Of a stretch of DNA of 64,000 nucleotides, positions 1 through 64,000 are shown one piece after another (the first letter of the stretch is position 1; each line of letters begins with the position of its first letter). The notes below the pieces were generated by a model. It worked only from the letters and a program-made list of their open reading frames with translations. It was not told where the DNA came from and did no database searches. The position numbers and the translations under genes are program-made. The stretch comes from Clostridiaceae bacterium (lineage in GTDB: Bacteria; Bacillota; Clostridia; Lachnospirales; Lachnospiraceae), in contig CAJTGF010000002.1 of NCBI GenBank assembly GCA_910575585.1, positions 62,001-126,000 on the forward strand, given 5' to 3'.

Positions 1-805
1 TATTCGGGTCCATGCTGGGAACTGCCTGGAGCAAAAACTTGGTATACGGGTGAAGGGGCCTTCGATAGATCTCCTGGGTATCCCCGATCTCACACACTTT
101 CCCCAAAAACATGACGCAGATCCGGTCAGAAATATAATGAACCACTCCCAGATCGTGGGAGATAAACAGGTAGGTAAGCTTAAACTCCTGCTGCAGATCC
201 CTTAAAAGATTCAGGATCTGGGACTGAATGGACACGTCAAGAGCCGACACCGGCTCATCGCACACAATCAGCCTGGGATTCAGGGCCAAAGCCCTGGCGA
301 TCCCGATCCGCTGCCGCTGGCCGCCGCTGAACTGATGGGGATACCGGTCTATCAGTTCCGGCCGTATTCCTACCATATGCATCAGTTCCCTGACCCGTCC
401 GCAGGTCTCCTCCCTGCTTTTGCATACCCTGTGGGTCACAAGAGGCTCCCCGATAAGCTGTCCCACCTTCATCCGCGGATCCAGGCTGGCGTACGGGTCC
501 TGAAAGATCATCTGGATCTTTTGGTACACCTGCCTCATCTGCCGCTCCGAATAACCGGTAATGTCCTGCCCCTCAAAAAGGATCTGCCCTTCAGTAGGTT
601 CAATAAGCCGCATCAACATCCGCCCCAAAGTGCTTTTGCCGCACCCGGACTCTCCCACAAGGCTTAATGTCTCCCCCTCATAGATCTCAAAGGAAACGCC
701 GCTGACCGCATGGACCACCTGCCTGCTTTTGATCCCCAGATTGCTGTTCAGCGGATACTCCTTGGTCAGGTCACGGGTCTCTAAAAGGACTGTTTTCCCG
801 CTCAT
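1..805 (-). CDS. Oligopeptide/dipeptide ABC transporter ATP-binding protein, DppF/OppF type (3' end cut by window)
   Basis: Cytoplasmic ATPase that powers peptide import with the DppD-type partner upstream. About 268 codons are present, and the C-terminus lies beyond base 1. Visible motifs are Walker [10 protein letters not shown] near residue 51, signature FSGGQRQR, and Walker B followed by CDEPVSALD. The start ATG at 803-805 overlaps the stop of the upstream ATPase gene as ATGA, typical of translational coupling. It is the last gene seen of a five-gene operon (binding protein, two permeases, two ATPases). The family's usual length is about 320 residues, so roughly 50 residues are missing. 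Assignment to peptide uptake rests on family and operon; the exact substrate is not readable. Confidence 0.93.
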
Positions 806-1791
806 GGCATTTCCTCCCCTTTCCCCTGCTCATACAAAAAACACCTGACAAAATGCCCCGGCGACGCCTCATACATCTCCGGCTCCTCCTCAAAACACCT
901 GGCCATGGAGTACTGGCATCTGGGACAGAACCGGCACCCCTTTGGCAGATGCAGCATACTGGGGACCATGCCTCTGATATTATAAAGCCGCTCCTTTGAC
1001 TCCATGTCCGGCACGGAGCGCATAAGACCCTCGGTGTAGGGGTGTCCCACATCCGCAAAAATCTCCTTCACCGTCCCGCTCTCCATCACCTTCCCGGCAT
1101 ACATTACGTACAGCCTGTGACAGAACTGAGCGACCACCCCCAGATTGTGGGTGATCATCATCACCGCCGTTCCTTTCTCCTCCTGCAGATCCTTCATCAG
1201 ATGAAGGATCTGGGCCTCAATGGTCACATCCAAAGCCGTAGTAGGCTCGTCGGCGATCAGAAGGCCGGGGCCGCACACCATGGCCATGGCGATCATCACC
1301 CGCTGCCGCAAACCTCCCGACAGCTGATGGGGATACTCCCCGTACCGCTTTTTCGCGTCCGGAATACCCACCAGCTCAAAAGCCTGGAGCGCCCTTTCCT
1401 TTGCCTGGGCCCGGCTCATATGCCGGTTGTGGAGCAGAAGCGCTTCCCGCACCTGCTTTCCCACGGTGATCACCGGATTTAAACTTGTCATAGGCTCCTG
1501 AAAGATCATGGAGATCTTGTTGCCCATGAGCCTGCGCTTCTCCCCCGGCGGCATGGCGGTCAGCTCCCGGCCGTCAAAAAAGATCTTCCCGCCGTCCACT
1601 TTGCCCGGCTTTTTCAAAAGTCCCATCACCGACATGGCGGTCATGCTCTTTCCGCAGCCCGACTCGCCTACGATCCCCACGCTCTCCCCGGCATTGATAG
1701 CAATCGTAACTCCGTCTACGGCGCGCACCAGACCGTCTCTCGTGTAAAACGTGGTGTGCAGATCCTGGATCCGCAGCAATGCTTCTTCCAT
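802..1791 (-). CDS. Oligopeptide/dipeptide ABC transporter ATP-binding protein, DppD/OppD type
   Basis: ATPase subunit of the peptide importer, 329 residues, full length for the family. Walker A GESGCGKS lies at residues 42-49, the signature LSGGLRQR near 155, and Walker B with [12 protein letters not shown] just after. The C-terminal extension after residue 290 has the cysteine-rich oligopeptide-transporter tail (CRFCPRC and two later cysteines), which in some DppD proteins binds an iron-sulfur cluster. The start ATG is preceded by AGGAGAAAGGAACC. It overlaps the next gene by four bases and lies about 50 bases downstream of the DppC-type permease. Confidence 0.94.
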
Positions 1792-1839
1792 GGTATTGGT
1801 TCCTTTCTCCTTTTTTCACCTGTCACTTGCCTGCCGCCT

Positions 1840-2811
1840 CTATTTTCCGTGAGGGTCCAGCGCGTCCCTTAACCCGTCTCCCAGAAAATTTAAGGCCAGC
1901 ACCATGATCAGGATGGCAAGACTGGGAAAGATCAGCATCCACGGGCTGGACTGGGCAAAGGTTCTGGCCTGAGACACCATAAGCCCCCAGCTGGAATCCG
2001 GTGGCTGGGTCCCTACTCCCAGAAAGCTTAGGTTGGCCTCCGAAAGAATGGCGTCCGGAATATTCAGCGTAAACAGCACGATCAGCGAAGGCAGGCAGTT
2101 GGGAAGGATATGGCGGAACATGATGGTCCATTTTCCCACACCCATGCCTCTGGCCGCCTCCACAAACTCCTGCTCCCGCAGGGATAAGGTCTGAGACCGC
2201 ACCACCCTGGCCGTCTTCGCCCACCCGATCATGGACAGGGCTACAAAAATATTGGTGGTAGTGGCGCCTAAGGTATACATCACCACCATAGCCAGGACAA
2301 TGGAGGGAAAGGCCAGGACAATGTCTGCCAGGCGCATGATCACCGCCTCCGTCTGCCGTATGTACCCGGACACCATGCCCAGAACGATGCCGATGGCCAT
2401 GGAGATGGTGGTGGGGATCACCCCTACCAGGAGGGATACCCGCCCCCCATAAAGGATACGGGTAAAGATATCCCGCCCCAGCTCGTCAGTTCCGCACCAG
2501 TGAGCCCCTGACGGCGGAAGGAGCCGTTCCATTAGATTCACTCCATTGGGATCGTAGACCGTCAGCTTATCCGCAAACAAAATAGCCGCCGCCATGACTG
2601 CCAACACCACGCCGCTGAAAGCCGCCACCTTATTTTCCCTGCACATGTTCAAAAGTTTTGTCCCAATGGTATCCGGCTTTGGAAGAAACAAAAGCTCCTC
2701 CTCCTCGATGCGCTCCACAGCCGAAAGCCGCTGTTCTTGGGAAAATCCGTTTTTTGCCGAGTTAACAGCCGCCCGGGCCGCTAAAGACGCCGCCTGTTCA
2801 AATGAAGCCAT
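1840..2811 (-). CDS. Peptide ABC transporter permease, DppC/OppC type
   Basis: Inner-membrane permease subunit of the peptide importer, 323 residues from the chosen start. It has an N-terminal cytoplasmic segment of about 65 residues, a first membrane helix (VAAFSGVVLAVMAAAILFA region), and the BPD-transporter fold with the EAA-type loop EFVEAARGMGVGKW. The ATG at 2809-2811 is preferred over an upstream GTG at 2832 because GGAGGGAGGAAAG lies directly before it. That ribosome site overlaps the end of the DppB-type gene, whose stop is one base upstream, so the two permeases are probably coupled. Confidence 0.93.
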   Translation of the reverse strand: MASFEQAASLAARAAVNSAKNGFSQEQRLSAVERIEEEELLFLPKPDTIGTKLLNMCRENKVAAFSGVVLAVMAAAILFADKLTVYDPNGVNLMERLLPPSGAHWCGTDELGRDIFTRILYGGRVSLLVGVIPTTISMAIGIVLGMVSGYIRQTEAVIMRLADIVLAFPSIVLAMVVMYTLGATTTNIFVALSMIGWAKTARVVRSQTLSLREQEFVEAARGMGVGKWTIMFRHILPNCLPSLIVLFTLNIPDAILSEANLSFLGVGTQPPDSSWGLMVSQARTFAQSSPWMLIFPSLAILIMVLALNFLGDGLRDALDPHGK

Positions 2812-2812
2812 G

Positions 2813-3733
2813 CTACTTTCCTCCCTCCACACGAATCCTCGGGTCTACCACCGAATACAAAATGTCCGCCGCCAGATTGCCTCCGATGATCACCGCCGTG
2901 GTAAAAATCACCGTTCCCTGCAAAAGAGGCATATCCCGGCTGTTGATGGCATCCACCGCCAGACGCCCCACCCCCGGTATGCTGAACAAGGTCTCCGTGA
3001 TCACCGCCCCTGACAACAAGCTGGAAACCTGGATGGCCATCATGGTGATCACCGGAAGAAGGGAATTTTTCAGGGCGTGGCCCAGGATCACCGAAACAGG
3101 CGCCAGCCCTTTGGCCCTGGCGGTGCGGATATAGTCGTCCTCCAGCACCTCCAAAAGGCTGGACCTGGTAAGCCTTGCAATGGTCCCCGCCGCGTTCCAG
3201 CCCAGCACCAGAGCAGGCAGGATCAGATGTTTGGGGGAAGAAAAACCGGACACGGGAAGGATGCCGTTGAACATGTTCTGTAAGACCATTCCCACGGAAA
3301 AAGCCGGTACGGACACGCCGCACAGGGCAAAGCCCATAAAGAGGTGGTCTGCCAGGGAATTTTTCTTAATGGCGGAGATTATGCCTGCCGGAATGCCGAT
3401 GATCCAGGACAAGGCAGCCGCCGTCACCGCCAGCATCAAGGTCTTTGGGAACGCGTTGGCGATCAGGGAGGACACGCTGCGCATCAGCTTGTAAGATGTA
3501 CCCAGATCCCCGTGGAGCGCGTCCCACAGATACCACCCAAACCGCACATACCACGGGTCATTTAAATGCATGGCCTCGCTTAGCCGCTCGATCACATCCA
3601 CCTTCACCTTTTCCCCCATCATCACAGTCAGAGGGTCCCCCGGGACCACGCTTAACATGACAAAGATCAGGAATACCACGCCGATGAGCACAGGAATGGT
3701 CACCAGTATCCGCTTGGTTATATATTTTAACAT
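2813..3733 (-). CDS. Peptide ABC transporter permease, DppB/OppB type
   Basis: Inner-membrane permease, 306 residues. It starts with the typical DppB first helix (LKYITKRILVTIPVLIGVVF) and a periplasm-equivalent loop rich in PGDP. The EAA loop DDYIRTARAKGLAPVSV is near residue 205. The ATG is preceded by GAGGGGAAG. It is the first membrane gene after the binding-protein gene, from which it is separated by a strong hairpin. That fits higher expression of the binding protein than of the membrane subunits. Confidence 0.93.
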   Translation of the reverse strand: MLKYITKRILVTIPVLIGVVFLIFVMLSVVPGDPLTVMMGEKVKVDVIERLSEAMHLNDPWYVRFGWYLWDALHGDLGTSYKLMRSVSSLIANAFPKTLMLAVTAAALSWIIGIPAGIISAIKKNSLADHLFMGFALCGVSVPAFSVGMVLQNMFNGILPVSGFSSPKHLILPALVLGWNAAGTIARLTRSSLLEVLEDDYIRTARAKGLAPVSVILGHALKNSLLPVITMMAIQVSSLLSGAVITETLFSIPGVGRLAVDAINSRDMPLLQGTVIFTTAVIIGGNLAADILYSVVDPRIRVEGGK

Positions 3734-3786
3734 CTGAACTTCCCCTCTTTATTCAAACTGTATTTCCACATCCGCTTTTCCGCAGA

Positions 3787-3839
3787 CCCATATGGCAAGG
3801 CGGCCCGGTCTTTGTCCGGGCCGCCTGCTGCCATATGGG
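3787..3839 (-). terminator. Strong intercistronic hairpin between dppA-type and dppB-type genes
   Basis: A near-perfect inverted repeat: outer arms CCATATGGCA and TGCCATATGG, inner arms GGCGGCCCGG and CCGGGCCGCC around a seven-base loop. It lies 29 bases after the binding-protein stop and about 50 bases before the permease start. There is no long U run, so partial termination or 3'-end protection of the binding-protein mRNA is more likely than full termination. Confidence 0.7.
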
Positions 3840-3868
3840 GTTTGCGGTTCCTTGCCGTCTCCGATCCC

Positions 3869-5566
3869 CTACTTCTCAAGGGAGACCGTATAATAAGAAA
3901 CATCCGTCCACCCGTTCCAGGCAACATGGAAATCTTTCACCCAGTCCTGGACCACCACGATATGATCCATCTGGAACAACGGCAGCACCGCGGCGTCCTC
4001 CTGAACCACGGCCGTGTCGATCTTCTGGTAGAGCGCCATGCGCGCATCCTCATCCACCATGGCCCTGGCGTCCTCCAGCCACTGATATACATCCGCGTTC
4101 TTGTGGTTGTTGGACCGGATCTTGGCGTTTCTCTCTGTAAAGAAGGTGTAGAGGAAATTGTCCGGATCATTGAAATCCGCTTTCCAGGAAGCCCTGGTCA
4201 TGCCAAGCCTCCCCTCTTTCCGCTCCGCAAAGTACGCCGCGTCATCCATCTGCTTGATGGACACCGTGATGCCTACCTGGCTTAACATGGACTGCACCAC
4301 CTGATTAATGGCCAGAGCGTCGGGATTGTCCGTCTGCTGGTAGATCTCCAGCTGGCAGCCGTCCCCGTATCCCGCCTCCGCAAGGAGCGCTTTGGCCTTT
4401 TCGGGGTCATAGGGGATCTCCTGTGCCTGGTAAGCCCCCAGCACGCCGTCAGGCAGCATGGAGTTTACAAGATGGCCTGCCCCGCTGTACATCTGATCCA
4501 AAATGGTCTGGCGGTCAATAGCCATGGAAATGGCCTTGCGCACCCGCACATCGTTTGTAGGCTCCATGTCCTGGTTAAAGACGTAAAAATAGCATCCCGC
4601 CTCCGGTCCGGTCACCAGGTTATCCTTGTAAGCGTCATTTCCCAGAAAATAAGCCAGCTGGGAGGAGGAACTGCTCAGATCCACAATATCCAGTTCCCCG
4701 TTCTCGTACATCAGCTTCTGGGTGTTCTCATCCGGCACCTGGATCACCTCAATGCCGTCCAGCTTAGGCGCTCCCTTAAAATAATCGTCGTTGCGCACCA
4801 TGGTCAGTTTGTCGTTAAGAACCCAGTCGGCCATCTTAAATGGTCCGGTGCCTACGGTCAGCTGCGGGTCAATGCCAAACTGATCCCCTGCCGCCTCCGT
4901 GGCCTTGCGGTTGTAGATGGAGCATGCCGGAGTGGCCAGATTGGCCAAAAACGGCCCGAAAGGCACCTCCAAAGTCAGCTCTACCGTGTGCTCATTAAGA
5001 GCCTTGGCTCCCTCCACATGGTCTGCCTGGCCGTCCAGCCTGGCCTTGGCCCCTTTGATCATGCTGTAGGCGTCCGTATTTCTGGCCGCCGTGTCCGGGT
5101 CCATCATCCGGTCTATGGTATACACCACGTCATCCGCCGTAAAAGGCTCCCCGTTGTGGAAGGTCACGTCATCCCGAAGCTGAAAGGTGTACACCAGCCC
5201 GTCGTCGCTGACCGTCCAGCTTTCGGCCAGACTGGGGACGATCTCGGCCACTCCGTCCACCACCTCGCACTCCACCAGGCGGTCGTAGATATTCAGAGGA
5301 ACCACGTAAAACTCCGTGTCCTTCTGGGTATCTACCGTGGGAAATTCGTCTTTGGCAGGGATGTGGAGCATGTTCTCGCCCGGCGCCGTCTGACTGACTG
5401 CCCCGTCGCCGGACGTGCTCTCGTAAGCTGCGCTGCCGTCACCGGAAGCATCGCCGGCAGTCACGGCCGCCGTGGTCTCCCCGCTGTCCTCAAACGCCGA
5501 ACCGCACCCGCTTAAACCGCCCAGGGCCACGGCCCCGGCCAGCAGCAATGATACATATCTTTTCAT
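3869..5566 (-). CDS. Peptide ABC transporter substrate-binding lipoprotein (SBP family 5, DppA/OppA type)
   Basis: Extracytoplasmic binding lipoprotein, 565 residues, that captures peptides for the downstream permeases and ATPases. Residues 1-21 form a lipoprotein signal with lipobox LSGC, then a Ser/Thr/Ala/Gly-rich linker to about residue 60. The SBP_bac_5 core follows, with the typical LAESWTVSDDGLVYTFQLRD segment and FHNGEPFTADDVVYTIDRMMD near residue 130. It is the promoter-proximal gene of the operon; a sigma-A promoter and a leader hairpin lie upstream. Family 5 also includes binders of nickel, haem or amino sugars, so the peptide substrate is inferred from the family. Confidence 0.93.
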   Translation of the reverse strand: MKRYVSLLLAGAVALGGLSGCGSAFEDSGETTAAVTAGDASGDGSAAYESTSGDGAVSQTAPGENMLHIPAKDEFPTVDTQKDTEFYVVPLNIYDRLVECEVVDGVAEIVPSLAESWTVSDDGLVYTFQLRDDVTFHNGEPFTADDVVYTIDRMMDPDTAARNTDAYSMIKGAKARLDGQADHVEGAKALNEHTVELTLEVPFGPFLANLATPACSIYNRKATEAAGDQFGIDPQLTVGTGPFKMADWVLNDKLTMVRNDDYFKGAPKLDGIEVIQVPDENTQKLMYENGELDIVDLSSSSSQLAYFLGNDAYKDNLVTGPEAGCYFYVFNQDMEPTNDVRVRKAISMAIDRQTILDQMYSGAGHLVNSMLPDGVLGAYQAQEIPYDPEKAKALLAEAGYGDGCQLEIYQQTDNPDALAINQVVQSMLSQVGITVSIKQMDDAAYFAERKEGRLGMTRASWKADFNDPDNFLYTFFTERNAKIRSNNHKNADVYQWLEDARAMVDEDARMALYQKIDTAVVQEDAAVLPLFQMDHIVVVQDWVKDFHVAWNGWTDVSYYTVSLEK

Positions 5567-5597
5567 ATTCTCACTGTACCTCCTGTCCTGATGAACA

Positions 5598-5630
5598 AAA
5601 AGGGCATTAGAAGTAGCCTAATGCCCCTTT
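5598..5630 (-). terminator. Terminator-like hairpin in the dppA leader
   Basis: On the minus strand, arms GGGCATTAG and CTAATGCCC enclose a seven-base loop, flanked by A and U runs (5' AAAG, 3' TTTTTG). It has the form of an intrinsic terminator. It begins only about 18 bases after the -10 box at 5648-5653, so it would form at the very 5' end of the dppA transcript. It may end readthrough from nagA, act as an attenuator, or protect the 5' end. Confidence 0.6.
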
Positions 5631-5647
5631 GCATTTATGTCAGTCAT

Positions 5648-5676
5648 ATTATAAAATGATTTTCCGTGGAATGCAA
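5648..5676 (-). promoter_or_regulatory. Sigma-A promoter for the peptide transporter operon
   Basis: Minus-strand -35 TTGCAT (5671-5676) and -10 TATAAT (5648-5653) with a 17-base spacer. It lies about 80 bases upstream of the dppA-type start codon and inside the nagA-dppA intergenic region. Confidence 0.8.
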
Positions 5677-5703
5677 CTGTTTTTTGTATCATTTACCCCT
5701 GGA

Positions 5704-5790
5704 AGCCTTACCTTATGCAGCAGTTCAGATAACCCTTGAACTGTTACTACCTTGCTGTTCGCAGCCCCCTGTGAGCCTTACCTTATGTTC
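5704..5790 (-). repeat. 22-bp imperfect direct repeat spanning the nagA stop, with a small inverted repeat between
   Basis: Minus-strand CATAAGGTAAGGCT occurs at the nagA stop codon and again about 70 bases downstream; each is followed after two bases by CAGGGG. The first copy contains the nagA TAA. Between them, 5721-5743 holds the inverted repeat CAGTTCA/TGAACTG with a nine-base spacer. It may be a tandem duplication remnant or an operator. Confidence 0.45.
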
Positions 5791-6937
5791 TGGAAAAACA
5801 CAGCTCCCCCTTAACGTAGACCCTGTCAATATCCAGCGCCTCATCCAAAAGGACTACGTCCGCGTCCTTGCCCGTATCCAGAGATCCCACCCGGTCATAA
5901 ACGCCGATGAGCCTGGCCGGATTCTCTGTCAGGAGAAGGATCAGCTCCTCCAAAGGCCGCCCCGTAAAAGCCGCCAGATTCTTCAAAGCCCTGCCGGATG
6001 TAAGGGTGCTGCCGGCCCTCGCCCCTCCGTCGGCCAGACAGGCATCCCCGTCCACCACCACCACATCGTTGACTCCCAGCTTATAATTGCCGTCCGGCAG
6101 TCCTGCCGCCATGATGGAATCCGTGACAGCCACCACCCTATGGATCCCCTTTGTCTTTAAGATCAGACGCACCGTGCCCGGATGCAGATGGCGTCCGTCG
6201 CAGATCACCTCGCAGGAGACCTTGTCATCCTCCAAAACCGCCCCCCAGATGGCCGGCTGGTGCTGATGGAGCAGCCGCATGGCGTTGCCCGTGTGAGTCG
6301 CCGCCGCCGCGCCGCCGGCGATGGCGCTTCTGGCAGTATCATAATCCGCCCCGGAGTGGCCGATGGCCACGGTGATCCCCATTGCGCAAAGCTTTGGGAT
6401 AAACTCCGTCATCCCCGGGATCTCCGGGGACACCGTTATATACCGGATCTCTCCCTGGGCCGCCTCCTGGTACTCTTTCACCAGCTCCAGATCCGGCTTT
6501 TGCAGAAGATGTTCCGGCATGGCCCCTTTGTATTCCGGGCTCAAAAACGGCCCCTCCAGATGGATGCCGAGGAGGCGGGAGCCTTTATGCTCTACCGTTT
6601 TCCACCGTTTGTACTCCTCAATGCATGCAAGCGTCTGCTCCCTGGTGTCCGTTAAGATGGAACACAGCCAGCCCGTAGCGCCGCAAGATGCCTGGAACCT
6701 GCAGATCTTCTCAAACCCGTCCGCATCCGCCGCGTTAACATCCACCCCCACGGCCCCGTGGGTATGAATGTCCAAAAATCCCGGCACAATCCGCTTTCCC
6801 GTCGCGTCCACAGACTGGACACCCTCTATGCGGAGCCCCTCTCCCACGGCCGCGATGACTCCGTCCGCCATCAGCATATCCGTTTTCACAAATCCGCGGT
6901 CCTTAAATACCATCCCGCCTTTCAACAGCACTGCCAT
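5783..6937 (-). CDS. nagA: N-acetylglucosamine-6-phosphate deacetylase
   Basis: Cytoplasmic metal-dependent amidohydrolase that removes acetate from GlcNAc-6-phosphate, 384 residues. Visible are the metal motif HTHG (58-61), HLEGPF, GHSGADYDTA, the substrate loop THTGNAMRLLHQHQP, and the catalytic Asp in VTDSIMAAGLPDG. The ATG at 6935-6937 is preceded by AAGGAGGTTGTGAT. A longer reading to 6991 lacks a ribosome site and would overlap the upstream gene. It lies 31 bases after a nagB-like gene, giving a deacetylase/deaminase pair downstream of a two-component system. All catalytic residues seem intact. Confidence 0.95.
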   Translation of the reverse strand: MAVLLKGGMVFKDRGFVKTDMLMADGVIAAVGEGLRIEGVQSVDATGKRIVPGFLDIHTHGAVGVDVNAADADGFEKICRFQASCGATGWLCSILTDTREQTLACIEEYKRWKTVEHKGSRLLGIHLEGPFLSPEYKGAMPEHLLQKPDLELVKEYQEAAQGEIRYITVSPEIPGMTEFIPKLCAMGITVAIGHSGADYDTARSAIAGGAAAATHTGNAMRLLHQHQPAIWGAVLEDDKVSCEVICDGRHLHPGTVRLILKTKGIHRVVAVTDSIMAAGLPDGNYKLGVNDVVVVDGDACLADGGARAGSTLTSGRALKNLAAFTGRPLEELILLLTENPARLIGVYDRVGSLDTGKDADVVLLDEALDIDRVYVKGELCFSRT

Positions 6938-6968
6938 ATCACAACCTCCTTTTTCCGACACCTGCCTG

Positions 6969-7790
6969 TCAATCCTTAAGCCTTCCCACATACTCAGTAA
7001 AGGTCAGGGTAATATCCTCATGATCACGCAGAAGCGTTACCGGGAAATCCGCGGTCGCATCCCCGTACCCTGCCCGGCGCACCACCGCCCTGTGCCAGTT
7101 GCGGAAACACCCCAGCCGGATCTTCCTGGCGTGAGCAATCTCCCACATCCCCACGGTCACGCAGTACTTTGGCATATCTTCCAGCGCCCCCGCGAAATCC
7201 CCGATGGCATTGGCCGCCCTGGTCTCCGGGCTGATGGCCAGAACCCTGGTCTTAAGCGCCAAAAATCCCTCCGCCGTCATGGAGCCGTCCGCCTCGTTAA
7301 AGGCCACGTGGCCGTTGATCCCAATACCGCCAAAAGCGATATCCACGCCGCCTAATTCCTCAATAAGCTTAGGAATGCGGCCTGTATTTTCCGGGTCCGG
7401 AAAGATCCGCTGCTCTGGCGGCATCACAAGCTCGGGACGGATCTTCCCGTACACCTGCCGCTGCATAAATCCCCGGAAGCTAAGGGGATGGTCCGTGGAT
7501 ACCCACTTTTTGCCGTCATCCAGATACTCGTCCATGTTGATGAACCACACATCTTTTAGGCTGATCCCCTTTTCATTGACCATATCCACAAAATAGGGAT
7601 ACTGCCCCACCGGCCCCACCGGGCAGATGAACACGGTCCGCTTTCCGATCTCCTTATTCTTCTCGATCTCCTGGACCATCTGGCCGGCCATCTGCCGGAA
7701 CACCGCTTCATTATCCTCAAGGCAGTACAGCCGCATTTTGGGAGACTCCAAAAGCCTCTCCTTATCATATCCGTAATAATCATGACCCAT
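6969..7790 (-). CDS. Divergent glucosamine-6-phosphate deaminase/isomerase-like protein (NagB family)
   Basis: SIS-related NagB/6-phosphogluconolactonase-fold protein, 273 residues. NMDEYLDD corresponds to the NagB motif with catalytic Asp72. FGGIGINGHVAFNEA corresponds to the GxGxDGHIAFNE loop, but the residue aligned with the ring-opening Asp141 is Asn, while His143 and Glu148 are kept. The N-terminal phosphate loop (CPVGPVGQYP) also departs from the usual GLATGSTP. The ATG at 7788-7790 has AGGAGGA eight bases upstream; two closer ATGs exist at 7796 and 7811. Its pairing with nagA suggests amino-sugar phosphate metabolism, but the substitution means a different sugar phosphate or a changed reaction is possible. 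Confidence 0.75.
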   Translation of the reverse strand: MGHDYYGYDKERLLESPKMRLYCLEDNEAVFRQMAGQMVQEIEKNKEIGKRTVFICPVGPVGQYPYFVDMVNEKGISLKDVWFINMDEYLDDGKKWVSTDHPLSFRGFMQRQVYGKIRPELVMPPEQRIFPDPENTGRIPKLIEELGGVDIAFGGIGINGHVAFNEADGSMTAEGFLALKTRVLAISPETRAANAIGDFAGALEDMPKYCVTVGMWEIAHARKIRLGCFRNWHRAVVRRAGYGDATADFPVTLLRDHEDITLTFTEYVGRLKD

Positions 7791-7829
7791 AGCCATTTCC
7801 TCCTCGTCCAAATCCGCATTCTCACATCA

Positions 7830-8495
7830 TTAAAATAAATGGGAAATATTCAGTTCCCGTATCATGGACACGATCTCCTTTGTCCTGCCGCACCCGAATT
7901 TCCGCAAAAGCCCTTTGATCTGGGTCTTTACCGTGTTGATCTCCACGCAGCGGGCCAAAGCGATCTCCTTTACCTTTTTCCCATCCAGAAGGAGCCGCAA
8001 AAGCTCCCGCTCCGCCGCCGTCAGCTGGGACACGTTGTTAATAAAGAACAAAAGGCTCCGCTCCGATCTCTGGAGCCGGGTATATTCCCGCATGATGGTC
8101 TCCTGGATCCGGGATTCCATCACCGGCTTCCCTTCATAGACATTCCGGATATGAGCCAGGATATCCTCGTCCCTGCATCCCTTGACCACGTAATCCACGG
8201 CTCCCGTCCCCATGGCGGCGATGATGGTCTGATCCGTCTCATGGGCAGTCAAAAACACCACCTGCTGTCCCCGCCCCTGATCCCGGATGCGCTCCGCGGC
8301 CAGAATCCCGGCGTTGACGGTCTCCATCTCAATGTCCATCAGCACAATATCCGCGTCCTGCTTTGCGGCCCGCTCCACCGCGTCCTGGCCGTTTCCCGCC
8401 TCCCAGGCCACTTCCATATCCTCCTGCCCTGCGATCAGCTCCCGCAGATCCTCCCTAAGCAGGTCAAAATCTTCCACAACCGCAACCCGAATCAT
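7830..8495 (-). CDS. Response regulator, NarL/LuxR type
   Basis: Cytoplasmic DNA-binding response regulator, 221 residues. The receiver domain spans about 1-120 with acidic residues E8/D9, phospho-acceptor D54 (IVLMDIEM) and the conserved T/K region LTAHE and VVKG. A linker helix follows, then a LuxR-type helix-turn-helix from about 155 (LTAAERELLRLLLDGKKVKEIA, then EINTVKTQIKGLLRKFG). It overlaps its histidine kinase by four bases (ATGA), so the pair is co-translated. It lies 40 bases upstream of the nagB-like gene and may control nagBA or the neighbouring transporters; that is inference. Confidence 0.92.
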   Translation of the reverse strand: MIRVAVVEDFDLLREDLRELIAGQEDMEVAWEAGNGQDAVERAAKQDADIVLMDIEMETVNAGILAAERIRDQGRGQQVVFLTAHETDQTIIAAMGTGAVDYVVKGCRDEDILAHIRNVYEGKPVMESRIQETIMREYTRLQRSERSLLFFINNVSQLTAAERELLRLLLDGKKVKEIALARCVEINTVKTQIKGLLRKFGCGRTKEIVSMIRELNISHLF

Positions 8496-10012
8496 CGCGC
8501 TCCCCCATGTCTCATCTTTCTGGGCTCATAGCGGGGAATGGCCACAAAAAAGCTGCTCCCCTGGCCCTGACGGCTCTCCAGCCTCAATTTGCCGAAATGG
8601 CTCTTTACGATCTCCCGGACATAGTGCAGTCCCATGCCCCAGTTAAAATTGGTGTTCTTGCTGGTGTAAAAAGGGTCAAAGACCCGCCGCTGCTCCTGTT
8701 TGGCGATGCCCGGGCCGTTGTCCCGGACCTCGAAATCCACATACAGACGCTCCCCGTGTACCACCAGCTCAAGACGCTCCATTTGCTTTCCCGACATCAG
8801 AAACGCCTCGTGGGCATTGGTCAGAAGATTGCACAGCGCCTCCCCCAGATGCTGTTCGTCCCCCAGAAGAGATTCCTCCAGGGCGCCAAAGACCTCCACC
8901 TTTGCATCGGGATATTTTTTGTGAAACAGCGCCAGCGAGGTGTCCGCGATCTGCCCCGCAGTTATGGGACACAGGGAGATGCTGCTCTTCTTCACGCTTT
9001 TGTAAAGCTCCTCCATCCGTCCCAGCATGCTTTCGTTCACTTCCTCCAGCATATTGGCGTACTCCACAAGCTTTTCCAGATCCGGCTCATCCCCCGCCAG
9101 TTCCCTGCGGATCTTCTTGCACAGCACCCGATTGGACAGCAGCTGGTTCTTGATGCTGTGGACAAATACGGAGACCCCCATGGAGGCTGTGTCAAACTTT
9201 CTCCGGATGCTGACGTCGTCCCGGTTCTCCTCCCAGCTGATCATCATATAGTTTTTCAAATTCCAGAATCCCAGCACTACGGAAACCAGGGTAAATCCTG
9301 TAAAGAGATACCAGCCCTGGACGCTCATAAGGGAATTGGCATACAGTCTGCCGCCAAACCGCATATACTCAATGGAGTAGATCTGATACACCTGGATAGG
9401 GTCCTGGGTGCAGTAAACCAAGTACTGCATGGTAACGCACAGGATAAACACCATAATATACCGGAACTGCCGCTTGCTGTAGGGTATGGTCATGTCCCGG
9501 TACTCGTACACGATCAGCGCTACGGCAAGGAGCACGTAGCCAAAGATCCACCCCTGGGCAAACTTCATAATGACCCTCTGCAGCCCGAATCTGCCTTTCA
9601 CCAGCCTGAAAAACAGTTCCGGATAGTAGATGATCAGGGTCATAAGGGGGAGCACAAACGTGACACCGGCGTTTTTCTTAAAACGCAGCACTGACGGGAT
9701 CATGCTGTAATTGATAGCCAGCAAAAGCAAAAATGCCGGAAACAAACAGCGGCCAACGGCGATCATATACCCCAGACGGCGCAGGGGAAAGATCATGTAA
9801 GACAGCCGCCGCTGAAGTTTGCTGTCAAAAAACAGGAAGATCTCCTGCTCCGCGGAAAGCCCTCCCGTCTTTGCCAGGTAGATGATGATGCCCACAAACA
9901 TCAGGATAAAGCTGGAACACAGCCCCAGAAGGCACATGGTCTGATTGTCCCTTTTCAGGAAAAAAAGTCCTGCGGACGATACGGCAAGAAATAAAAGCAC
10001 CACCAGAAGCAT
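8492..10012 (-). CDS. Membrane sensor histidine kinase
   Basis: Sensor kinase of the two-component pair, 506 residues from ATG 10010-10012, which is preceded by GGGGGAGGGGC. An upstream TTG at 10045 is less likely because it overlaps a terminator. The N-terminal half has about eight hydrophobic segments (from LLVVLLFLAVSSAGLFF to GWYLFTGFTLVSVVLGFW). The phosphoacceptor His lies in SVFVHSIKNQLL. The HATPase domain shows the N box NLLTNAHEAF, G1 box VRDNGPGIA, DPFYTSK and the G2 region WGMGLHYVREIV. The multi-helix input domain is not recognised, so the ligand is unknown; an intramembrane or small-molecule signal is possible. Confidence 0.9.
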   Translation of the reverse strand: MLLVVLLFLAVSSAGLFFLKRDNQTMCLLGLCSSFILMFVGIIIYLAKTGGLSAEQEIFLFFDSKLQRRLSYMIFPLRRLGYMIAVGRCLFPAFLLLLAINYSMIPSVLRFKKNAGVTFVLPLMTLIIYYPELFFRLVKGRFGLQRVIMKFAQGWIFGYVLLAVALIVYEYRDMTIPYSKRQFRYIMVFILCVTMQYLVYCTQDPIQVYQIYSIEYMRFGGRLYANSLMSVQGWYLFTGFTLVSVVLGFWNLKNYMMISWEENRDDVSIRRKFDTASMGVSVFVHSIKNQLLSNRVLCKKIRRELAGDEPDLEKLVEYANMLEEVNESMLGRMEELYKSVKKSSISLCPITAGQIADTSLALFHKKYPDAKVEVFGALEESLLGDEQHLGEALCNLLTNAHEAFLMSGKQMERLELVVHGERLYVDFEVRDNGPGIAKQEQRRVFDPFYTSKNTNFNWGMGLHYVREIVKSHFGKLRLESRQGQGSSFFVAIPRYEPRKMRHGGAR

Positions 10013-10043
10013 GCCCCTCCCCCTTTCCTTCCTAATTATGGGC

Positions 10044-10069
10044 AAAAGGGGCTTATAAAAGCCCCCTTT
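10044..10069 (-). terminator. Intrinsic terminator after the SBP gene
   Basis: Minus-strand AAAGGGGGCTT, short loop, AAGCCCC then TTTT, starting 18 bases after the stop of the solute-binding protein gene. It sits only about 32 bases before the histidine-kinase start, so the kinase is probably transcribed by readthrough or from a promoter not recognised here. Confidence 0.75.
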
Positions 10070-10086
10070 CCTTCACTGCCTGCGTT

Positions 10087-11205
10087 TTACTTTTTATTTG
10101 CCTCGTTGGCTTCCTTCATCACATCAAACAGCACATACTTGGTCACATCCACCTTGTCCGTCAGGCGGCCGCCGTCGATGAACACCTGCTGCTGGTTCTC
10201 ATAATACTTCTGGATGGTGCCGTCCTCCAGGCTCTTGGCCAGGAAATCGCTGGTAATGGTCCAGTTGCCCTCTCCCACTGTCGCCAGCATGGTATCCCCG
10301 TCTACCTCACACTGCTTTGCCACCCATCCGGCCACTTCCTCGATATTGCTGCTGCGGTAATCCGCCGCTTTCTGCAGGGCGCGGGTAAAGCGCACCAGCA
10401 CCTCCCGGTTCTCATCCGCGTATTTCTGGGTGGTGATATAGCTGGATGGGAAGGTAACTTCATTGACATAATCCTGGTTGGTTGCCAGCCAGGCGGTCTT
10501 ATCGCCCAAAGCCTGCTCAATGGTCATGGTACCCGGCGACCAGGTGGCGCAGGCATCCACATTGCCGCTGATCATAGCGGTAACGATACCGTTGGCATCC
10601 ATCTCCACAACCTCCAGATCATCTGTGGTCATTCCCTCCTGCTTGAGAGCCAGGTTCAGGATGATCTCCGCGGACGTCCCGCTGGTAGCCGCCACTTTCT
10701 TGCCCTTTAAGTCGGCGATGGTGTTTACGCCCTTGTCTTTATTGCCCATAACAGCGTCCGCAAGGCTGGTGCAGTCGATCTGGAAGATCACCGCCTCACC
10801 CTCGGCGCACAGGGCATGGGCTCCGTGGCCGATCTGGGAGATGTCGATATCGCCGGATGCCATAGCCGCGATCTCCGCCGGGCCGCCCTGGAACTCCACC
10901 AGCTCCACCGTAAGGCCCATCTCGTCAAAGAAACCTGCCTCCCGGGCCGTCACCGCTAAGGACGCGCTGCCCATGTTGGGCATGTAAGCCACACGAACCG
11001 TGGCCGGCTCAAAGGTCTCTGCCTGTGCCTCCGGAGCTTTGGTCTCCGCCTCCTTGTTCTCCGTCGCAGCCGTCGTCTCCCCGCTATCGGCAGGCGCCGC
11101 AGTGGTGGCGTTTGCCGTGGTTTCCGTCTCGGTTTTGCCTCCGCAGCCAGCAAGAGAAGCTGCCGTCAATGCCGACGCAAGTACCAGTGCCAATGTCTTT
11201 CTCAT
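10087..11205 (-). CDS. ABC transporter substrate-binding lipoprotein, SsuA/TauA/NMT1-like
   Basis: Extracytoplasmic binding lipoprotein for a nitrate/sulfonate/taurine-type importer, 372 residues. Lipoprotein signal to LAGC (about residue 20), then a Thr/Glu/Ala-rich linker to about 65. The NMT1/THI5-like fold follows: VRVAYMPNMGSASLAVTAREAGFFDEMGL, the MASGDIDISQIGHGAHAL loop, and DLKGKKVAATSGTSAEIILNLAL. The ATG has GAGGAGG eight bases upstream. It is the last gene of its operon, after permease and ATPase, whereas binding-protein genes usually come first. The ligand (sulfonate, nitrate, pyrimidine precursor or amine) cannot be read from sequence. Confidence 0.9.
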   Translation of the reverse strand: MRKTLALVLASALTAASLAGCGGKTETETTANATTAAPADSGETTAATENKEAETKAPEAQAETFEPATVRVAYMPNMGSASLAVTAREAGFFDEMGLTVELVEFQGGPAEIAAMASGDIDISQIGHGAHALCAEGEAVIFQIDCTSLADAVMGNKDKGVNTIADLKGKKVAATSGTSAEIILNLALKQEGMTTDDLEVVEMDANGIVTAMISGNVDACATWSPGTMTIEQALGDKTAWLATNQDYVNEVTFPSSYITTQKYADENREVLVRFTRALQKAADYRSSNIEEVAGWVAKQCEVDGDTMLATVGEGNWTITSDFLAKSLEDGTIQKYYENQQQVFIDGGRLTDKVDVTKYVLFDVMKEANEANKK

Positions 11206-11304
11206 AAAATATCCTCCTCGTATCGTTCCCCTTCCGGGGTTTTATTGGAGCGCCCCGAAGATCCGCCTCATAGACTTTTTGACGTCTCTGCGGCGCGCCG
11301 TTTA

Positions 11305-11335
11305 GGTGTCTTTGGGAAGTCTCCCCCAAAACACC
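11305..11335 (-). terminator. Intercistronic hairpin between transporter ATPase and binding-protein genes
   Basis: Minus-strand GGTGTTTTGGG pairs with CCCAAAGACACC (one bulge) around GGAGACTT, 24 bases after the ATPase stop. It has no U run. An adjacent CGGCGCGCCG palindrome lies at 11291-11300. It more likely sets RNA stability between the ATPase and binding-protein cistrons than terminates. Confidence 0.4.
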
Positions 11336-11358
11336 CGGTTCCACATCCTTTGCCTCCC

Positions 11359-12147
11359 TTATTTCCTGACCTCCAGATACTCCTGGTAAACCTCGCCCCA
11401 GATATAGCTCTTAAGGTCCAGAAACCGCATCTCCATCTTCATCTCCTGGGTGCGGGGGTAGGGCAGATCGATATCCACGATCTTCTTTACACGGCCCGGC
11501 CTGGCGCTCATGATGATGACCTTGGTGGCCAGGATAACCGCCTCCTCCACGTCATGGGTGATAAAGAAGCAGGTCTTTTTCTGGTCCTGCCACGTCTTGA
11601 TCAGCTCTGACTGCAGCTGGGTCCTGGTCTGGGCGTCCAGAGCGCCGAAGGGTTCGTCCATCAAAAGCACCTGGGGATTTACCGCGTAAGCTCTGGCAAT
11701 GGCTACCCTCTGCTTCATGCCTCCTGACAGCTCCTTGGGGTAGGAGTCGGCAAACTGCTCCAAGTCCACCATCTTTAGATATTTCATGGCAGTCTCCTTG
11801 GACTCGGCCTCTCCGACGCCCTGGAGCTTTAAGCCGAACTGCACGTTCTTTAGCACGGTCAGCCAGGGAAACAGGGCATACTGCTGGAAGACCACGCCCC
11901 GCTCCGGCCCGGGCCCCGTCACTTCCTTCCCGTCCACATACACGGCCCCGGAGGTAGGCTCCAGGAGACCTGCAATGACGTTGAGCAAAGTGGACTTTCC
12001 GCAGCCGGAAGGGCCTACTACGCAGATAAACTCATTCTCCATAATATCAAGGCTGACGCCGTTCAGTGCCACCATATCGCCGTTGCGGCCGCTGTAGATC
12101 TTTTCAACCTTGTCGATCTTAACCTTTACTGCACCGTTTCCTGCCAT
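11359..12147 (-). CDS. ABC transporter ATP-binding protein, SsuB/TauB-like
   Basis: ATPase of the nitrate/sulfonate/taurine-type importer, 262 residues. Walker A GPSGCGKST near residue 42, Q-loop VFQQYALFPWLTV, signature LSGGMKQRVAIARA, Walker B LLMDEPFGALD and switch FITHDVEEA are intact. The start ATG overlaps the upstream permease gene by 22 bases and is preceded by GGAAGCTGACAGG, indicating coupled translation. The C-terminus is the usual YPRTQE region of SsuB/TauB proteins. Confidence 0.93.
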   Translation of the reverse strand: MAGNGAVKVKIDKVEKIYSGRNGDMVALNGVSLDIMENEFICVVGPSGCGKSTLLNVIAGLLEPTSGAVYVDGKEVTGPGPERGVVFQQYALFPWLTVLKNVQFGLKLQGVGEAESKETAMKYLKMVDLEQFADSYPKELSGGMKQRVAIARAYAVNPQVLLMDEPFGALDAQTRTQLQSELIKTWQDQKKTCFFITHDVEEAVILATKVIIMSARPGRVKKIVDIDLPYPRTQEMKMEMRFLDLKSYIWGEVYQEYLEVRK

Positions 12148-12914
12148 CCTGTCAGCTTCCTTTCTAAGAATTTAACCAACTGTTCCATCAACATTCCGAT
12201 AATACCGATGATCAGGATCCCCAGCAGCACGGTGGCCATGTCATAGTAGCCCTGAGCCTTCTGGATCATCATCCCAAGGCCCTTGGAGGCTCCCGTCAGC
12301 TCCGCCGCCACCAGGGTGGTCAGAGAGGCGGAAAGTCCCAGCCTTGCGCCTACCAGGATAAAAGGAGTGGAAGCCGGGATGACCACCTTGAAAAAGATGT
12401 CCTTGTCCGTTGCTCCCAGGACCCTGGCCGCCTTGATCAGCGTAGCGTCCACGTTGCACACGCCCTGATAGATGGTCACCACCAGCACCAGGAACGAGGC
12501 GATAAAGATAACGATGACCTTTGCCTTCTCACCTACGCCGGCTCCGGTGATGACCAGAGGGATGTAGGCCAAAGGCGGTATGTTGCGGACAAACTGCACC
12601 CATGGAGCCACCAGGTTCCGAAACGGCGCGTACCAGCCCATTAAAAAGGCGATGGGGATGGAGATCACAAAGCCCAGCGAAAATCCCGCGATCACGCGGA
12701 ACAGACTCACGTAAATGTGGGGCCACAGCGTCCCGTCCTTGACCTTGCCCACCAGCTTCGAAAATACTTCCCACGGCTCCGCAAACACCACGCCCCCCGA
12801 CTCCGTGGAGGCGATGAAGATCCACAACAGGACTGCTAAAACTAAGGACAGCCCCATCCAGGCGCCGTTCGGGATCTGGCTCCAGAACTGCCTGTTCTTT
12901 TTCTTTGTGTTCAT
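12126..12914 (-). CDS. ABC transporter permease, SsuC/TauC-like
   Basis: Inner-membrane permease, 262 residues, first gene of this importer operon. Six or so hydrophobic segments; the EAA loop reads LIKAARVLGATDKDIFFKVVIPAS near residue 165. The ATG at 12912-12914 follows AGCAGGAGGGAACTAC. A longer in-frame reading to 13139 has no ribosome site and non-permease sequence, so it is rejected. A TTGACA promoter lies about 230 bases upstream, leaving a long structured leader. Confidence 0.92.
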   Translation of the reverse strand: MNTKKKNRQFWSQIPNGAWMGLSLVLAVLLWIFIASTESGGVVFAEPWEVFSKLVGKVKDGTLWPHIYVSLFRVIAGFSLGFVISIPIAFLMGWYAPFRNLVAPWVQFVRNIPPLAYIPLVITGAGVGEKAKVIVIFIASFLVLVVTIYQGVCNVDATLIKAARVLGATDKDIFFKVVIPASTPFILVGARLGLSASLTTLVAAELTGASKGLGMMIQKAQGYYDMATVLLGILIIGIIGMLMEQLVKFLERKLTGWQETVQ

Positions 12915-13121
12915 GTAGTTCCCTCCTGCTTTTTTGCAGCCCTGGGGCTGCGCCTTTAAGCCGCCGTCCCCTGTTATCCGGCGGACGTTGGCCCTGTCAC
13001 TGTTTGCTCCTGGTCTTAAGTTTAAATCCATTTGGGGATAAAAAACAGTATGAAATATTTTCACCCTTTTTTGAGCGCCATCACCATTTTTGCCCCCTGC
13101 CGCAGCTTTGTATATATCCAT
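12915..13121 (-). promoter_or_regulatory. Long (about 200 nt) structured leader of the importer operon
   Basis: The region between the promoter at 13122-13150 and the permease start holds no gene. Reading the minus strand it has a CCGCC/GGCGG hairpin (around 12961-12985) and a perfect GCAGCC-CCAG-GGCTGC hairpin (12936-12951) 16 bases before the ribosome site. I could not match it to TPP, guanidine or other riboswitch consensus sequences. Confidence 0.35.
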
Positions 13122-13150
13122 ATTTAACAATACTCCCATGGCATTGTCAA
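13122..13150 (-). promoter_or_regulatory. Sigma-A promoter for the SsuCBA-like operon
   Basis: Minus-strand -35 TTGACA (13145-13150), 17-base spacer, -10 TTAAAT (13122-13127). It sits in the divergent region shared with the LacI regulator, about 100 bases from that gene's start. Confidence 0.65.
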
Positions 13151-13247
13151 CCTTTTTTCGATCTTGTGCGTATATTTTTCTGGATTTTTGGTTTGAAATT
13201 GTGTAAAATAGATAACATAGAATATCCGCAGGAAGGAACCCGTACCT

Positions 13248-14285
13248 ATGACCTTAAAAGAAATCGCCGCGGAGGCAGGCGTCTCCGTCTCCACCGTATC
13301 CCGCGTCATCAACAAAAGCGGCAAGTCTCCCGCCAGCCCGGAGGTGCAGGAGCGTATCTGGAAGATCGTCCGCCGCACCGGATACCTCCCCGACATGGCG
13401 GCCCGCCGTCTGAAAATGGGCGTAAAGGACCTTCCAGAAGCCGCCCGTTCCATCGCCTGCCTCTATGCCAGGGTCCAGGACAGCGACAGCGATACCTTTT
13501 TTACGGTCCTGGCCCGCAGCATTGAGCGGGAGGCGTTTAAACACGGCTATATCTTAAAATACACCTTCACCGCCCCCAACATACGCCACCCGGATGTCCT
13601 CCGTCTCATAGCCGGCAGCCAGGCCCAGGGCGTGGCGGTCCTTGGACGGTGCGACATACAGCTGTTAAAGTTTTTAAAACAGCAGTTTCCCTATGTGGCC
13701 TGCGCAGGGCTCAACCCACTGGAAGCCAAATACGACCAGATCATATGCGACGGCTATCAGGCGGCGGTCACCGCCGTGGACCATCTCATTAAGCTGGGCC
13801 ACCGCCGCATCGCCTACGTCGGGGAGACCAGGGACGAAAACCGCTATCTGGGATACTGCCGGGCCTTAAGCGCCGCCAGGATCCCCCTGTGCCGGGAAGC
13901 CGTCATCAACGTCCCTCTGTCCCGCCCGGGAGGCTACCGGGGCGCAAACCTTGTGTTTGACAGGGCTGTCCCCGTCACCGCCCTGTTCTGCCCCAACGAC
14001 GCCACCGCCATAGGAGCCATGAAGGCCGCAAAGGAACGGGACATCTCCATCCCCGGCGACTTGTCCGTTATCAGCATTGACGACATCGACACCGCCCAGT
14101 ACCTGACCCCCATGCTGACCACCATCCACATCCCGGTAGAGGAGATGGGACAGATGACCGCCAAGCTGCTCATTGACCGGATGGAAGGCGGCCATACCCT
14201 GCCTATGAAGGTCAGCCTGCCGTTCTATCTTGCGGGAAGGGAAAGCTGCGGCAGCTGCCCCGTTCCCGCCAAAGAAAAGCCGTGA
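13248..14285 (+). CDS. LacI-family transcriptional regulator
   Basis: Sugar-responsive DNA-binding repressor, 345 residues. The N-terminal helix-turn-helix is TLKEIAAEAGVSVSTVSRVIN with hinge helix DMAARRLK near residue 50, followed by a periplasmic-binding-protein-like effector domain (LGHRRIAYVGETRDENRYLGY; LFCPNDATAIGAMKAAKER; ISIDDIDTAQYLTPMLTTIHIP). The ATG has AGGAAGGAA upstream. It is divergent from the SsuCBA-like operon and convergent with the glycolytic operon, ending three bases from the aldolase stop. Its targets are not evident; a LacI protein fits the sugar operon better than a sulfonate/nitrate importer. Confidence 0.92.
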   Translation: MTLKEIAAEAGVSVSTVSRVINKSGKSPASPEVQERIWKIVRRTGYLPDMAARRLKMGVKDLPEAARSIACLYARVQDSDSDTFFTVLARSIEREAFKHGYILKYTFTAPNIRHPDVLRLIAGSQAQGVAVLGRCDIQLLKFLKQQFPYVACAGLNPLEAKYDQIICDGYQAAVTAVDHLIKLGHRRIAYVGETRDENRYLGYCRALSAARIPLCREAVINVPLSRPGGYRGANLVFDRAVPVTALFCPNDATAIGAMKAAKERDISIPGDLSVISIDDIDTAQYLTPMLTTIHIPVEEMGQMTAKLLIDRMEGGHTLPMKVSLPFYLAGRESCGSCPVPAKEKP

Positions 14286-14288
14286 AGA

Positions 14289-15446
14289 TCAAGATCGCGT
14301 CTTGCTGTACCGCTGCGCCATCTCTTCCAAGGTGACCTGCTCCACAAGGGAAGCTTTCCCGAAAGAGCCGAACTGCACGATCAGGGTCCCCACCACTTCT
14401 TTCACTCCCCGCTCCACGCAGTCCACAATGGCGGCCACGTCATCGTCCGGCACATTGCCGTACATCACCGTGTCCATAATGGGCGGCAAAAACGCCCGCG
14501 GGTCAAATTGATCTTTCTTCTCCTCCAAAAGCTCATACACAGGGCCGATGGACGCGCTGGCCCGTTTTTCGGGGTATTGGGCAAACAGCTCTTTCATATT
14601 CCGGGTCACCGCCAAACGAATGTCCGTATCTACGTTGATCTTGCTGATGCCGCAGGGAATGGCTGCCTGCAGCTCGCCAATGGAGATCCCGTAGGTATTG
14701 GAAAGCCGGCCGCCCAGGCCGTTGATCTCATCCACAATGTATTTAGGCACCGTGGAAGACCCGTGGGACACCAGGGCGCCGAAGATCCCCTCATGGTCCA
14801 GGCACTCCCGGATAGCGACGGCGATCTCTTTTCTCAGCTTCACGTCTTTGCCCTTGGAAGCGCCGTGCATGGTGCCGTAGGAGATAGCCAGGGCATCCAC
14901 CTGAGTCTTTTTAAAAAATTCCACCGCATCCAAGGGGTTGGTATAGGTGGAGGAAGCGGAAAACACATGATCCTCCACCCCTGCCAGCACACCCAGCTCC
15001 CCTTCCACGCTGACGCCCCGGGCGTGGGCATACTTTACCACTTCCCTTGTCAGCTCGATATTGTCTTTAAAAGGCAGGGAGGAACCGTCAATCATCACCG
15101 AGGTGTAGCCGCCTTCAATGGCCGCCACGCAGGAATCGAAATCCCTTCCGTGGTCCAGGTGCAGCACAATGGGGATCCTGGAGTCTGCCCCGTACTTTCT
15201 CACCGCGTCGGCAATGTTTTTTGCCCCGATCTTTTTGTCTTCCAGAGTAGCGTTCATAAAATCCGTTCTGCCGCCCATAAAGCCGTTGGCCAGATCCGCC
15301 CCCTGGAGGATGGCCGCGGAGCGGAACATCTCATGAACCTCAATGGCTGCCTTAGCCTGGGCCACCGCGTTGACGTTAAAGGCTCCCTGGCCAAACCCGT
15401 GTTTCTTTGCTGCCTCCAGCAATGGTCTTAATGGAATCAATGGCAT
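14289..15446 (-). CDS. Class II fructose-bisphosphate (or ketose-bisphosphate) aldolase
   Basis: Zinc-dependent aldolase cleaving a ketose 1,6-bisphosphate to two trioses, 385 residues, slightly longer than FbaA/GatY types. Zinc and substrate motifs are visible: LHLDHGRDFDSCVAAIEGG, SVMIDGSSLPF, ISYGTMHGASKG, LVSHGSST and ISKINVDTDIRLAVT. The ATG is preceded by AAAGGAGCGATAAGAT. It is the last gene of the long catabolic operon, after the LarA-like, TIM and PFK genes. Fructose versus tagatose bisphosphate cannot be decided by eye. It is probably a second copy beside a housekeeping aldolase elsewhere. Confidence 0.9.
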   Translation of the reverse strand: MPLIPLRPLLEAAKKHGFGQGAFNVNAVAQAKAAIEVHEMFRSAAILQGADLANGFMGGRTDFMNATLEDKKIGAKNIADAVRKYGADSRIPIVLHLDHGRDFDSCVAAIEGGYTSVMIDGSSLPFKDNIELTREVVKYAHARGVSVEGELGVLAGVEDHVFSASSTYTNPLDAVEFFKKTQVDALAISYGTMHGASKGKDVKLRKEIAVAIRECLDHEGIFGALVSHGSSTVPKYIVDEINGLGGRLSNTYGISIGELQAAIPCGISKINVDTDIRLAVTRNMKELFAQYPEKRASASIGPVYELLEEKKDQFDPRAFLPPIMDTVMYGNVPDDDVAAIVDCVERGVKEVVGTLIVQFGSFGKASLVEQVTLEEMAQRYSKTRS

Positions 15447-15463
15447 ATCTTATCGCTCCTTTC

Positions 15464-16957
15464 TCATCCGTGCATATGGGCCGCGCAATGGCAGTCCTCC
15501 GCGCCTTTTCCGGTGTACGTATCGCCTTTCATCATCAGATGGACCGCGCTCAGCTTAAAGGTCTGGGGCAAAGCCAGGATGTTGGGATTTGGTCCCACAA
15601 ACTTCTTCTTGGCATCCTCCAAAGCCTCTTCTATGGTAGCTCTCGTCTTCAGTCCCATGCCTCTGGCAAACCCCGGCTCCTGGGCTCCGCAGATATAGAT
15701 GGCCGATGTGTTCATCTCTGCGATATGGCCGCAGCTGATCATGGAAAAGCCGTGGAAGGGATGGAAGGCATTGCAGTAGCGGTACTTGCGGATGTACTCC
15801 TCATTGGTGGCAAAATACTCCCCATACCGGTTCATATCCGGCAGAGTGTTCATATAATCGTTCTGGAACATGCGGTACATTTCCCTTGTGTAGGGCCACA
15901 GTTCGTCATGGAAATACCCGTTGCAGATAGAAGAACAGATGATAACGCACTTGTCGCTCATGATCCTCTTATGGCGGATTACCTGGGCGGAAATGGCCTG
16001 CAAAAGCATAATGGGGTTGGTTCCCATGCCCTCGCCGTAGTGGAAAAACTGCGGCATGCCAAATACCATAACGTCATATTTTTTCTCCGCCCATGGTACA
16101 TAGGTGCGCTTGTCCGCAGTCTTCCAGGAATGAGGCTGCATCACCTTGGCGTAGCCGCTGTTGATCTCAATCTGACGGGACTTAGTATCCAGGACAGCGT
16201 CGCAGCAGAAAAATTTCTTTCCCATGCGCTCTTCCATGTGCTGCCCAATCTCGTCAAACTTGGTCCGCATCAGGGAAGTTCCGCTTACCGGGGTAAAATC
16301 CTGACGATGCATAACTTCCGGCACATGATGGGAGGCAATGGACCGCCAGTGGGTGATCCCTGTGGCGCAGTGCTTGTACCCGCCGGAATATCCCCCGTAA
16401 GGGTTGCCCTGGGTGTGGCCGATAAGGATAGCCACATCGCTGTCATACACATATTTATTCATGAGAACCGGGTCCCCTCTGCGGGTGGTTCCCAAATCCA
16501 CAAGATGGTCGTAATCTTCGCTGTCATGGTTGATAATCTGGTGGGTATGCCAGAACTCATGGAACAGCTCGTCCCCCAGCACGCCCCGGATTTCCTGTTC
16601 CGTATTCTTCCGGTGCAGTCCGTTGGAACAGATAAGTAAAATATCCTTCTTTTCCACCCCTGCGTCGTAAAGTTCCCGCAAGATCAGGCGGATGGACACT
16701 TTCCGATGGGAAGTAGGCTGCTCTCCTCCTTTCACCCGGTCAGGGAACACGATAGTTACTTTTGCCCCCTTATGGGCCAGCTTCGACAGGGGCTCCATGC
16801 CCATGGGATTGCGGATAGACTCCAGGGTCTTAGCCTCAATCTCCTCCTCCGGGATACACGGCGGGTCGGCAACCGTCTCACCGGGAATAAACACGTCCGT
16901 ATTGTCCGGCAGACTGGCTGTCATCAGCCCCTGGCCGTACTCAAATGAAAGCTTCAT
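15464..16957 (-). CDS. LarA-like nickel-pincer 2-hydroxyacid racemase/epimerase family protein
   Basis: Cytoplasmic LarA-superfamily protein, 497 residues from ATG 16955-16957 (GGAGGTATTTTTT upstream). Residues that match the lactate racemase active site are present: D73/R74 in FPDRVKGG, H115 in GLHRKNTE, H181 in GHTQGNPYGGYSGG, cofactor-anchoring K195 in GGYKHC and H210/H211. The family uses a nickel pincer nucleotide made by LarB, LarC and LarE, none of which is in this window. Known members racemise lactate, malate and other 2-hydroxyacids, and one epimerises gluconate. It sits between the aldolase and TIM genes, so a hydroxyacid or aldonate formed from the imported sugar is a reasonable guess. 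It is longer than LarA (about 425). Confidence 0.82.
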   Translation of the reverse strand: MKLSFEYGQGLMTASLPDNTDVFIPGETVADPPCIPEEEIEAKTLESIRNPMGMEPLSKLAHKGAKVTIVFPDRVKGGEQPTSHRKVSIRLILRELYDAGVEKKDILLICSNGLHRKNTEQEIRGVLGDELFHEFWHTHQIINHDSEDYDHLVDLGTTRRGDPVLMNKYVYDSDVAILIGHTQGNPYGGYSGGYKHCATGITHWRSIASHHVPEVMHRQDFTPVSGTSLMRTKFDEIGQHMEERMGKKFFCCDAVLDTKSRQIEINSGYAKVMQPHSWKTADKRTYVPWAEKKYDVMVFGMPQFFHYGEGMGTNPIMLLQAISAQVIRHKRIMSDKCVIICSSICNGYFHDELWPYTREMYRMFQNDYMNTLPDMNRYGEYFATNEEYIRKYRYCNAFHPFHGFSMISCGHIAEMNTSAIYICGAQEPGFARGMGLKTRATIEEALEDAKKKFVGPNPNILALPQTFKLSAVHLMMKGDTYTGKGAEDCHCAAHMHG

Positions 16958-17028
16958 AAAAAATACCTCCTTAAAATAATCCAATCATTCCTTAAACAGA
17001 ACCGTCTAAAGGTTTCCCAACCGCCGTT

Positions 17029-17865
17029 CTACCGACCCATGTAGGTGCGGATAATCTCCAGATATTCCTCCGGATAGTACCCAATCTCCCCGGAAAACCG
17101 GGTCAGCGCAATAAGCCCGCCGTCCATCACCGGAACCGACGCCAGCATCCTGGCATTGTCCGTCTTTAAGCCGCCGCCGTAAACCACGTCCATATTGCCT
17201 GTGGCTTCCTTAACAAACGTTCCGATTTTCGTAATATATTCCTCATCCGGCGGAACCTTGCCCGGCCCGATGGCCCAAACCGGCTCATAGGCAATGGTAA
17301 CCCTGCTCTTATCCACCCCCGCAAGCCCTATGTCAAGCTGCTGCTTTAATACCTCCTGCCACCTGTCCTGTTCTTCTGAAGTCTCGCCGATACAGTACAG
17401 CACCGAAAGCCCTGCTTTCACCGCAGCCAGAATCTCCTGGTTCAGCAGCCGGTTCACCGCATCCGCGTCCGTAACCCCGGCTTCCGCCAAAATTCCCGCC
17501 TTGTCTCGCCGCTCTTCGCAGTGGCCGATAATAGCAGCGGTACATCCGATAGCCTTCACCGCGTTTGCCGTCCGGTTGGTGGTAAAGGCCCCGAAATTGC
17601 CGCCCACCGCCGTATCGTCCCGGTACACGCCCTGGCATCCCACCTGAATGGGGCTATATTCGCACAGGGCCGACACCGCGGGAATCAGATGGGCCTCCGG
17701 AAAGAACATGGCAAACTCCACCTGATTTTTGTCGTACTTCTTAAGCTCCTTTTGGGTCTGCTCCACAATGTAGCTTCCCCATGTTGCCATAGGCGCAATG
17801 GCGTTTACCCCGCCAAACTCCTTTGGAATATCAAACCGCTTTAAATTCAGAAAAATATGTTTCAC
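17029..17865 (-). CDS. Triose-phosphate isomerase family protein
   Basis: TIM-barrel isomerase interconverting dihydroxyacetone phosphate and glyceraldehyde 3-phosphate or a related pair, 278 residues. Catalytic set visible: N7/K9 in FLNLKRF, H115 in IIGHCEERR (normally GHSERR), E194 in YEPVWAIGPGK, and the phosphate loop VVYGGGLKTDNA. Start taken as GTG 17863-17865 because AGGAGGACGGCA precedes it; a longer reading to 17922 has no ribosome site. It is about 25 residues longer than housekeeping TIM and divergent, so a tetrulose- or other phosphate isomerase (as for erythritol-type paralogues) is an alternative. Confidence 0.88.
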   Translation of the reverse strand: MKHIFLNLKRFDIPKEFGGVNAIAPMATWGSYIVEQTQKELKKYDKNQVEFAMFFPEAHLIPAVSALCEYSPIQVGCQGVYRDDTAVGGNFGAFTTNRTANAVKAIGCTAAIIGHCEERRDKAGILAEAGVTDADAVNRLLNQEILAAVKAGLSVLYCIGETSEEQDRWQEVLKQQLDIGLAGVDKSRVTIAYEPVWAIGPGKVPPDEEYITKIGTFVKEATGNMDVVYGGGLKTDNARMLASVPVMDGGLIALTRFSGEIGYYPEEYLEIIRTYMGR

Positions 17866-17998
17866 TGCCGTCCTCCTTGCTTCCGTTGGTAAAATCACAC
17901 GTAAATATTTGTTCCCCGGCAAAGTAGATGAAGGAAATCAACGCCCAAACCATCCTTAAGCCAATCCGCCGCAGGCCGATGGACAATGAGACAACCCC

Positions 17999-19183
17999 CT
18001 AACGTTTACTCTCCTTATACAATTCCTGAAAATCCATATAATCCGGAATATCGCCGCCAATCAGAGGCCGGCACCACCGGACAAACTTCTCGTCCACGTC
18101 GTTGCCCCGGTCATTGATATACTCCTGTGGAACCGACTTTTCGTAGAGCATCACCTCTTCAATGGGAATCATGTTCACGGAAATCCTGTAGCTCCCGTCA
18201 GGCGTCTCTTCCCGCACAAAGCCCACCATCTTTCCGCCTTCGCCTCTTATGGCCGCTTTCAAAGCTTCCCGGCCTGCCAAAACCGCCTCGTCCCGGTCAA
18301 CGGCGGACTGAAGCCCAATGGACGCCCGGCCGCAGATACCCGGCTTCTCGCTTCTGGCCTTGATGCCCAGCTTCTTAATCACCAATTCCGCCAGGTAAGC
18401 CCCCACGTCTCCGTAGTACACCGACCGCCCGGTCTGGAACACAGGGGGAACAATAGGCTTGCCCGACTCATCTTTCAGCCCCTCGCTGGCTACCACCACC
18501 ACGCCGCCTTTTTCCTCATGAAGCCTCTTCACGTCCTCAAGAAATTCTTCCTCATGGAAAGGCCGCTCCGGCAGGTAGATAAGGTGAGGCGCGTCCCCCG
18601 GCTTTTTCCTGGCCAGCGCGGAAGCCGCGGTAATCCATCCCGCGTTCCGTCCCATGGCCTCCACCACGCACACATGAATGGGCAGGGACTTCACGTCCAC
18701 CCCTACCTCCGCCACCGTCTCCGCCAGATAGCGGGCCGCGCTTCCGTAACCGGGGGTGTGGTCCGTAATGGCAATGTCATTGTCCACGGTTTTTGGAATC
18801 CCCACCACGCAGACACCCGCGTCCTTGCAGGCCCGGTGAATCTTCCCGCAGGTATCCATGGTCCCATTGCCCCCGTTAAGAAGCACGTACCGGATATCAT
18901 GCTTTTTAAAAACAGCCGGCATGGCCTCATAATCCTCCTGCTCCAGGGCATACCGGGAAGAACCGATTGCCGTGGCCGGCGTAGTCAGAAGCAGCTTAAG
19001 CTTATCCTCCGGATACGCCATAAGGTCCAGAAACCGCTCCTTAAAAATCGCCTCGCTGCCTCCTATGGCCCCATACACATGGTCAATGGCGTCCTGCTGT
19101 CTGGCTTCCTCAATCACCCCGTAAAGGGAAGCGTTAATCACAGCCGTAGGCCCGCCGCCATGCACCACCAATACATTTGCCAA
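17999..19183 (-). CDS. 6-phosphofructokinase family protein with mixed ATP/PPi signature
   Basis: Phosphorylates fructose 6-phosphate (or a similar ketose phosphate), 394 residues. It has the PPi-clade N-terminal loop GGGPTAVINASL, NGGNGTMD at 103-110 and PKTVDND at 130-136 with catalytic D134. In the E. coli numbering commonly used, position 104 is Gly (ATP type) while position 124 is Lys (PPi type), so the phosphoryl donor is ambiguous. EAMGRNAGW and the C-terminal substrate loops are present. The start is TTG with AGGAG nine bases upstream. It lies between TIM and the first ROK gene in the operon. Confidence 0.88.
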   Translation of the reverse strand: MANVLVVHGGGPTAVINASLYGVIEEARQQDAIDHVYGAIGGSEAIFKERFLDLMAYPEDKLKLLLTTPATAIGSSRYALEQEDYEAMPAVFKKHDIRYVLLNGGNGTMDTCGKIHRACKDAGVCVVGIPKTVDNDIAITDHTPGYGSAARYLAETVAEVGVDVKSLPIHVCVVEAMGRNAGWITAASALARKKPGDAPHLIYLPERPFHEEEFLEDVKRLHEEKGGVVVVASEGLKDESGKPIVPPVFQTGRSVYYGDVGAYLAELVIKKLGIKARSEKPGICGRASIGLQSAVDRDEAVLAGREALKAAIRGEGGKMVGFVREETPDGSYRISVNMIPIEEVMLYEKSVPQEYINDRGNDVDEKFVRWCRPLIGGDIPDYMDFQELYKESKR

Positions 19184-19264
19184 CTTCCATTCTCCTTTCT
19201 CTAAACATCAACAAGTTCCTTATGTCTCTATCATACCATACCCCTGTGTGGATTTGCGCACTTT

Positions 19265-20560
19265 TTACCCAAACGTTTGCGCTCCCTCCCCATTAATAAA
19301 ATACCTCTCAATGGCAGCCGCAGCCGCCCCCTTAGCCCCCGTAAAATGGTCAAATTCCACAAACTCAATCTCAACCTCGTCATTATACAGTCCGAAAATA
19401 TGGGCTCTCGTATCCTCCACCAGCCTGCGCCGGTTCTTCATCAGCTTCATCACGTAGCTGTCCACAAACACCAGAGACGGGTTCATCAGATTAATAATAT
19501 TGGCAAGAGCCGCCCCCAGATACAAAAGAGCCTGGTCAATCACCTTCTGGGCCAGTTCATCCCCGCACTCCTGGGCCAGGAGAATCTCCCTGGAACTTAG
19601 AAAATCCAAATCCGGGCAGATTTCCCGTATCATGGTATCCCTTCCGCTTTCCATCAGCCTGGTGACGGTCTTTACAATGGCCCGCTCGCTTGCCAGCTCC
19701 TCCAGACACCCTGCGTTGCCGCAGGTCTCGCACCGGGGCCCGTTTAAATCGGCTACCATGTGGCCCGCCTCCCCGGCCCCCTGCTGGCCTCCGTCCAGAA
19801 TCCGGCTGCCGATATACAGAGGACAGGCGATTCCGTAAGAAATCAGATAATAAGCAAAATCCTCCGGCAGCTCCCCCTGGTAAAACAACTTCTGCCCCAT
19901 GGCCCTGGCCCTGGCATTATTCTCCAAAAGCACCGGAAGGTCCAGAAGCCTTGACAAATCCCTGGCAATAGGCCGGTCATTCCACGCCTCCAGAGTACTC
20001 TTTTTCAGAGTCCCGGTTTTCCGCTCAATAAGCCCCGGCAGGGCCATGGCGCACCCTAACACCTGCTTTTTATCAATGCCGCTGACCGTCATCAGATTTA
20101 AAATCACCTGGGCCAAAAGCTCCAGAGACCCCCGGTAATCATTGCCGTCAATTCTCCTTAACAGCTCCTTTAATTCCTCCGAAAGGACAAAGCCATCCTC
20201 CCTCCGCTTCCAGGGAATCCTGGCCTCCGCCGTCATCACCCCCCGCAGATTGGTAATGCAGATGGCAATCTGGTAAGGATTCATCTCCACGCCCACAAAA
20301 AAAGCCGCGTCCGCCACAAAATCAATCTTTACCCGCCTCCGGCCCAGGGCTCCAGCCTCCGCCCCCAGCCTGCCGCACTCATACACCAGACCTTGTTCCA
20401 TCATTCTGGCAATATTGGTGGTAATGGTAGGCGGGGTCAGGGACAGCATTTGGGCAATCTCGCTTCTGGAAATGGGCCCGTATCGGTAAATAACGTCCCG
20501 AATGGCCGACTCGTTCTGCCTCTTTACATTGGTCAGATTGCTTCCCTTTAAGCTTCCCAT
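19265..20560 (-). CDS. ROK-family transcriptional regulator (NagC/XylR type), copy 1
   Basis: Winged-helix repressor fused to a sugar-kinase-like effector domain, 431 residues. The helix-turn-helix is around residues 20-70 (ISRSEIAQMLSLTPPTITTNIARMMEQGLV). The ROK domain has the zinc motif CETCGNAGCLEE and GEAGHMV. In place of the kinase ENDAN motif it has ENNARARAMG, so the catalytic Asp is absent; it is a regulator, not a kinase. ATG 20558-20560 follows AGGGAGGTATATC. It sits between PFK and PGI genes and is 46% or so alike by eye in layout to the second ROK gene. Confidence 0.9.
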   Translation of the reverse strand: MGSLKGSNLTNVKRQNESAIRDVIYRYGPISRSEIAQMLSLTPPTITTNIARMMEQGLVYECGRLGAEAGALGRRRVKIDFVADAAFFVGVEMNPYQIAICITNLRGVMTAEARIPWKRREDGFVLSEELKELLRRIDGNDYRGSLELLAQVILNLMTVSGIDKKQVLGCAMALPGLIERKTGTLKKSTLEAWNDRPIARDLSRLLDLPVLLENNARARAMGQKLFYQGELPEDFAYYLISYGIACPLYIGSRILDGGQQGAGEAGHMVADLNGPRCETCGNAGCLEELASERAIVKTVTRLMESGRDTMIREICPDLDFLSSREILLAQECGDELAQKVIDQALLYLGAALANIINLMNPSLVFVDSYVMKLMKNRRRLVEDTRAHIFGLYNDEVEIEFVEFDHFTGAKGAAAAAIERYFINGEGAQTFG

Positions 20561-20703
20561 GATATACCTCCCTAGTAACTGATGGAAACCGCCGCTGTCT
20601 GTCCGCCGGCAAATTCTCTCTAAAACAAATCGGTCCAGAAACGGCGTATAGGCCGCCGGATTGCCCATATGCCCCTCTTTCTGAAACAGCCCCGGAACAT
20701 CTT

Positions 20704-21960
20704 CTATTTTCCAAGGGCCCCGAACATGCTGCGTTTGTACTCTTCCACACCCTCCTGGTCAAAGGGGTTAACTCCCATCAACTGTCCGGACACCGCGCAT
20801 GCCGCCATAAAATAATAGTAAAGTTCTCCAAAGCTCCGCTCGCAGACTTTATCCACCTGGAACCGGATGCAGGGAACGCCGCCCTTTAAGTGGGCCTCCC
20901 AGGTAGCTTCCTCCGCCGCCTGGTTGATGCGGGCAAAGTCCATATTGTCCAGATAATCAAATCTGTCCCCGTAATCCGGGCATGGCTCTACCACCACCGA
21001 AGCCCCGGGCTCTTTCGCCGACAAAAAGGTTTCAATCAGGTTTCTTCTGCCATCCTGCATGTACTGTCCGATCGAGTGCAGGTCCTCAGAATAAATGGAA
21101 GTCGCGGGGAAAATGCCTTTCTTGCCCTTGCCCTCGCTCTCCCCGAAAAGCTGTACCCACCATTTGGCAAAGAACCCGTATCTGGGTTCAAAAGACACCA
21201 TCATCTCAATGTCATACCCCCGGCGGTACAAAAGCTGCCGCACTGCGGCATACCTCACCGCCGGATTATCCTCCCAGTTCTCCTGACAATCTTTCCTGGC
21301 AGCTTCCATGCCCGCCAGATACGCCTCCACATCCAACCCCGCCGCCGCAATGGGAAGCAGCCCCACAGGGGTAAACGCGGAATAACGTCCGCCTACGGGA
21401 ACCGGAAACTCCAAAAACAGGTAGCCGTTCTCCCCGGCGATTTCCTCCAGCCTGGAACCTCTGGTTCCGGTAACCGTAATCCGCCTGGCCATGTCCTCCT
21501 TCCCGTAGCGTCTTTCCATCCACTGACGCAGAATCCGAAAATGGCTCCCCGGCTCCAAAGTCTCAAAATTCTTGGCAATCACATCGATATAGACACTTTT
21601 GCCCTCCATGACCTCCAACGTCTTTTTGATGGTGTAAGGAGAAAGGGTATTGCCCAAATACATGATTTTCGGCCCTTCCTTCACAGGCAGAGCCTCAATG
21701 ACCGCCCTTGCCGCCTGGTTGGAGCCGCCTACCCCCACAATTACAAATACATCCGCCTCCCGGCGGATTTCCTCCGCTTTCCGACGGATTTCTTTAAGCT
21801 GCATCACCGAATGTTCCCCGGTTCTCCAGCCAAGGACCTTGTCTTTGTCCTCTGTCTCGTACAAAGCCCTGCAAAGGGACGCTGCCCTGGACTTAGCCTC
21901 TTTTAACTCCCCCTTATCCAGAAATTCCTCCGCCCTGCTTAAATCCGCTATCGTTCCCAT
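20704..21960 (-). CDS. pgi: Glucose-6-phosphate isomerase
   Basis: Cytoplasmic isomerase of glucose 6-phosphate and fructose 6-phosphate, 418 residues, about 30 shorter at the N-terminus than the usual 449-residue Firmicute enzyme. SIS-fold signature VGVGGSNQAARAV, GGRYSAFTPVGLLPIAAAG, WWVQLFGESEGK, SEDLHSIGQYMQ and the C-terminal GVNPFDQEGVEEYK are intact, so activity is likely. ATG preceded by GGCAGGAGAACG. Flanked by two ROK regulators in the operon, it is probably a catabolic paralogue rather than the housekeeping copy; the housekeeping gene is not in this window. Confidence 0.93.
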   Translation of the reverse strand: MGTIADLSRAEEFLDKGELKEAKSRAASLCRALYETEDKDKVLGWRTGEHSVMQLKEIRRKAEEIRREADVFVIVGVGGSNQAARAVIEALPVKEGPKIMYLGNTLSPYTIKKTLEVMEGKSVYIDVIAKNFETLEPGSHFRILRQWMERRYGKEDMARRITVTGTRGSRLEEIAGENGYLFLEFPVPVGGRYSAFTPVGLLPIAAAGLDVEAYLAGMEAARKDCQENWEDNPAVRYAAVRQLLYRRGYDIEMMVSFEPRYGFFAKWWVQLFGESEGKGKKGIFPATSIYSEDLHSIGQYMQDGRRNLIETFLSAKEPGASVVVEPCPDYGDRFDYLDNMDFARINQAAEEATWEAHLKGGVPCIRFQVDKVCERSFGELYYYFMAACAVSGQLMGVNPFDQEGVEEYKRSMFGALGK

Positions 21961-22077
21961 CGTTCTCCTGCCTTTCCTTAAAAAATTCGGTCTGTCTCAG
22001 CAACCGCGGTCTTTGCCTCTTACTCCTCACAACTGCAAAAACCTGTTCCCGGCACAATTCCCCCATCCTCACACCGA

Positions 22078-23301
22078 TTACGGTCTGCGGATAAACAGTT
22101 CTTTCACCGCCACCGCGCAGGCTCCCATGGCCCCGGTATACCGGTTGGCGTCAATATAATCCGTAGTCAGTTCCAGTTCTTCCTTAAAATAATTGTGTTC
22201 CCGGATAACCTGGTCCAAATAATCCCGCATTCTGGCAGACATGGTAACGGCGCTGTCTATGACGACTAAAGGCGCATTGACCAGGTTCACAATATTGACA
22301 ATGGAAATGCCCATATACCTTACCCCCAGCAAAAGCATTTCCTCTATCTCCTGATCCCCCTGGTCCGCAGCCTGCAAAAGCAGGTCCATGGTCAAGGGAC
22401 TGTCAGATGCCAGCAGAGAGGAGAGGGCCGGGCATTTTCCCTCCCCGGCCATAGCCATTCCCCGTTCCAGAAGATGGTTCTCCCCGGAAAAGACCTGGAG
22501 ACATCCCTTTTTCCCGCAATAGCATACCGGACCCTTCAGGTCCACGACGGAGTGGCTGATATCCCCGGTTCCCTGCTTTCCTTTTCCGAAAGGCTCTCCA
22601 TTTACCATAATGCAGCAGGAAATCCCCGCCTGGACAAAATAGTACAGATACACCTCCGGTCTCTGTGCCCGGCAAAACAAGTCCTGGCCAATGGCTCTGG
22701 CTTTCACATGGTTTTCAATGGCCGCAGACATTCCCAGAAGTTCCTCCAAATCCGCCCGGACCCTTTTGCCGCTCCAATCTGTTTTGCCCAAGGAACTGCT
22801 TACCAGAACTCCCCTTTCACTGTCCACCATGCCCGGGGTGGCAAAGCCCGCGCCCGCCAGTTTTTCCCTGGGGACGCCGCTTTCCCGAAGCATTTCCTCC
22901 ACATACTCCCCCGTCAGCTCCATCATGTCCCTGTATTCCGGACAAAACATCCCCTGGCCATGACGCTTTTTCGCAATCTGATTCCCCCGCAGGTCCGAGA
23001 TACAGCAGACCGGGCCAAAGGGGCTCCATTCGATTCCAGCCACAAAACGGCTCTTTGGAGCGATATCCACGGCCATAGCCCTGCGCCCCAGGGAAAAATC
23101 CTGTTCTTTCATCTCCGTCTCCTGTATGACTCCCTTTTCCAGCAATGCCTTAACCGTGGTGGTCACCGTGGGAAGGGTGATGCCAAGCTGTCGGGCCACC
23201 TCACCCCTGCTGACGGGACCGTTCTGGTAAATCATCCCCAGAATGGAAATGTCATTTGCCTGTTTTACTTTTGTCAAATTGGAACCTGCCTTGATCTTCA
23301 T
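22078..23301 (-). CDS. ROK-family transcriptional regulator (NagC/XylR type), copy 2
   Basis: Winged-helix repressor plus ROK effector domain, 407 residues. The N-terminal GSNLTKVKQANDISIL region matches the first ROK gene (GSNLTNVKRQNESAI), and its helix-turn-helix reads VSRGEVARQLGITLPTVTTTVKALLEKGV. The zinc motif is CYCGKKGCLQ. The kinase Asp is replaced: AIENHVKARAIG, so it cannot act as a typical kinase. Start ATG preceded by GAGGGG. Together with copy 1 it probably senses an operon sugar; two ROK repressors in one operon suggests two inducers or a heteromer. Confidence 0.9.
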   Translation of the reverse strand: MKIKAGSNLTKVKQANDISILGMIYQNGPVSRGEVARQLGITLPTVTTTVKALLEKGVIQETEMKEQDFSLGRRAMAVDIAPKSRFVAGIEWSPFGPVCCISDLRGNQIAKKRHGQGMFCPEYRDMMELTGEYVEEMLRESGVPREKLAGAGFATPGMVDSERGVLVSSSLGKTDWSGKRVRADLEELLGMSAAIENHVKARAIGQDLFCRAQRPEVYLYYFVQAGISCCIMVNGEPFGKGKQGTGDISHSVVDLKGPVCYCGKKGCLQVFSGENHLLERGMAMAGEGKCPALSSLLASDSPLTMDLLLQAADQGDQEIEEMLLLGVRYMGISIVNIVNLVNAPLVVIDSAVTMSARMRDYLDQVIREHNYFKEELELTTDYIDANRYTGAMGACAVAVKELFIRRP

Positions 23302-23351
23302 GCTTTTTTGCCCCTCGCCTGTTTGTAAACGGCCTTACGCCTATGGGCAAA

Positions 23352-25796
23352 TTATACCACACTGACCTCCACTGCACAACTGTATGCGCGCCGTCCCATA
23401 ACCGGCATTTTCTCACCTGTCAGCTTCACCTGCTGCTTAAAAGCAATGTCATGGGCGCTGACACCCACCATCATATCCATGGAAACAGGCTCTACCACAA
23501 ATTCCATATCTTCATTATAATATCCCAACTGTGCCGTATCCAGGGCAAAGGAAACCTGCTTCTTCTCACCCGCCTTAAGTTCTACACGGGCAAAGCCTGC
23601 CAACTGCTTCACCGGGCGGACCACATGGGCGCCCCAGGTGCGGTAGTAAAGCTGAACCACCTCATCTCCGTCCCTTTCTCCCGTATTTTCCACCTGGCAG
23701 CGAACCATGATTTTGCCGCCCACAGGAACCTCTGCAGAATCCACCTCAAATCCGGAAAGGCCAAAGGTAGTATAGCTCAAACCATGGCCAAAGCAGAATA
23801 AAGGCTCACTGGGTTCATTGACATACCCGCCGGTAAACACTACCGTACCCAGGTTGTCCGTGCAGGAAGCATAGCCGCTGCCCATACGGTGATTGTATAC
23901 CACCGGAGTCTGTCCCACGCTGCGGGGAATGGTAGTAGTCAGCTTGCCGCCCGGATTGGCCGTGCCGTCCAGAACGTCCGCCACCACTTTTCCCGCAAAC
24001 TGACCGGGCATCCACGCCTGAATCATGGCGGACACATGGTCGCAGGCCCAGGGCAGAGCAAAGATTCCAGGCCCGTACAGCACCATGACCACCGGCTTGC
24101 CTGTACCTGCCACCGCCTCCAGAAGTTTCTGCTGCACACCCGGCAGTTCAAGGCTGCACCGGTCCTTTCCCTCGCCTCCGGTCACATTGAACCAGCCGCA
24201 GTTGCCGCCGCAGGCCAAAACCACCACGTCGCTGTTTTTGGCCGCTTCCACCGCCTCTGCGATGCCGGACTCATCCTGATCATTGACATTGCAGCCTTTG
24301 GCATACTGAACCGGGAACCGTTCTGACAGCACCTCTTTTAAAGTCCTGGCTCCCATAGACCGCAGAACCTGATTCATATCGCCCAGCTTTTTCCTGCCTT
24401 CTTCATCCAAAGCCTTGGAAAATGAGCCAAAAGGATTATTACCTCTGCCGCTCTTACTCTTTTTCGCCTCGTCCGCCATGCCGCCGATGGTCACCTCGCC
24501 GCCGTCTGCGGCAGCCGTAAGCATCTCCACATAGGCAGGGAACGTGTACCCGCTGACCGGATAGCGGAGACTGTCGCCGTGAGGGCCTATGACAGCCACT
24601 TTCGTATGCTTTTTCAGAGGCAGTACCCCGTCATTTTTCAGGAGTACCAGAGACTTGGCCGCAATCTTTTCCGACAGCCTGCTCTTATCCTCATTATTCA
24701 TAGACAAGCGCACCTTCTCCTCATCAATATAGGGATGCTCAAAAAGGCCGTACTCAAACTTCATTTTCAGCACCCGGCGCACTGACTCGTCGATCACCGA
24801 CTCATCAAGCTGGCCGGAACGAACGTATTCCGGAAGCTGGCGGAAGGAATCCCCCACGGGAATCTCTGTGTCCGTGCCCGCCTTTTTCGCCAGATACCCG
24901 GCCTCCTTGTAGCTGCCTGCCGTCTTAAAATCCGTAAAGGTTTTCAGGATTCCGGCTCCGTCGGAGGTGAGGATTCCCTCAAATTTCATAGTATCCCGAA
25001 GCAGGTCATGGGCAATCTTTCTGTTAGCCACCACGCATATGCCGTCGATTTCCGCGTAATTGGCCATAACCGAACTGACGTCCGCCTCCCTCATGGCCGC
25101 CTCAAAAGGCGTGGCAAATACCTCATAAAGCTCCCGGTCCGTTATCCTCGTAGCAGCTGTGTTAAGCCCTCCCTGGGTCTCCGAATATCCCAGGAAATGC
25201 TTGGCAATACAGGCTACCCCGTGTTCCTTGTCTCCCTGCATGCCCCGGATATAGTGGATGCCCATCTGGCTGGTCAGGTACGGGTCCTCCCCGTAAGTCT
25301 CATACACCCTCCCCCACCGGTGGTCCCGGACAATGTCAATCACCGGGCTCATGGCGGATGTGATTCCCACTGACCTGGACTCCTGGCCGATAATCCGGCT
25401 CATCTCCTCCACCAGTTCAGGGTCCCAGGTACAGCTTGCGTTTATCTGGGAGGGAAACAAAGTGCCGCCCATGGCCGGATAGCCGCAGAGATTCTCTGAC
25501 TGCAGAACAACGGGGATTCCCAGCCTGGTTTCCTCCACAAAATATTTCTGAATCACATTGGTAAGGCGGGCAATTCTCATAGGGTCTGCCAGTCCCATGG
25601 TAGAATACTGGGTCAGCCGGCCATGGCCGTGGGGAAATTTTTCCTTAAGCCGCTCTGTAGTGGGCATCCCGTCCACTGCCAGTTCCATAGGCAGGTCCCC
25701 GCAAAGCTGGGCTGCCTTTTCCTCCAAAGTCATTCTTGACAGCAAATCCTCCACACGTTTTTCCACCGGCTGATTTTTGTCCTTGTACAGTTCCAT
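23352..25796 (-). CDS. Glycoside hydrolase family 3 beta-glycosidase (beta-glucosidase/xylosidase type)
   Basis: Hydrolyses terminal beta-linked sugars, 814 residues, no signal peptide, so it acts on imported disaccharides or glycosides. Domain order is GH3 N-terminal barrel with KHFLGYSETQGGLN and nucleophile Asp in GILTSDGAGILK near residue 285, GH3 C-terminal domain (VIGPHGDSLRYPVSGYTFP), then a fibronectin-III-like domain near the end (VQLYYRTWGAHVVRPVKQLAGF). ATG 25794-25796 has AGGAGGTAATCAAT upstream; an in-frame start at 25838 lacks one. Second gene of the operon after the symporter. Glucosidase versus xylosidase specificity is not resolved; the presence of PGI and PFK favours a hexoside. 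Confidence 0.92.
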   Translation of the reverse strand: MELYKDKNQPVEKRVEDLLSRMTLEEKAAQLCGDLPMELAVDGMPTTERLKEKFPHGHGRLTQYSTMGLADPMRIARLTNVIQKYFVEETRLGIPVVLQSENLCGYPAMGGTLFPSQINASCTWDPELVEEMSRIIGQESRSVGITSAMSPVIDIVRDHRWGRVYETYGEDPYLTSQMGIHYIRGMQGDKEHGVACIAKHFLGYSETQGGLNTAATRITDRELYEVFATPFEAAMREADVSSVMANYAEIDGICVVANRKIAHDLLRDTMKFEGILTSDGAGILKTFTDFKTAGSYKEAGYLAKKAGTDTEIPVGDSFRQLPEYVRSGQLDESVIDESVRRVLKMKFEYGLFEHPYIDEEKVRLSMNNEDKSRLSEKIAAKSLVLLKNDGVLPLKKHTKVAVIGPHGDSLRYPVSGYTFPAYVEMLTAAADGGEVTIGGMADEAKKSKSGRGNNPFGSFSKALDEEGRKKLGDMNQVLRSMGARTLKEVLSERFPVQYAKGCNVNDQDESGIAEAVEAAKNSDVVVLACGGNCGWFNVTGGEGKDRCSLELPGVQQKLLEAVAGTGKPVVMVLYGPGIFALPWACDHVSAMIQAWMPGQFAGKVVADVLDGTANPGGKLTTTIPRSVGQTPVVYNHRMGSGYASCTDNLGTVVFTGGYVNEPSEPLFCFGHGLSYTTFGLSGFEVDSAEVPVGGKIMVRCQVENTGERDGDEVVQLYYRTWGAHVVRPVKQLAGFARVELKAGEKKQVSFALDTAQLGYYNEDMEFVVEPVSMDMMVGVSAHDIAFKQQVKLTGEKMPVMGRRAYSCAVEVSVV

Positions 25797-25877
25797 ATTG
25801 ATTACCTCCTGAACATTTATTTGGTATTTCTTTTTCATTGATAAATTTAATCTGTCAATCTGCCGCCAGACAAACTG

Positions 25878-27302
25878 TTAATTGCTTTCCCCGCTCGCAA
25901 CCGCCGCTCTCTTTGCCGTCAGCTTCTCCTCCATCTCCAACTCGTCTTTCTTAGAAATGGGATACAGCCACATTCCGATAAGGGAACACACATAAGCGGC
26001 AATCGGCACCAGGGTCATCAGGTAAAGGATCGCTGTCAGCGTCCCGTCAGACTGCTGGGCAAGATCCTTGTTATATCCCGTCCATGTAAGGATATGTCCT
26101 GCAAAGGCGGCGGAAAACGCCTGACAGCACTTGTTTACAAAGGTAAATGTGGAAGAGATAACCGCGTTACAGGATACCCCTGTTTTAATCTCCGCATAAT
26201 TGGCGGCATCCATTACCGCCGAACGGCTTAAGGTGTTGGTAAAGTTAAACAGGAACAGGGACACTAAAAGAGCCACCGTACACGCCATCGCGTTTTGTCC
26301 CGGCGCCGCTATCAGCACCACCACGGTACACAGCAGGCAGAGAAATTCCACCACGGCGATTCCCCACCGTTTTCCCATCTTCTTTACATAGGAGCCTACA
26401 AAGAACAGCATCATAATCGAAGCGATGGTGCCTACCCATCCGAACCACACCATCAAATCTGTGCGCCCCCCCATATTGTATTTATAGAAATAAATCCTCA
26501 TGGAGCCGGTAATCTGGGATGCAAACATATCTGTTCCATAAGCCAGCAGCACACACATCAGTGCCCGGTTTTTAAACACCGCGTTGACCACCTGACCGAC
26601 GCTCATCTTGCTGTTTTGGTCAGCCTTTTCATTGGCTGCATGGAACTCATAAACATCCAAATCCTTTACGGACATGGCGGACAAAATAAACAGGATGGTC
26701 GCCGCCACGGAATATCCGATAATTACTTTTGTCCAGGCCGCCGGATTATCCTGCCCGCCGCAGGCCTCAATCATGGGCAGGGCATAGGACTGAATTACCA
26801 GACCGGCAATGGCGCCGCAAAACTGGAACACCGCCTGTATCCTGGTACGTCTGGCCACATTGTTGGAAAGCATAATAGGAAGCGCCAACTGGGGAATCTG
26901 CACACAGGTCCAGGTCAGAGAATAAAATATGTAGGAAACGTAGGCATAGATCACTTTTCCCTGAGCGCTGATATTTGGCGTGGTAAACAAAAGCACAAAC
27001 GCAATCCCCAAAAACGGCGCCCCGTAGGTGATAAACGGCCGGTATTTACCCATTCTTTTCGTGTTGGTCCGGTCAACAATCATTCCCATCAGGGGGTCTG
27101 TAAAGGCGTCTACCAGCCTCGCCACCATGAAGATGGTTCCCGCTACTGCCGCGGACACCCCAAGGATGTTGGTGTAATAGTACATAATGTACAATCCAAC
27201 CATGTTGAAGATAAGACAGTTGGCTATGTTGCCTGTACTGAACAGCCAGATATCTTTCTCCGTACACTCCGTCGCGCCGCCGGATTTCCTGTTTCTTGAC
27301 AT
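25878..27302 (-). CDS. GPH-family glycoside/cation symporter (MelB/XynB-transporter type)
   Basis: Inner-membrane sugar symporter, 474 residues, about 12 helices. The family's cation-site region DAFTDPLMGMIVDRTNTKRMGKYRPF is near residue 65, and the second-half hallmark is SAVMDAANYAEIKTGVSCNA. The ATG follows AAAAAGGAGGGC. It is the first gene of the long catabolic operon, transcribed from a consensus promoter at 27354-27382 with a large palindrome between promoter and start. It is inferred to import the beta-glycoside hydrolysed by the GH3 enzyme. Import without phosphorylation means a sugar kinase must act elsewhere, as none is in the operon. Confidence 0.92.
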   Translation of the reverse strand: MSRNRKSGGATECTEKDIWLFSTGNIANCLIFNMVGLYIMYYYTNILGVSAAVAGTIFMVARLVDAFTDPLMGMIVDRTNTKRMGKYRPFITYGAPFLGIAFVLLFTTPNISAQGKVIYAYVSYIFYSLTWTCVQIPQLALPIMLSNNVARRTRIQAVFQFCGAIAGLVIQSYALPMIEACGGQDNPAAWTKVIIGYSVAATILFILSAMSVKDLDVYEFHAANEKADQNSKMSVGQVVNAVFKNRALMCVLLAYGTDMFASQITGSMRIYFYKYNMGGRTDLMVWFGWVGTIASIMMLFFVGSYVKKMGKRWGIAVVEFLCLLCTVVVLIAAPGQNAMACTVALLVSLFLFNFTNTLSRSAVMDAANYAEIKTGVSCNAVISSTFTFVNKCCQAFSAAFAGHILTWTGYNKDLAQQSDGTLTAILYLMTLVPIAAYVCSLIGMWLYPISKKDELEMEEKLTAKRAAVASGESN

Positions 27303-27320
27303 AGTAATGCCCTCCTTTTT

Positions 27321-27349
27321 ATATAATTATTTAATTTAATTAATTATAT
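27321..27349 (-). promoter_or_regulatory. 29-bp AT-only palindrome, probable ROK repressor operator
   Basis: An odd-centred palindrome, entirely A/T, with 13 of 14 arm positions paired (outer arms ATATAATTA and TAATTATAT, mismatch at 27330/27340). It begins five bases after the -10 box and covers the predicted transcription start. AT-rich palindromes are typical of NagC/XylR-type operators, and two ROK regulators are encoded downstream. Confidence 0.6.
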
Positions 27350-27353
27350 TGTC

Positions 27354-27382
27354 ATTATAACAAGAAGGGAAAACTTTGTCAA
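27354..27382 (-). promoter_or_regulatory. Perfect consensus sigma-A promoter of the glycolytic catabolic operon
   Basis: Minus-strand -35 TTGACA (27377-27382), exactly 17 bases, -10 TATAAT (27354-27359). Both hexamers are perfect matches, so the operon should be strong when not repressed. Confidence 0.9.
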
Positions 27383-27434
27383 TATTTGATGGTTATTTAT
27401 TTAATTATTTTAATTTATTATTTACAAAAGTAAC

Positions 27435-27463
27435 TTTACACGCTCACAGCCTTTTGTTATAAT
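27435..27463 (+). promoter_or_regulatory. Sigma-A promoter of the 59-residue protein gene
   Basis: Plus-strand -35 TTTACA (27435-27440), 17 bases, -10 TATAAT (27458-27463), about 70 bases before the start. It is divergent from the operon promoter, with -35 boxes 52 bases apart. Confidence 0.75.
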
Positions 27464-27535
27464 TTCATTGAACACACATGGTAGATCACTCAATCCATTC
27501 AAAAGGATGAACCAGCCAAAAAGGAGATGAAAACA

Positions 27536-27715
27536 ATGCCAAGCGAAAAAGAACTTAATGTCAACCTGTTAGACCAATTAGATCTGCTGGAACGGCTTGA
27601 AATGGCAGATTCAGACGGCGGATACGAGAAAATGAAAGCTCAGCTTTTATTTGAGAAAAAATGTGTCGAGAGAAAGCTTTATCAAAAACCTCCGCTGACA
27701 GACACCATCCAGTGA
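27536..27715 (+). CDS. Small acidic/basic protein of unknown function (59 residues)
   Basis: Unrecognised. The preferred ATG (27536-27538) has AAAGGAG nine bases upstream; an ATG at 27527 is too close to it. The protein is predicted helical and highly charged (LLDQLDLLERLEMADSD, then EKMKAQLLFEKKCVERKLYQ) with no membrane segment. It has its own promoter and a strong terminator, so it is very likely a real monocistronic gene. Being divergent from the sugar operon it could be co-regulated, but no function is suggested by sequence. Confidence 0.7.
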   Translation: MPSEKELNVNLLDQLDLLERLEMADSDGGYEKMKAQLLFEKKCVERKLYQKPPLTDTIQ

Positions 27716-27774
27716 TCCATAGAGCTTACATGCATAGGTCTTACGTAAAACCGCGTCTTATCGTCAACGCGAAG

Positions 27775-27800
27775 AAAACCGGCTGATGCCAGCCGGTTTT
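27775..27800. terminator. Bidirectional intrinsic terminator
   Basis: Perfect arms AAAACCGGCT and AGCCGGTTTT with a six-base loop, T-rich on both sides. It follows the small plus-strand gene and also the minus-strand M32 carboxypeptidase gene, so it can serve both. Confidence 0.85.
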
Positions 27801-27872
27801 CCTCATTTTTACAGTCATTCTTTAACTATGTCCGCGGACGAACTTTACACACCGCCTCCTGCCCCGCAGCCG

Positions 27873-29378
27873 TCAGTCCGCTTCCACTCCATACAGTTTC
27901 CCGTATTTCTCTGTCAGATAATCAATATAGTACTGGGGATCAAAGTCCTCTCCGGTCACGTCCTTTAAAATCTGTCTGCTGGTCTTTAACTTCCCGTACT
28001 TGTGGATATGCTCCTTAAGATATTCCCCTATGGTCTTGATATCTCCCTTGCGCAAAAGCCCCTCAAAGTCCATCTTCCCTTTCATGTCATGGTACAGCTG
28101 AGCTCCGAAGGCGCTGCCCAGGGCGTAGGAGGGAAAATAGCCGAAAGATCCCTGGGACCAGTGGATATCCTGCAAAACGCCCTCTGACACACACTGGGGC
28201 CGCACGCCCAAATACTCCTCATACTTATCGGCCCAGATCTTTGGCAGTTCCTCCACCTTAAGCTGATCTTCAATGAGCATCTTCTCAATCTCGTACCGGA
28301 TGAGCACGTGAAGGCTGTAGGTCAGCTCGTCCGCCTGGGTGCGGATCAGACTGGGTTCCACCTTATTGATGCCCCGCACAAACTGCTTAAGGGTCACGCT
28401 CCCAAGCTGATCCGGAAACTGGTCCTGGAGCTTTTCGTAAACGGGGATCCAGAAATTTTCGTTCCTTCCAATGATATTCTCGAAGAACCGGGACTGGGAT
28501 TCATGCATCCCCATGGAGGTTCCCTGCCCTACCAGAGTCTGGGTCAGTTCATCGGGGATACCCAGTTCATAGAGGGCATGGCCGGACTCGTGGATCACGG
28601 AAAACAGGGAATCATCTACATGGTCGTTGTAGCTGGTGGTGATGCGCACATCCTTGTTGTGAAGGTTGGTGGTAAAGGGATGGGCGCTGACCGCCATGAC
28701 TCCCCGGTCAAAGTCAAACCCCACATACTCCGCAAAAAACCGCCCGATGGCTTCCTGGTCCGCCTCCTTGTAATCCCCTGTGAGAAAGCTGTTGTCGATC
28801 TCCACGCCGCTGTCCCTTAGTTTTTTAAGAAACGGCACCAGCTGGTCCTTTAACGTCTGGAAAAACCGGTCCAGGGTCTTTACATCAAACCCTTTCTCAT
28901 AGTCCTCCAGCATCACGTCGTAAAGCCGCTGCCCCTCCTTAGCCCGGTAAGAGGCAAATTTTTTCGTGTACTCCACAATTTCCTTCAGCACCGGCGCAAA
29001 GCTGTCAAAGTCATTGTCCTTCTTCGCCCTGGCCCAAATGCCTGTCGCCCGGGCCGTCAGCTCCGCAAACTGCCGGTACTCTTCCTTGGGGATGCATTCC
29101 AGCTTTTCCGTCTCCTTTGCCAGCTCCCGCACCACGGCATTTTCCACCTGGGTAAGGCTGTCCGTTTCCTCCTTACACTGTCTTACCAGCTCTTTTACCT
29201 GGGGGTCCGTGACCACGTTAAAATATTCGCCGGATAAGATGCCCACTACCCTGGTGGTGTTTTTTTCCGCCTCCCTGGGCGCCAGGGTCTCATTATCCCA
29301 CTCAAACAGGATCTTGGCACTCTGAAATGCCATAGCCCGCTCCAGATAGGGCTTTAATCTTTCATACGCGTTGTTCAT
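27873..29378 (-). CDS. Metallocarboxypeptidase, family M32 (Taq carboxypeptidase type)
   Basis: Cytoplasmic zinc carboxypeptidase removing C-terminal residues from peptides, 501 residues, full length. The HEXXH zinc motif lies in VIHESGHALYELG near residue 260. Other family marks are HPFTTNLHNKDVRITT, MGMHESQSRFFENIIGRN and IRYEIEKMLIEDQLKVEELP. ATG preceded by AAAAGGAGAATTGCGGCA. Single gene, with its own likely promoter and the terminator at 27775-27800. It probably recycles peptides, which would suit the peptide importers nearby. Confidence 0.95.
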   Translation of the reverse strand: MNNAYERLKPYLERAMAFQSAKILFEWDNETLAPREAEKNTTRVVGILSGEYFNVVTDPQVKELVRQCKEETDSLTQVENAVVRELAKETEKLECIPKEEYRQFAELTARATGIWARAKKDNDFDSFAPVLKEIVEYTKKFASYRAKEGQRLYDVMLEDYEKGFDVKTLDRFFQTLKDQLVPFLKKLRDSGVEIDNSFLTGDYKEADQEAIGRFFAEYVGFDFDRGVMAVSAHPFTTNLHNKDVRITTSYNDHVDDSLFSVIHESGHALYELGIPDELTQTLVGQGTSMGMHESQSRFFENIIGRNENFWIPVYEKLQDQFPDQLGSVTLKQFVRGINKVEPSLIRTQADELTYSLHVLIRYEIEKMLIEDQLKVEELPKIWADKYEEYLGVRPQCVSEGVLQDIHWSQGSFGYFPSYALGSAFGAQLYHDMKGKMDFEGLLRKGDIKTIGEYLKEHIHKYGKLKTSRQILKDVTGEDFDPQYYIDYLTEKYGKLYGVEAD

Positions 29379-29530
29379 TGCCGCAATTCTCCTTTTTCTT
29401 TCACGCCGCCGGCGCTAACCGGGTCCGCCTAAGCCGCCGTCTGCGCCGTCCTGCCGGCATCTTGCTCTCCTTGGCGCCCCAGCGTGTTTTCTGAAATCGT
29501 TTCTGTATTATGATACACAGATCCTTTCCT

Positions 29531-29559
29531 ATCATGCCACAAAATGAAAGATTTTGCAA
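29531..29559 (-). promoter_or_regulatory. Possible promoter for the M32 carboxypeptidase gene
   Basis: Minus-strand TTGCAA (29554-29559), 17 bases, CATGAT (29531-29536), about 150 bases upstream of the start. The -10 is a weak match (4 of 6). Confidence 0.4.
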
Positions 29560-29607
29560 CTGCTGCCGCCATCCAAGACCGCCTCCGGCGCAGTGGGCAA
29601 AAAGCTT

Positions 29608-30372
29608 TTACCGGTAGCAGTATTTGTGATACCTTGTCTGGGCGTACAGCCCGCTGCCCTGCCGGAATCCTGCCTGGTACACCACGTCTGGAGGAAGGAT
29701 GCTGCCGTTTTCCAAAAGCCATCTGGCGTTTCTCCAATTGGCCTGGGTGGGCTCCCGGTAATAATTGCCATCCCTGGTGCATGCGTACTGCCCTCTCTGG
29801 AACACCACGTCTTTTATGGTGTTGGGGTAGGCGTTATGAGCCCTGCGGTTTAAGATCACGGAGCCGATGTACAGCTGCTCATCATCGGGATACCCCTGGC
29901 CTTCCCCGCAAATGGCATGGGCCAGGATATACAGATCTTCCTCTGTGTAGGACAACGGCCCAGGCTCTGCCCTTGCCTCCTCCTTTTCCTCCAGTTCTTT
30001 CATATATACAAGGAGATGAGGACCATAGCCGGTTTTTTTGATAAGCTCCTCCAGCTCTGTTTGTTCCAAAGAACCGGTTTCTATCTGGGTTTCCAGGATC
30101 TGGCCCATGGCCACATACCGCGCCTCCTCTGTGTCTGCCTCGTCCTCTTCCCCCTCCTCATTGCCGTTTCCTTCGTTCTTCTTTGTGCCAGCTCCTCCCA
30201 TGGCGCCGTCCGCTGCCTGGCCGGGACCTTTCGGCAGAGGGACAGGGCAGTTGCTGTCCCACTCGTTTATTAGGATCTCTTCCCCGTTTTCCTCCGCCTG
30301 GACCGGCATCACCGCTACATACGCGGCAGCCGCGGCTGATACCACCATTTTAATAAACGTGTTTTTTCTCAT
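29608..30372 (-). CDS. SleB/CwlJ-type cell wall hydrolase (hydrolase_2 domain)
   Basis: Secreted peptidoglycan hydrolase of the kind used on spore cortex, 254 residues. Signal peptide at residues 1-26 (cut near AVMPVQA). It is followed by a Glu/Gly-rich low-complexity linker (about 45-85) and the C-terminal catalytic domain from about 140: LAHAICGEGQGYPDDEQLYIGSVILNRR with the candidate catalytic Glu, then YPNTIKDVVFQRGQYACT. No PG-binding domain. The gene is directly preceded by a hairpin with a U run ending at the start codon. Lytic transglycosylase activity is the known family function; cortex versus vegetative wall is not decided. Confidence 0.88.
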   Translation of the reverse strand: MRKNTFIKMVVSAAAAAYVAVMPVQAEENGEEILINEWDSNCPVPLPKGPGQAADGAMGGAGTKKNEGNGNEEGEEDEADTEEARYVAMGQILETQIETGSLEQTELEELIKKTGYGPHLLVYMKELEEKEEARAEPGPLSYTEEDLYILAHAICGEGQGYPDDEQLYIGSVILNRRAHNAYPNTIKDVVFQRGQYACTRDGNYYREPTQANWRNARWLLENGSILPPDVVYQAGFRQGSGLYAQTRYHKYCYR

Positions 30373-30440
30373 AAAAAAAAGTGGACCTCTCTTTCCAAGA
30401 CAGGATTTTGCTGTCTCTTATTATTTATGTCCACTTTTTT
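30373..30440 (-). terminator. Long hairpin with U run ending at the SleB-type start codon
   Basis: Minus-strand outer arms AAAAAAGTGGAC and GTCCACTTTTTT enclose an inner stem AGACAG/CTGTCT. The terminal U8 run is immediately followed by the ATG. As an intrinsic terminator it ends the upstream coiled-coil gene. The likely ribosome site GAGAGG lies inside the stem, so the hairpin may also limit SleB translation. Confidence 0.65.
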
Positions 30441-30498
30441 ACATTTATTACATAATTATTAAAATCCTGTTGCGCTGCCGGGGCTTTGGGGACCGGTT

Positions 30499-31260
30499 TT
30501 ATTGGCCGCCTTCCTGCAGCACCGCCTGGTAAGCCGCAAGTCCTTTGGCAAATTCCCCGCCTCCCATATAAACCTCATCCATGTCCTCAAAGACTACCTC
30601 CTGACGCATCGCTCCCGGCAGCGGCCTTACCTGGCCTACCGTGGAATTGATCGGCCGACCGTATATGATCCCTGTCTCCTTCTCCATATACCGCACTTCC
30701 TGCTCCTGCCTTAGCCGCTCCTTCTCCCGGTATTCTTCCTCACGCAGCTCCTTCTCCGTTCGTTCCCGGTCCCGCCTTTCTTTGGCGGCTTTCTTTCTCT
30801 CCCGGAGTTTTTGAGCTTCTTTTCTCTCTTTTTCCGCTTTTTGCTTCTTCTTTTCCTCCTCCGTCTGGCTTGGCTTTTTGTTTACCGCGGCGGCGGTGGT
30901 CTCCTCCGCCGCTTTTATCTGGGCCATGCGCATGATCTTTGTCTCCGCGTCCTCCTCCTTGGCAGATCCCATCTCCACCATCTTTTCCATCTTGATCCGC
31001 TCTGCTTCTTCCCTGGTGCGGCACTGCTTTAAACGCTCCTCATACGCCTCCCGTTCCCGCTCCATCGACATGGCCAGCTCGTAAAGCGCAGGGGCGTATC
31101 TCCGCAAAAACGCTTTCTCCTCAGCCGTAAGCCTTCCGCCGGCCATCAGTTTATGGCGGATCCGCTCCAGCTTCCTGCGGATCGCCGCCTTGCTTTTGGA
31201 GGTCCGGTCAGAGGTTACCTCCCGAAACAGCGATTTGTCACAGCCGTTGATATTTTTCAT
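30499..31260 (-). CDS. Charged coiled-coil protein of unknown function
   Basis: Unrecognised, 253 residues from ATG 31258-31260 (GGGGTG upstream; an alternative TTG at 31284 is possible). The N-terminal 90 residues are helical and basic (SKSKAAIRRKLERIRHKLM, TAEEKAFLRRYAPALYELAMSMEREREAYEERLKQ). Residues about 130-190 are almost all Lys, Glu, Arg and Ala, a long single coiled coil. The C-terminal 60 residues are ordered (IIYGRPINSTVGQVRPLPG, YMGGGEFAKGLAAYQAVL). No signal or membrane segment. It may be a clostridial structural or spore-associated protein. Transcribed toward the SleB-type gene but separated from it by a terminator. Confidence 0.7.
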   Translation of the reverse strand: MKNINGCDKSLFREVTSDRTSKSKAAIRRKLERIRHKLMAGGRLTAEEKAFLRRYAPALYELAMSMEREREAYEERLKQCRTREEAERIKMEKMVEMGSAKEEDAETKIMRMAQIKAAEETTAAAVNKKPSQTEEEKKKQKAEKERKEAQKLRERKKAAKERRDRERTEKELREEEYREKERLRQEQEVRYMEKETGIIYGRPINSTVGQVRPLPGAMRQEVVFEDMDEVYMGGGEFAKGLAAYQAVLQEGGQ

Positions 31261-31809
31261 ACAATCACCCCGCTTTTTGTTCAAAACTCACGAAAGTTTC
31301 TATATATGGTATTTCGTCTTGAATGGGGGATTGGATAAGGTCTAAGGTAAGAGCAAATCTTTTTATAGAATATGGCAGATGGCTTTCGAGACCATTGCCG
31401 CCAGATCGCTGCCAGATGCCAGTTCCGTATTGGGAAACGGCTTCTTCCCCGATAGCGGCGTAATCCGGGGATACTAGGCTTTTTTTAAGTCAAGCCCGCC
31501 TTCCCGGAACGCATATCCCACATGGCCAGGAAATGTTTAAAATGCACCGCATCCGCCATGAAAGCTGAGAGCAGAGTAATATGACTTTTTTTGAGGGCCA
31601 GGATGAATCGGATATTGATGTGGTTCTGCGGTTTATGAATACTTATAATGGATATGTGAAATCGAAACTGGCAGAACTGCTCCAAACTCTAAAGATAAAT
31701 AGATTGGCGATTTAAGATGGAAAATGGGATTCCTGGTAAATTGGGGAATTGGAAAGATAAATGAAAAAAGCCGCGCGGAGCAGTATTTGGGGGTACATCC
31801 GCTGCGGCA

Positions 31810-31956
31810 GTTATTTCTATATTCTAGCCGTTTTTTATCCAGGACAGGATTCAGGTCCATGGCCTTCATGTGGTCCAAGTCAAAATATGTATCGTTTAAC
31901 GTATATCCTGCCACCTCAAAAATAACACAGTCCGGTTTAAAGATATTAAATAATCA
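31810..31956 (-). pseudogene. Fragment of a larger protein gene, frame-broken
   Basis: The minus-strand frame IFKPDCVIFEVAGYTLNDTYF followed by MKAMDLNPVLDKKRLEYRNN reads like an internal piece of an extracytoplasmic (AlgX/DHHW-like) protein, but it has no start, ribosome site or continuation. It abuts the metallohydrolase-like fragment in a different frame, so it is either a frameshifted single gene or two fused relics. The family guess is weak. Confidence 0.3.
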
Positions 31957-32120
31957 ATTCTCTCGTACTTCCCTATTTGGCTTTTGGCTGATTTTGTATA
32001 CCCATTTTTTACTGTGTGTCCGTCTACCATAATCACACATGAGGCACCATTCTTCTCCAACTCGATGAAAAAGAAATCTCCCAAATTACTGCCCATATTC
32101 TGTATTATTAGTTTTTCCAT
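31896..32120 (-). pseudogene. 5' remnant of a metallo-beta-lactamase-fold-like hydrolase
   Basis: A 74-codon frame begins MEKLIIQNMGSNLGDFFFIE and continues with a VIMVDG segment and YERIDYLI. This is the usual start of MBL-fold hydrolases (GD-FLIE, ILIDGG, IDYLILTH). It stops before the metal-binding HxHxDH motif would appear. It seems truncated or frameshifted near 31950. Confidence 0.4.
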
Positions 32121-32340
32121 TTAATTATTTACCTCAATTCATTTATCTGATAGCTTTGAACATATCTCTCCTAATATTTCTCTGCCCCTTTCCAGTCGAT
32201 TCATCAGACACTTCCAACATTGAAATTATACCTCAATTACTCGCAAATTTCCACACAGCAGGTGGTTTATTTGTTCTCCAAAGTTCCGTTTTTCGGATCA
32301 ACGTAAAACTCCTCAATGAAGAACAGGGCCATACCCTAAC

Positions 32341-32384
32341 AAAAAAGGAACTGCCGCGCGATTTCAGCGCGACAGCCCCTTTTC
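32341..32384 (-). terminator. Intrinsic terminator of the glycan operon
   Basis: Minus-strand AAGGGGCTG pairs (with G-U wobbles) with CAGTTCCTT, the inner CGCGC/GCGCG closes the stem, and a run of six T follows. It lies about 26 bases after the stop of the solute-binding protein gene. Confidence 0.85.
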
Positions 32385-32409
32385 CACTCTTCCCCCACTC
32401 ATTCTCCCC

Positions 32410-34068
32410 CTACTTCTCAAACCCCTCAATCATCTCCTCAAGGGAAGGCAGATCTTCCAGCTCATCCATCATCCGGTTATACCCCAGCCTGTCAAGTTCC
32501 GCCAGATAATCATCCCAAGTAGCGTCCACATCCACCTGCCCTAAAATAGCCTGGGTCCGATAGCTGGCTACATAGGCGTCCAGATCCCCTCGGATCTCCT
32601 GGAAGATGGTCTCATACGCCGTCTCATTGGCCAGATCCGTCTTGTAGGGCCTGTGCTGCCATTTCAGCCAGGAGCCGTTCTCGCTCTTTGACCAGTACTT
32701 CCCGCCGGCCCTGAAAAGCTCCTCCTCGCCGACCCATCTGGTTACTTCCTCCGTCTGGCCGAACTGGCTGAAGCTCCAGGTTCCCTTATCCCCGGAATTT
32801 AAGTTATTGATCTTCACCGGCATCTGGCCGGTCTCATCCCACTTCCAGTCCACATCCTTTTCCCCGAACATCAGCTTGGCCGTCACTTCCCTGTCCCCGG
32901 CGCCAAAGATGGTGTAATTAAAAAATTCCAGGATCTTTGCCAGCTTCTCGTCATCCACATCGGCATTGACGAAAAATCTCCCGTAAGCCGGGGTAGGATT
33001 CACCACGGCCCGAACCTCGCCGCCGTCCGGCCGGATCCCCGGCGTGGCCAGAATTTTCGCGTTGGGATCTCTCTCAAGAAGCGTCAGAGGCGGACGGTCC
33101 ACCGCCCAGCTGTTAAGGGCATTGGTGGAGCTGATCCAGTAGCCGGAGGCCCCCGTATTTACCTTGTCCCACCCAAGGGTCCTGTCGTTGCTGATGATCT
33201 CCGGGTCCAGAAGGTTTCTGGCGTAGAGATCCTGGAACCCTTTTAAAAATTCCTTATACTCATCCAAGGCATAGCTCTGCTCCGCCCTTCCGCCCGCGTT
33301 GTTGATCTCCTTGGTAAATCCGTAGGCAGAATAAAACTGTCCCAGCTGCCCCACTCTCCAGTCAGGAGCCGTGGCGCCCAGCGTATCATTCTTCCCGTTT
33401 CCGTCCGGGTCCTTGTTGACAAACGCGTCCATGATCTCGATAAATTTGCTAAGCTCAATACCGTCAGACGCCACATACAAGCGGTCCGAGACCTGTTCCA
33501 CCTCAACGCCCAGATCAATGCCCAGGTTTTCGATCCAGTCATACCGGTAAAAATCGCCGGGAAGATAATAATCCACAAACTGGAAAGTCACGCCTGCCAG
33601 ATAGATAAACTCGTCCTCATTTTCCGGGTTCAAGACCATCTTGTAGATCAGGGGATTGGCGTCATAGTACTCCAAAAGTTTGGGGCAGTATTTCTCCACC
33701 ATGGATTTGGGGATAGTGCGGATCAGCTCCTGCTCCCACATCCAGCTGGCAGTCTTCTCCTCCGTCCACATGCAGTCCGGCATCTCCCCGGAAGCAAGAA
33801 GAAGGTCAATGGTATCTGGAGTCTCCGCCTTCTCCACGGTTATGTTCACGTTCAGGGCGTCCTCGATCATCTTCTCCGCAAAAGAACCGTCCTCATAATC
33901 GGAAAAACACCAGTAGCCCGTGTAGGTGATATCGTACGTCTTGTTGGGATCCGGCTCCGCGCTCACCGCGTCGCTGCCGCCGTTTTTCGGGGAGCCGGAA
34001 CATCCTGACATGGCCATTGCCGTACATAAGGTTAACGGTAATGCTCTCTTAACTGTTTTCTTCATCAT
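32410..34068 (-). CDS. Carbohydrate ABC transporter substrate-binding lipoprotein (LplA-like, family 1)
   Basis: Large extracytoplasmic sugar-binding lipoprotein, 552 residues, typical of the LplA/YtcQ group. Signal peptide with lipobox MSGC (about residue 23). SBP family 1 features: TVEKAETPDTIDLLLASGEMPDCMW, FVNKDPDGNGKNDTLGATAPDW, ending in DATWDDYLAELDRLGYNRMMD. Start ATG-ATG with AAAGGAGAG upstream. It is the last gene of the operon, after both permeases and the Asp-box gene, an unusual position. No ATPase is encoded here; such systems normally share an MsmX-type ATPase. Confidence 0.92.
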   Translation of the reverse strand: MMKKTVKRALPLTLCTAMAMSGCSGSPKNGGSDAVSAEPDPNKTYDITYTGYWCFSDYEDGSFAEKMIEDALNVNITVEKAETPDTIDLLLASGEMPDCMWTEEKTASWMWEQELIRTIPKSMVEKYCPKLLEYYDANPLIYKMVLNPENEDEFIYLAGVTFQFVDYYLPGDFYRYDWIENLGIDLGVEVEQVSDRLYVASDGIELSKFIEIMDAFVNKDPDGNGKNDTLGATAPDWRVGQLGQFYSAYGFTKEINNAGGRAEQSYALDEYKEFLKGFQDLYARNLLDPEIISNDRTLGWDKVNTGASGYWISSTNALNSWAVDRPPLTLLERDPNAKILATPGIRPDGGEVRAVVNPTPAYGRFFVNADVDDEKLAKILEFFNYTIFGAGDREVTAKLMFGEKDVDWKWDETGQMPVKINNLNSGDKGTWSFSQFGQTEEVTRWVGEEELFRAGGKYWSKSENGSWLKWQHRPYKTDLANETAYETIFQEIRGDLDAYVASYRTQAILGQVDVDATWDDYLAELDRLGYNRMMDELEDLPSLEEMIEGFEK

Positions 34069-34091
34069 TTTCTAACTCTCCTTTAAGCCTG

Positions 34092-34113
34092 CCGCCGGCG
34101 CAAACGCCGGCGG
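34092..34113 (-). terminator. GC-rich intercistronic hairpin upstream of the solute-binding protein gene
   Basis: Perfect arms CCGCCGGCG and CGCCGGCGG with a four-base loop, between the Asp-box gene and the SBP gene, 24 bases before the SBP start. No U run; it could stabilise the distal SBP message. Confidence 0.5.
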
Positions 34114-34200
34114 TTGTGTTTATCGCTGCGTCACTTTTCTGCGCTTTCTCCAGTGACTGTCACTCCCTATCCGCGCCATCCCCGCCGCCTTCTGCCCTCC

Positions 34201-35325
34201 TTATTTCCTCAACCCGTCCAGTTCCTCCATGGCGATGCGCCGGATCCTGGTCCTGGCCAGGCAGCTTCCATCCTGGGGTCCTCCCGCGTTGTATCCCAAA
34301 AGCAGGGCGTCCTCCAGAAAATACATGGCGCAGTAGCAGTATCCACGGTCCTTTTCATCCTCAAACGCCACTGCGTCCCCAAAGGTCTGCCCGTTGTCCC
34401 TGCTGACGGCCATAACATAGGGCGTGCGGCCTCCGGTAAAAAAGTCCGTCTTCTCCCGCCCGTTGTACTCCGGAATCGGGTTCCACACGGCCCAGATATC
34501 CCCTTTCAGGTCCCGCTTCATGCTCATAGGGCTGTTGGGGGAGGTAAACCGGGAAGGCTCCGGCCCGGTCCAGGTGTTTCCGTTGTCCACGGAATACATC
34601 TCATACTGCCTTCCCAGATCCGTTCTGGCAAACCCCCACAAAACCCCGGGGGTAAGCTCAATGATCCCCGGCTCCTGGAGCCCTGACGCGCAGTTTTTTA
34701 TATGGGGCATGCAGCATTTTCCCTGAGACGCATGCCATGTGTACCCGTCATCATCGGAATAAAAGAAGATCACCTCGGACCGGTAGTCCACAAAGCGCCC
34801 CTCCTCCCCCGGGACCGGCTCATCCCCCAGCTGCCCCGCCCTGTGGCAGGCGGCCGGAATCAGGATCCTTCCGCTTAAGAGCCTTACTACCCGGTCATTG
34901 TTGACCACGAAAAAGCCCTCCTGGGGGGTGCATAGCACCCGCTCCCCCCAGGTCTGCCCGCCGTCCGCCGACCGTCTTACATACATCTGCATCATGGTAT
35001 AGGTGTGGCGCACCAGATAGAACAGGCCCATATCCCCGTTTTCCATGTCCAGAAGGGACAGGGACATGATATTGACCCCGTTCTCCCCCTGGCAGGTCAG
35101 AAGCGTCCGCGAATCCCCAAAGCTGCGCCCGCCGTCTTTGGACACCGCGGCGCAGATATCCGATGGCTGCCAGTCCTCGCACCCGTCCCCCTGAAACCGG
35201 CTGTACACAAACAGCACCGATCCGTCCTTAAGGCCAAGGAACGCGCCCTCGCTGTTGCGCGGATTGCCGCTCTCCTTTGACGGCTCAAATTCCGCCGTCA
35301 CCTGTCCCAACTGTCTTCTCTCCAT
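34201..35325 (-). CDS. Sialidase-superfamily Asp-box (BNR) protein, possible exo-glycosidase
   Basis: Cytoplasmic six-bladed beta-propeller protein, 374 residues, no signal peptide. Five Asp-box repeats are visible: SKDGGRSFG, SADGGQTWG, SDDDGYTW, SVDNGNTW and SRDNGQTF. The N-terminal NPRNSEGAFLGLKDGSVLFVYSRF is a conserved block of the sialidase-like group, but the classical FRIP Arg motif of GH33 sialidases is not present in recognisable form. It could therefore act on another acidic or neutral glycan. It lies between the permease genes and the SBP gene with short gaps, so it is in the glycan operon with the beta-galactosidase. Confidence 0.8.
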   Translation of the reverse strand: MERRQLGQVTAEFEPSKESGNPRNSEGAFLGLKDGSVLFVYSRFQGDGCEDWQPSDICAAVSKDGGRSFGDSRTLLTCQGENGVNIMSLSLLDMENGDMGLFYLVRHTYTMMQMYVRRSADGGQTWGERVLCTPQEGFFVVNNDRVVRLLSGRILIPAACHRAGQLGDEPVPGEEGRFVDYRSEVIFFYSDDDGYTWHASQGKCCMPHIKNCASGLQEPGIIELTPGVLWGFARTDLGRQYEMYSVDNGNTWTGPEPSRFTSPNSPMSMKRDLKGDIWAVWNPIPEYNGREKTDFFTGGRTPYVMAVSRDNGQTFGDAVAFEDEKDRGYCYCAMYFLEDALLLGYNAGGPQDGSCLARTRIRRIAMEELDGLRK

Positions 35326-35379
35326 CTATCCTATTACCTCCTTCTGACTTTTTCGCCATCTCTCTTTTTTCATGATCCG

Positions 35380-36297
35380 TCACCCTTTCACGGCGCCGAC
35401 CATGATCCCCTGGACAAAATACTTCTGCAAAAACGGGTAAACCGCTACAATCGGCAGCACCACCAGGATCGTCGTGGCCGCCTTGATGGTATCCGGATTG
35501 GTATCCACCAGCGCCCCGATGGCCTCCACCCCCGACGCCGCTGTAGATGTGGACGCCGTCAGGCTGTCAAGCATCCGCCTGAGCAAATACTGCAGAGTCG
35601 TTAAGTTGGCCGACCTGCGGCAGTACACCATGTTGTCAAACCAGGCGTTCCACTGCCCCACCATCTGCCACAGAGCCACCGTGGCGATAACCGGCTTTGA
35701 CAGCGGCATGATAATGGAGGTAAAGATCCGCACCTGAGACGCCCCGTCGATGGACGCCGCCTCCTCCATGCTCTTGTCAATGGAGAAGAAATAATTGCGG
35801 ATAATGATGGTATTGTAAATGGAAAATCCCGTAGGCAGCACATACACCATAAAATTGTTCAAAAGCCCCAGCCTCTTCATGTTCAGATAAGCCGGGATCA
35901 TGCCCGCCGAAAAGAACATTGGAATAAGAAGCACTGCCGTGATAAACCTGCGAAAAGGCATATCCGTCCTGGTCAGGGAGTAGGCCGCCATACAGCACAC
36001 AATGGCGTGAATTGCCGTTCCGATAACGGTCCTTAAAACCGACACCGCAAAAGCGGTGATGATCTCATTGTCCTGGAAGCAGTACTTGTACGCGTCCAGA
36101 GTCCACACCTTTGGAAACAGATTGATGTGCATATAGGAAATATCCTGGGCCCTGGAAAATGACCGGACCACCACATCCCAGAAGGGCAGCAGTATGGTGA
36201 TGCAAAAAACGATCATAAACACGGCGTTTACTATGTCAAAGGCCCGGCTTGCCCCTGACTGTTTCATCTTCACTCTCTTAACTTCCTCACGCGCCAT
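35380..36297 (-). CDS. Carbohydrate ABC transporter permease, LplC/YtcP-like
   Basis: Inner-membrane permease of the MalG class, 305 residues, six hydrophobic segments. The EAA loop reads MEEAASIDGASQVRIFTSIIMPLSK near residue 185, and the C-terminus ends YPFLQKYFVQGIMVGAVKG, diagnostic of this subfamily. ATG with AAAGGAGAG upstream, 21 bases after the LplB-type permease gene. Confidence 0.94.
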   Translation of the reverse strand: MAREEVKRVKMKQSGASRAFDIVNAVFMIVFCITILLPFWDVVVRSFSRAQDISYMHINLFPKVWTLDAYKYCFQDNEIITAFAVSVLRTVIGTAIHAIVCCMAAYSLTRTDMPFRRFITAVLLIPMFFSAGMIPAYLNMKRLGLLNNFMVYVLPTGFSIYNTIIIRNYFFSIDKSMEEAASIDGASQVRIFTSIIMPLSKPVIATVALWQMVGQWNAWFDNMVYCRRSANLTTLQYLLRRMLDSLTASTSTAASGVEAIGALVDTNPDTIKAATTILVVLPIVAVYPFLQKYFVQGIMVGAVKG

Positions 36298-36318
36298 AAA
36301 ATCTCTCCTTTCCTGGGA

Positions 36319-37260
36319 TTAAATAATCTTATATTCCGGGTTGGCCTTCCTGGCAAACCAGTTGGCGACCATCACTAACGCCAGGCTGACCACGTTCTGG
36401 AACAGGCCGATGGCTGTGGAAAAATCGTACCGGCTCTCAACCATGCCCTTCCGGTACACGTAGGTGGAGATCACGTCCGCCGTCTGATACGTTGCGTCAT
36501 TGTACAGGTTGAACACCGGGTCAAATCCCACGCTCACCAGACTGCCAATGTTTAAGATCAGCATGGTACACATGGTCGGGAACATGGCCGGCAGGGTGAT
36601 GTAGAGGATCCTGTGGAACCGGTTGGCCCCGTCAATGGACGCCGCGTCGTACATGGTGGTGTCAATGCCCGATATGGTCGCTAAGTAGATAACAATGCTG
36701 TACCCTGTAGTCTTCCACAGATTGGCAATGAGATAAATAGGCACAAACATATCTTTCTGGGCCATAAAATACAAAGGCTTGTCCAGAATTCCAAGTTCGA
36801 TCAGGATGGCGTTTACCACCCCTCCTGTGGGGGATAAAAGCTGATACACAAAGGTTCCCACCACGACCCAGGAAAGAAAATGGGGCATATACGTGATGGT
36901 CTGCACCACACTCTTAAACCTGGCGTTAACGATCTCATTTACCAGCAGGGTAAACACAATGGTCACCGGAAATGTGGTCAGAAGGGTCAAAATACTGATC
37001 TTCAGCGTATTCGCCAGCACCCTGTAAAAGTTGGGATCCGAGAACAGGGCCTGAAAATGCTTAAGCCCCACCCACTGGCTGCCCTCAATCCCCCTAGCCA
37101 TCTTGTAATCCTTAAACGCTATGACAAGACCCTCCATGGGCATGTAGCAGAACAGGATCACAAGGATGATCGCCGGAAGCAGGAACAAGTAAAAAGGCAG
37201 ATGCTTTTTCAGCTCTTTTTTCAGATTCCCGGTCCCTGGGTTTCTTATTTTCCTCATCAT
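36319..37260 (-). CDS. Carbohydrate ABC transporter permease, LplB-like
   Basis: Inner-membrane permease of the MalF class, 313 residues. The first helix is HLPFYLFLLPAIILVILFCY and the EAA loop is MYDAASIDGANRFHRILYITLP near residue 205. It ends with NWFARKANPEYKII, common in the family. ATG-ATG start after GAAAGGAAGG. A perfect 18-bp palindrome lies about 50 bases upstream in the leader. Confidence 0.94.
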   Translation of the reverse strand: MMRKIRNPGTGNLKKELKKHLPFYLFLLPAIILVILFCYMPMEGLVIAFKDYKMARGIEGSQWVGLKHFQALFSDPNFYRVLANTLKISILTLLTTFPVTIVFTLLVNEIVNARFKSVVQTITYMPHFLSWVVVGTFVYQLLSPTGGVVNAILIELGILDKPLYFMAQKDMFVPIYLIANLWKTTGYSIVIYLATISGIDTTMYDAASIDGANRFHRILYITLPAMFPTMCTMLILNIGSLVSVGFDPVFNLYNDATYQTADVISTYVYRKGMVESRYDFSTAIGLFQNVVSLALVMVANWFARKANPEYKII

Positions 37261-37312
37261 ATCCTTCCTTTCTTTTTCGATACCGTATTGTCAGCAGAAA
37301 CAGATCTATTCC

Positions 37313-37330
37313 AATGTACCCGGGTACATT
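37313..37330. promoter_or_regulatory. Perfect 18-bp palindrome upstream of the LplB-type gene
   Basis: AATGTACCCGGGTACATT, fully self-complementary, about 50 bases before the LplB-type start and 130 bases after the lacZ-type stop. It is a plausible operator for an extra regulator acting on the transporter part of the operon. Confidence 0.5.
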
Positions 37331-37462
37331 TTCCCGTTTATGGTCCTGAAATGTCTGGCCGGACACCCCAAAGACCTTATATTCTATATTCAGTATCCGG
37401 CGCCGGAGCGCTGCTGTCCGGAATCTGCATGCTGGCAGCGCCCGTAGCCGGAAAACATAACC

Positions 37463-40546
<3,084 letters not shown>

Positions 40547-40562
40547 TCAATTTGTTACTTCG

Positions 40563-40591
40563 ATTATAGTGAATTTCGCCAAATCCGTCCA
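40563..40591 (-). promoter_or_regulatory. Promoter of the lacZ-led glycan operon
   Basis: Minus-strand -10 TATAAT (40563-40568), 17 bases, weak -35 TGGACG (40586-40591). A perfect -10 with poor -35 suits a promoter needing an AraC-type activator; the divergent gene encodes one. Confidence 0.65.
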
Positions 40592-40600
40592 TGAACTGTA

Positions 40601-40630
40601 TTGGACAAACCATGCACAAAATGGTACAAT
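40601..40630 (+). promoter_or_regulatory. Promoter of the araC-type gene
   Basis: Plus-strand TTGGAC (40601-40606), 18 bases, TACAAT (40625-40630). The start codon is 322 bases downstream, and the intervening leader contains repeat element 1A. Confidence 0.6.
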
Positions 40631-40704
40631 ATCCTCACCGATCACTTTTCGGATCCATACCTGACGAGATCACGCACACAGAAATTCTAGCAAGTACATC
40701 CACA

Positions 40705-40924
40705 TGTACTCTCGGAGTCTCTTTGTGCCTGATTTTGTGAGACGATTTTTTGTCAGATGCGCATACCCAAGGGCATACCGTAACACGTGCTCCTACGGAG
40801 CGGTGGCACTCTGTACCACAAGGTATAAATTTATGAGGCGTACGTAGAACGTACGTTGATTAAATTTAGGTGCATATGACGGAAAATCATCCACAAAGGC
40901 AGGTGCAGGAGAGATTCCGAGAGC
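40705..40924. mobile_element. Family-1 terminal-inverted-repeat element, copy A (MITE-like)
   Basis: 220 bp, non-coding. Left end TGTACTCTCGGAGTCTCTTT and right end complement TGTGCTCTCGGAATCTCTCC form about 27-bp imperfect terminal inverted repeats. The interior also folds back on itself (CGTACGTAGAACGTACG centre). It is flanked by the direct repeat ACATCCACA (40696-40704 and 40925-40933), consistent with target-site duplication. It lies in the leader between the araC promoter and start. Confidence 0.8.
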
Positions 40925-40952
40925 ACATCCACACAGAACGGAGGAATTTCCC

Positions 40953-41798
40953 ATGTACATGAACGCCGGATATCTGCACAATTCCCTTGTGGACTTTAAA
41001 GACAAGACAAAACCTTTGGTGGTGGGAAGCTGCGGCACCTACCGCCTTTACACCAGGCCAAAGCTGCCCACCTACCGCCCCAGAGGCCGTCTGGACTTCC
41101 AGCTTTTGTATGTGGCGGCGGGCAAAGCCCACTTTTTCCTTAACGACGAGGACGTAACGGTAACAGCCGGACACATGGTCCTCTATCAGCCTAAACAGAT
41201 GCAGAGATATGTATACTATGGAGCGGACCAGACAGAAGTGTTCTGGGTCCATTTCACCGGAAATGATGTGAAAAATATTTTAAGAAAGTACGGCATCCCT
41301 CTTACCGGCCATGTCTTTTATACAGGCCAGTTTCCGGAATACCAGAACCTGTACCAGAAGATGATCCAGGAGCTGCAGATGTGCAGGCCCCACTACGAGG
41401 AGGTCCTTTCCCTCCACCTGCGGCAGCTCCTTATCCTGATCAGCCGCCAGCTAAGCGGCGGACGCAAGACGGCGGACTATGTACAAAATGAAATGGAGGC
41501 CGCCATCCGCCATTTCAGCGAAAACTACAACACGGACATCGTCATCGACGATTACGCGTCCAGCATGCACCGGAGCACTGCCTGGTTTATCCGCAGTTTC
41601 AAGCAGTACACCGGCATGACTCCCATGCAGTACATCATCTCCGTCCGCATCGCCAACGCCCAGCGGCTTTTAGCGACTCCCGATTACAATGTGACCGAGG
41701 TGGCCTCCATCGTAGGGTATGACAATCCGCTGTATTTCAGCAGGCTGTTTAAGAAACAGACCGGGATATCGCCTACGGATTATCGGAAGAATCTGTAA
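40953..41798 (+). CDS. AraC-family transcriptional regulator
   Basis: Cupin-type sensor plus AraC DNA-binding domain, 281 residues. The N-terminal arm/cupin spans about 10-140 (DFQLLYVAAGKAHFFLNDEDVTVTAGHMVLY). The C-terminal double helix-turn-helix begins near 185: IDDYASSMHRSTAWFIRSFKQYTGMTPMQYI, then VTEVASIVGYDNPLYFSRLFKKQTGISPTDYR. ATG after GGAGGAATTTCCC. Divergent from lacZ; it probably activates the lacZ-lpl operon in response to a galactoside. Confidence 0.93.
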   Translation: MYMNAGYLHNSLVDFKDKTKPLVVGSCGTYRLYTRPKLPTYRPRGRLDFQLLYVAAGKAHFFLNDEDVTVTAGHMVLYQPKQMQRYVYYGADQTEVFWVHFTGNDVKNILRKYGIPLTGHVFYTGQFPEYQNLYQKMIQELQMCRPHYEEVLSLHLRQLLILISRQLSGGRKTADYVQNEMEAAIRHFSENYNTDIVIDDYASSMHRSTAWFIRSFKQYTGMTPMQYIISVRIANAQRLLATPDYNVTEVASIVGYDNPLYFSRLFKKQTGISPTDYRKNL

Positions 41799-41896
41799 GA
41801 GCTTGGATGGCCGCATCATCTACATGTCTGCGAAGCTAATACAGTGTTGCATTAGTGCCTTCTAAAGTCTAAATGCCAAAAATGATTAAATAGCTG

Positions 41897-42345
41897 TTAT
41901 TGTTTAGGCGAAGTTTTGGGGAATCCATGAGGATCTGTGTGCTGTCCGGGTTCAGATATGCCAAACATTCCGATGAGCCCCTAAAGCAGAAAACACTCGG
42001 GGTCAGACCCTCCTGTTTTCTTTGATGTACTCTCGGAGTCTCTTTGTGCCTGATTTTGTGAGATGATTTTTTGTCAGATGTGCATACCCAAGGGCATACC
42101 GTAACACGTGCTCCTACGGAGCGGTGGCACTCTGTACCACAAGGTATAAATTTATGAGGCGTACGTGGAACGTACGTTGATTAAATTTAGGTGCATATGA
42201 CGGAAAATCATCCACAAAGGCAGGTGCAAGAGAGATTCCCAGAGTACATTTTGGTCTCATCTCCATGGCATATATTCACCCGGACAGCACACAGATCCTC
42301 ATAGATAAAAACAGGGTTCGCCGGCTTAACTATATCTGGCTGGAT
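41897..42345 (+). repeat. Family-2 variable-arm hairpin element, copy 1 (interrupted by element 1B)
   Basis: Contains the family-2 core (TCAGATATGCCAAACATTCC near 41952 and TGGCATATATTCACCC near 42266) flanked by arms 41927-41950 and 42279-42302, which are perfectly complementary over 24 bases but share no sequence with the arms of copies 2 and 3. The right end carries the conserved AAAANCAGRRTTCGCYGG motif (about 42307-42325). A 223-bp family-1 element interrupts the loop at 42026-42248. Confidence 0.75.
42026..42248. mobile_element. Family-1 terminal-inverted-repeat element, copy B
   Basis: 223 bp, about 96% like copy A by eye and same orientation. Ends TGTACTCTCGG and CCCAGAGTACA. Inserted within the loop of family-2 copy 1, so it arrived after that element. 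Contains the ~60-bp internal segment that copy C lacks. Confidence 0.8.
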
Positions 42346-42375
42346 GTTATTCCTGATTGGTTAGAGAACGGTGCG

Positions 42376-44877
42376 TCACCGCTTCTCCTCCTCAATACGC
42401 ACCGTATCCCCTGCTCTCAACGCCTGCTGGAACATCCCCGGCATACCGTTGACCATCAGTTTCACCACCCCCCTGGGGTGTTCCAAGTCAATACCGGAAT
42501 ACTGGATCAAATCCATAAGGTAATAAGGGCTTTTATCCTCTTTGACCGGCAGTTCAAGGGGAGCGCCGTTAAGCCTGAATACCACCGTACTCGTTGATAC
42601 CTCCCCATCTGGTTTTGCAGCCTCCGCCGGATCGTCTTCCTCCCCATCCAAGGGTTCCTCTAAGGATTCCTCTTCCACTGTCTCCTCAAAGACTTCATCC
42701 AAACCTTTTTGAGTCTCCCGCGTCACGCTTTTATTCCCTTCATCTTCCTGTCCCCCGTCCATCATAGGCGTTACGACAGCGCCAAAACGCCCCAGTCTCT
42801 CCAGAGCCGTCCTCGGATTTACCGGATTTTTCGTCTGGGCTGCCTTCTCCTCCGGGATCTTGGGAGGATCCTGCAAAAGCCACGGCATCCCATCATCCGC
42901 CCCTAACGGCTCCTCCTGCTTCTCCTCCTCAATCGCTCCCCCATCACCGTCAGGCCCCTTAACGGCATCCCGGTGGGATATCTCCGGCATAGCAGGCTCT
43001 TTATCATTATCTTTTTTATCTTTTACTGGCTCATGGCTTTCCTCCCGGGCCTCTTTTACCTGTGTCTCCCTTATCTCTTCCACGCCATCTGCCCTTGGGC
43101 TCTCATCCCTGTCTCCGGCAATCTGGCGGGGCTCGTCGCCTTTCTCCTCCTTACCGGCATCCGCCGCCGCTTCCTTCACCGGCTCCTTCTTCACTTCCGC
43201 CTTTTTAGGCAGGATCATGTGGATCACATCCCCGCTCTTAAGCGGCGTCTTAAGAGGCACATGGATCCCGTTCAACGTAATATCCACACAATCGGCCGCC
43301 CCGTCAATATCCCCCAGACAAGCTTTTGCCCCGATGCCCGGCACCGCAGGCACAAAATCTATGGAATCCCCTGCGTGGATGATATCCGACAGTTTTCCCT
43401 CTTTCTGGTTGATCAGCAAAGTGGCAGGCTCCGAAGCGCTGCCGTAGAAGATCTTCCTGGCCCCGTTGACGATGACCACCAGATTCTGTCCGGCCCTTCC
43501 CAAAAGATCCCGGAAATTGTACCCGTTCATCATCAGCAGGTTCAGGGCCGTAAAGCTGCCGCTGCGGAACAGTTTTGCCGGCTTATTGTTTAAGATGACC
43601 CGAAAGCTGTCATTGATCATGTTCAATCCGGAAGAAACGGCGATCCCCAGCGGCGTAGCGTACTCCGGGTTGTTTAGGTCATACTCGTCCGACCACGCGT
43701 TGGCATTAAAATAATTGCCCGCGATGGCCACCCGCCCCGGCGCCATGCCCAAGGCAGCTGTCAGCCCTTCCTTAAGTCCTGCCAGCTTGCTGCCGCCGCC
43801 TGCCAGGAAAAGGGCGGAGGGGGCGTCGCCGTTGATCTCCATCACTTTGCCGGCGATCTCCTTGCACAAGATCCCGGAAGTACCCTGGATGCACTGGAAG
43901 ATCTCGTCTCTGGAAACCCGGTAATCCATTCCCAGGATATCCTTAAAGGTGATCTCCTCCTCCAGATCCAGCCTGGCCTTAATGCTCTCCGCCGTGGAAA
44001 AATCCACCAGGTACTGTTTCATAATGGTCTCCGTGATCTCGTCCCCGGCCACTGTGGCCATGGTGTAACCTGTGATGCTGCCTCCCGTACAGGCCGCGAT
44101 ATCCGAGGTCCCTGCGCCGATATCCACCAGGACCAGGTTCAAAAGCCGGATATTCTCCGGAATCGCCGCGTTGATCGCCGCTATGGGCTCCAAAGTCAGA
44201 CTTGCCACTTCCAGGCCGATCTTGTTCATGGTGGTGTACAGGCTTTCCACCACCTCGCTGGGCAGGAAGGTGGCAATAAGGTCCACCTTTACCTTTTTCC
44301 CTCTGTGGTCCTTTAAGTTGGAGATGGTGTACTCGTCCAGATAGTACTGGCATACCGTGTATCCCACCAGGTAAAACCGCCTGGGGTCCTCAGCCGCCTC
44401 ATTCTCCGCGTCAAAAGCCTCCTCAGCCTTGGTGATGGCCCCTGCCTCCAGACGGCTGATGATCTCGTCGTCAATCAACTGGGAACCGGAAAGCTCCAGC
44501 TCATACTCCGCCCGCTTTGTCCGCAGAGCCCGGCCGGCCGCAGCCACGCACACCCGGCTAAGGCGGATGCCTGTCTTGTCCTCCAGCCGCTTTTTCACCT
44601 TTCCGGCCAGGGCGGAAACCTTCTCGATATTCTCGATCTGGCCGTCTATCATGGCCCGCTCCGAGTGCTCTTCCTTCTCCACGGCAATGACCTTTATCCT
44701 GCCGTCTTCCACAACACCCACCATGCCGATGATGCTCCTGGTGCCGATATCCATGGCCAGCACCACCTCATTGGCCTGCTCCTTTATCTGCGGCTTTGGC
44801 TCCCTTACTGCCTTTTGCTGCGTCTTTGCTTTTACCTGTTCCTCTGTCTGCGTTTTTTTGGCTTGTCCTCTGGCCAT
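42376..44877 (-). CDS. FtsA/PilM-like actin-fold ATPase with long C-terminal extension
   Basis: Actin-superfamily protein, 833 residues, about twice FtsA's length. Basic/Gln-rich N-terminus (1-35), then the FtsA-like domain (about 38-430): phosphate-1 AMDIGTRSIIG, SHS2-like domain region (RVCVAAAGRALRTKRAEYELE), phosphate-2 LVDIGAGTSDIA and adenosine loop LFLAGGGSKLAGL. Residues 430-555 carry small beta-rich domains (CVDITLNGIHVPLKTPLKSGDVIHMI). An acidic Glu/Lys/Asp linker of about 180 residues follows, and a final beta-grasp-like domain (VFRLNGAPLELPV to RAGDTVRIEEEKR). No FtsA C-terminal amphipathic helix. ATG after AGGAGGAGAGGAGATCAGGTC. Function is unknown: cell division or envelope assembly is inferred only from the ATPase core. 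Confidence 0.82.
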   Translation of the reverse strand: MARGQAKKTQTEEQVKAKTQQKAVREPKPQIKEQANEVVLAMDIGTRSIIGMVGVVEDGRIKVIAVEKEEHSERAMIDGQIENIEKVSALAGKVKKRLEDKTGIRLSRVCVAAAGRALRTKRAEYELELSGSQLIDDEIISRLEAGAITKAEEAFDAENEAAEDPRRFYLVGYTVCQYYLDEYTISNLKDHRGKKVKVDLIATFLPSEVVESLYTTMNKIGLEVASLTLEPIAAINAAIPENIRLLNLVLVDIGAGTSDIAACTGGSITGYTMATVAGDEITETIMKQYLVDFSTAESIKARLDLEEEITFKDILGMDYRVSRDEIFQCIQGTSGILCKEIAGKVMEINGDAPSALFLAGGGSKLAGLKEGLTAALGMAPGRVAIAGNYFNANAWSDEYDLNNPEYATPLGIAVSSGLNMINDSFRVILNNKPAKLFRSGSFTALNLLMMNGYNFRDLLGRAGQNLVVIVNGARKIFYGSASEPATLLINQKEGKLSDIIHAGDSIDFVPAVPGIGAKACLGDIDGAADCVDITLNGIHVPLKTPLKSGDVIHMILPKKAEVKKEPVKEAAADAGKEEKGDEPRQIAGDRDESPRADGVEEIRETQVKEAREESHEPVKDKKDNDKEPAMPEISHRDAVKGPDGDGGAIEEEKQEEPLGADDGMPWLLQDPPKIPEEKAAQTKNPVNPRTALERLGRFGAVVTPMMDGGQEDEGNKSVTRETQKGLDEVFEETVEEESLEEPLDGEEDDPAEAAKPDGEVSTSTVVFRLNGAPLELPVKEDKSPYYLMDLIQYSGIDLEHPRGVVKLMVNGMPGMFQQALRAGDTVRIEEEKR

Positions 44878-45085
44878 GACCTGATCTCCTCTCCTCCTGT
44901 TTCCATGTGAGCCCTCCCCAACATCTGCCCCCTTGGGAAACGCTCCGTATATCCTGTCCCTCCTGCCTGCTCTTTAACGTTCGGGCCTGGGTAAAAAGCC
45001 TGCAGCAAAGGTCATTTTCATCTATTTCATAGGGAAAATCCACGCTCCGGTCCATGTAGGCAGCGCCCTCTAACAGCACGCGCAT
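44768..45085 (-). CDS. Doubtful small frame overlapping the ftsA-like start
   Basis: 105 codons starting ATG with GGGGGAAACT upstream. The first 45 residues (MDRSVDFPYEIDENDLCCRLF) look protein-like, but the last third runs through the ftsA-like 5' end in another frame. It could be a leader peptide or a remnant whose reading frame continues by chance. Not recognised. Confidence 0.2.
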   Translation of the reverse strand: MRVLLEGAAYMDRSVDFPYEIDENDLCCRLFTQARTLKSRQEGQDIRSVSQGGRCWGGLTWKQEERRSGHGQRTSQKNADRGTGKSKDAAKGSKGAKAADKGAGQ

Positions 45086-45105
45086 AGTTTCCCCCTGTTC
45101 ATTAC

Positions 45106-45270
45106 AATGTACTCTCGGAGTCTCTTTGTGCCTGATTTTGTGAGATGCTTTTTTGTCAGACGCGCATAAATTTATGAGGCGTACGTGGAACGTACGTTGA
45201 TTAAATTTATGCGCATATGACGGAAAATCATCCGCAAAGGCAGGTGCAAGAGAGATTCCGAGAGTACATT
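45106..45270. mobile_element. Family-1 terminal-inverted-repeat element, copy C (short form)
   Basis: 165 bp. Ends AATGTACTCTCGG and CCGAGAGTACATT are perfectly inverted, and the rest is one long imperfect palindrome (GCGCATAAATTTA paired with TAAATTTATGCGC). It lacks about 62 bp present in A and B (equivalent to 40766-40827), with ATA at the junction. Flanked by ATTACA on both sides. It lies between the ftsA-like gene and its promoter at 45286-45314. Confidence 0.8.
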
Positions 45271-45285
45271 ACACGTAATATAAGG

Positions 45286-45314
45286 ATTATACAAAGGATT
45301 GACGTCAATTGCAA
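45286..45314 (-). promoter_or_regulatory. Promoter of the ftsA-like gene
   Basis: Minus-strand -35 TTGCAA (45309-45314), 17 bases, -10 TATAAT (45286-45291). The predicted transcript would begin about ten bases before element 1C, giving a leader of about 400 nt that contains the element. Confidence 0.7.
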
Positions 45315-45383
45315 CCCCCAGTCCATGACGAGATCATTTATTGCTGCCTAACCCGGATAAACCGGAACTTTAAATTCGTTATG

Positions 45384-45647
45384 TTGCTGTATTGTTGAGT
45401 GAGCAAAGGGGCCGATTTAGTCGTGAAGCCAGTCAGAGAAGGAGAGATGTCCCGTCCGGGTTCAGATATGCCAAACATTCCGATGAGCCCAAAACGGAAA
45501 TCAGTCGGGTATCATCCCTCCTGCTTTCCTGGTCTCATCTCCATGGCATATATTCACCCTGCCGGGACATCTCTCCTTCTCTGACTGGCAAAACCAGAAT
45601 TCGCTGGTTAAGGTTTGCTCACTTAAGGTGGTTTCGGTAGGGGACGC
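45384..45647 (+). repeat. Family-2 variable-arm hairpin element, copy 2
   Basis: 264 bp. Left end TTGCTGTATTGTTGAGTGAG. Arm 45429-45454 is perfectly complementary over 26 bases to 45563-45588. The conserved core between them contains TTCAGATATGCC and its inverted partner GGCATATATTCA. The right end has the AAAACCAGAATTCGCTGG motif then TTTGCTCACTTAAGGTGGTT. Outermost GTGAGCAAA/TTTGCTCAC also pair. Core and ends match copy 3 almost exactly; arms do not. Confidence 0.8.
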
Positions 45648-45784
45648 TGCTTCAACTTTGCAGCAAAAAATAGCTTCTTTTTAGGGCTTCAAGTATATTG
45701 TTGAGTAAGGTTAAGGCGATGTTGCTGTGAACCTGAAAGGATCTGCAGACAAAGCAGTTATCTTTTCACTACAGAGTCGAAACG
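45648..45784. other. Spacer between two inverted family-2 copies
   Basis: 137 bp with no gene. It contains a GCTGC/GCAGC hairpin and a partial scrambled likeness to the family-2 left end (ATTGTTGAGTAAGG then GTTGCTGTGAAC). The flanks GGTGGTTTCGRTAGGGRACGC are inverted on either side, so the spacer sits at the apex of a very large palindrome. Confidence 0.5.
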
Positions 45785-46050
45785 GCGTTCCCTATCGAAA
45801 CCACCTTAAGCGAGCAAATCCCGGCCAGCGAATTCTGCTTTTGCCCGGGAGGGAAGGGAGGCTGTGTGCCGGGCGGGTGAATATATGCCATGGAGATGAG
45901 ACCAGGAAAGCAGGAGGGATGATACCCGACTGATTTCCGCTTTGGGCTCATCGGAATGTCTGGCATATCTGAACCCGAACGGCACACAGCCTGCCTTCCC
46001 TCCCGGGCCCACGACAATCCCCGCCCATTGCTCACTCAACAATACAGCAA
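45785..46050 (-). repeat. Family-2 variable-arm hairpin element, copy 3
   Basis: 266 bp, inverted relative to copy 2. Arms 45844-45871 and 45980-46007 pair at 27 of 28 positions and share nothing with the arms of copy 2. The core differs from copy 2 at only a few bases. The 23-bp end at 46028-46050 is a perfect inverted match to 45384-45406. Confidence 0.8.
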
Positions 46051-46074
46051 TTCCATTATTTTGTCCATTTAGCA

Positions 46075-46123
46075 AAAAAGGCTGCTGTCCCGGGAACTTA
46101 TCCGCTCCCGGGCCAACAGCCTC
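46075..46123 (-). terminator. Intrinsic terminator of the proBA operon
   Basis: Minus-strand AGGCTGTTGGCCCGGGA pairs with TCCCGGGACAGCAGCCT (ten-base loop), followed by TTTTTT. It lies 21 bases after the proA stop. Confidence 0.9.
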
Positions 46124-46143
46124 TTTCCATCATAAAAAATTTT

Positions 46144-47391
46144 TCACTTGCGCACCTGCCCATCTCCATAAATCACATACTTGGTGCTGGTCAGCGCCAA
46201 AAGCCCCATAGGGCCTCTGGCGTGGAGCTTCTGGGTGCTGATGCCGATCTCCGCCCCAAACCCAAACTCAAATCCGTCCGTAAACCTGGTGGAGGCATTG
46301 ACATACACCGCCGCCGCGTCAACCTCATCCAAAAAACGCTGGGCATTGGCGTAATCGGAGGTCACGATCGCCTCCGAATGTCCTGTATTGTACGTATTGA
46401 TATGGCAGATCGCCTCCTCCAGAGAATCCACGATCTTGACCGACAGGATATAGTCCAAGTACTCCATCCCCCAGTCCTCCTCTGTGGCAGCCCCAAACTC
46501 CGGCACGATCTGCCTGGCCCGCTGATCTGCCCTCACTTCCACATGATGCCGGCACAAAACCTTTTTCAGCTTGGGCAAAAACTCCCGGGCAGCGTCCTTG
46601 TGAACCACCAGGGATTCGCAGGCGTTGCACACCCCGACTCTCTGTGTCTTGGCATTTTCGATAATGGCAAGGGCCATGGCATGGTCCGCCGATGCGTCCA
46701 CAAACACATGGCAGTTGCCGGTCCCTGTCTCAATGACCGGCACCGTGCTGTTTTCCACCACTGTCCGAATAAGCCCTGCGCCGCCTCGCGGGATCAGAAC
46801 ATCCAGGTACTGATCCATGGTCATAAATGCCTTTGTGCTCTCCCGGTCCGTACTCTCCAAAAGCTGCACCGCCGTTTTGGGGATACCGGCCCTTTCAAGC
46901 CCTCTGCCCAGGCATGTCACCATCGCCATATTGGACTTAAGGGCATCGCTGCCGCCTTTTAGGATCACTGCGTTCCCCGTCTTAAAGCACAGCCCGAAGG
47001 CGTCCGCCGTCACATTGGGCCTGGCCTCATAAATCATCCCCACCACCCCCAGGGGAACCCGCTTCTGCCCTATCAAAAGTCCGTTTGGCCTTGGCTTCAT
47101 GGAAATGAACTCCCCTATGGGATCGTCCAGCTTTGCCACCTGCCTAAGGCCCTCTGCCATACTGCGTATCCTCTCCTCATTCAGCATCAGCCTGTCCAGA
47201 AGGCCCGGCTTCATCCCCTTTTTCCTGGCTGCGGCCATATCCTCTTCATTGGCCTTTTGGATCTCTTTTGCACCCTCTAAAAGACTTTGGGCCGCCATTT
47301 CCAGTCCCAGGTCTTTCTCCTCTGTTCCAAGACGCCCCAAGACCGCGGCAGCAGCCTTTGCCTCACGTCCCATACGCTCCAAATCCCTCAT
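46144..47391 (-). CDS. proA: Gamma-glutamyl phosphate reductase (glutamate-5-semialdehyde dehydrogenase)
   Basis: Second step of proline synthesis, NADPH-dependent, cytoplasmic, 415 residues, full length. Motifs: catalytic Cys in [12 protein letters not shown] near 255, [53 protein letters not shown] and [27 protein letters not shown] after AAAGGGAGGCGATCAGG. Downstream of proB but separated from it by DUF896 and Rpn-remnant genes. Ends at a strong terminator. Confidence 0.96.
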
Positions 47392-47416
47392 CCTGATCGC
47401 CTCCCTTTATGCCGCC

Positions 47417-48020
47417 TTATGCGTCCACCATCTGCCTAAGCTTCTCAACATCTTCCTGTGACAGCTGGGGGAAGAACTGGGGTATTTCATCCATGTTGAC
47501 GCGTCCTGCTCTTATCATTTTCGCCGCATTCTCCATGGTCGCCTGAAGGGATGCCAACATGGCTTCCCGAACTTCCTTCTCCGCCGCTATCTTAGCCTTT
47601 TTTGCAGCCTCCCTCTCCACCCTCATATGATACGCTCTCTGGATATACGCATCATCAAACAACATCATCATGATCGATACCACCTCGATCTCTCTGGTCT
47701 TCAGATATTCCGCCAGCACATCCCTGTCCCTGCATACGCGGATCGTCTCCTGCACGGCCTTCCGGCTATACCCATGCCGCTTCACCTGCTCTGTGTAAAC
47801 CTTCGAAAATGAGACATACTGGCTAATGATATCATTGCCTTCACCTCCGTACAGAACCTTTGCCCTGACCGCAACGCCGCACTCTTTCCCTCCGATTTTC
47901 ATAAAATAATCACGGTACGTCTCCGCCGTATAAAACAGCATCCGAATAAGGATATTCATCGATCACGTAGACTGGGCCTCCGTAAGGATCACGACCCTGT
48001 CCCTGTATTCTGTTTTCCAT
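47417..48020 (-). pseudogene. Truncated Rpn-family (PD-(D/E)XK) recombination-promoting nuclease/transposase remnant
   Basis: The readable frame 47417-47959 (180 codons) matches the C-terminal half of clostridial Rpn/PDDEXK-type proteins by layout: IRMLFYTAETYRDYF, then DIISQYVSFSKVYTEQV, KAVQETIRVCRDRDVLAEYL and EVVSIMMMLFDDA. The N-terminal nuclease core is missing. A start-like segment (MENRIQGQGRDPYGGPVYVIDEYPY) lies just upstream in another frame from ATG 48018-48020, suggesting deletion plus frameshift. A promoter-like TTGAAG-18-TATAAT precedes it. The family call is from memory of the sequence style and is moderately certain. Confidence 0.6.
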
Positions 48021-48050
48021 GGCCTCCTTCGCGGTGACCTCTCCAACTCC

Positions 48051-48080
48051 ATTATACCCTGATAACGCCCCCCGCTTCAA
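48051..48080 (-). promoter_or_regulatory. Promoter-like sequence upstream of the Rpn remnant and proA
   Basis: Minus-strand TTGAAG (48075-48080), 18 bases, TATAAT (48051-48056), located just after the DUF896 gene. It could give proA a second promoter. Confidence 0.5.
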
Positions 48081-48101
48081 GCCATTTTTTCAGTCCATCG
48101 C

Positions 48102-48326
48102 CTACACCTGTGGGATATTGCCGTACTTCTTTCCAAGGTCCGTGATGGACCCATCTGCCTCCTGTATGGAAATATTGTTAAGATTTGCCCGCATATTCGT
48201 CCGTATGGCCTCAATATACGCTTTCCGCAGCATCTTCTGCTCTTCCTTTTCCTTTTCGTCCAGTCCCACACCCTGGGACTTGTGGTACAGCTCATTGATC
48301 CTGTCTATCATTTCCTGAGTGATCAT
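48102..48326 (-). CDS. DUF896 family protein (YnzC/UPF0291-like)
   Basis: Small cytoplasmic helical-hairpin protein of unknown function, 74 residues, full length. The family pattern is clear: INELYHKSQGVGLDEKEKEEQKMLRKAYIEAIRTNMRANLNNISI. B. subtilis YnzC is an SOS-linked relative. ATG after GGAGAGGAGCGCAGG. It lies 17 bases after proB, so it is co-transcribed with the proline genes. Confidence 0.9.
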   Translation of the reverse strand: MITQEMIDRINELYHKSQGVGLDEKEKEEQKMLRKAYIEAIRTNMRANLNNISIQEADGSITDLGKKYGNIPQV

Positions 48327-48343
48327 CCTGCGCTCCTCTCCAA

Positions 48344-49216
48344 TTAATACTCTTGATCCAAATACTGCATCAGATCAAAATCCACATTCCTGTGGGCCAT
48401 AAACAGCGTCCCAATCTCCTCCCCGGCCATGATCCGGTGGAGTACCTCCACCTTGTCCCCGTTGGCGATGACCATATCCGCGCCGCCGTCTGTGGCAATC
48501 CGCGCTGCCGCCAGCTTAGCCGCCATCCCCCCGGTCCCCACATCGCTTCCCGCCTCCGCCTTTCCCATGGACAAAAGCTCCCCGGTGATCTCCTGCACCA
48601 GGCTGATAAACCTTGCGTTGCGGTTCTTCTTTGGGTCATCGGAGTAAAGCCCGTCAATATCCGACAAAAGGATGAGAAGATCCGCCCCTATAAGCGCCGC
48701 CACAATGGCGGAAAGCCTGTCATTGTCCCCGAAACTGTCCACCAAAGGGATCTCCGAGGTAGACACCGTGTCATTTTCATTGACAATGGGCACTGTCCCC
48801 AAAAGCAGCAGCTCCTCAAACGTATTCCTGGCATTGTACCTGGACCCGTCATGGACCATGGTGTCCTTGGTCAGGAGCACCTGCGCCGCCACCTGGTTGT
48901 ACTCCGCAAATAATTTCTGATACACCATCATCAGCCTGGCCTGCCCCACGGCCGCAAAAGCCTGCTTTTGGGCCAGCCGCTTTGGCCTCTCTTTACAGTG
49001 GAGCGCCTGCCTGCCGGCGGCAATGGCCCCCGACGACACCAGGACCACCTGCCGCCCCGTCCCCTTTAAGTCGCAAATGATCCGCACCAGCTGTTCCATC
49101 TTAAGCAGGTTCAGATCTCCCGACTCCTTATGGGTCAGGGAAGAGGACCCGATCTTTATGACGATCCTCTGTTTCTCTTTCAGCTTCTGCCGCTGCGATC
49201 CCTCTGCCATAACCAT
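48344..49216 (-). CDS. proB: Glutamate 5-kinase (no PUA domain)
   Basis: First step of proline synthesis, phosphorylating glutamate, cytoplasmic, 290 residues. Amino-acid-kinase fold: RIVIKIGSSSLTHKESG, VLVSSGAIAAGRQAL, NENDTVSTSEI, FGDNDRLSAIVAALIGADLLILLSDIDGLYSDDPKKN and GTGGMAAKLAAARIATDGGADMVIANG. It lacks the C-terminal PUA domain of the 370-residue form, as in some Firmicutes. ATG with AGGGAGATTGGA upstream. It follows the GNAT gene by 17 bases. Confidence 0.95.
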   Translation of the reverse strand: MVMAEGSQRQKLKEKQRIVIKIGSSSLTHKESGDLNLLKMEQLVRIICDLKGTGRQVVLVSSGAIAAGRQALHCKERPKRLAQKQAFAAVGQARLMMVYQKLFAEYNQVAAQVLLTKDTMVHDGSRYNARNTFEELLLLGTVPIVNENDTVSTSEIPLVDSFGDNDRLSAIVAALIGADLLILLSDIDGLYSDDPKKNRNARFISLVQEITGELLSMGKAEAGSDVGTGGMAAKLAAARIATDGGADMVIANGDKVEVLHRIMAGEEIGTLFMAHRNVDFDLMQYLDQEY

Positions 49217-49233
49217 TCCAATCTCCCTTTCTC

Positions 49234-49758
49234 TTATATGTCTGGGTTTGAGACCGAAAACACCAAATGAGGCATTTCCACTCCCCGATAATGCTTCACA
49301 AAAGTCCCTGCCAGCTCCATGCCGTTTCTCCTGGCCACCTCCTGGGATGCCCTGTTGGTATCCCTGATAATGGAAAAGACCTCCCCCACCTTTAACTTGT
49401 CAAAAGCATACTGCTTGCAGGCTTTCGCCGCCTCTGTGGCATACCCCTTATGCCAGTATCTTTTTTGGAACAGGTAACCGATCTCCACCACTTTTCTTTC
49501 GGGAATGTCCTGCATGGTCAGTCCGCACTGGCCGATCATCTCCCCGTTTTCCTTTAAAATAACCGCCCACAGGCCAAAACCGTCTTCTTCATACCGCTTA
49601 AGCTGACGATCCAGCCACGCTTCAACCTCCTCATCCGAAAAAGCGCCCTCATAGGCATACATGACCTCCTCATCCTGCAAAATCCTGCACAGATCTTCCC
49701 GGTCCGACGGCGTCATCTTCCGCAGTATCAGCCGTTTCGTCTCCGCAAGCACATCCAT
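49234..49758 (-). CDS. GNAT-family N-acetyltransferase (RimJ/RimL-like)
   Basis: Acetyl-CoA-dependent acetyltransferase, 174 residues. Typical start ETKRLILRKMTPSDREDL; the core is EIGYLFQKRYWHKGYATEAAKACKQYAF (acetyl-CoA loop near 95-115) and IIRDTNRASQEVARRNGMELAG. ATG after AGGAGGGATAGAGGCT, 14 bases after the upstream flavoprotein gene. The substrate is unknown; the group includes ribosomal-protein and small-molecule acetylases. Confidence 0.88.
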   Translation of the reverse strand: MDVLAETKRLILRKMTPSDREDLCRILQDEEVMYAYEGAFSDEEVEAWLDRQLKRYEEDGFGLWAVILKENGEMIGQCGLTMQDIPERKVVEIGYLFQKRYWHKGYATEAAKACKQYAFDKLKVGEVFSIIRDTNRASQEVARRNGMELAGTFVKHYRGVEMPHLVFSVSNPDI

Positions 49759-49772
49759 AGCCTCTATCCCTC

Positions 49773-51365
49773 CTATGCCGGCAAGGCAAACCGTCCGCCT
49801 ATCATCTCCGCGATTTTTAGCCCGTCCATGGCAGCCGAAGTGATCCCTCCCGCATACCCGGCCCCCTCGCCGCAGGGATACAGGCCCCTGATCTGGCTCT
49901 GGAGAGAATCATCCCGCCAGATGCGCACCGGTGACGAGGTTCTACTTTCGATCCCGGCCAAAATACTGTCATACCGGGAAAATCCCTTGATCCGCCCCTC
50001 AAACTGCTCCACCCCTTCTATAAGGGGCAGGCACAACCCATGGGGCAAAACCCGGCGCAGATCGCCAAACGCATACCGCCCCTTTATTTGGGGGATCACA
50101 TCCCCAAATCCCTTTGAACACACGCCTTTCTTAAAATCCCCGTACAGCTGCACCGGGATCTTTCCTCCTGCGCACGCAAACGCCAGCTTCTCCAATTTCC
50201 TCTGAAACTCCACCCCCGCCAGGGGCCCGCTGCCCTCAAAATCCTTAGGCTCCACTGTGACAATAAGCGCGCTGTTGCCGTTTTCCCCGCCTCTGTCGTG
50301 ATTGCTCATGCCGTTGACGGCCAGCAGGCCCGGCTCCGACGACGCATCCACCACATACCCGCCGGGACACATGCAAAACGAGTAGACCCCCCGCCCGCTG
50401 CCGGACTGCCACGTGACCTTGTAGGGCGCAGGCCCCAGGATCTTTGACTGTTCCATGCCGTATTGAGACATATTCAGCAGTTTCTGGGGGTGCTGGATGC
50501 GCAGTCCCACGGCAAACGCCTTAGGCGCCATGGGAATGCCTTTTTCCAAAAGCATGGAAAACGTATCCCTGGCGCTGTGGCCAACGGCCAAAACCACCTG
50601 ATCCGCCCGGACAAATTCCTGCCCGTTTACCATCACCCCCTGGATCCGTTTATCCTGGATCACAAGATCAGTCACCTGACTTTTAAACCTTACGCTTCCT
50701 CCCAGGTCTATGATATGCCTGCGTATATTTTTGACCACTTCACTTAAAACATCCGTCCCCATATGAGGCTTTTGCGCATACAAGATCTCCGGGTCCGCCC
50801 CATGTTCCACCAAGATCTCCAGCGCCTTCTGGCCCCGCATCCCAGGATCTTTTACCAGTGTGTTCAGCTTGCCGTCAGAAAATGTCCCCGCTCCGCCTTC
50901 GCCGAACTGAACATTGGTCTGGGGATCCAGGATGCCCTCCTGCCAGAACCGTTCCACCTTCTTCTTCCTGCCGTCCACATCCTCCCCTCGCTCCAAAAGC
51001 ACAGGCATATATCCCGCCTCTGCCAGCATCAGCCCGCAAAACAGCCCTGCAGGCCCGCTGCCCACGATCACCGGCGGATGCAAAAGAGGCTCCCCGCCAG
51101 GCACAGGAAACCGGTACTTATCCTGGCGGACGATCCCGATCTGGCTGCTGTTTGCCCTTTTTACAATCCGGCTTTCCTTTAACACCTCCACATCCACCGT
51201 GTAGCTGTATAAGATCCCGCTCTTTTTTCTGGCGTCAACAGACTGCTTTACGATCCGCAGCGACTTCACTTCCCCAGGTCCCACCCGCAGAAGCTTTGCC
51301 GCCTTCTTCTCCAGATCCTCCCTGGTGTGGGTGATCGGCAGTTTCAACTGAGTAATCCGTATCAT
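49773..51365 (-). CDS. FAD-dependent oxidoreductase (uncharacterised FAD-dependent dehydrogenase family)
   Basis: Cytoplasmic flavoprotein, 530 residues. About 90 N-terminal residues form a small alpha/beta domain (ITQLKLPITHTREDLEKKAAKLLRV). Then comes the Rossmann FAD motif VIVGSGPAGLFCGLMLAEAGYMPVLLERG near 100, VQFGEGGAGTFSDGKLNT, VVLAVGHSARDTF, and the C-terminal FAD loop YPCGEGAGYAGGITSAAMDG. ATG 51363-51365 after GAAGGAGAAGTGCGATCA. Members are widespread in Clostridia; substrate unknown. It heads a tight group with the GNAT and proB genes. Confidence 0.88.
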   Translation of the reverse strand: MIRITQLKLPITHTREDLEKKAAKLLRVGPGEVKSLRIVKQSVDARKKSGILYSYTVDVEVLKESRIVKRANSSQIGIVRQDKYRFPVPGGEPLLHPPVIVGSGPAGLFCGLMLAEAGYMPVLLERGEDVDGRKKKVERFWQEGILDPQTNVQFGEGGAGTFSDGKLNTLVKDPGMRGQKALEILVEHGADPEILYAQKPHMGTDVLSEVVKNIRRHIIDLGGSVRFKSQVTDLVIQDKRIQGVMVNGQEFVRADQVVLAVGHSARDTFSMLLEKGIPMAPKAFAVGLRIQHPQKLLNMSQYGMEQSKILGPAPYKVTWQSGSGRGVYSFCMCPGGYVVDASSEPGLLAVNGMSNHDRGGENGNSALIVTVEPKDFEGSGPLAGVEFQRKLEKLAFACAGGKIPVQLYGDFKKGVCSKGFGDVIPQIKGRYAFGDLRRVLPHGLCLPLIEGVEQFEGRIKGFSRYDSILAGIESRTSSPVRIWRDDSLQSQIRGLYPCGEGAGYAGGITSAAMDGLKIAEMIGGRFALPA

Positions 51366-51428
51366 TGATCGCACTTCTCCTTCTTTTCAAACACGCTCTA
51401 ATCTTACCATTTGACTGCCATTTTCGCA

Positions 51429-51482
51429 AGAACATCCCCAGGGAAATATCCCGGATCCGGATAATTCCCTGAGGATGTCCTC
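51429..51482 (-). terminator. Hairpin after the GGDEF gene
   Basis: Minus-strand AGGACATCCTCAGGGAA pairs with TTCCCTGGGGATGTTCT (15 of 17, with G-U pairs), with an inner CCGGATCCGG. A short TTCTT follows. It lies 15 bases after the GGDEF stop. Confidence 0.55.
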
Positions 51483-51496
51483 TTTGCTCCTATCTT

Positions 51497-52873
51497 TCAG
51501 CCCCCGGCGCAGGTCCCCATCACATAACAGGCACGGCCATTTTCCTTGGCCTGGTATAAAAGCTCGTCGGTTTCCGTCAGGATGCGCTTTACCTGCTTTG
51601 GAAACACAAATTGATACGCGCCTATGCTGCAGCTTGTCTTCTGGTCAGGCAATATGCCGGAGATCTCCTCAAGAAACCGCTCCAGCCGCCGCTTCATCTC
51701 CTGGGGCTCCATGGGTGTCTCGATAAGAACGGCAAATTCATCTCCGCCGATCCTTCCCACCTTTCCCTCATCGCCGGCCATATGCAACAGTCCTGCGGCG
51801 ATTTCCTTTAAGACCTTATCTCCAACCCCATGTCCGAACGTGTCGTTAACCGTCTTAAAATAGTCCACATCCACAAACAAAAACCATCCGGTCTTCTCAT
51901 TGGCGTCATCACAGGCCCCTTGGGCTTTATCACAGTGGTAGAGAAACATCCTTCTTCCCATAACACCGGTCAGTTCATCCATCTCCCCCCGGTATTCCTT
52001 ATACGACATATATTTGTAGATCACCATGAGCATAATGACGGAAATGATATTCAGTCCCAAAAAGGCGATCAAAAACTGTATCTGTAAATGAAAAAGATCG
52101 CTGGAGATCACGTCCGATACCACCACGCCATGCTGCTCCAGCATAAATTTCTCCCTTTGGGAAAAATAAGCTGCCGCAAACACCGCCATGCACAAAAGAA
52201 ACGATTCAAAGGCAGCAAAAAACAGATTCATCTTTCCCGACGAGTAGGGATTATCCACCGACTGGTCCACGCTGCCCTTAATATTCTGGATGGTATGGCT
52301 GTGATAGACGGCACGCAGGGCTTCCACAGCCGCCACACAGATAAGGGCAAAGACGCTGTCGTCCCACTTCCAATGGAGCGCTGTGCGGTATGTATATCCA
52401 AGCCCGGGAAACACGACTCCCATGGTCCCATAAACAAGCAGCGAATGCATCTTGGGCGCCATCGCAGCCACCGCGCCTCTTAACAGACGGCAGTGTTTCC
52501 TTTTTTGCCCAAGTCTAAACGCGCTCCCGATCAGAAACCCGAACAGCGCTCTCGTCCCAACGCTCAGCGCAAGACTGCCTGCCGCAGAACCGCTTAAAAA
52601 CGGGGAAAACACCGCGTCCACCGGCATCACATAGGAAGCCGACGCTTTATACATGCTGGCCACGCCGAAAACAGTCCCTATAAGCGCCGACTGGGCCGGG
52701 CCGAAAAGACATCCCGCAATCAGGATAGGTATGTACGCCGTGGTAACCGATATGGGGGGTATGTGGATATAACCTAAAAATGTAAAGGACATCAAAAGTT
52801 CAATGGCCACCAAAAACCCTAGAAAATAGTGATCAAAACAAGAGGTTCCCCATATCTTTTTCATTTTCTCCAT
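51497..52873 (-). CDS. Membrane diguanylate cyclase with ECF-transporter S-component-like N-terminal domain
   Basis: Likely makes cyclic di-GMP, 458 residues. The N-terminal ~110 residues resemble vitamin ECF S-components: FTFLGYIHIPPISVTTAYIPILIAGCLFGP, then IGTVFGVASMYKAS, DAVFSPFLSG and TRALFGFLIGSAF. About two more hydrophobic segments precede the GGDEF domain (from about 305): DELTGVMGRRMFLYHC, FLFVDVDYFKTVNDTFGHGVGDKVL and an intact RIGGDEF motif near 376. No EAL domain. ATG after AGAGAGGAAGATTTG; a TTG one codon earlier is possible. Likely a monocistronic sensor of a small ligand. Confidence 0.85.
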   Translation of the reverse strand: MEKMKKIWGTSCFDHYFLGFLVAIELLMSFTFLGYIHIPPISVTTAYIPILIAGCLFGPAQSALIGTVFGVASMYKASASYVMPVDAVFSPFLSGSAAGSLALSVGTRALFGFLIGSAFRLGQKRKHCRLLRGAVAAMAPKMHSLLVYGTMGVVFPGLGYTYRTALHWKWDDSVFALICVAAVEALRAVYHSHTIQNIKGSVDQSVDNPYSSGKMNLFFAAFESFLLCMAVFAAAYFSQREKFMLEQHGVVVSDVISSDLFHLQIQFLIAFLGLNIISVIMLMVIYKYMSYKEYRGEMDELTGVMGRRMFLYHCDKAQGACDDANEKTGWFLFVDVDYFKTVNDTFGHGVGDKVLKEIAAGLLHMAGDEGKVGRIGGDEFAVLIETPMEPQEMKRRLERFLEEISGILPDQKTSCSIGAYQFVFPKQVKRILTETDELLYQAKENGRACYVMGTCAGG

Positions 52874-53031
52874 CAAATCTTCCTCTCTGACCGTCAGCGC
52901 CGGCTTTTTTGCTGCCGCACCTCTGCCATGCGGTCAAGTCCCGATACTTGGACGATTATAACCGATTTCCCTTAAAAAGTCCATCATTGACTAAAAAAAT
53001 CCATGTCCCTTCAGCTGCGATCCATACCAGT

Positions 53032-54264
53032 TCACCGGCCTTTGGAGCAGGCGGCGCTTTTCCCGGCCACCGCTCCGCTGGACCAGGCCCACTGCAGGTT
53101 GTAGCCCCCGCAGATCCCGTCCACATCCAGGATCTCCCCGCAGAAATACAGCCCCTTCACCAGCTTTGACTCCAGGGTCCTTTTATCCACCTGTTTCACA
53201 TCCACTCCGCCGCAGCATACCTGGGCATTTTCATAAGGGTTTGACGCCGTCACCCTGGTCTCATAGGCGGTTATGGCCTGAAACAGCCTTTTTTTCTCCC
53301 CCTCGGTCAAAGACCTCACAGCCCTTTGTCCGGGGATGCCCGCCACCTCCAGCAAAACCTCTGACAGCTTGCTGTTTAAAAGCCCGTTCATAAACTGGAT
53401 GCAGGTTCTCCCGGCCATTGCTTTCAGCCGCTCCCTTATCATATCCCGGGCCTCCTCCACGGTAAGGGACGGTAAAAAATTGATCACCGCCGTCACCTTC
53501 TGTCTCCTATGTAACGCCACGGACGCGTACCGGCTCACCTGGAAGGTGGGGATGCCGGAGATGCCGTAATCCGTCAGCTGCAATTCCCCCCGATCCCAGG
53601 CCGCCAGCTTCCCGTCCACATACAGCTTTATCTCTCCGTCGCTGCGCACTCCCGCCAGCTTCCGGTAATGCTTTTCCGCGCACCGAAGCTGCACCAGCGC
53701 CGGAAGAGGCGTTACGATACGGTGTCCGAACCCGGCCGCCAGCTCATACCCGCTGCCGTCAGACCCGGTCACTGGAGCGGCTTTTGACCCTGCTGCCAAA
53801 ATCAATGCCTCCCCCTTATAAACCCCTTTGTCCGAAACCACCGCAAATCCGCCTTTGTCCTTGGCGATCTGCTGGATCCGGCACTGATAACGCGCCGTTA
53901 CAGGCAGACGATCCAGCTCCTGCAAAAATGCCTGCAGCACCGACGCTGCCTGGTCGGAATGAGGGTAGATATATCCGTTTCGGTCTTTCGTAAAAATCCC
54001 CAGCCCCCGAAAAAACGCCAGGGTATCCTCCACGGTAAACTGCTCCAAAATACCTTCCGCAAACCCGGCGCTGCCGCAGCGGTAGCACCGGGGCTCCTGC
54101 TTTTCATTGGTCAGATTGCACCTTCCGTTGCCTGTACACAAGATCTTCTTGCCTGCCCGGTCTTTATGCTCCAAAATCGTCACATCCGCCCCCGCCCTTG
54201 CGGCGTGGACGGCCGCCGTCATGCCCGACGCCCCTGCGCCGACGATCAAAACCTGTTTTCCCAT
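53032..54264 (-). CDS. HI0933-family flavoprotein (YhiN-like NAD(P)/FAD-dependent oxidoreductase)
   Basis: Cytoplasmic flavoprotein, 410 residues. FAD motif VLIVGAGASGMTAAVHAARAGADVTILEH at the N-terminus, the family hallmark KKILCTGNGRCNLTN near 40-55, LILAAGSKAAPVTGSDGSGYELA, and C-terminal LYFCGEILDVDGICGGYNLQWAWSSG. The insert domain typical of the family is present. Start ATG after GAGAGGGAACT. The function of the family is poorly defined. Last gene of a small group with the BofC-like gene upstream. Confidence 0.92.
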   Translation of the reverse strand: MGKQVLIVGAGASGMTAAVHAARAGADVTILEHKDRAGKKILCTGNGRCNLTNEKQEPRCYRCGSAGFAEGILEQFTVEDTLAFFRGLGIFTKDRNGYIYPHSDQAASVLQAFLQELDRLPVTARYQCRIQQIAKDKGGFAVVSDKGVYKGEALILAAGSKAAPVTGSDGSGYELAAGFGHRIVTPLPALVQLRCAEKHYRKLAGVRSDGEIKLYVDGKLAAWDRGELQLTDYGISGIPTFQVSRYASVALHRRQKVTAVINFLPSLTVEEARDMIRERLKAMAGRTCIQFMNGLLNSKLSEVLLEVAGIPGQRAVRSLTEGEKKRLFQAITAYETRVTASNPYENAQVCCGGVDVKQVDKRTLESKLVKGLYFCGEILDVDGICGGYNLQWAWSSGAVAGKSAACSKGR

Positions 54265-54302
54265 AGTTCCCTCTCATCCTGATCCATCATCAAATAGATA
54301 TC

Positions 54303-54758
54303 TTAACTGGTATACGATTCCAGGTACTGGAAGATCTCCATCATAGACCCAAACCAGATCCCCTCCCGCAGCCGCTCCTGCTCCGTTTGCGGAAACTCCG
54401 TAATAGGAATGTGAGTGTGGAGGCAGATGGTGGACTGATCCTGGGCAAACACCAGAAGATAGCCTGTCTCCGACACCAGATAAAACTCCTCCCTGGGTTC
54501 CAGGCTCACCGGTTCTACCTCCCTCTGGTTAATGACCAGCCTGGGTTCCGTCACAGACTCCGTCTCATACACGGTCCCGGGAACCGCGCTTTCCTGGTAC
54601 ACCCTGGGCCGCGCCGCCAAGGTCCCGGCCCCGAAGCACACCAGGGCTGTGGCAAGGAGTACCAGCCCCCACACAATATAAAAAAAGTACCCTTTCCTCT
54701 CACGTTTATTTCCCCGTCTGTCCCATGGGCCTCCTGACACCAAACCGTTTCTTTTCAT
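54303..54758 (-). CDS. Single-pass membrane protein with BofC-like C-terminal domain
   Basis: 151 residues. Basic N-terminus, one membrane helix (about 25-48, FFYIVWGLVLLATALVCFGAGTL), then an extracytoplasmic segment. The last 60 residues (FYLVSETGYLLVFAQD, then THIPITEFPQTEQERLREGIWFGSMMEIFQYLESYTS) follow the pattern of the BofC C-terminal domain and similar clostridial proteins, which regulate intercompartment signalling during sporulation in Bacillus. Only the C-terminal pattern supports this, so the role is tentative. Confidence 0.6.
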   Translation of the reverse strand: MKRNGLVSGGPWDRRGNKRERKGYFFYIVWGLVLLATALVCFGAGTLAARPRVYQESAVPGTVYETESVTEPRLVINQREVEPVSLEPREEFYLVSETGYLLVFAQDQSTICLHTHIPITEFPQTEQERLREGIWFGSMMEIFQYLESYTS

Positions 54759-54838
54759 GGATGATCCCTCCTTTACAAGCCCAAAGCTCCTAAAGGTAGT
54801 ATCCGCATATTTTAGGGATTTTAACCATCCAAAACAGA

Positions 54839-54874
54839 AAAAGGGGCTTCTGCCATAAGGCGTCAGCCCCCGTT
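54839..54874 (-). terminator. Intrinsic terminator after the small membrane protein gene
   Basis: Minus-strand GGGGGCT and AAGCCCC arms followed by TTTTTCTGTTTT, about five bases after the stop at 54879. It ends the long rpsU-downstream cluster. Confidence 0.75.
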
Positions 54875-54878
54875 TCTG

Positions 54879-55358
54879 TCATTCATACAATGCTATAGCC
54901 ATGGCAAAAGCCACCGCAAACACCACCGCCGCGCACACGATGACCATCAGGATATCCAAAAGGACTCTGGCCACAACCGGGATCCTGGTGTTGCTGGAAA
55001 TGGATATGGTGGCCATGATCCCCACTATGGCCAAAAGGGCTCCCACCGCCCCGTTGGCAAAGTTAAGACAGTGGATCACCATAAACACATAAGCCCACTT
55101 TGGCATCTTCGGCGGCGTAAAAGGGGCTCCCGTGGCGCAATCGATCCCGTCCATGGCAAGCTTTGTGCCTCCCACCCAGGAATTTACGTAAAAATGAGCC
55201 TTTTTACTGCCCAACGGCACCTCATAAACTTTGTAGATCCCATCCTTTTTCGACATCAGATCCTTAAGCTTTGTCTTCTCCCCATTGATCACCAGGCTGT
55301 AAGCCTTCTGTTTGATCTCATAGTTTCTTCCGTCAACCACTACATTCCATGACGCCAT
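54879..55358 (-). CDS. Membrane protein of unknown function
   Basis: Unrecognised, 159 residues from ATG 55356-55358 (GGGAGGATTAGAGTC upstream). The N-terminal 75 residues are soluble and beta-rich (SWNVVVDGRNYEIKQKAYSLVINGEKTKLKDLM; HFYVNSWVGGTKLAMDGIDCATG). About three membrane helices follow (MVIHCLNFANGAVGALLAIVGIMATISI; VLLDILMVIVCAAVVFAVAFAMAIAL). It lies 50 bases after the flippase gene and ends at a terminator, so it is the last gene of that operon. Confidence 0.75.
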   Translation of the reverse strand: MASWNVVVDGRNYEIKQKAYSLVINGEKTKLKDLMSKKDGIYKVYEVPLGSKKAHFYVNSWVGGTKLAMDGIDCATGAPFTPPKMPKWAYVFMVIHCLNFANGAVGALLAIVGIMATISISSNTRIPVVARVLLDILMVIVCAAVVFAVAFAMAIALYE

Positions 55359-55408
55359 GACTCTAATCCTCCCATTTTCAAAAATATGCCAAAAAACCAT
55401 CTGTACTC

Positions 55409-58400
55409 TTACAATAGCCGCATCTTCGTTGCCACCGCCAGAAGCCTGGTCCCGCCGGGCATTCCTTTCAGTTCCTGGGCGTTGACGCCCTTAAACAGCA
55501 GCAGCAGCACAAAATAGACCGCAACAGCCGCAACAATGGCCGCCGCCGTACCGATGCCGTTTCCCACGGTCTTTGCGCAGAGGGCATAAATCCCCCATGC
55601 CGCCCCTCCCATGGCCGCGGACGCGACGCAGGGAATGAGAAAGGTTCTTAAAAACTCCTGGCGGTATCCCGTATACCTGGCGATGGAAACCGCGTTCAGG
55701 ATACACACCAGCGCCGCGAATAAAATATTGGCGTAGACCACGCTGTAGATCCCCAGATCCAGCCCTGTAAGCATGCCGTAGAGAACGCCCACATGGATGG
55801 CAAGAGCCACCGTGGAGTTGACGATAGGCACCTGCATCCGGTTCAGTCCCTGTAAAATGGCGTTGCTCACCGTAGACAGGGAAAAGAACACCACAGCCGA
55901 AGATCCCACCGTCATCATCCGGATCAGCATCTCATTGTCCATTCCGGAAAACAGCAGGTTGCTTACAGGCCCTGCCAGCACTGTCAGCCCCACGGCCGAA
56001 GGGATGGCAATGATCATGGAAAACCGGATGGCGCTGTTGATCTTAAAAAGGACTTCCTTCCGGTTCTTCTCCGCCATAGCCCTGGACAGAGATGGAATCA
56101 GGGACGAGGACAGGGAATTGGCAATGGCCACCGGAATGTTGAACAGCATATGATACCGCCCCATATACACGCCCCACTGGGAGGCCGTCTGCCCGCTCTC
56201 CCCCACGCCTTCCATCACATGGCCGAAAATGCTGTTGTCCACCACGTTGCTGATATTGTAAATGGCGCTGCTGATAATGATAGGCACAATGGTGACGAAC
56301 AAGGCCCTGGAAATGGCCCCGTAGCTTTCCACCCGCGTCCCCCGGTCCCGCTTTGCCTGTTTTCTCATAGTCGGCACATACCCCATGGTCAACAAAAGGA
56401 AAAGCACCAAAGCTGTCAGGGCTCCGGCTCCGGTGCCGATGGCCCCTCCCGCCGCGCCGAAGGCGTAGGAATACTCGGTGTCCTGGAACACCAGGTTGGA
56501 CTTAAGCCCGATGTCAAACAAAACCGTCGCCGCCACAATGCTGACCACCGCATTGACCACCTGCTCGAAGACCTGGGACACTGCCGTGGGGATCATGGTG
56601 GAATGTCCCTGAAAATACCCTCGAAGCACGCCAAGATACGCCATGACCCAGATGGTGGGCGCAAGGCACTTAAGGGCATAGGAACTGTAAGGCATTTTGA
56701 TCACCTGGCTGGCAAAGTAATCGGCCCCGAACCACAGCGCGCAAAATCCCGCCATGCCGGCCACAGTGGCGTAAAACATGCTGGCCCTGAAGATCCTGGT
56801 GGATGTGCGGTACTGCCCCTTGGCCAGCCTTGCGGATACCATCTTGGACACCGCCGTAGGCAGGCTGTAGGAGGACATGATGAGCAAAATAGAGTAGATG
56901 GAATAGGCGGCGTTGTAGTAGCCGTTTCCCACGTCCCCGATCTTCCTGGCAAGAGGGATCCGATAGACCATGCCGATCAGGCGGACAATGATCCCTGCCG
57001 CCGCCAAAATACTGCCCTGAACCAGGAAATTAATGCCTGCCCCGGGTTTTTTGCGGCCTTTGGAACCATAGCCCGGAGGCTTCGCGTTCTGCACAGGTCT
57101 CTGATACCCCTGGGTCCTGCCGCCGCCGCTCCTTGCCCGCTGTGTCCCGGTCTCGTATGCCTGTTGTGCCCCTGTTCTCTCTCTGTCCGGTCCCAAGGGA
57201 TCTTTCTGTCCCCCGCCGCCCCGCCGCCCCCAGCGGCCCGATGCCGTACCCGGGGGCTTCCTTTTATCTGCCTTTGCCGTCCCGGCCCGCCCTTTGCCGC
57301 TGCCTGACGGACGAACCGACTTCTGCCTGCCGCCGCTTTTAGACGCCGAGCCGCCGCGGGTTTTTGAAACCGCTCCGGCCCCCTTTTTGGCCTTGCCGCC
57401 AAATCCCGGTTTGGCGTTTCCTCCCTGGCTGCGGTCCGGCTTTGTTCTTCCGGTCTGGGTTCCTTGTTCCCCTACGCCCCGGTCTGTCCCCAGACTGCCG
57501 ATGTCAAAAACTGCCCCGCCGATCTGTCCAGCGCTCTCACGGCCAGACGGACTCACAGACCGACTCTGGCTGCCATAACCGGATGACGCCGGACTCTGGC
57601 CGCCGCTTCTGCTTCCCGACATACCGCCGGGCTGACTCTCACCGCCATGACCGGATGACGCCGGACTCTGGCCGCCGCTTCCGCTTCCCGGCATGACGCC
57701 AGCCTGATCCTGTCCGCCATGACCGGATGACGCCGGACTCTGACCGCGGCTTCCGCTTCCCGGCATGACGCCAGCCTGATCCTGTCCGCCATGACCGGAT
57801 GACCCCTGGCTCTGACTGCGGCCACCGATTCCAGGCACTGTCCCGGGCCGGCTCTGACTGCCATAGCCTGTTGACCCCTGGCTCTGACTGCGGCCACCGA
57901 TTCCGGGCACTGTCCCGGGCTGACTCTGACTGCCGTAACCCGATGACCCTTGGCTTTGGCCTCCAGGCGTGCCGCCAGCCTGTCCCTGACTGCCATACCG
58001 AGACGCCGCCCCGCCCTGACTGTGATTTCCGCTTCCCGGCGCGCCGCCGGACTGTCCCTGACTGCCATAACCAGGCATCAGCCCATTCCGGCTGCGTTCT
58101 CCGCTCCCCGGCACGCCGCCGGGCTGACCCGAACCGCTACCGGATGACGTGGCGTCCTGATCCCTGCCGCCGTTCTCCGGCCCTTTGCCGGACTGGCCGG
58201 AGCCGCCATACCCGGACGCCGTCCCGGTCTGACCAGCGCCGCTTAAATTTCCGGACCCTCCAAACCTGGCGGGCCCGCCTGATCCTCCAAACCGCGCAGG
58301 ACCGCCGGACCCTCCAAATCTGGCGGGGCCGCCCGATCCTCCGAACCTGGCAGGGCCGCCGGACCCTCCAAACCGCGTGGGACCGCCGGCGCTCCTGCGG

Positions 58401-58819
58401 CTCTGCTCCTGGCCGCCTTGCCCCTGCTGTCCTCCGGTCTGGCCCGGATCCCCGCCCTCTGTTCTTCTGCCGCTTTCCGGCTGCCTGTGTCCATTTCTGC
58501 CATAAGCCTGGCCCGCTCCCATACGGGAGTGTCCTGCGCCTGCCTGACCGGTATACCCTCCGTAAGCCTGTCTGTCCTGCCCGGATCCGCTCCCTCTCTG
58601 GCCTGGGCCGCTTCCCTGGCTGTCCTCATATCCCGCCATATCCTGCTCCGATACTTTATTGTCATATTCCCGGGCAAGGCCCTTGGCCCACCTGTCGTCC
58701 TGGCTTCCGTTTCCCGGACCGCCGGCCGTCTGGCCTCCAAAAGCCTGCCCTACTCCCCGGGACTGTCCTCCCTGGGGAGCTCTTCCTCCCACCTGTGTTG
58801 GTCTATTCGCTCTTTCCAT
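55409..58819 (-). CDS. MATE/SpoVB-like polysaccharide (lipid II-type) flippase with ~590-residue low-complexity N-terminus
   Basis: Membrane flippase of the MVF/SpoVB group, 1136 residues. Residues ~1-590 are Gly/Ser/Gln/Arg/Pro-rich with tandem repeats: five copies of GGPARFGGS around residues 145-190, and about ten GQSQ/GSGYGSQ-type units to about 430, then basic (KKGAGAVSKTRGGSASKSGG). The C-terminal ~545 residues hold about 14 helices from FLVQGSILAAAGIIVRLIGMVYRIP, with the family blocks GYYNAAYSIYSILL, SYSLPTAVSKMVSARLA and SLIPSLSRAMAEK. Usual family length is 500-550. ATG 58817-58819 overlaps the YerB-type gene by 17 bases; a GTG at 58843 is possible. Probable role in peptidoglycan or spore cortex precursor export. 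Confidence 0.88.
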   Translation of the reverse strand: MERANRPTQVGGRAPQGGQSRGVGQAFGGQTAGGPGNGSQDDRWAKGLAREYDNKVSEQDMAGYEDSQGSGPGQRGSGSGQDRQAYGGYTGQAGAGHSRMGAGQAYGRNGHRQPESGRRTEGGDPGQTGGQQGQGGQEQSRRSAGGPTRFGGSGGPARFGGSGGPARFGGSGGPARFGGSGGPARFGGSGNLSGAGQTGTASGYGGSGQSGKGPENGGRDQDATSSGSGSGQPGGVPGSGERSRNGLMPGYGSQGQSGGAPGSGNHSQGGAASRYGSQGQAGGTPGGQSQGSSGYGSQSQPGTVPGIGGRSQSQGSTGYGSQSRPGTVPGIGGRSQSQGSSGHGGQDQAGVMPGSGSRGQSPASSGHGGQDQAGVMPGSGSGGQSPASSGHGGESQPGGMSGSRSGGQSPASSGYGSQSRSVSPSGRESAGQIGGAVFDIGSLGTDRGVGEQGTQTGRTKPDRSQGGNAKPGFGGKAKKGAGAVSKTRGGSASKSGGRQKSVRPSGSGKGRAGTAKADKRKPPGTASGRWGRRGGGGQKDPLGPDRERTGAQQAYETGTQRARSGGGRTQGYQRPVQNAKPPGYGSKGRKKPGAGINFLVQGSILAAAGIIVRLIGMVYRIPLARKIGDVGNGYYNAAYSIYSILLIMSSYSLPTAVSKMVSARLAKGQYRTSTRIFRASMFYATVAGMAGFCALWFGADYFASQVIKMPYSSYALKCLAPTIWVMAYLGVLRGYFQGHSTMIPTAVSQVFEQVVNAVVSIVAATVLFDIGLKSNLVFQDTEYSYAFGAAGGAIGTGAGALTALVLFLLLTMGYVPTMRKQAKRDRGTRVESYGAISRALFVTIVPIIISSAIYNISNVVDNSIFGHVMEGVGESGQTASQWGVYMGRYHMLFNIPVAIANSLSSSLIPSLSRAMAEKNRKEVLFKINSAIRFSMIIAIPSAVGLTVLAGPVSNLLFSGMDNEMLIRMMTVGSSAVVFFSLSTVSNAILQGLNRMQVPIVNSTVALAIHVGVLYGMLTGLDLGIYSVVYANILFAALVCILNAVSIARYTGYRQEFLRTFLIPCVASAAMGGAAWGIYALCAKTVGNGIGTAAAIVAAVAVYFVLLLLFKGVNAQELKGMPGGTRLLAVATKMRLL
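57540..58390 (-). repeat. In-frame tandem DNA repeats coding the flippase N-terminus
   Basis: Two tracts. At 58255-58390, 27-bp units encode GGPARFGGS. At 57545-58070, units of about 60-75 bp encode SGYGSQ..PG-type repeats, with near-identical blocks such as 57655-57725 and 57727-57795. All are multiples of three and keep frame, so copy number can vary without frameshift. Confidence 0.8.
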
Positions 58820-59942
58820 GGATTTCCGTTTTGGAGAAATCACGGGTAGGGATGATGCAAACCCAGGTCTTCCCCCGGTTCAGCGTGATCTCCTCATTCT
58901 CCGTATTATAATAATGGGTCACCCCAAACTGGCCGTCCTTTTCCCACGACAGGGCAATGGCTCTCCCGCCAGTTATGTAGTAACCGTACTGGGGCTCGTG
59001 AACGTCAATATCCAGGTACTCCGTAGTGGCATAGCGCCCTGCGGCGCAGTACTGGAAAATAAGATTCCTCACTGCGATCTGCCCCTCGTCCCCGTTGTGT
59101 GGCCCGCCGTACTGATACCGGTAATATAACCCGTCCTCCTCATTGTATTCAAAATACGGCTGGTTCATCCCATACCCCGGATACACCTTCCATGCTTCCA
59201 GAGCATTGTCCAGCACCACCTGATCCCCGGCCCGGGCAAACCGGTAATGCCCTTTGTAGTCCTGATCATATTCCTGGGAATACCCCAGCTTCCCCATGGC
59301 CTCCTGGAGTCCCTGAAAGCTGGTGTAGGCATTGTGGGGGGACTTTCTGTCCGAAGAACGATAATAGGCGCTGCCGCCGATCCCCTCCAGCCCGTTGATA
59401 TTGTCCACATTTTTCAGGTAAGGCTTTGCGAAGGTGCTCTGGCCGTAATGGGCGTAAATGGCGTCAAACTCTTTGGCAAAGTACGTGTAGTAGGTCCGGC
59501 AGCTCCTGACAGATCCTATGCGCTCCAGATCGTCGTAGTCCTCCATGATCGCCATATACCGGTTCATGCCGCCTTCCACCGGGGCCTCGTACACCACCCC
59601 CGCCCGGTTGATGCCGTAGTGGGGAAGGGCCTGCTTATCGTTGCTCATCATCACTGCCACGGGACGGCGGTTGGCCTTGGCCACATCCACCATCTCCCCT
59701 GTAAGGTAGCTTTGAATCTTCCCGTCTTCCTCCAACCGCTGATCCGGTTCCGGCCGGCTCTCCTCATGGGTCTCCTCTGTTGTCTCAAGGGCCGGGGCAG
59801 TGGTAACCTCTGCCGTGGAAGTCTCCGGAGGAACTGCCGACACGGTCACATCCGTCTCCACATAAGTTTTCCCGCACCCTGCCAGGTTCCCGACGCCTGC
59901 CAGAAAAGCCACAGCAGCCAAAAGCGCCCAACGTTTCCTCAT
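58803..59942 (-). CDS. YerB-type lipoprotein (DUF3048)
   Basis: Putative extracytoplasmic lipoprotein, 379 residues. Signal with lipobox LAGC (about residue 22), a Thr/Glu-rich linker to 75, then the two DUF3048 domains: RRPVAVMMSNDKQALPHYGINRAGVVYEAPVEGGMNRYMAIM, RIGSVRSCRTYYTYFAKEFDAIYAHYG, and near the end the DUF3048_C part (GVTHYYNTENEEITLNRGKTWVCIIP). Function unknown in Firmicutes. Start overlaps the ybeY stop as ATGA, so translation is coupled. Confidence 0.92.
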   Translation of the reverse strand: MRKRWALLAAVAFLAGVGNLAGCGKTYVETDVTVSAVPPETSTAEVTTAPALETTEETHEESRPEPDQRLEEDGKIQSYLTGEMVDVAKANRRPVAVMMSNDKQALPHYGINRAGVVYEAPVEGGMNRYMAIMEDYDDLERIGSVRSCRTYYTYFAKEFDAIYAHYGQSTFAKPYLKNVDNINGLEGIGGSAYYRSSDRKSPHNAYTSFQGLQEAMGKLGYSQEYDQDYKGHYRFARAGDQVVLDNALEAWKVYPGYGMNQPYFEYNEEDGLYYRYQYGGPHNGDEGQIAVRNLIFQYCAAGRYATTEYLDIDVHEPQYGYYITGGRAIALSWEKDGQFGVTHYYNTENEEITLNRGKTWVCIIPTRDFSKTEIHGKSE

Positions 59943-60436
59943 CTGACATACCCCCTGCTCTCCAGGATCCCCCGCTGCCTGTGTTCCATCACAAGGCGCT
60001 CCTCCTCCTCCATGTGGTCATACCCAAACAAATGGAGCATGCTGTGGGCCGTCAGAAACGCCAGTTCCCGCTCCCGGGAGTGGCCGTAAGCCTCTGCCTG
60101 CCCGATTACCTTGTCCACGGAGATCATAATATCCCCAAGCATCAGCTCCCCGCTCTCCGGATTAAAGCAGTCGGCAAACCGCTCCTCCACCCCGTCCAGA
60201 TCCCCGGGCTTTTCATATTCGATCATGGGAAAGGACAAAACGTCCGTAGGCGCGTCCAATCCCCTGCACTCCCGATTCACCTGACGGATCCCGTCATCGT
60301 CCGTCAGGACCACGTTGACCTCCGCCTCATAGGGACATGCCTCAAAATCCATGGCCCCCAGGATAATGTCCCGGATGATCTCCTCCCAGTCCAGATCCAG
60401 CTTTTTGTCTGCCTCATAATCAATCGTAATGGTCAT
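59939..60436 (-). CDS. ybeY: Endoribonuclease YbeY, rRNA maturation factor
   Basis: Zinc-dependent RNase for 16S rRNA 3'-end maturation, 165 residues. The metal motif is HSMLHLFGYDHMEEEE (consensus HGxLHLxGYDH, three His) near 117-132. VLTDDDGIRQVNRECRGLDAPTDVLSFPM and LGDIMIS are also typical. Four-base ATGA overlap with phoH upstream and with the YerB-type gene downstream. Confidence 0.95.
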   Translation of the reverse strand: MTITIDYEADKKLDLDWEEIIRDIILGAMDFEACPYEAEVNVVLTDDDGIRQVNRECRGLDAPTDVLSFPMIEYEKPGDLDGVEERFADCFNPESGELMLGDIMISVDKVIGQAEAYGHSRERELAFLTAHSMLHLFGYDHMEEEERLVMEHRQRGILESRGYVR

Positions 60437-61449
60437 ACGATCCTGCCCCTTCCTTTGTACCTTTTTTTCGTCCGTTTCTCCTGGGCGGCAGCCTCCTTGG
60501 ACTCATAGTCGTCATAAGCCTGTACGATCTTCTGCACCAAAGGATGGCGCACCACATCACTGCTGGTAAGGCGGCAGAACCCGATATCTTCCACCTTCCT
60601 AAGCACTTTCAGGGCCGTGTCAAGGCCCGACGCGCTGCCTCCGGGCAGATCCTTCTGGGTCTGATCCCCGGTGATCACCACCTTGGAGCCGAACCCGATG
60701 CGGGTCAAAAACATCTTCATCTGGGCAGGCGTGGTATTCTGGGCCTCATCCAGGATGATGTAGGCATTGTCCAGAGTCCGCCCCCGCATGTAGGCCAGAG
60801 GGGCCACCTCGATCAGCCCTTTCTCCGAATTGTGGAGATAGCTTTCGGCTCCCATAATCTGGTACAGGGCATCATACAGAGGCCGCAGGTAGGGGTCGAT
60901 CTTGCTCTGCAGATCCCCCGGCAGAAATCCCAGCTTCTCCCCGGCCTCAATGGCCGGGCGGGTCAGGATGATGCGCCCCACCTCCCCGTCCTTAAACGCC
61001 TGGATCGCCATGGCCATAGCCAGGTACGTCTTGCCTGTACCCGCAGGCCCGATGCCGAACACCACCATCTTTTTCCGGATGGCGTCCACATACTGCTTCT
61101 GCCCCAGCGTCTTTGGCTTTACCGGCTTGCCGCCTGCGGTGCGGCAGATAATATCCTTGTCGATCTCCAGGATCTCGTGGTCCTTCTCGCCAAAAGACAG
61201 GGCCAGGGCATAATCCACGTTCTGCTGCGTGATCACATTGCCCCTTTTTGACAGCTCTGTCAGATTGTTGAACACGCTTTTGGCCTTCCGGATCATATCC
61301 TCGGGGCCGATGATCTTCAGCGCCCCGTCCCTGGCCACCATGGTCACATGGAGGGTGCGCTCGATTTTTTTTATATACTCGTCAAACTGCCCGCACACAT
61401 TCCGCTCATGCTCCGCGGGTATATCGATCATAGTCTCAATCACGCTCAT
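60433..61449 (-). CDS. phoH: PhoH-like ATPase (PhoH/YbeZ family)
   Basis: Cytoplasmic P-loop ATPase, probably an RNA-related partner of YbeY, 338 residues. KH-like N-terminal part (ERTLHVTMVARDGALKIIGPEDMIRKA), Walker A GPAGTGKTYLAMAMAIQ near 137, ILTRPAIEAGEKLGFLPGDLQSKIDPYLRPLYDAL, Walker B AYIILDEAQNTTPAQMKMFLTR and GDQTQKDLP. Overlaps yqfD by 14 bases; GGAG lies 13 bases before the ATG. Confidence 0.95.
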   Translation of the reverse strand: MSVIETMIDIPAEHERNVCGQFDEYIKKIERTLHVTMVARDGALKIIGPEDMIRKAKSVFNNLTELSKRGNVITQQNVDYALALSFGEKDHEILEIDKDIICRTAGGKPVKPKTLGQKQYVDAIRKKMVVFGIGPAGTGKTYLAMAMAIQAFKDGEVGRIILTRPAIEAGEKLGFLPGDLQSKIDPYLRPLYDALYQIMGAESYLHNSEKGLIEVAPLAYMRGRTLDNAYIILDEAQNTTPAQMKMFLTRIGFGSKVVITGDQTQKDLPGGSASGLDTALKVLRKVEDIGFCRLTSSDVVRHPLVQKIVQAYDDYESKEAAAQEKRTKKRYKGRGRIV

Positions 61450-62671
61450 CTGTTTCTTTGGTCTCCTCTAATTCCGCAATATAACGTTCTCTGCCGATCT
61501 GCTCCTCCCCGGTCACGATCCCCTCAACCTTCCACAAAACTCCATCCTCTTGTATTTTAACATTATTTTCAATAATTTGAACCCCCTTTTCCATTAAATT
61601 TTTCTGATAATATTCCTGAAGCTTTCTGGCCTCCTCCTCCTTCTCCTCCTGCCGGTAAGGCCGCTCATAGGAGACAACCCCTTCCCCCACAATGTCCTCC
61701 ACGTAAAAAGGAAGATAAAAATCGCCGAACAATTTGATCTGGGTCAGCTCCGTCACATAATTCCAGGCCCCGTCCCCGAAATGGGGCATCAGAAAGCGCA
61801 GCCGGTAAGGCCCCGCCGTCAATCCCACCCCGCGCCTTGTCTTTCCGGTCTTTGCGGTGACCGTGTGGTACTGGGAAAATGTCTCCTCATACCGGTACTG
61901 GGTCCTGGCGTAAACATCCCCGTCCGCATGGACATAGGCCGTCCGCGCTACCTCCCCCGAATCATTCATGATGGACAGCTGGCCCAGGATAAGAGGCTGG
62001 CCTTCGATCACCTGATCCCCCGGCGCCACCGCCGCCTTCCCCTGGCGGACGATCATCCTGGTGATGGTGCCGGAATTGCCGGCGATCAGCTCACACGGTT
62101 CATTTTCAGCCTTTGGAACCGCATAAAGCACCTCGTTCTCCTTTATCTTTACCAAAAGCCTGGTCCCTGATACGCGGGCCGACACCCAGGTCACCTCCGG
62201 AAACGCGCTTCGGATGCCCTCCTCCAGCTCATCACAGGAAATGCCGAACTTCACCATGCCATACCGCACATCCTGGGTCTCAAGGTAATCCAGCAGAGTC
62301 TCCCTGCTGTAATGCCAGTTCCCCTCAAACGAAATGTTCCAGATAAACAAGGACATCACATACAGATACACAAAAAAAGAAAGGATGGCAGCTGCCAAAG
62401 CCTTTCTCTTTCGATTCCGGTACAAAACAAACGGCATCCCGGTCCGGGAAACGATCCGCATGGATACCTGCGCTTTGCGCAGAAGGGGCCGGATCTTGTA
62501 AAAATCCTTAAGCCCCATGAAAAAGTAATACCCGTCCTTTTTCTGCCGGACACCCCAATAGCCTAAGCCCCCGCTCTTTAGCAGGTTCAAAAACCGCTCC
62601 GCCCCATAGCCCTGTATTTTTAACCTTAAATACCCTTGCGCCCACCGGCCAAGCCTCTCGATCAACCCCAT
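61436..62671 (-). CDS. yqfD: Sporulation protein YqfD
   Basis: Mother-cell membrane protein of sporulation, 411 residues. N-terminal domain (RLKIQGYGAERFLNLLKSGGLGYWGVRQK), one main membrane helix (KALAAAILSFFVYLYVMSLFIWNI near 90-112), POTRA-like part (GNWHYSRETLLDYLETQDVRYGMVKF), then LVKIKENE, GQPLILGQLSIMNDSGE and the YVHADGDVYARTQYRYE block. Between yqfC and phoH, the usual order in Firmicutes. Confidence 0.92.
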   Translation of the reverse strand: MGLIERLGRWAQGYLRLKIQGYGAERFLNLLKSGGLGYWGVRQKKDGYYFFMGLKDFYKIRPLLRKAQVSMRIVSRTGMPFVLYRNRKRKALAAAILSFFVYLYVMSLFIWNISFEGNWHYSRETLLDYLETQDVRYGMVKFGISCDELEEGIRSAFPEVTWVSARVSGTRLLVKIKENEVLYAVPKAENEPCELIAGNSGTITRMIVRQGKAAVAPGDQVIEGQPLILGQLSIMNDSGEVARTAYVHADGDVYARTQYRYEETFSQYHTVTAKTGKTRRGVGLTAGPYRLRFLMPHFGDGAWNYVTELTQIKLFGDFYLPFYVEDIVGEGVVSYERPYRQEEKEEEARKLQEYYQKNLMEKGVQIIENNVKIQEDGVLWKVEGIVTGEEQIGRERYIAELEETKETDERD

Positions 62672-62702
62672 TCCACCTTTCAGCCCTTTGCAGATCTTGC
62701 CC

Positions 62703-62969
62703 CTAACACTCCGTAGCCACCGACTGGATCAGGCCGGATATCAGGATATCATCCCCTGTATAGTATTCAATGGCCAGCCGCTTCCCCCGGACGATGATCC
62801 GGCAGGTCTTCCCCTGGATCTTGATCTCGTCATCCATAAAGCTGACGATCCGCTTATAGTTCTCGATATATACATTTCTGCGCCCTGTAACCGTGATCAC
62901 CGGCTCCCCTGCCGCCACATCCATGGGGATATGGAGCATGGCGCCCGCCTGTTCGATCATCTTCGCCAT
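62703..62969 (-). CDS. yqfC: Sporulation protein YqfC
   Basis: Small protein of the YqfC/YabP family, 88 residues from ATG 62967-62969; a TTG at 62996 is possible, and no strong ribosome site supports either. Family pattern: IPMDVAAGEPVITVTGRRNVYIENYKRIVSFMDDEIKI followed by YYTGDDILISGLIQSV. Lies 31 bases before yqfD. A terminator separates it from rpsU. Confidence 0.88.
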   Translation of the reverse strand: MAKMIEQAGAMLHIPMDVAAGEPVITVTGRRNVYIENYKRIVSFMDDEIKIQGKTCRIIVRGKRLAIEYYTGDDILISGLIQSVATEC

Positions 62970-63027
62970 AGACCGATCCCATTTCTCACATGCCAAAGAT
63001 TACTAACAATCTATGTCATACACACAG

Positions 63028-63063
63028 AAAAAAGTCCTCAATCTTAAGATTAAGGACTTTTAA
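63028..63063 (-). terminator. Intrinsic terminator after rpsU
   Basis: Minus-strand AAAAGTCCTTAATCTTAAG and its near-complement ending AGGACTTTTTT form a 14-16 bp stem, 13 bases after the rpsU stop. Confidence 0.85.
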
Positions 63064-63075
63064 AATTCCGGCAGC

Positions 63076-63252
63076 TTAATTGAACTTACGTTTTCTCGCA
63101 GCTTCAGACTTTTTCTTGCGTCTTACGCTGGGCTTCTCGTAATGCTCTCTTTTACGAATCTCCTGCTGAATGCCAGCCTTTGCGCAGTTTCTTTTGAATC
63201 TGCGTAAAGCGCTGTCTAACGATTCATTATCTTTAACAATAACGTTCGACAT
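63076..63252 (-). CDS. rpsU: Ribosomal protein bS21
   Basis: Small-subunit ribosomal protein, 58 residues, full length. It begins [20 protein letters not shown] and contains [24 protein letters not shown], the invariant basic S21 pattern. ATG 63250-63252 with AGGTG eight bases and GGAGG about 15 bases upstream. Own promoter and terminator. Its place beside yqfC-yqfD-phoH-ybeY is the standard Firmicute arrangement. Confidence 0.97.
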
Positions 63253-63273
63253 AGCTCACACCTAACCTCCCTC

Positions 63274-63302
63274 CAGTTGTGTACTTGTGCATAATACAAC
63301 TG
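63274..63302 (-). promoter_or_regulatory. Hairpin in the rpsU leader
   Basis: Arms CAGTTGT and ACAACTG with a 15-base loop, ending just before the GGAGGGAGG ribosome site. It could be an autoregulatory S21 site, but I know no matching consensus. Confidence 0.4.
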
Positions 63303-63328
63303 TTTGGGTATTTTATAGCACTGCTATG

Positions 63329-63356
63329 ATTATAGCATAAATTATTCATTCGTCAA
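63329..63356 (-). promoter_or_regulatory. Sigma-A promoter of rpsU
   Basis: Minus-strand -35 TTGACG (63351-63356), 16 bases, -10 TATAAT (63329-63334). Confidence 0.8.
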
Positions 63357-63380
63357 CTGGTTTTTGCAATTTTTTTAACG

Positions 63381-63447
63381 GATTTGGAATTTCCGTTACT
63401 GTTCACTGGTACCCAGCAAACAGTAACCCAGTCCGCCATTCCAAATC
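63381..63447. terminator. Nested palindrome downstream of alaS
   Basis: Outer arms GATTTGGAAT (63381-63390) and ATTCCAAATC (63438-63447) enclose inner arms GTTACTGTT (63395-63403) and AACAGTAAC (63419-63427), all perfect. On the minus strand it ends with a run of T/A toward rpsU. Possible alaS terminator or a small repeat element. Confidence 0.45.
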
Positions 63448-63536
63448 GCCTCCGGCGATGGGCGGCCTGGCTCGCTGCCATTACGTGCATCCTCCCGGCT
63501 AATCAGCGTGGTGATCAGCAACTAATTTCCGCCAAC

Positions 63537-64000
63537 CTATGCCTGAACCTGCTCTTTTACCACCTCTGCCACTTTGGCCAGGGCGTCGTCCATGCCCGCC
63601 GGGTTCTTGCCCCCTGCCTGGGCCATATTGGGCCGTCCGCCGCCGCCGCCGCCCACAAGCCCGGCAATAGCTTTGATCAGGTTGCCCGCATGGGCGCCTT
63701 TTTTCTGAGCCTGGTCCGTGACCGTGGCCATCAGATTCACCTTGCCGCCCTGGGCAGACGCGATGACGATAACGCCCTCGCCCATCTTCTCCTTCATCTG
63801 GTCCCCCAGATTTCTAAGGCCGTTCATATCCACGTCCGCCACCTTGACAGCCAGAACCTTGACGCCGTTTATCTCCACAACCTGGCTCATAACGTCGCCC
63901 ATGGCATTGTTGGCCAGTTTGCTCTTAAGCTTCTCGTTTTCGGAACTTAACGCCTTAAGCTCGGCCAGAAGGCTTTCGATCCTGTGGGACAGCTCCCCGG
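63537..64000 (-). CDS. alaS: Alanine-tRNA ligase, C-terminal part (5' end beyond window)
   Basis: About 154 C-terminal codons of alanyl-tRNA synthetase. Visible are the coiled-coil linker (ESLLAELKALSSENEKLKSKL) and the DHHA1 domain: VIVIASAQGGKVNLMATVTDQAQKKG, AGNLIKAIAGLVGGGGGGRPNMAQAGGKNP, ending VAEVVKEQVQA. The glycine-rich GGGGGGRPNMAQAGG block is diagnostic. The catalytic and editing domains lie beyond 64000. Confidence 0.95.
   Translation of the reverse strand, partial: GELSHRIESLLAELKALSSENEKLKSKLANNAMGDVMSQVVEINGVKVLAVKVADVDMNGLRNLGDQMKEKMGEGVIVIASAQGGKVNLMATVTDQAQKKGAHAGNLIKAIAGLVGGGGGGRPNMAQAGGKNPAGMDDALAKVAEVVKEQVQA

Follow-up and report, generated by a model that had tools for sequence, protein, structure and literature searches.

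The repeat analysed here belongs to a high-copy hairpin family, so far known from one family of gut-type bacteria, and we propose, at a probability of roughly 0.5, that it is non-coding mobile DNA, a dispersed hairpin in which one arm serves as template for the other, and not an RNA whose stem is under selection. An initial annotation of the window (the whole 64,000-nucleotide stretch of DNA that was analysed) had described three copies with a shared core, flanked by arms of unrelated sequence that pair within each copy. This observation is confirmed, and is larger than the annotation saw: a pattern search gave 161 core matches in the genome containing the window (which we infer to be of the genus Hungatella), and 0 with the reversed pattern.

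Organization of the copies and the composite element

The arm coordinates obtained by string search are close to those first annotated for all three copies. Copy 1 is a solo module on the forward strand, with its 5′ arm at 41923–41947 and its 3′ arm at 42282–42306; its apical core (41948–42281) is interrupted by a family-1 repeat at 42025–42249. A single composite element, running from 45348 to about 46073, contains copies 2 and 3 as its pair of inverted modules. On the forward strand, the composite opens with an L end starting CTAACCC (45348–45383; 46 genomic copies at ≤3 mismatches) and an adjoining box, TTGCTGTATTGTTGAGTGAGC (45384–45404), followed by module A (copy 2): 5′ arm at 45428–45454, apical core at 45455–45562, 3′ arm at 45563–45589, and a conserved 3′ flank, AAAACCAGAATTCGCTGG...CTCACTTAAGGTGG, at 45590–45631. 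A variable spacer (45632–45800) separates it from module B (copy 3), which lies on the reverse strand with its conserved 3′ flank at 45801–45842, 3′ arm at 45843–45872, apical core at 45873–45979 and 5′ arm at 45980–46008. The inverted copy of the box follows at 46030–46050 on the reverse strand, and we interpret the reverse-strand segment 46051–46073 as a remnant of the R end, which in its full form, TTAAGAACGATTTCTTGCGCAAAATGGCAAAATAATG, has 41 genomic copies at ≤3 mismatches.

In Hungatella, modules paired in this inverted fashion are placed just inside the L and R ends of non-coding composites of 0.27–1.06 kb. The ends of 23 L–R pairs (268–1062 bp) match over 4 bp, ACCC/GGGT, and are scarcely alike past the ACCC. 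By our own reading of the listing, CTA stands on the left in 23/23 pairs and on the right in 21/23, and CTA is present once at two likely empty sites: CTC-CTA-TATCTG (L158, compared with its orthologue L109) and GAGCCC-CTA-AAGCAG (L148), the latter being uncertain as other module copies there have a single A or CGA at the presumed CTA. Judged from these junctions, the composite probably duplicates CTA on insertion. Small size, defined ends and probable target duplication, all confined to the Hungatella composite, are features of a MITE, and would be explained by a classical DDE-type MITE carrying the hairpins as mere cargo of long inverted repeats. We consider this very unlikely, given the dissimilarity of the ends past ACCC, the copies in genomes G280 and G156, on which the Hungatella L and R ends were not seen, and the outcome of the search for an autonomous copy: neither such a copy nor a longer L–R pair was noticed among the 46 places listed for L, the 41 for R and the 40 stretches read, where several ends are truncated or at contig ends. 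No transposase gene was noticed in the composite (23 L–R pairs, each not individually searched for genes). Conserved sequence extends beyond the arms, which are thus inner parts of a larger unit, and because it flanks the arms on both sides, we reject, for Hungatella, the initial suggestion that the element inserts into the tips of palindromes already present.

The hairpin and its conserved tip

Modules share a conserved asymmetric tip of about 70 nt, CATTCCGATGAGCC ... hairpin ... GTCTCATCTCCA, which sits on a long stem; the hairpin measures about 150–400 nt overall, and stems in G156 are nearly perfect over about 80–165 nt. Folded as single-stranded DNA, copy 2 has an energy of −52.4 kcal/mol (z = −11.2), and 0/200 shuffles were as good. 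The annotated self-complementarity within each copy is borne out by mean duplex energies of −46.6 kcal/mol for own arms versus −21.5 kcal/mol for swapped arms in 11 arm clusters taken from 101 of the 106 distinct modules (5 with an odd core length were dropped); one of the 11 (L086:1449) is unpaired and apparently a chimera. A hammerhead-like stretch, CCGATGAG, was rejected by eye: it lies on one side of the stem, and the conserved GAAA does not follow.

Covariation of the arms

Pairing is found in 98.0% of arm cells, versus 38–52% with partners slid, and 161 cells have changed on both sides, versus 26–36 in the controls, which included slides and shuffles; covariation is strong in both stem and tip. 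A 3-nt indel agrees between the arms in 44/46 A-type modules (absent from both in 34, present in both in 10, in one only in 2). One pair in these modules is a mispaired T-C in 28/46, T-A in 15 and G-C in 3, and the mismatch is therefore tolerated in copies that spread. Related G156 copies show 11111 both-arm versus 993 one-arm differences, about 11-fold over 411 non-independent pairs, a ratio in which the both-arm class is favoured since the arms were found via their complementarity.

The arms do differ from copy to copy, but they are not unrelated as initially thought: copies 1 and 3 have CTGTGTGC in common, and genome-wide the arms form diverged yet recognisable types. Gapless arm identity among the 40 G156 copies falls from 0.84 at the core to 0.73, 0.51, 0.41, 0.35, 0.31 and 0.31 per 15 nt outward. 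Homology among arms of different copies speaks against their being captured foreign sequence. Template switching would be expected to leave neighbouring changes in clusters and perhaps a bias of pair types between the strands; the pair types in G156 (GC 1364, CG 1489, AT 846 and TA 768) reveal no strand bias.

Pairing is almost wholly Watson–Crick, with G-T making up 0.4–2.3% of arm pairs. The counts of G-T versus A-C are 10 versus 23 in Hungatella (75 arm pairs), 5 versus 11 in G280 (22 copies), 48 versus 44 in G156 (40 copies; 8 versus 20 in the inner 50 nt) and 29 versus 26 in 27 modules (29 loci) of other genera and of relatives of Hungatella. Eleven tRNAs of the same loci gave 16 versus 0, in a control that is small and biased, ARAGORN favouring standard pairs and G-U. 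A stricter alignment setting changed the counts to 41 versus 22 in G156 and 29 versus 19 in G280; the wobble count varies with alignment settings, and some tolerance of wobble is possible.

These data bear on the annotated claim that the stem, and not its sequence, is selected. Pairing is indeed kept over many copies and genera, but selection is not established: rare G-T, indels matched between the arms and both-arm changes fit self-templated DNA copying at least as well. A competing explanation is that the element spreads a structured, non-coding transcript of one strand, whose stem is selected at the RNA level; the strong covariation of stem and tip, the conserved internal loops and the G-T excess under the stricter setting argue for it, whereas the rarity of G-T, not above A-C under the other setting, and the long, nearly perfect stems of G156 argue against it.

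Distribution and gene context

The fold is present in 9/26 Hungatella genomes (17/26 are non-carriers), in 12/299 genomes sampled across the bacterial family and 12 genera of that family, and in 3/391 genomes sampled across the class, all 3 of them within the same family and adding one further genus; such breadth would also suit an RNA. G280, a single contig, holds 26 copies including two inverted pairs, no copy on the G156 list lies, as judged by eye, within about 2.9 kb of another, and copies in both genomes are usually solitary. Modules are mostly intergenic, and genes adjoining them in single-copy genomes look, from a reading of the translations, like ordinary host genes. Open reading frames of at least 600 nt span the core in 7 among 62 modules, of which three (L233, L261 and L264) look like the upstream run-on of a gene and four like chance frames. 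Plasmids and phages gave no match to the element DNA, viral contigs gave 0 exact matches to the pattern, and no account of the hairpin family was found in the literature searched, which did not cover most subscription journals.

In G280, the 3′-side gene points at the element in 17/22 cases (p = 0.017), a possible polarity relative to genes that would fit the RNA explanation; in G156 the figure is 19/40, with no orientation preference, and the pooled figure is 36/62 (p = 0.25). G280 copies are split 10 versus 16 between chromosome strands, a hand count that takes base 1 as the origin and is not relied on. Rfam at gathering scores returned nothing in the whole window and no family matching the element itself, in agreement with the annotation, which knew of no named family with this layout. 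Permissive matches on the element, all below gathering scores, are to microRNA precursors, a snoRNA and a viral packaging signal, the best being MIR868 on L250 (E = 4.4e-7; 49 bits versus a gathering score of 200), and we read the microRNA matches as what any long hairpin yields. RF01699 in L076 was set aside, as it adjoins the element and is not the element. With no clear wobble preference and no consistent gene orientation, the RNA candidate of the initial annotation is weakened, and we regard it as unlikely.

Relation to Y1 transposases

A hairpin recognised by a single-strand transposase, another of the initial candidates, is possible, and would here mean an element of the REPIN/BIME type, mobilised by a Y1 (IS200/RAYT) transposase that works on its hairpins in single-stranded form. 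Inverted hairpin doublets, high copy number and mostly intergenic positions are consistent with this, as are the modules at 3 of the 22 Y1 loci examined (L173, L179 and L182), where the Y1 gene lies between or beside modules, the Y1 match in 4/5 single-copy genomes, and a GTTGTGG-like stretch that precedes the foot of the hairpin on its 5′ side in many of the G280 and Hungatella copies, though not in every copy. In REPIN/RAYT systems a GTAG/GTGG guide stands at the foot of a short REP hairpin; the hairpins here are much longer. Against it, no Y1_Tnp match was found in any of the six multi-copy genomes tested outside Hungatella (G280, G156, G145, G246, G131 and G224; a seventh, G683, was left out), or in G022, G016 and G024 (88, 65 and 78% complete), and the IS200 element in L173 apparently, by our reading, has ends of its own and may be a passenger. 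Insertion of IS200/IS605 elements is not known to make a target duplication, whereas the composite appears to duplicate CTA; no TnpA gene was observed within the element. Together, these observations make a Y1-driven origin distinctly unlikely.

Proposed origin of the paired arms

According to our preferred reading, that of a mobile DNA hairpin with mutually copied arms, a structure-specific enzyme or binding protein would recognise the tip upon extrusion of the hairpin during replication or transposition. The arms would diverge freely, with one arm repeatedly serving as template for the other, by template switching or by mismatch repair inside the extruded hairpin. Mutation would then be the main source of arm covariation, and selection would concern the tip and whether a stem is there at all, not each pair. 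A bolder version, tentative and on balance somewhat unlikely, is that the hairpin passes through a folded single-strand stage and has one arm rewritten from the other in each cycle, so that every insertion carries private, near-perfect arms and the enzyme reads the tip only; such an element would be mobile DNA of a new kind.

Selection on an RNA stem is ordinarily proved by covariation. Some genomes here hold dozens of hairpins that are paralogous and covary, with little wobble and with indels matched between the arms, which suggests that self-templated copying may mimic that proof and warns that a covariance scan can take elements of this sort for RNA genes. These hairpins also provide a large natural data set for separating selection from template switching, and a natural experiment on the upkeep of perfect hairpins, and the family points to a structure-reading factor in gut-type bacteria.

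Comparison with known systems

Like MITEs, the elements are short, many in copy number, without a transposase gene and, in Hungatella, associated with a probable target duplication; unlike them, they bear at each end a hairpin that is large and structured and has arms that covary, their terminal match is very short, and no parent element was found. The palindrome-associated transposable elements of the archaeon Haloquadratum (PMC3119063) are similar by name, being mobile and tied to palindromes. Integron attC sites are folded DNA recognised by structure, with variable arms, and in these general features resemble the present hairpins. REP, BIME and REPIN sequences with RAYT are likewise imperfect palindromes lying between genes, present in high copy number and often paired in inverted orientation (PMC3116915, PMC6006769); REP hairpins are given there as 21–65 nt (PMC6006769), whereas those described here reach about 150–400 nt, have arms that vary between copies of one genome, and lack a Y1 gene in the six multi-copy genomes outside the genus. 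Replication template switching, as described in PMC8794818, keeps stems perfect by one-step copying between arms; the hairpins treated there belong to genes for RNAs, rRNA and microRNA among them, whereas here the arms differ from locus to locus within a mobile family.

Modules with complementary arms

The initial annotation grouped three copies in the window as one repeat family, and this is borne out: all three belong to a family with 161 core matches in the window's genome (6.13 Mb, 253 contigs), split 81 to 80 between the two strands, as obtained by a pattern scan of 28 positions tolerating up to three mismatches, whereas the core pattern read backwards gave 0 matches. Copy 1 (41923..42306) is a solo module broken by the window's other repeat family, and copies 2 and 3, of module types A and B, together make up a single composite element (45348 to ~46073). 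In the named collection, every contig with an exact core match among the matches listed (41 of 41) carries the label Hungatella, the probable genus of the window's genome and a member of the family Lachnospiraceae. The second repeat family (40704-40928, 42025-42249 and 45107-45269) has self-complementary ends, ATGTACTCTCGGAGTCTC ... GAGAGATTCCGAGAGTACAT, and one of its copies is lodged in copy 1, within the tip region. Numerous module copies sit at contig ends (for example, loci L041, L064 and L081), so the module-bearing element seems to disrupt genome assembly.

A module begins with the 5' arm, followed by a short unpaired stretch, ATATGCC, an internal loop with CATTCC, GATGAGCC and the tip hairpin, and continues with GGTCTCATC, TCCAT, GGCATAT and the 3' arm. 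Hungatella arms measure ~25–28 bp, and most start with GCC and end with GGC; AAAANCAGNATTCGC as a rule follows them, and a GTTGTNGTGG-like stretch usually lies upstream. The RNAalifold consensus of 24 modules (23 picked for diversity out of 101, plus L078, which has no tip hairpin) contains 46 pairs, with double changes in 28. A chimeric module at L086:1449, with non-complementary arms that apparently reflect recombination of two arm types, was excluded from the set beforehand. In the consensus structure 98.0% of cells are paired, compared with 38–52% for slid partners, and 161 cells are changed on both sides, compared with 26–36 for slid partners and a mean of 40 for shuffled ones; because the structure was itself derived from this alignment, the comparison leans in its favour, but the gap is large all the same. 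The module family, its copy number, its structure and the covariation of its arms are established.

We read 62 modules outside the genus, in 59 of the 60 stretches retrieved; they represent 22 of the 26 copies in genome G280 and 40 of the 67 in G156. Arms in G280 are typically ~32 nt, with some alignments extending further. Those in G156 form 80–163 aligned pairs; Watson-Crick pairs make up 97.7% of them with the 40 copies pooled and 91–100% in individual copies (gaps ignored). No two arms are identical in either genome (22/22 and 40/40). It is unlikely that each insertion takes its arms from the target, because those in G156 are homologous though diverged, with gapless inter-copy identity falling from 0.84 at the core to 0.31 outward. 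At the 40 places read in G156, near-perfect palindromes of ~250–400 bp are present (for example, L253 and L277); palindromes of this size are often unstable in laboratory strains.

Selection on the stem or copying between arms

The covariation had been taken to mean that the stem is selected. The arms do covary strongly, but three results point to copying at the DNA level instead: little wobble, differences shared by both arms, and an indel matched between arms. First, G-T, the DNA form of the wobble pair, accounts for 0.4–2.3% of arm pairs and is not above A-C: 10 versus 23 in Hungatella (75 arm pairs), 5 versus 11 in G280 (22 copies), 48 versus 44 in G156 (40 copies; 8 versus 20 in the inner 50 nt), and 29 versus 26 in 27 modules drawn from 29 loci of other genera and of Hungatella relatives. 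A small and finder-biased control of 11 tRNAs from the same loci gave 16 G-T and 0 A-C. A stricter alignment with longer flanks gave the contrary result, 41 versus 22 in G156 and 29 versus 19 in G280. Second, where related G156 copies diverge, the change affects both arms at 11111 positions and a single arm at 993, as counted over 411 non-independent copy pairs with at least 65% same positions and with arms picked by complementarity. Third, a 3-nt indel is matched between the arms in 44 of 46 distinct A-type modules and unmatched in 2. At one pair position, many of these 46 bear a T-C mismatch (28), and both resolved forms are present (T-A in 15, G-C in 3).

Clustered changes would be the clearest mark of replication template switching. 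This process is able to repair stems in a single step, as described in PMC8794818. We propose a mobile hairpin whose arms would have been rewritten in its history, which may pass through a single-strand stage, and whose tip would be the recognised part.

Orientation of the neighbouring genes, taken from crude ORF calls, bears on a further explanation, that the element is a cis-acting RNA with fixed polarity. The 62 modules divide into >E> 13, <E< 18, >E< 18, <E> 12, with a single module lacking a left gene. The right gene is aimed at the element in 36/62 pooled cases (p = 0.25), and it is this lack of overall polarity that mildly disfavours such an RNA, least so in G280 (L228-L247), where the 3'-side gene is aimed at the module in 17/22 (p = 0.017), unlike 19/40 in G156. 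Left genes reading toward the element end within ~41 nt of the arm in 27/31. Seven ORFs of at least 600 nt run across a core, and on reading these, no gene interrupted by the element was evident.

Ends and interior of the Hungatella composite

The composite has two unlike ends, L (CTAACCCGGATAAACCGGAACTTTAAATTCG, 46 copies) and R (TTAAGAACGATTTCTTGCGCAAAATGGCAAAATAATG, 41 copies), each followed as a rule by a box, TTGCTGTATTGTTGAGTGAGC, and then by an inward-pointing module. With looser settings, 40 fetched stretches yielded 23 L-R pairs, spanning 268–1062 bp when measured from the outer edge of one pattern to that of the other. Module A lies at L and B at R in 13, the two are exchanged in 7, and A occupies both ends in 2, with 1 unassigned; the interior is found in both orientations relative to the ends (13 versus 7 of 23; L131-L166, in the window's genome). 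It looks as though the segment between the two boxes is invertible.

CTA flanks the left side in 23/23 pairs and the right side in 21/23 (the latter by reading of sequences), and the composite ends with their CTA are established. At least two likely empty sites hold CTA once. One, L148, is in another module copy, and at this position certain further copies show only one A or CGA; the second is the orthologous site in a relative (L158 compared with L109). Duplication of TA only, or a CTA that is the shared core of a recombinase, are alternative explanations. CTA on both sides, together with its single occurrence at the likely empty sites, suggests that the composite probably duplicates CTA.

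Distribution and candidate enzyme

The covariance model of the module matched 12/299 genomes sampled in the family, each another genus (E ≤1e-4), and the core model matched 3/391 genomes of the class sample, every one in the same family (4 matches in G683). Within the genus 9/26 genomes match the core model, with at least 137, 72, 57, 37, 33, 26, 3, 2 and 1 matches. At E ≤0.01, closer searches counted 26 copies in G280, a genome on one contig, 67 in G156, 14 in G246 and 8 in G145, and the family-wide model search gave at least 10 in G131 and 7 in G224. This patchy distribution fits a mobile element; plasmids and phages were searched and gave no match to it. The single copy in G074 (L193:1519-1636) is flanked by genes whose translations resemble microcompartment or ethanolamine-use genes.

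The first candidate for the mover was a Y1 transposase. We examined 22 Y1 loci (12 in the genus and 10 in other genera, with 3 more weak own-genome matches left out), and modules adjoin or surround 3 of them, on both sides in L173 and L179 and on one side in L182; a Y1 match is also present in 4/5 single-copy genomes. Six carriers with 7 to 67 copies each (G280, G156, G145, G246, G131 and G224) have no Y1 match, however, so the enzyme seems not to be required today, with past loss possible. The IS200-type genes at L173:120-1074, L179:1171-2041 and L182:301-741 lie within or beside the composite spacer, and two, including the flanked gene in L179, are decayed. The L173 IS200 may be a passenger, since on reading it seems to have its own ends, resembling the plain copy L171.

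Relation to known elements

The initial annotation knew no named family of such layout, and this view holds: no Rfam family matched the element at its gathering score. We place it in none of the existing families, because it fails a defining feature of REPINs and likewise of IS200 elements, and MITE features are displayed by the Hungatella composite only.
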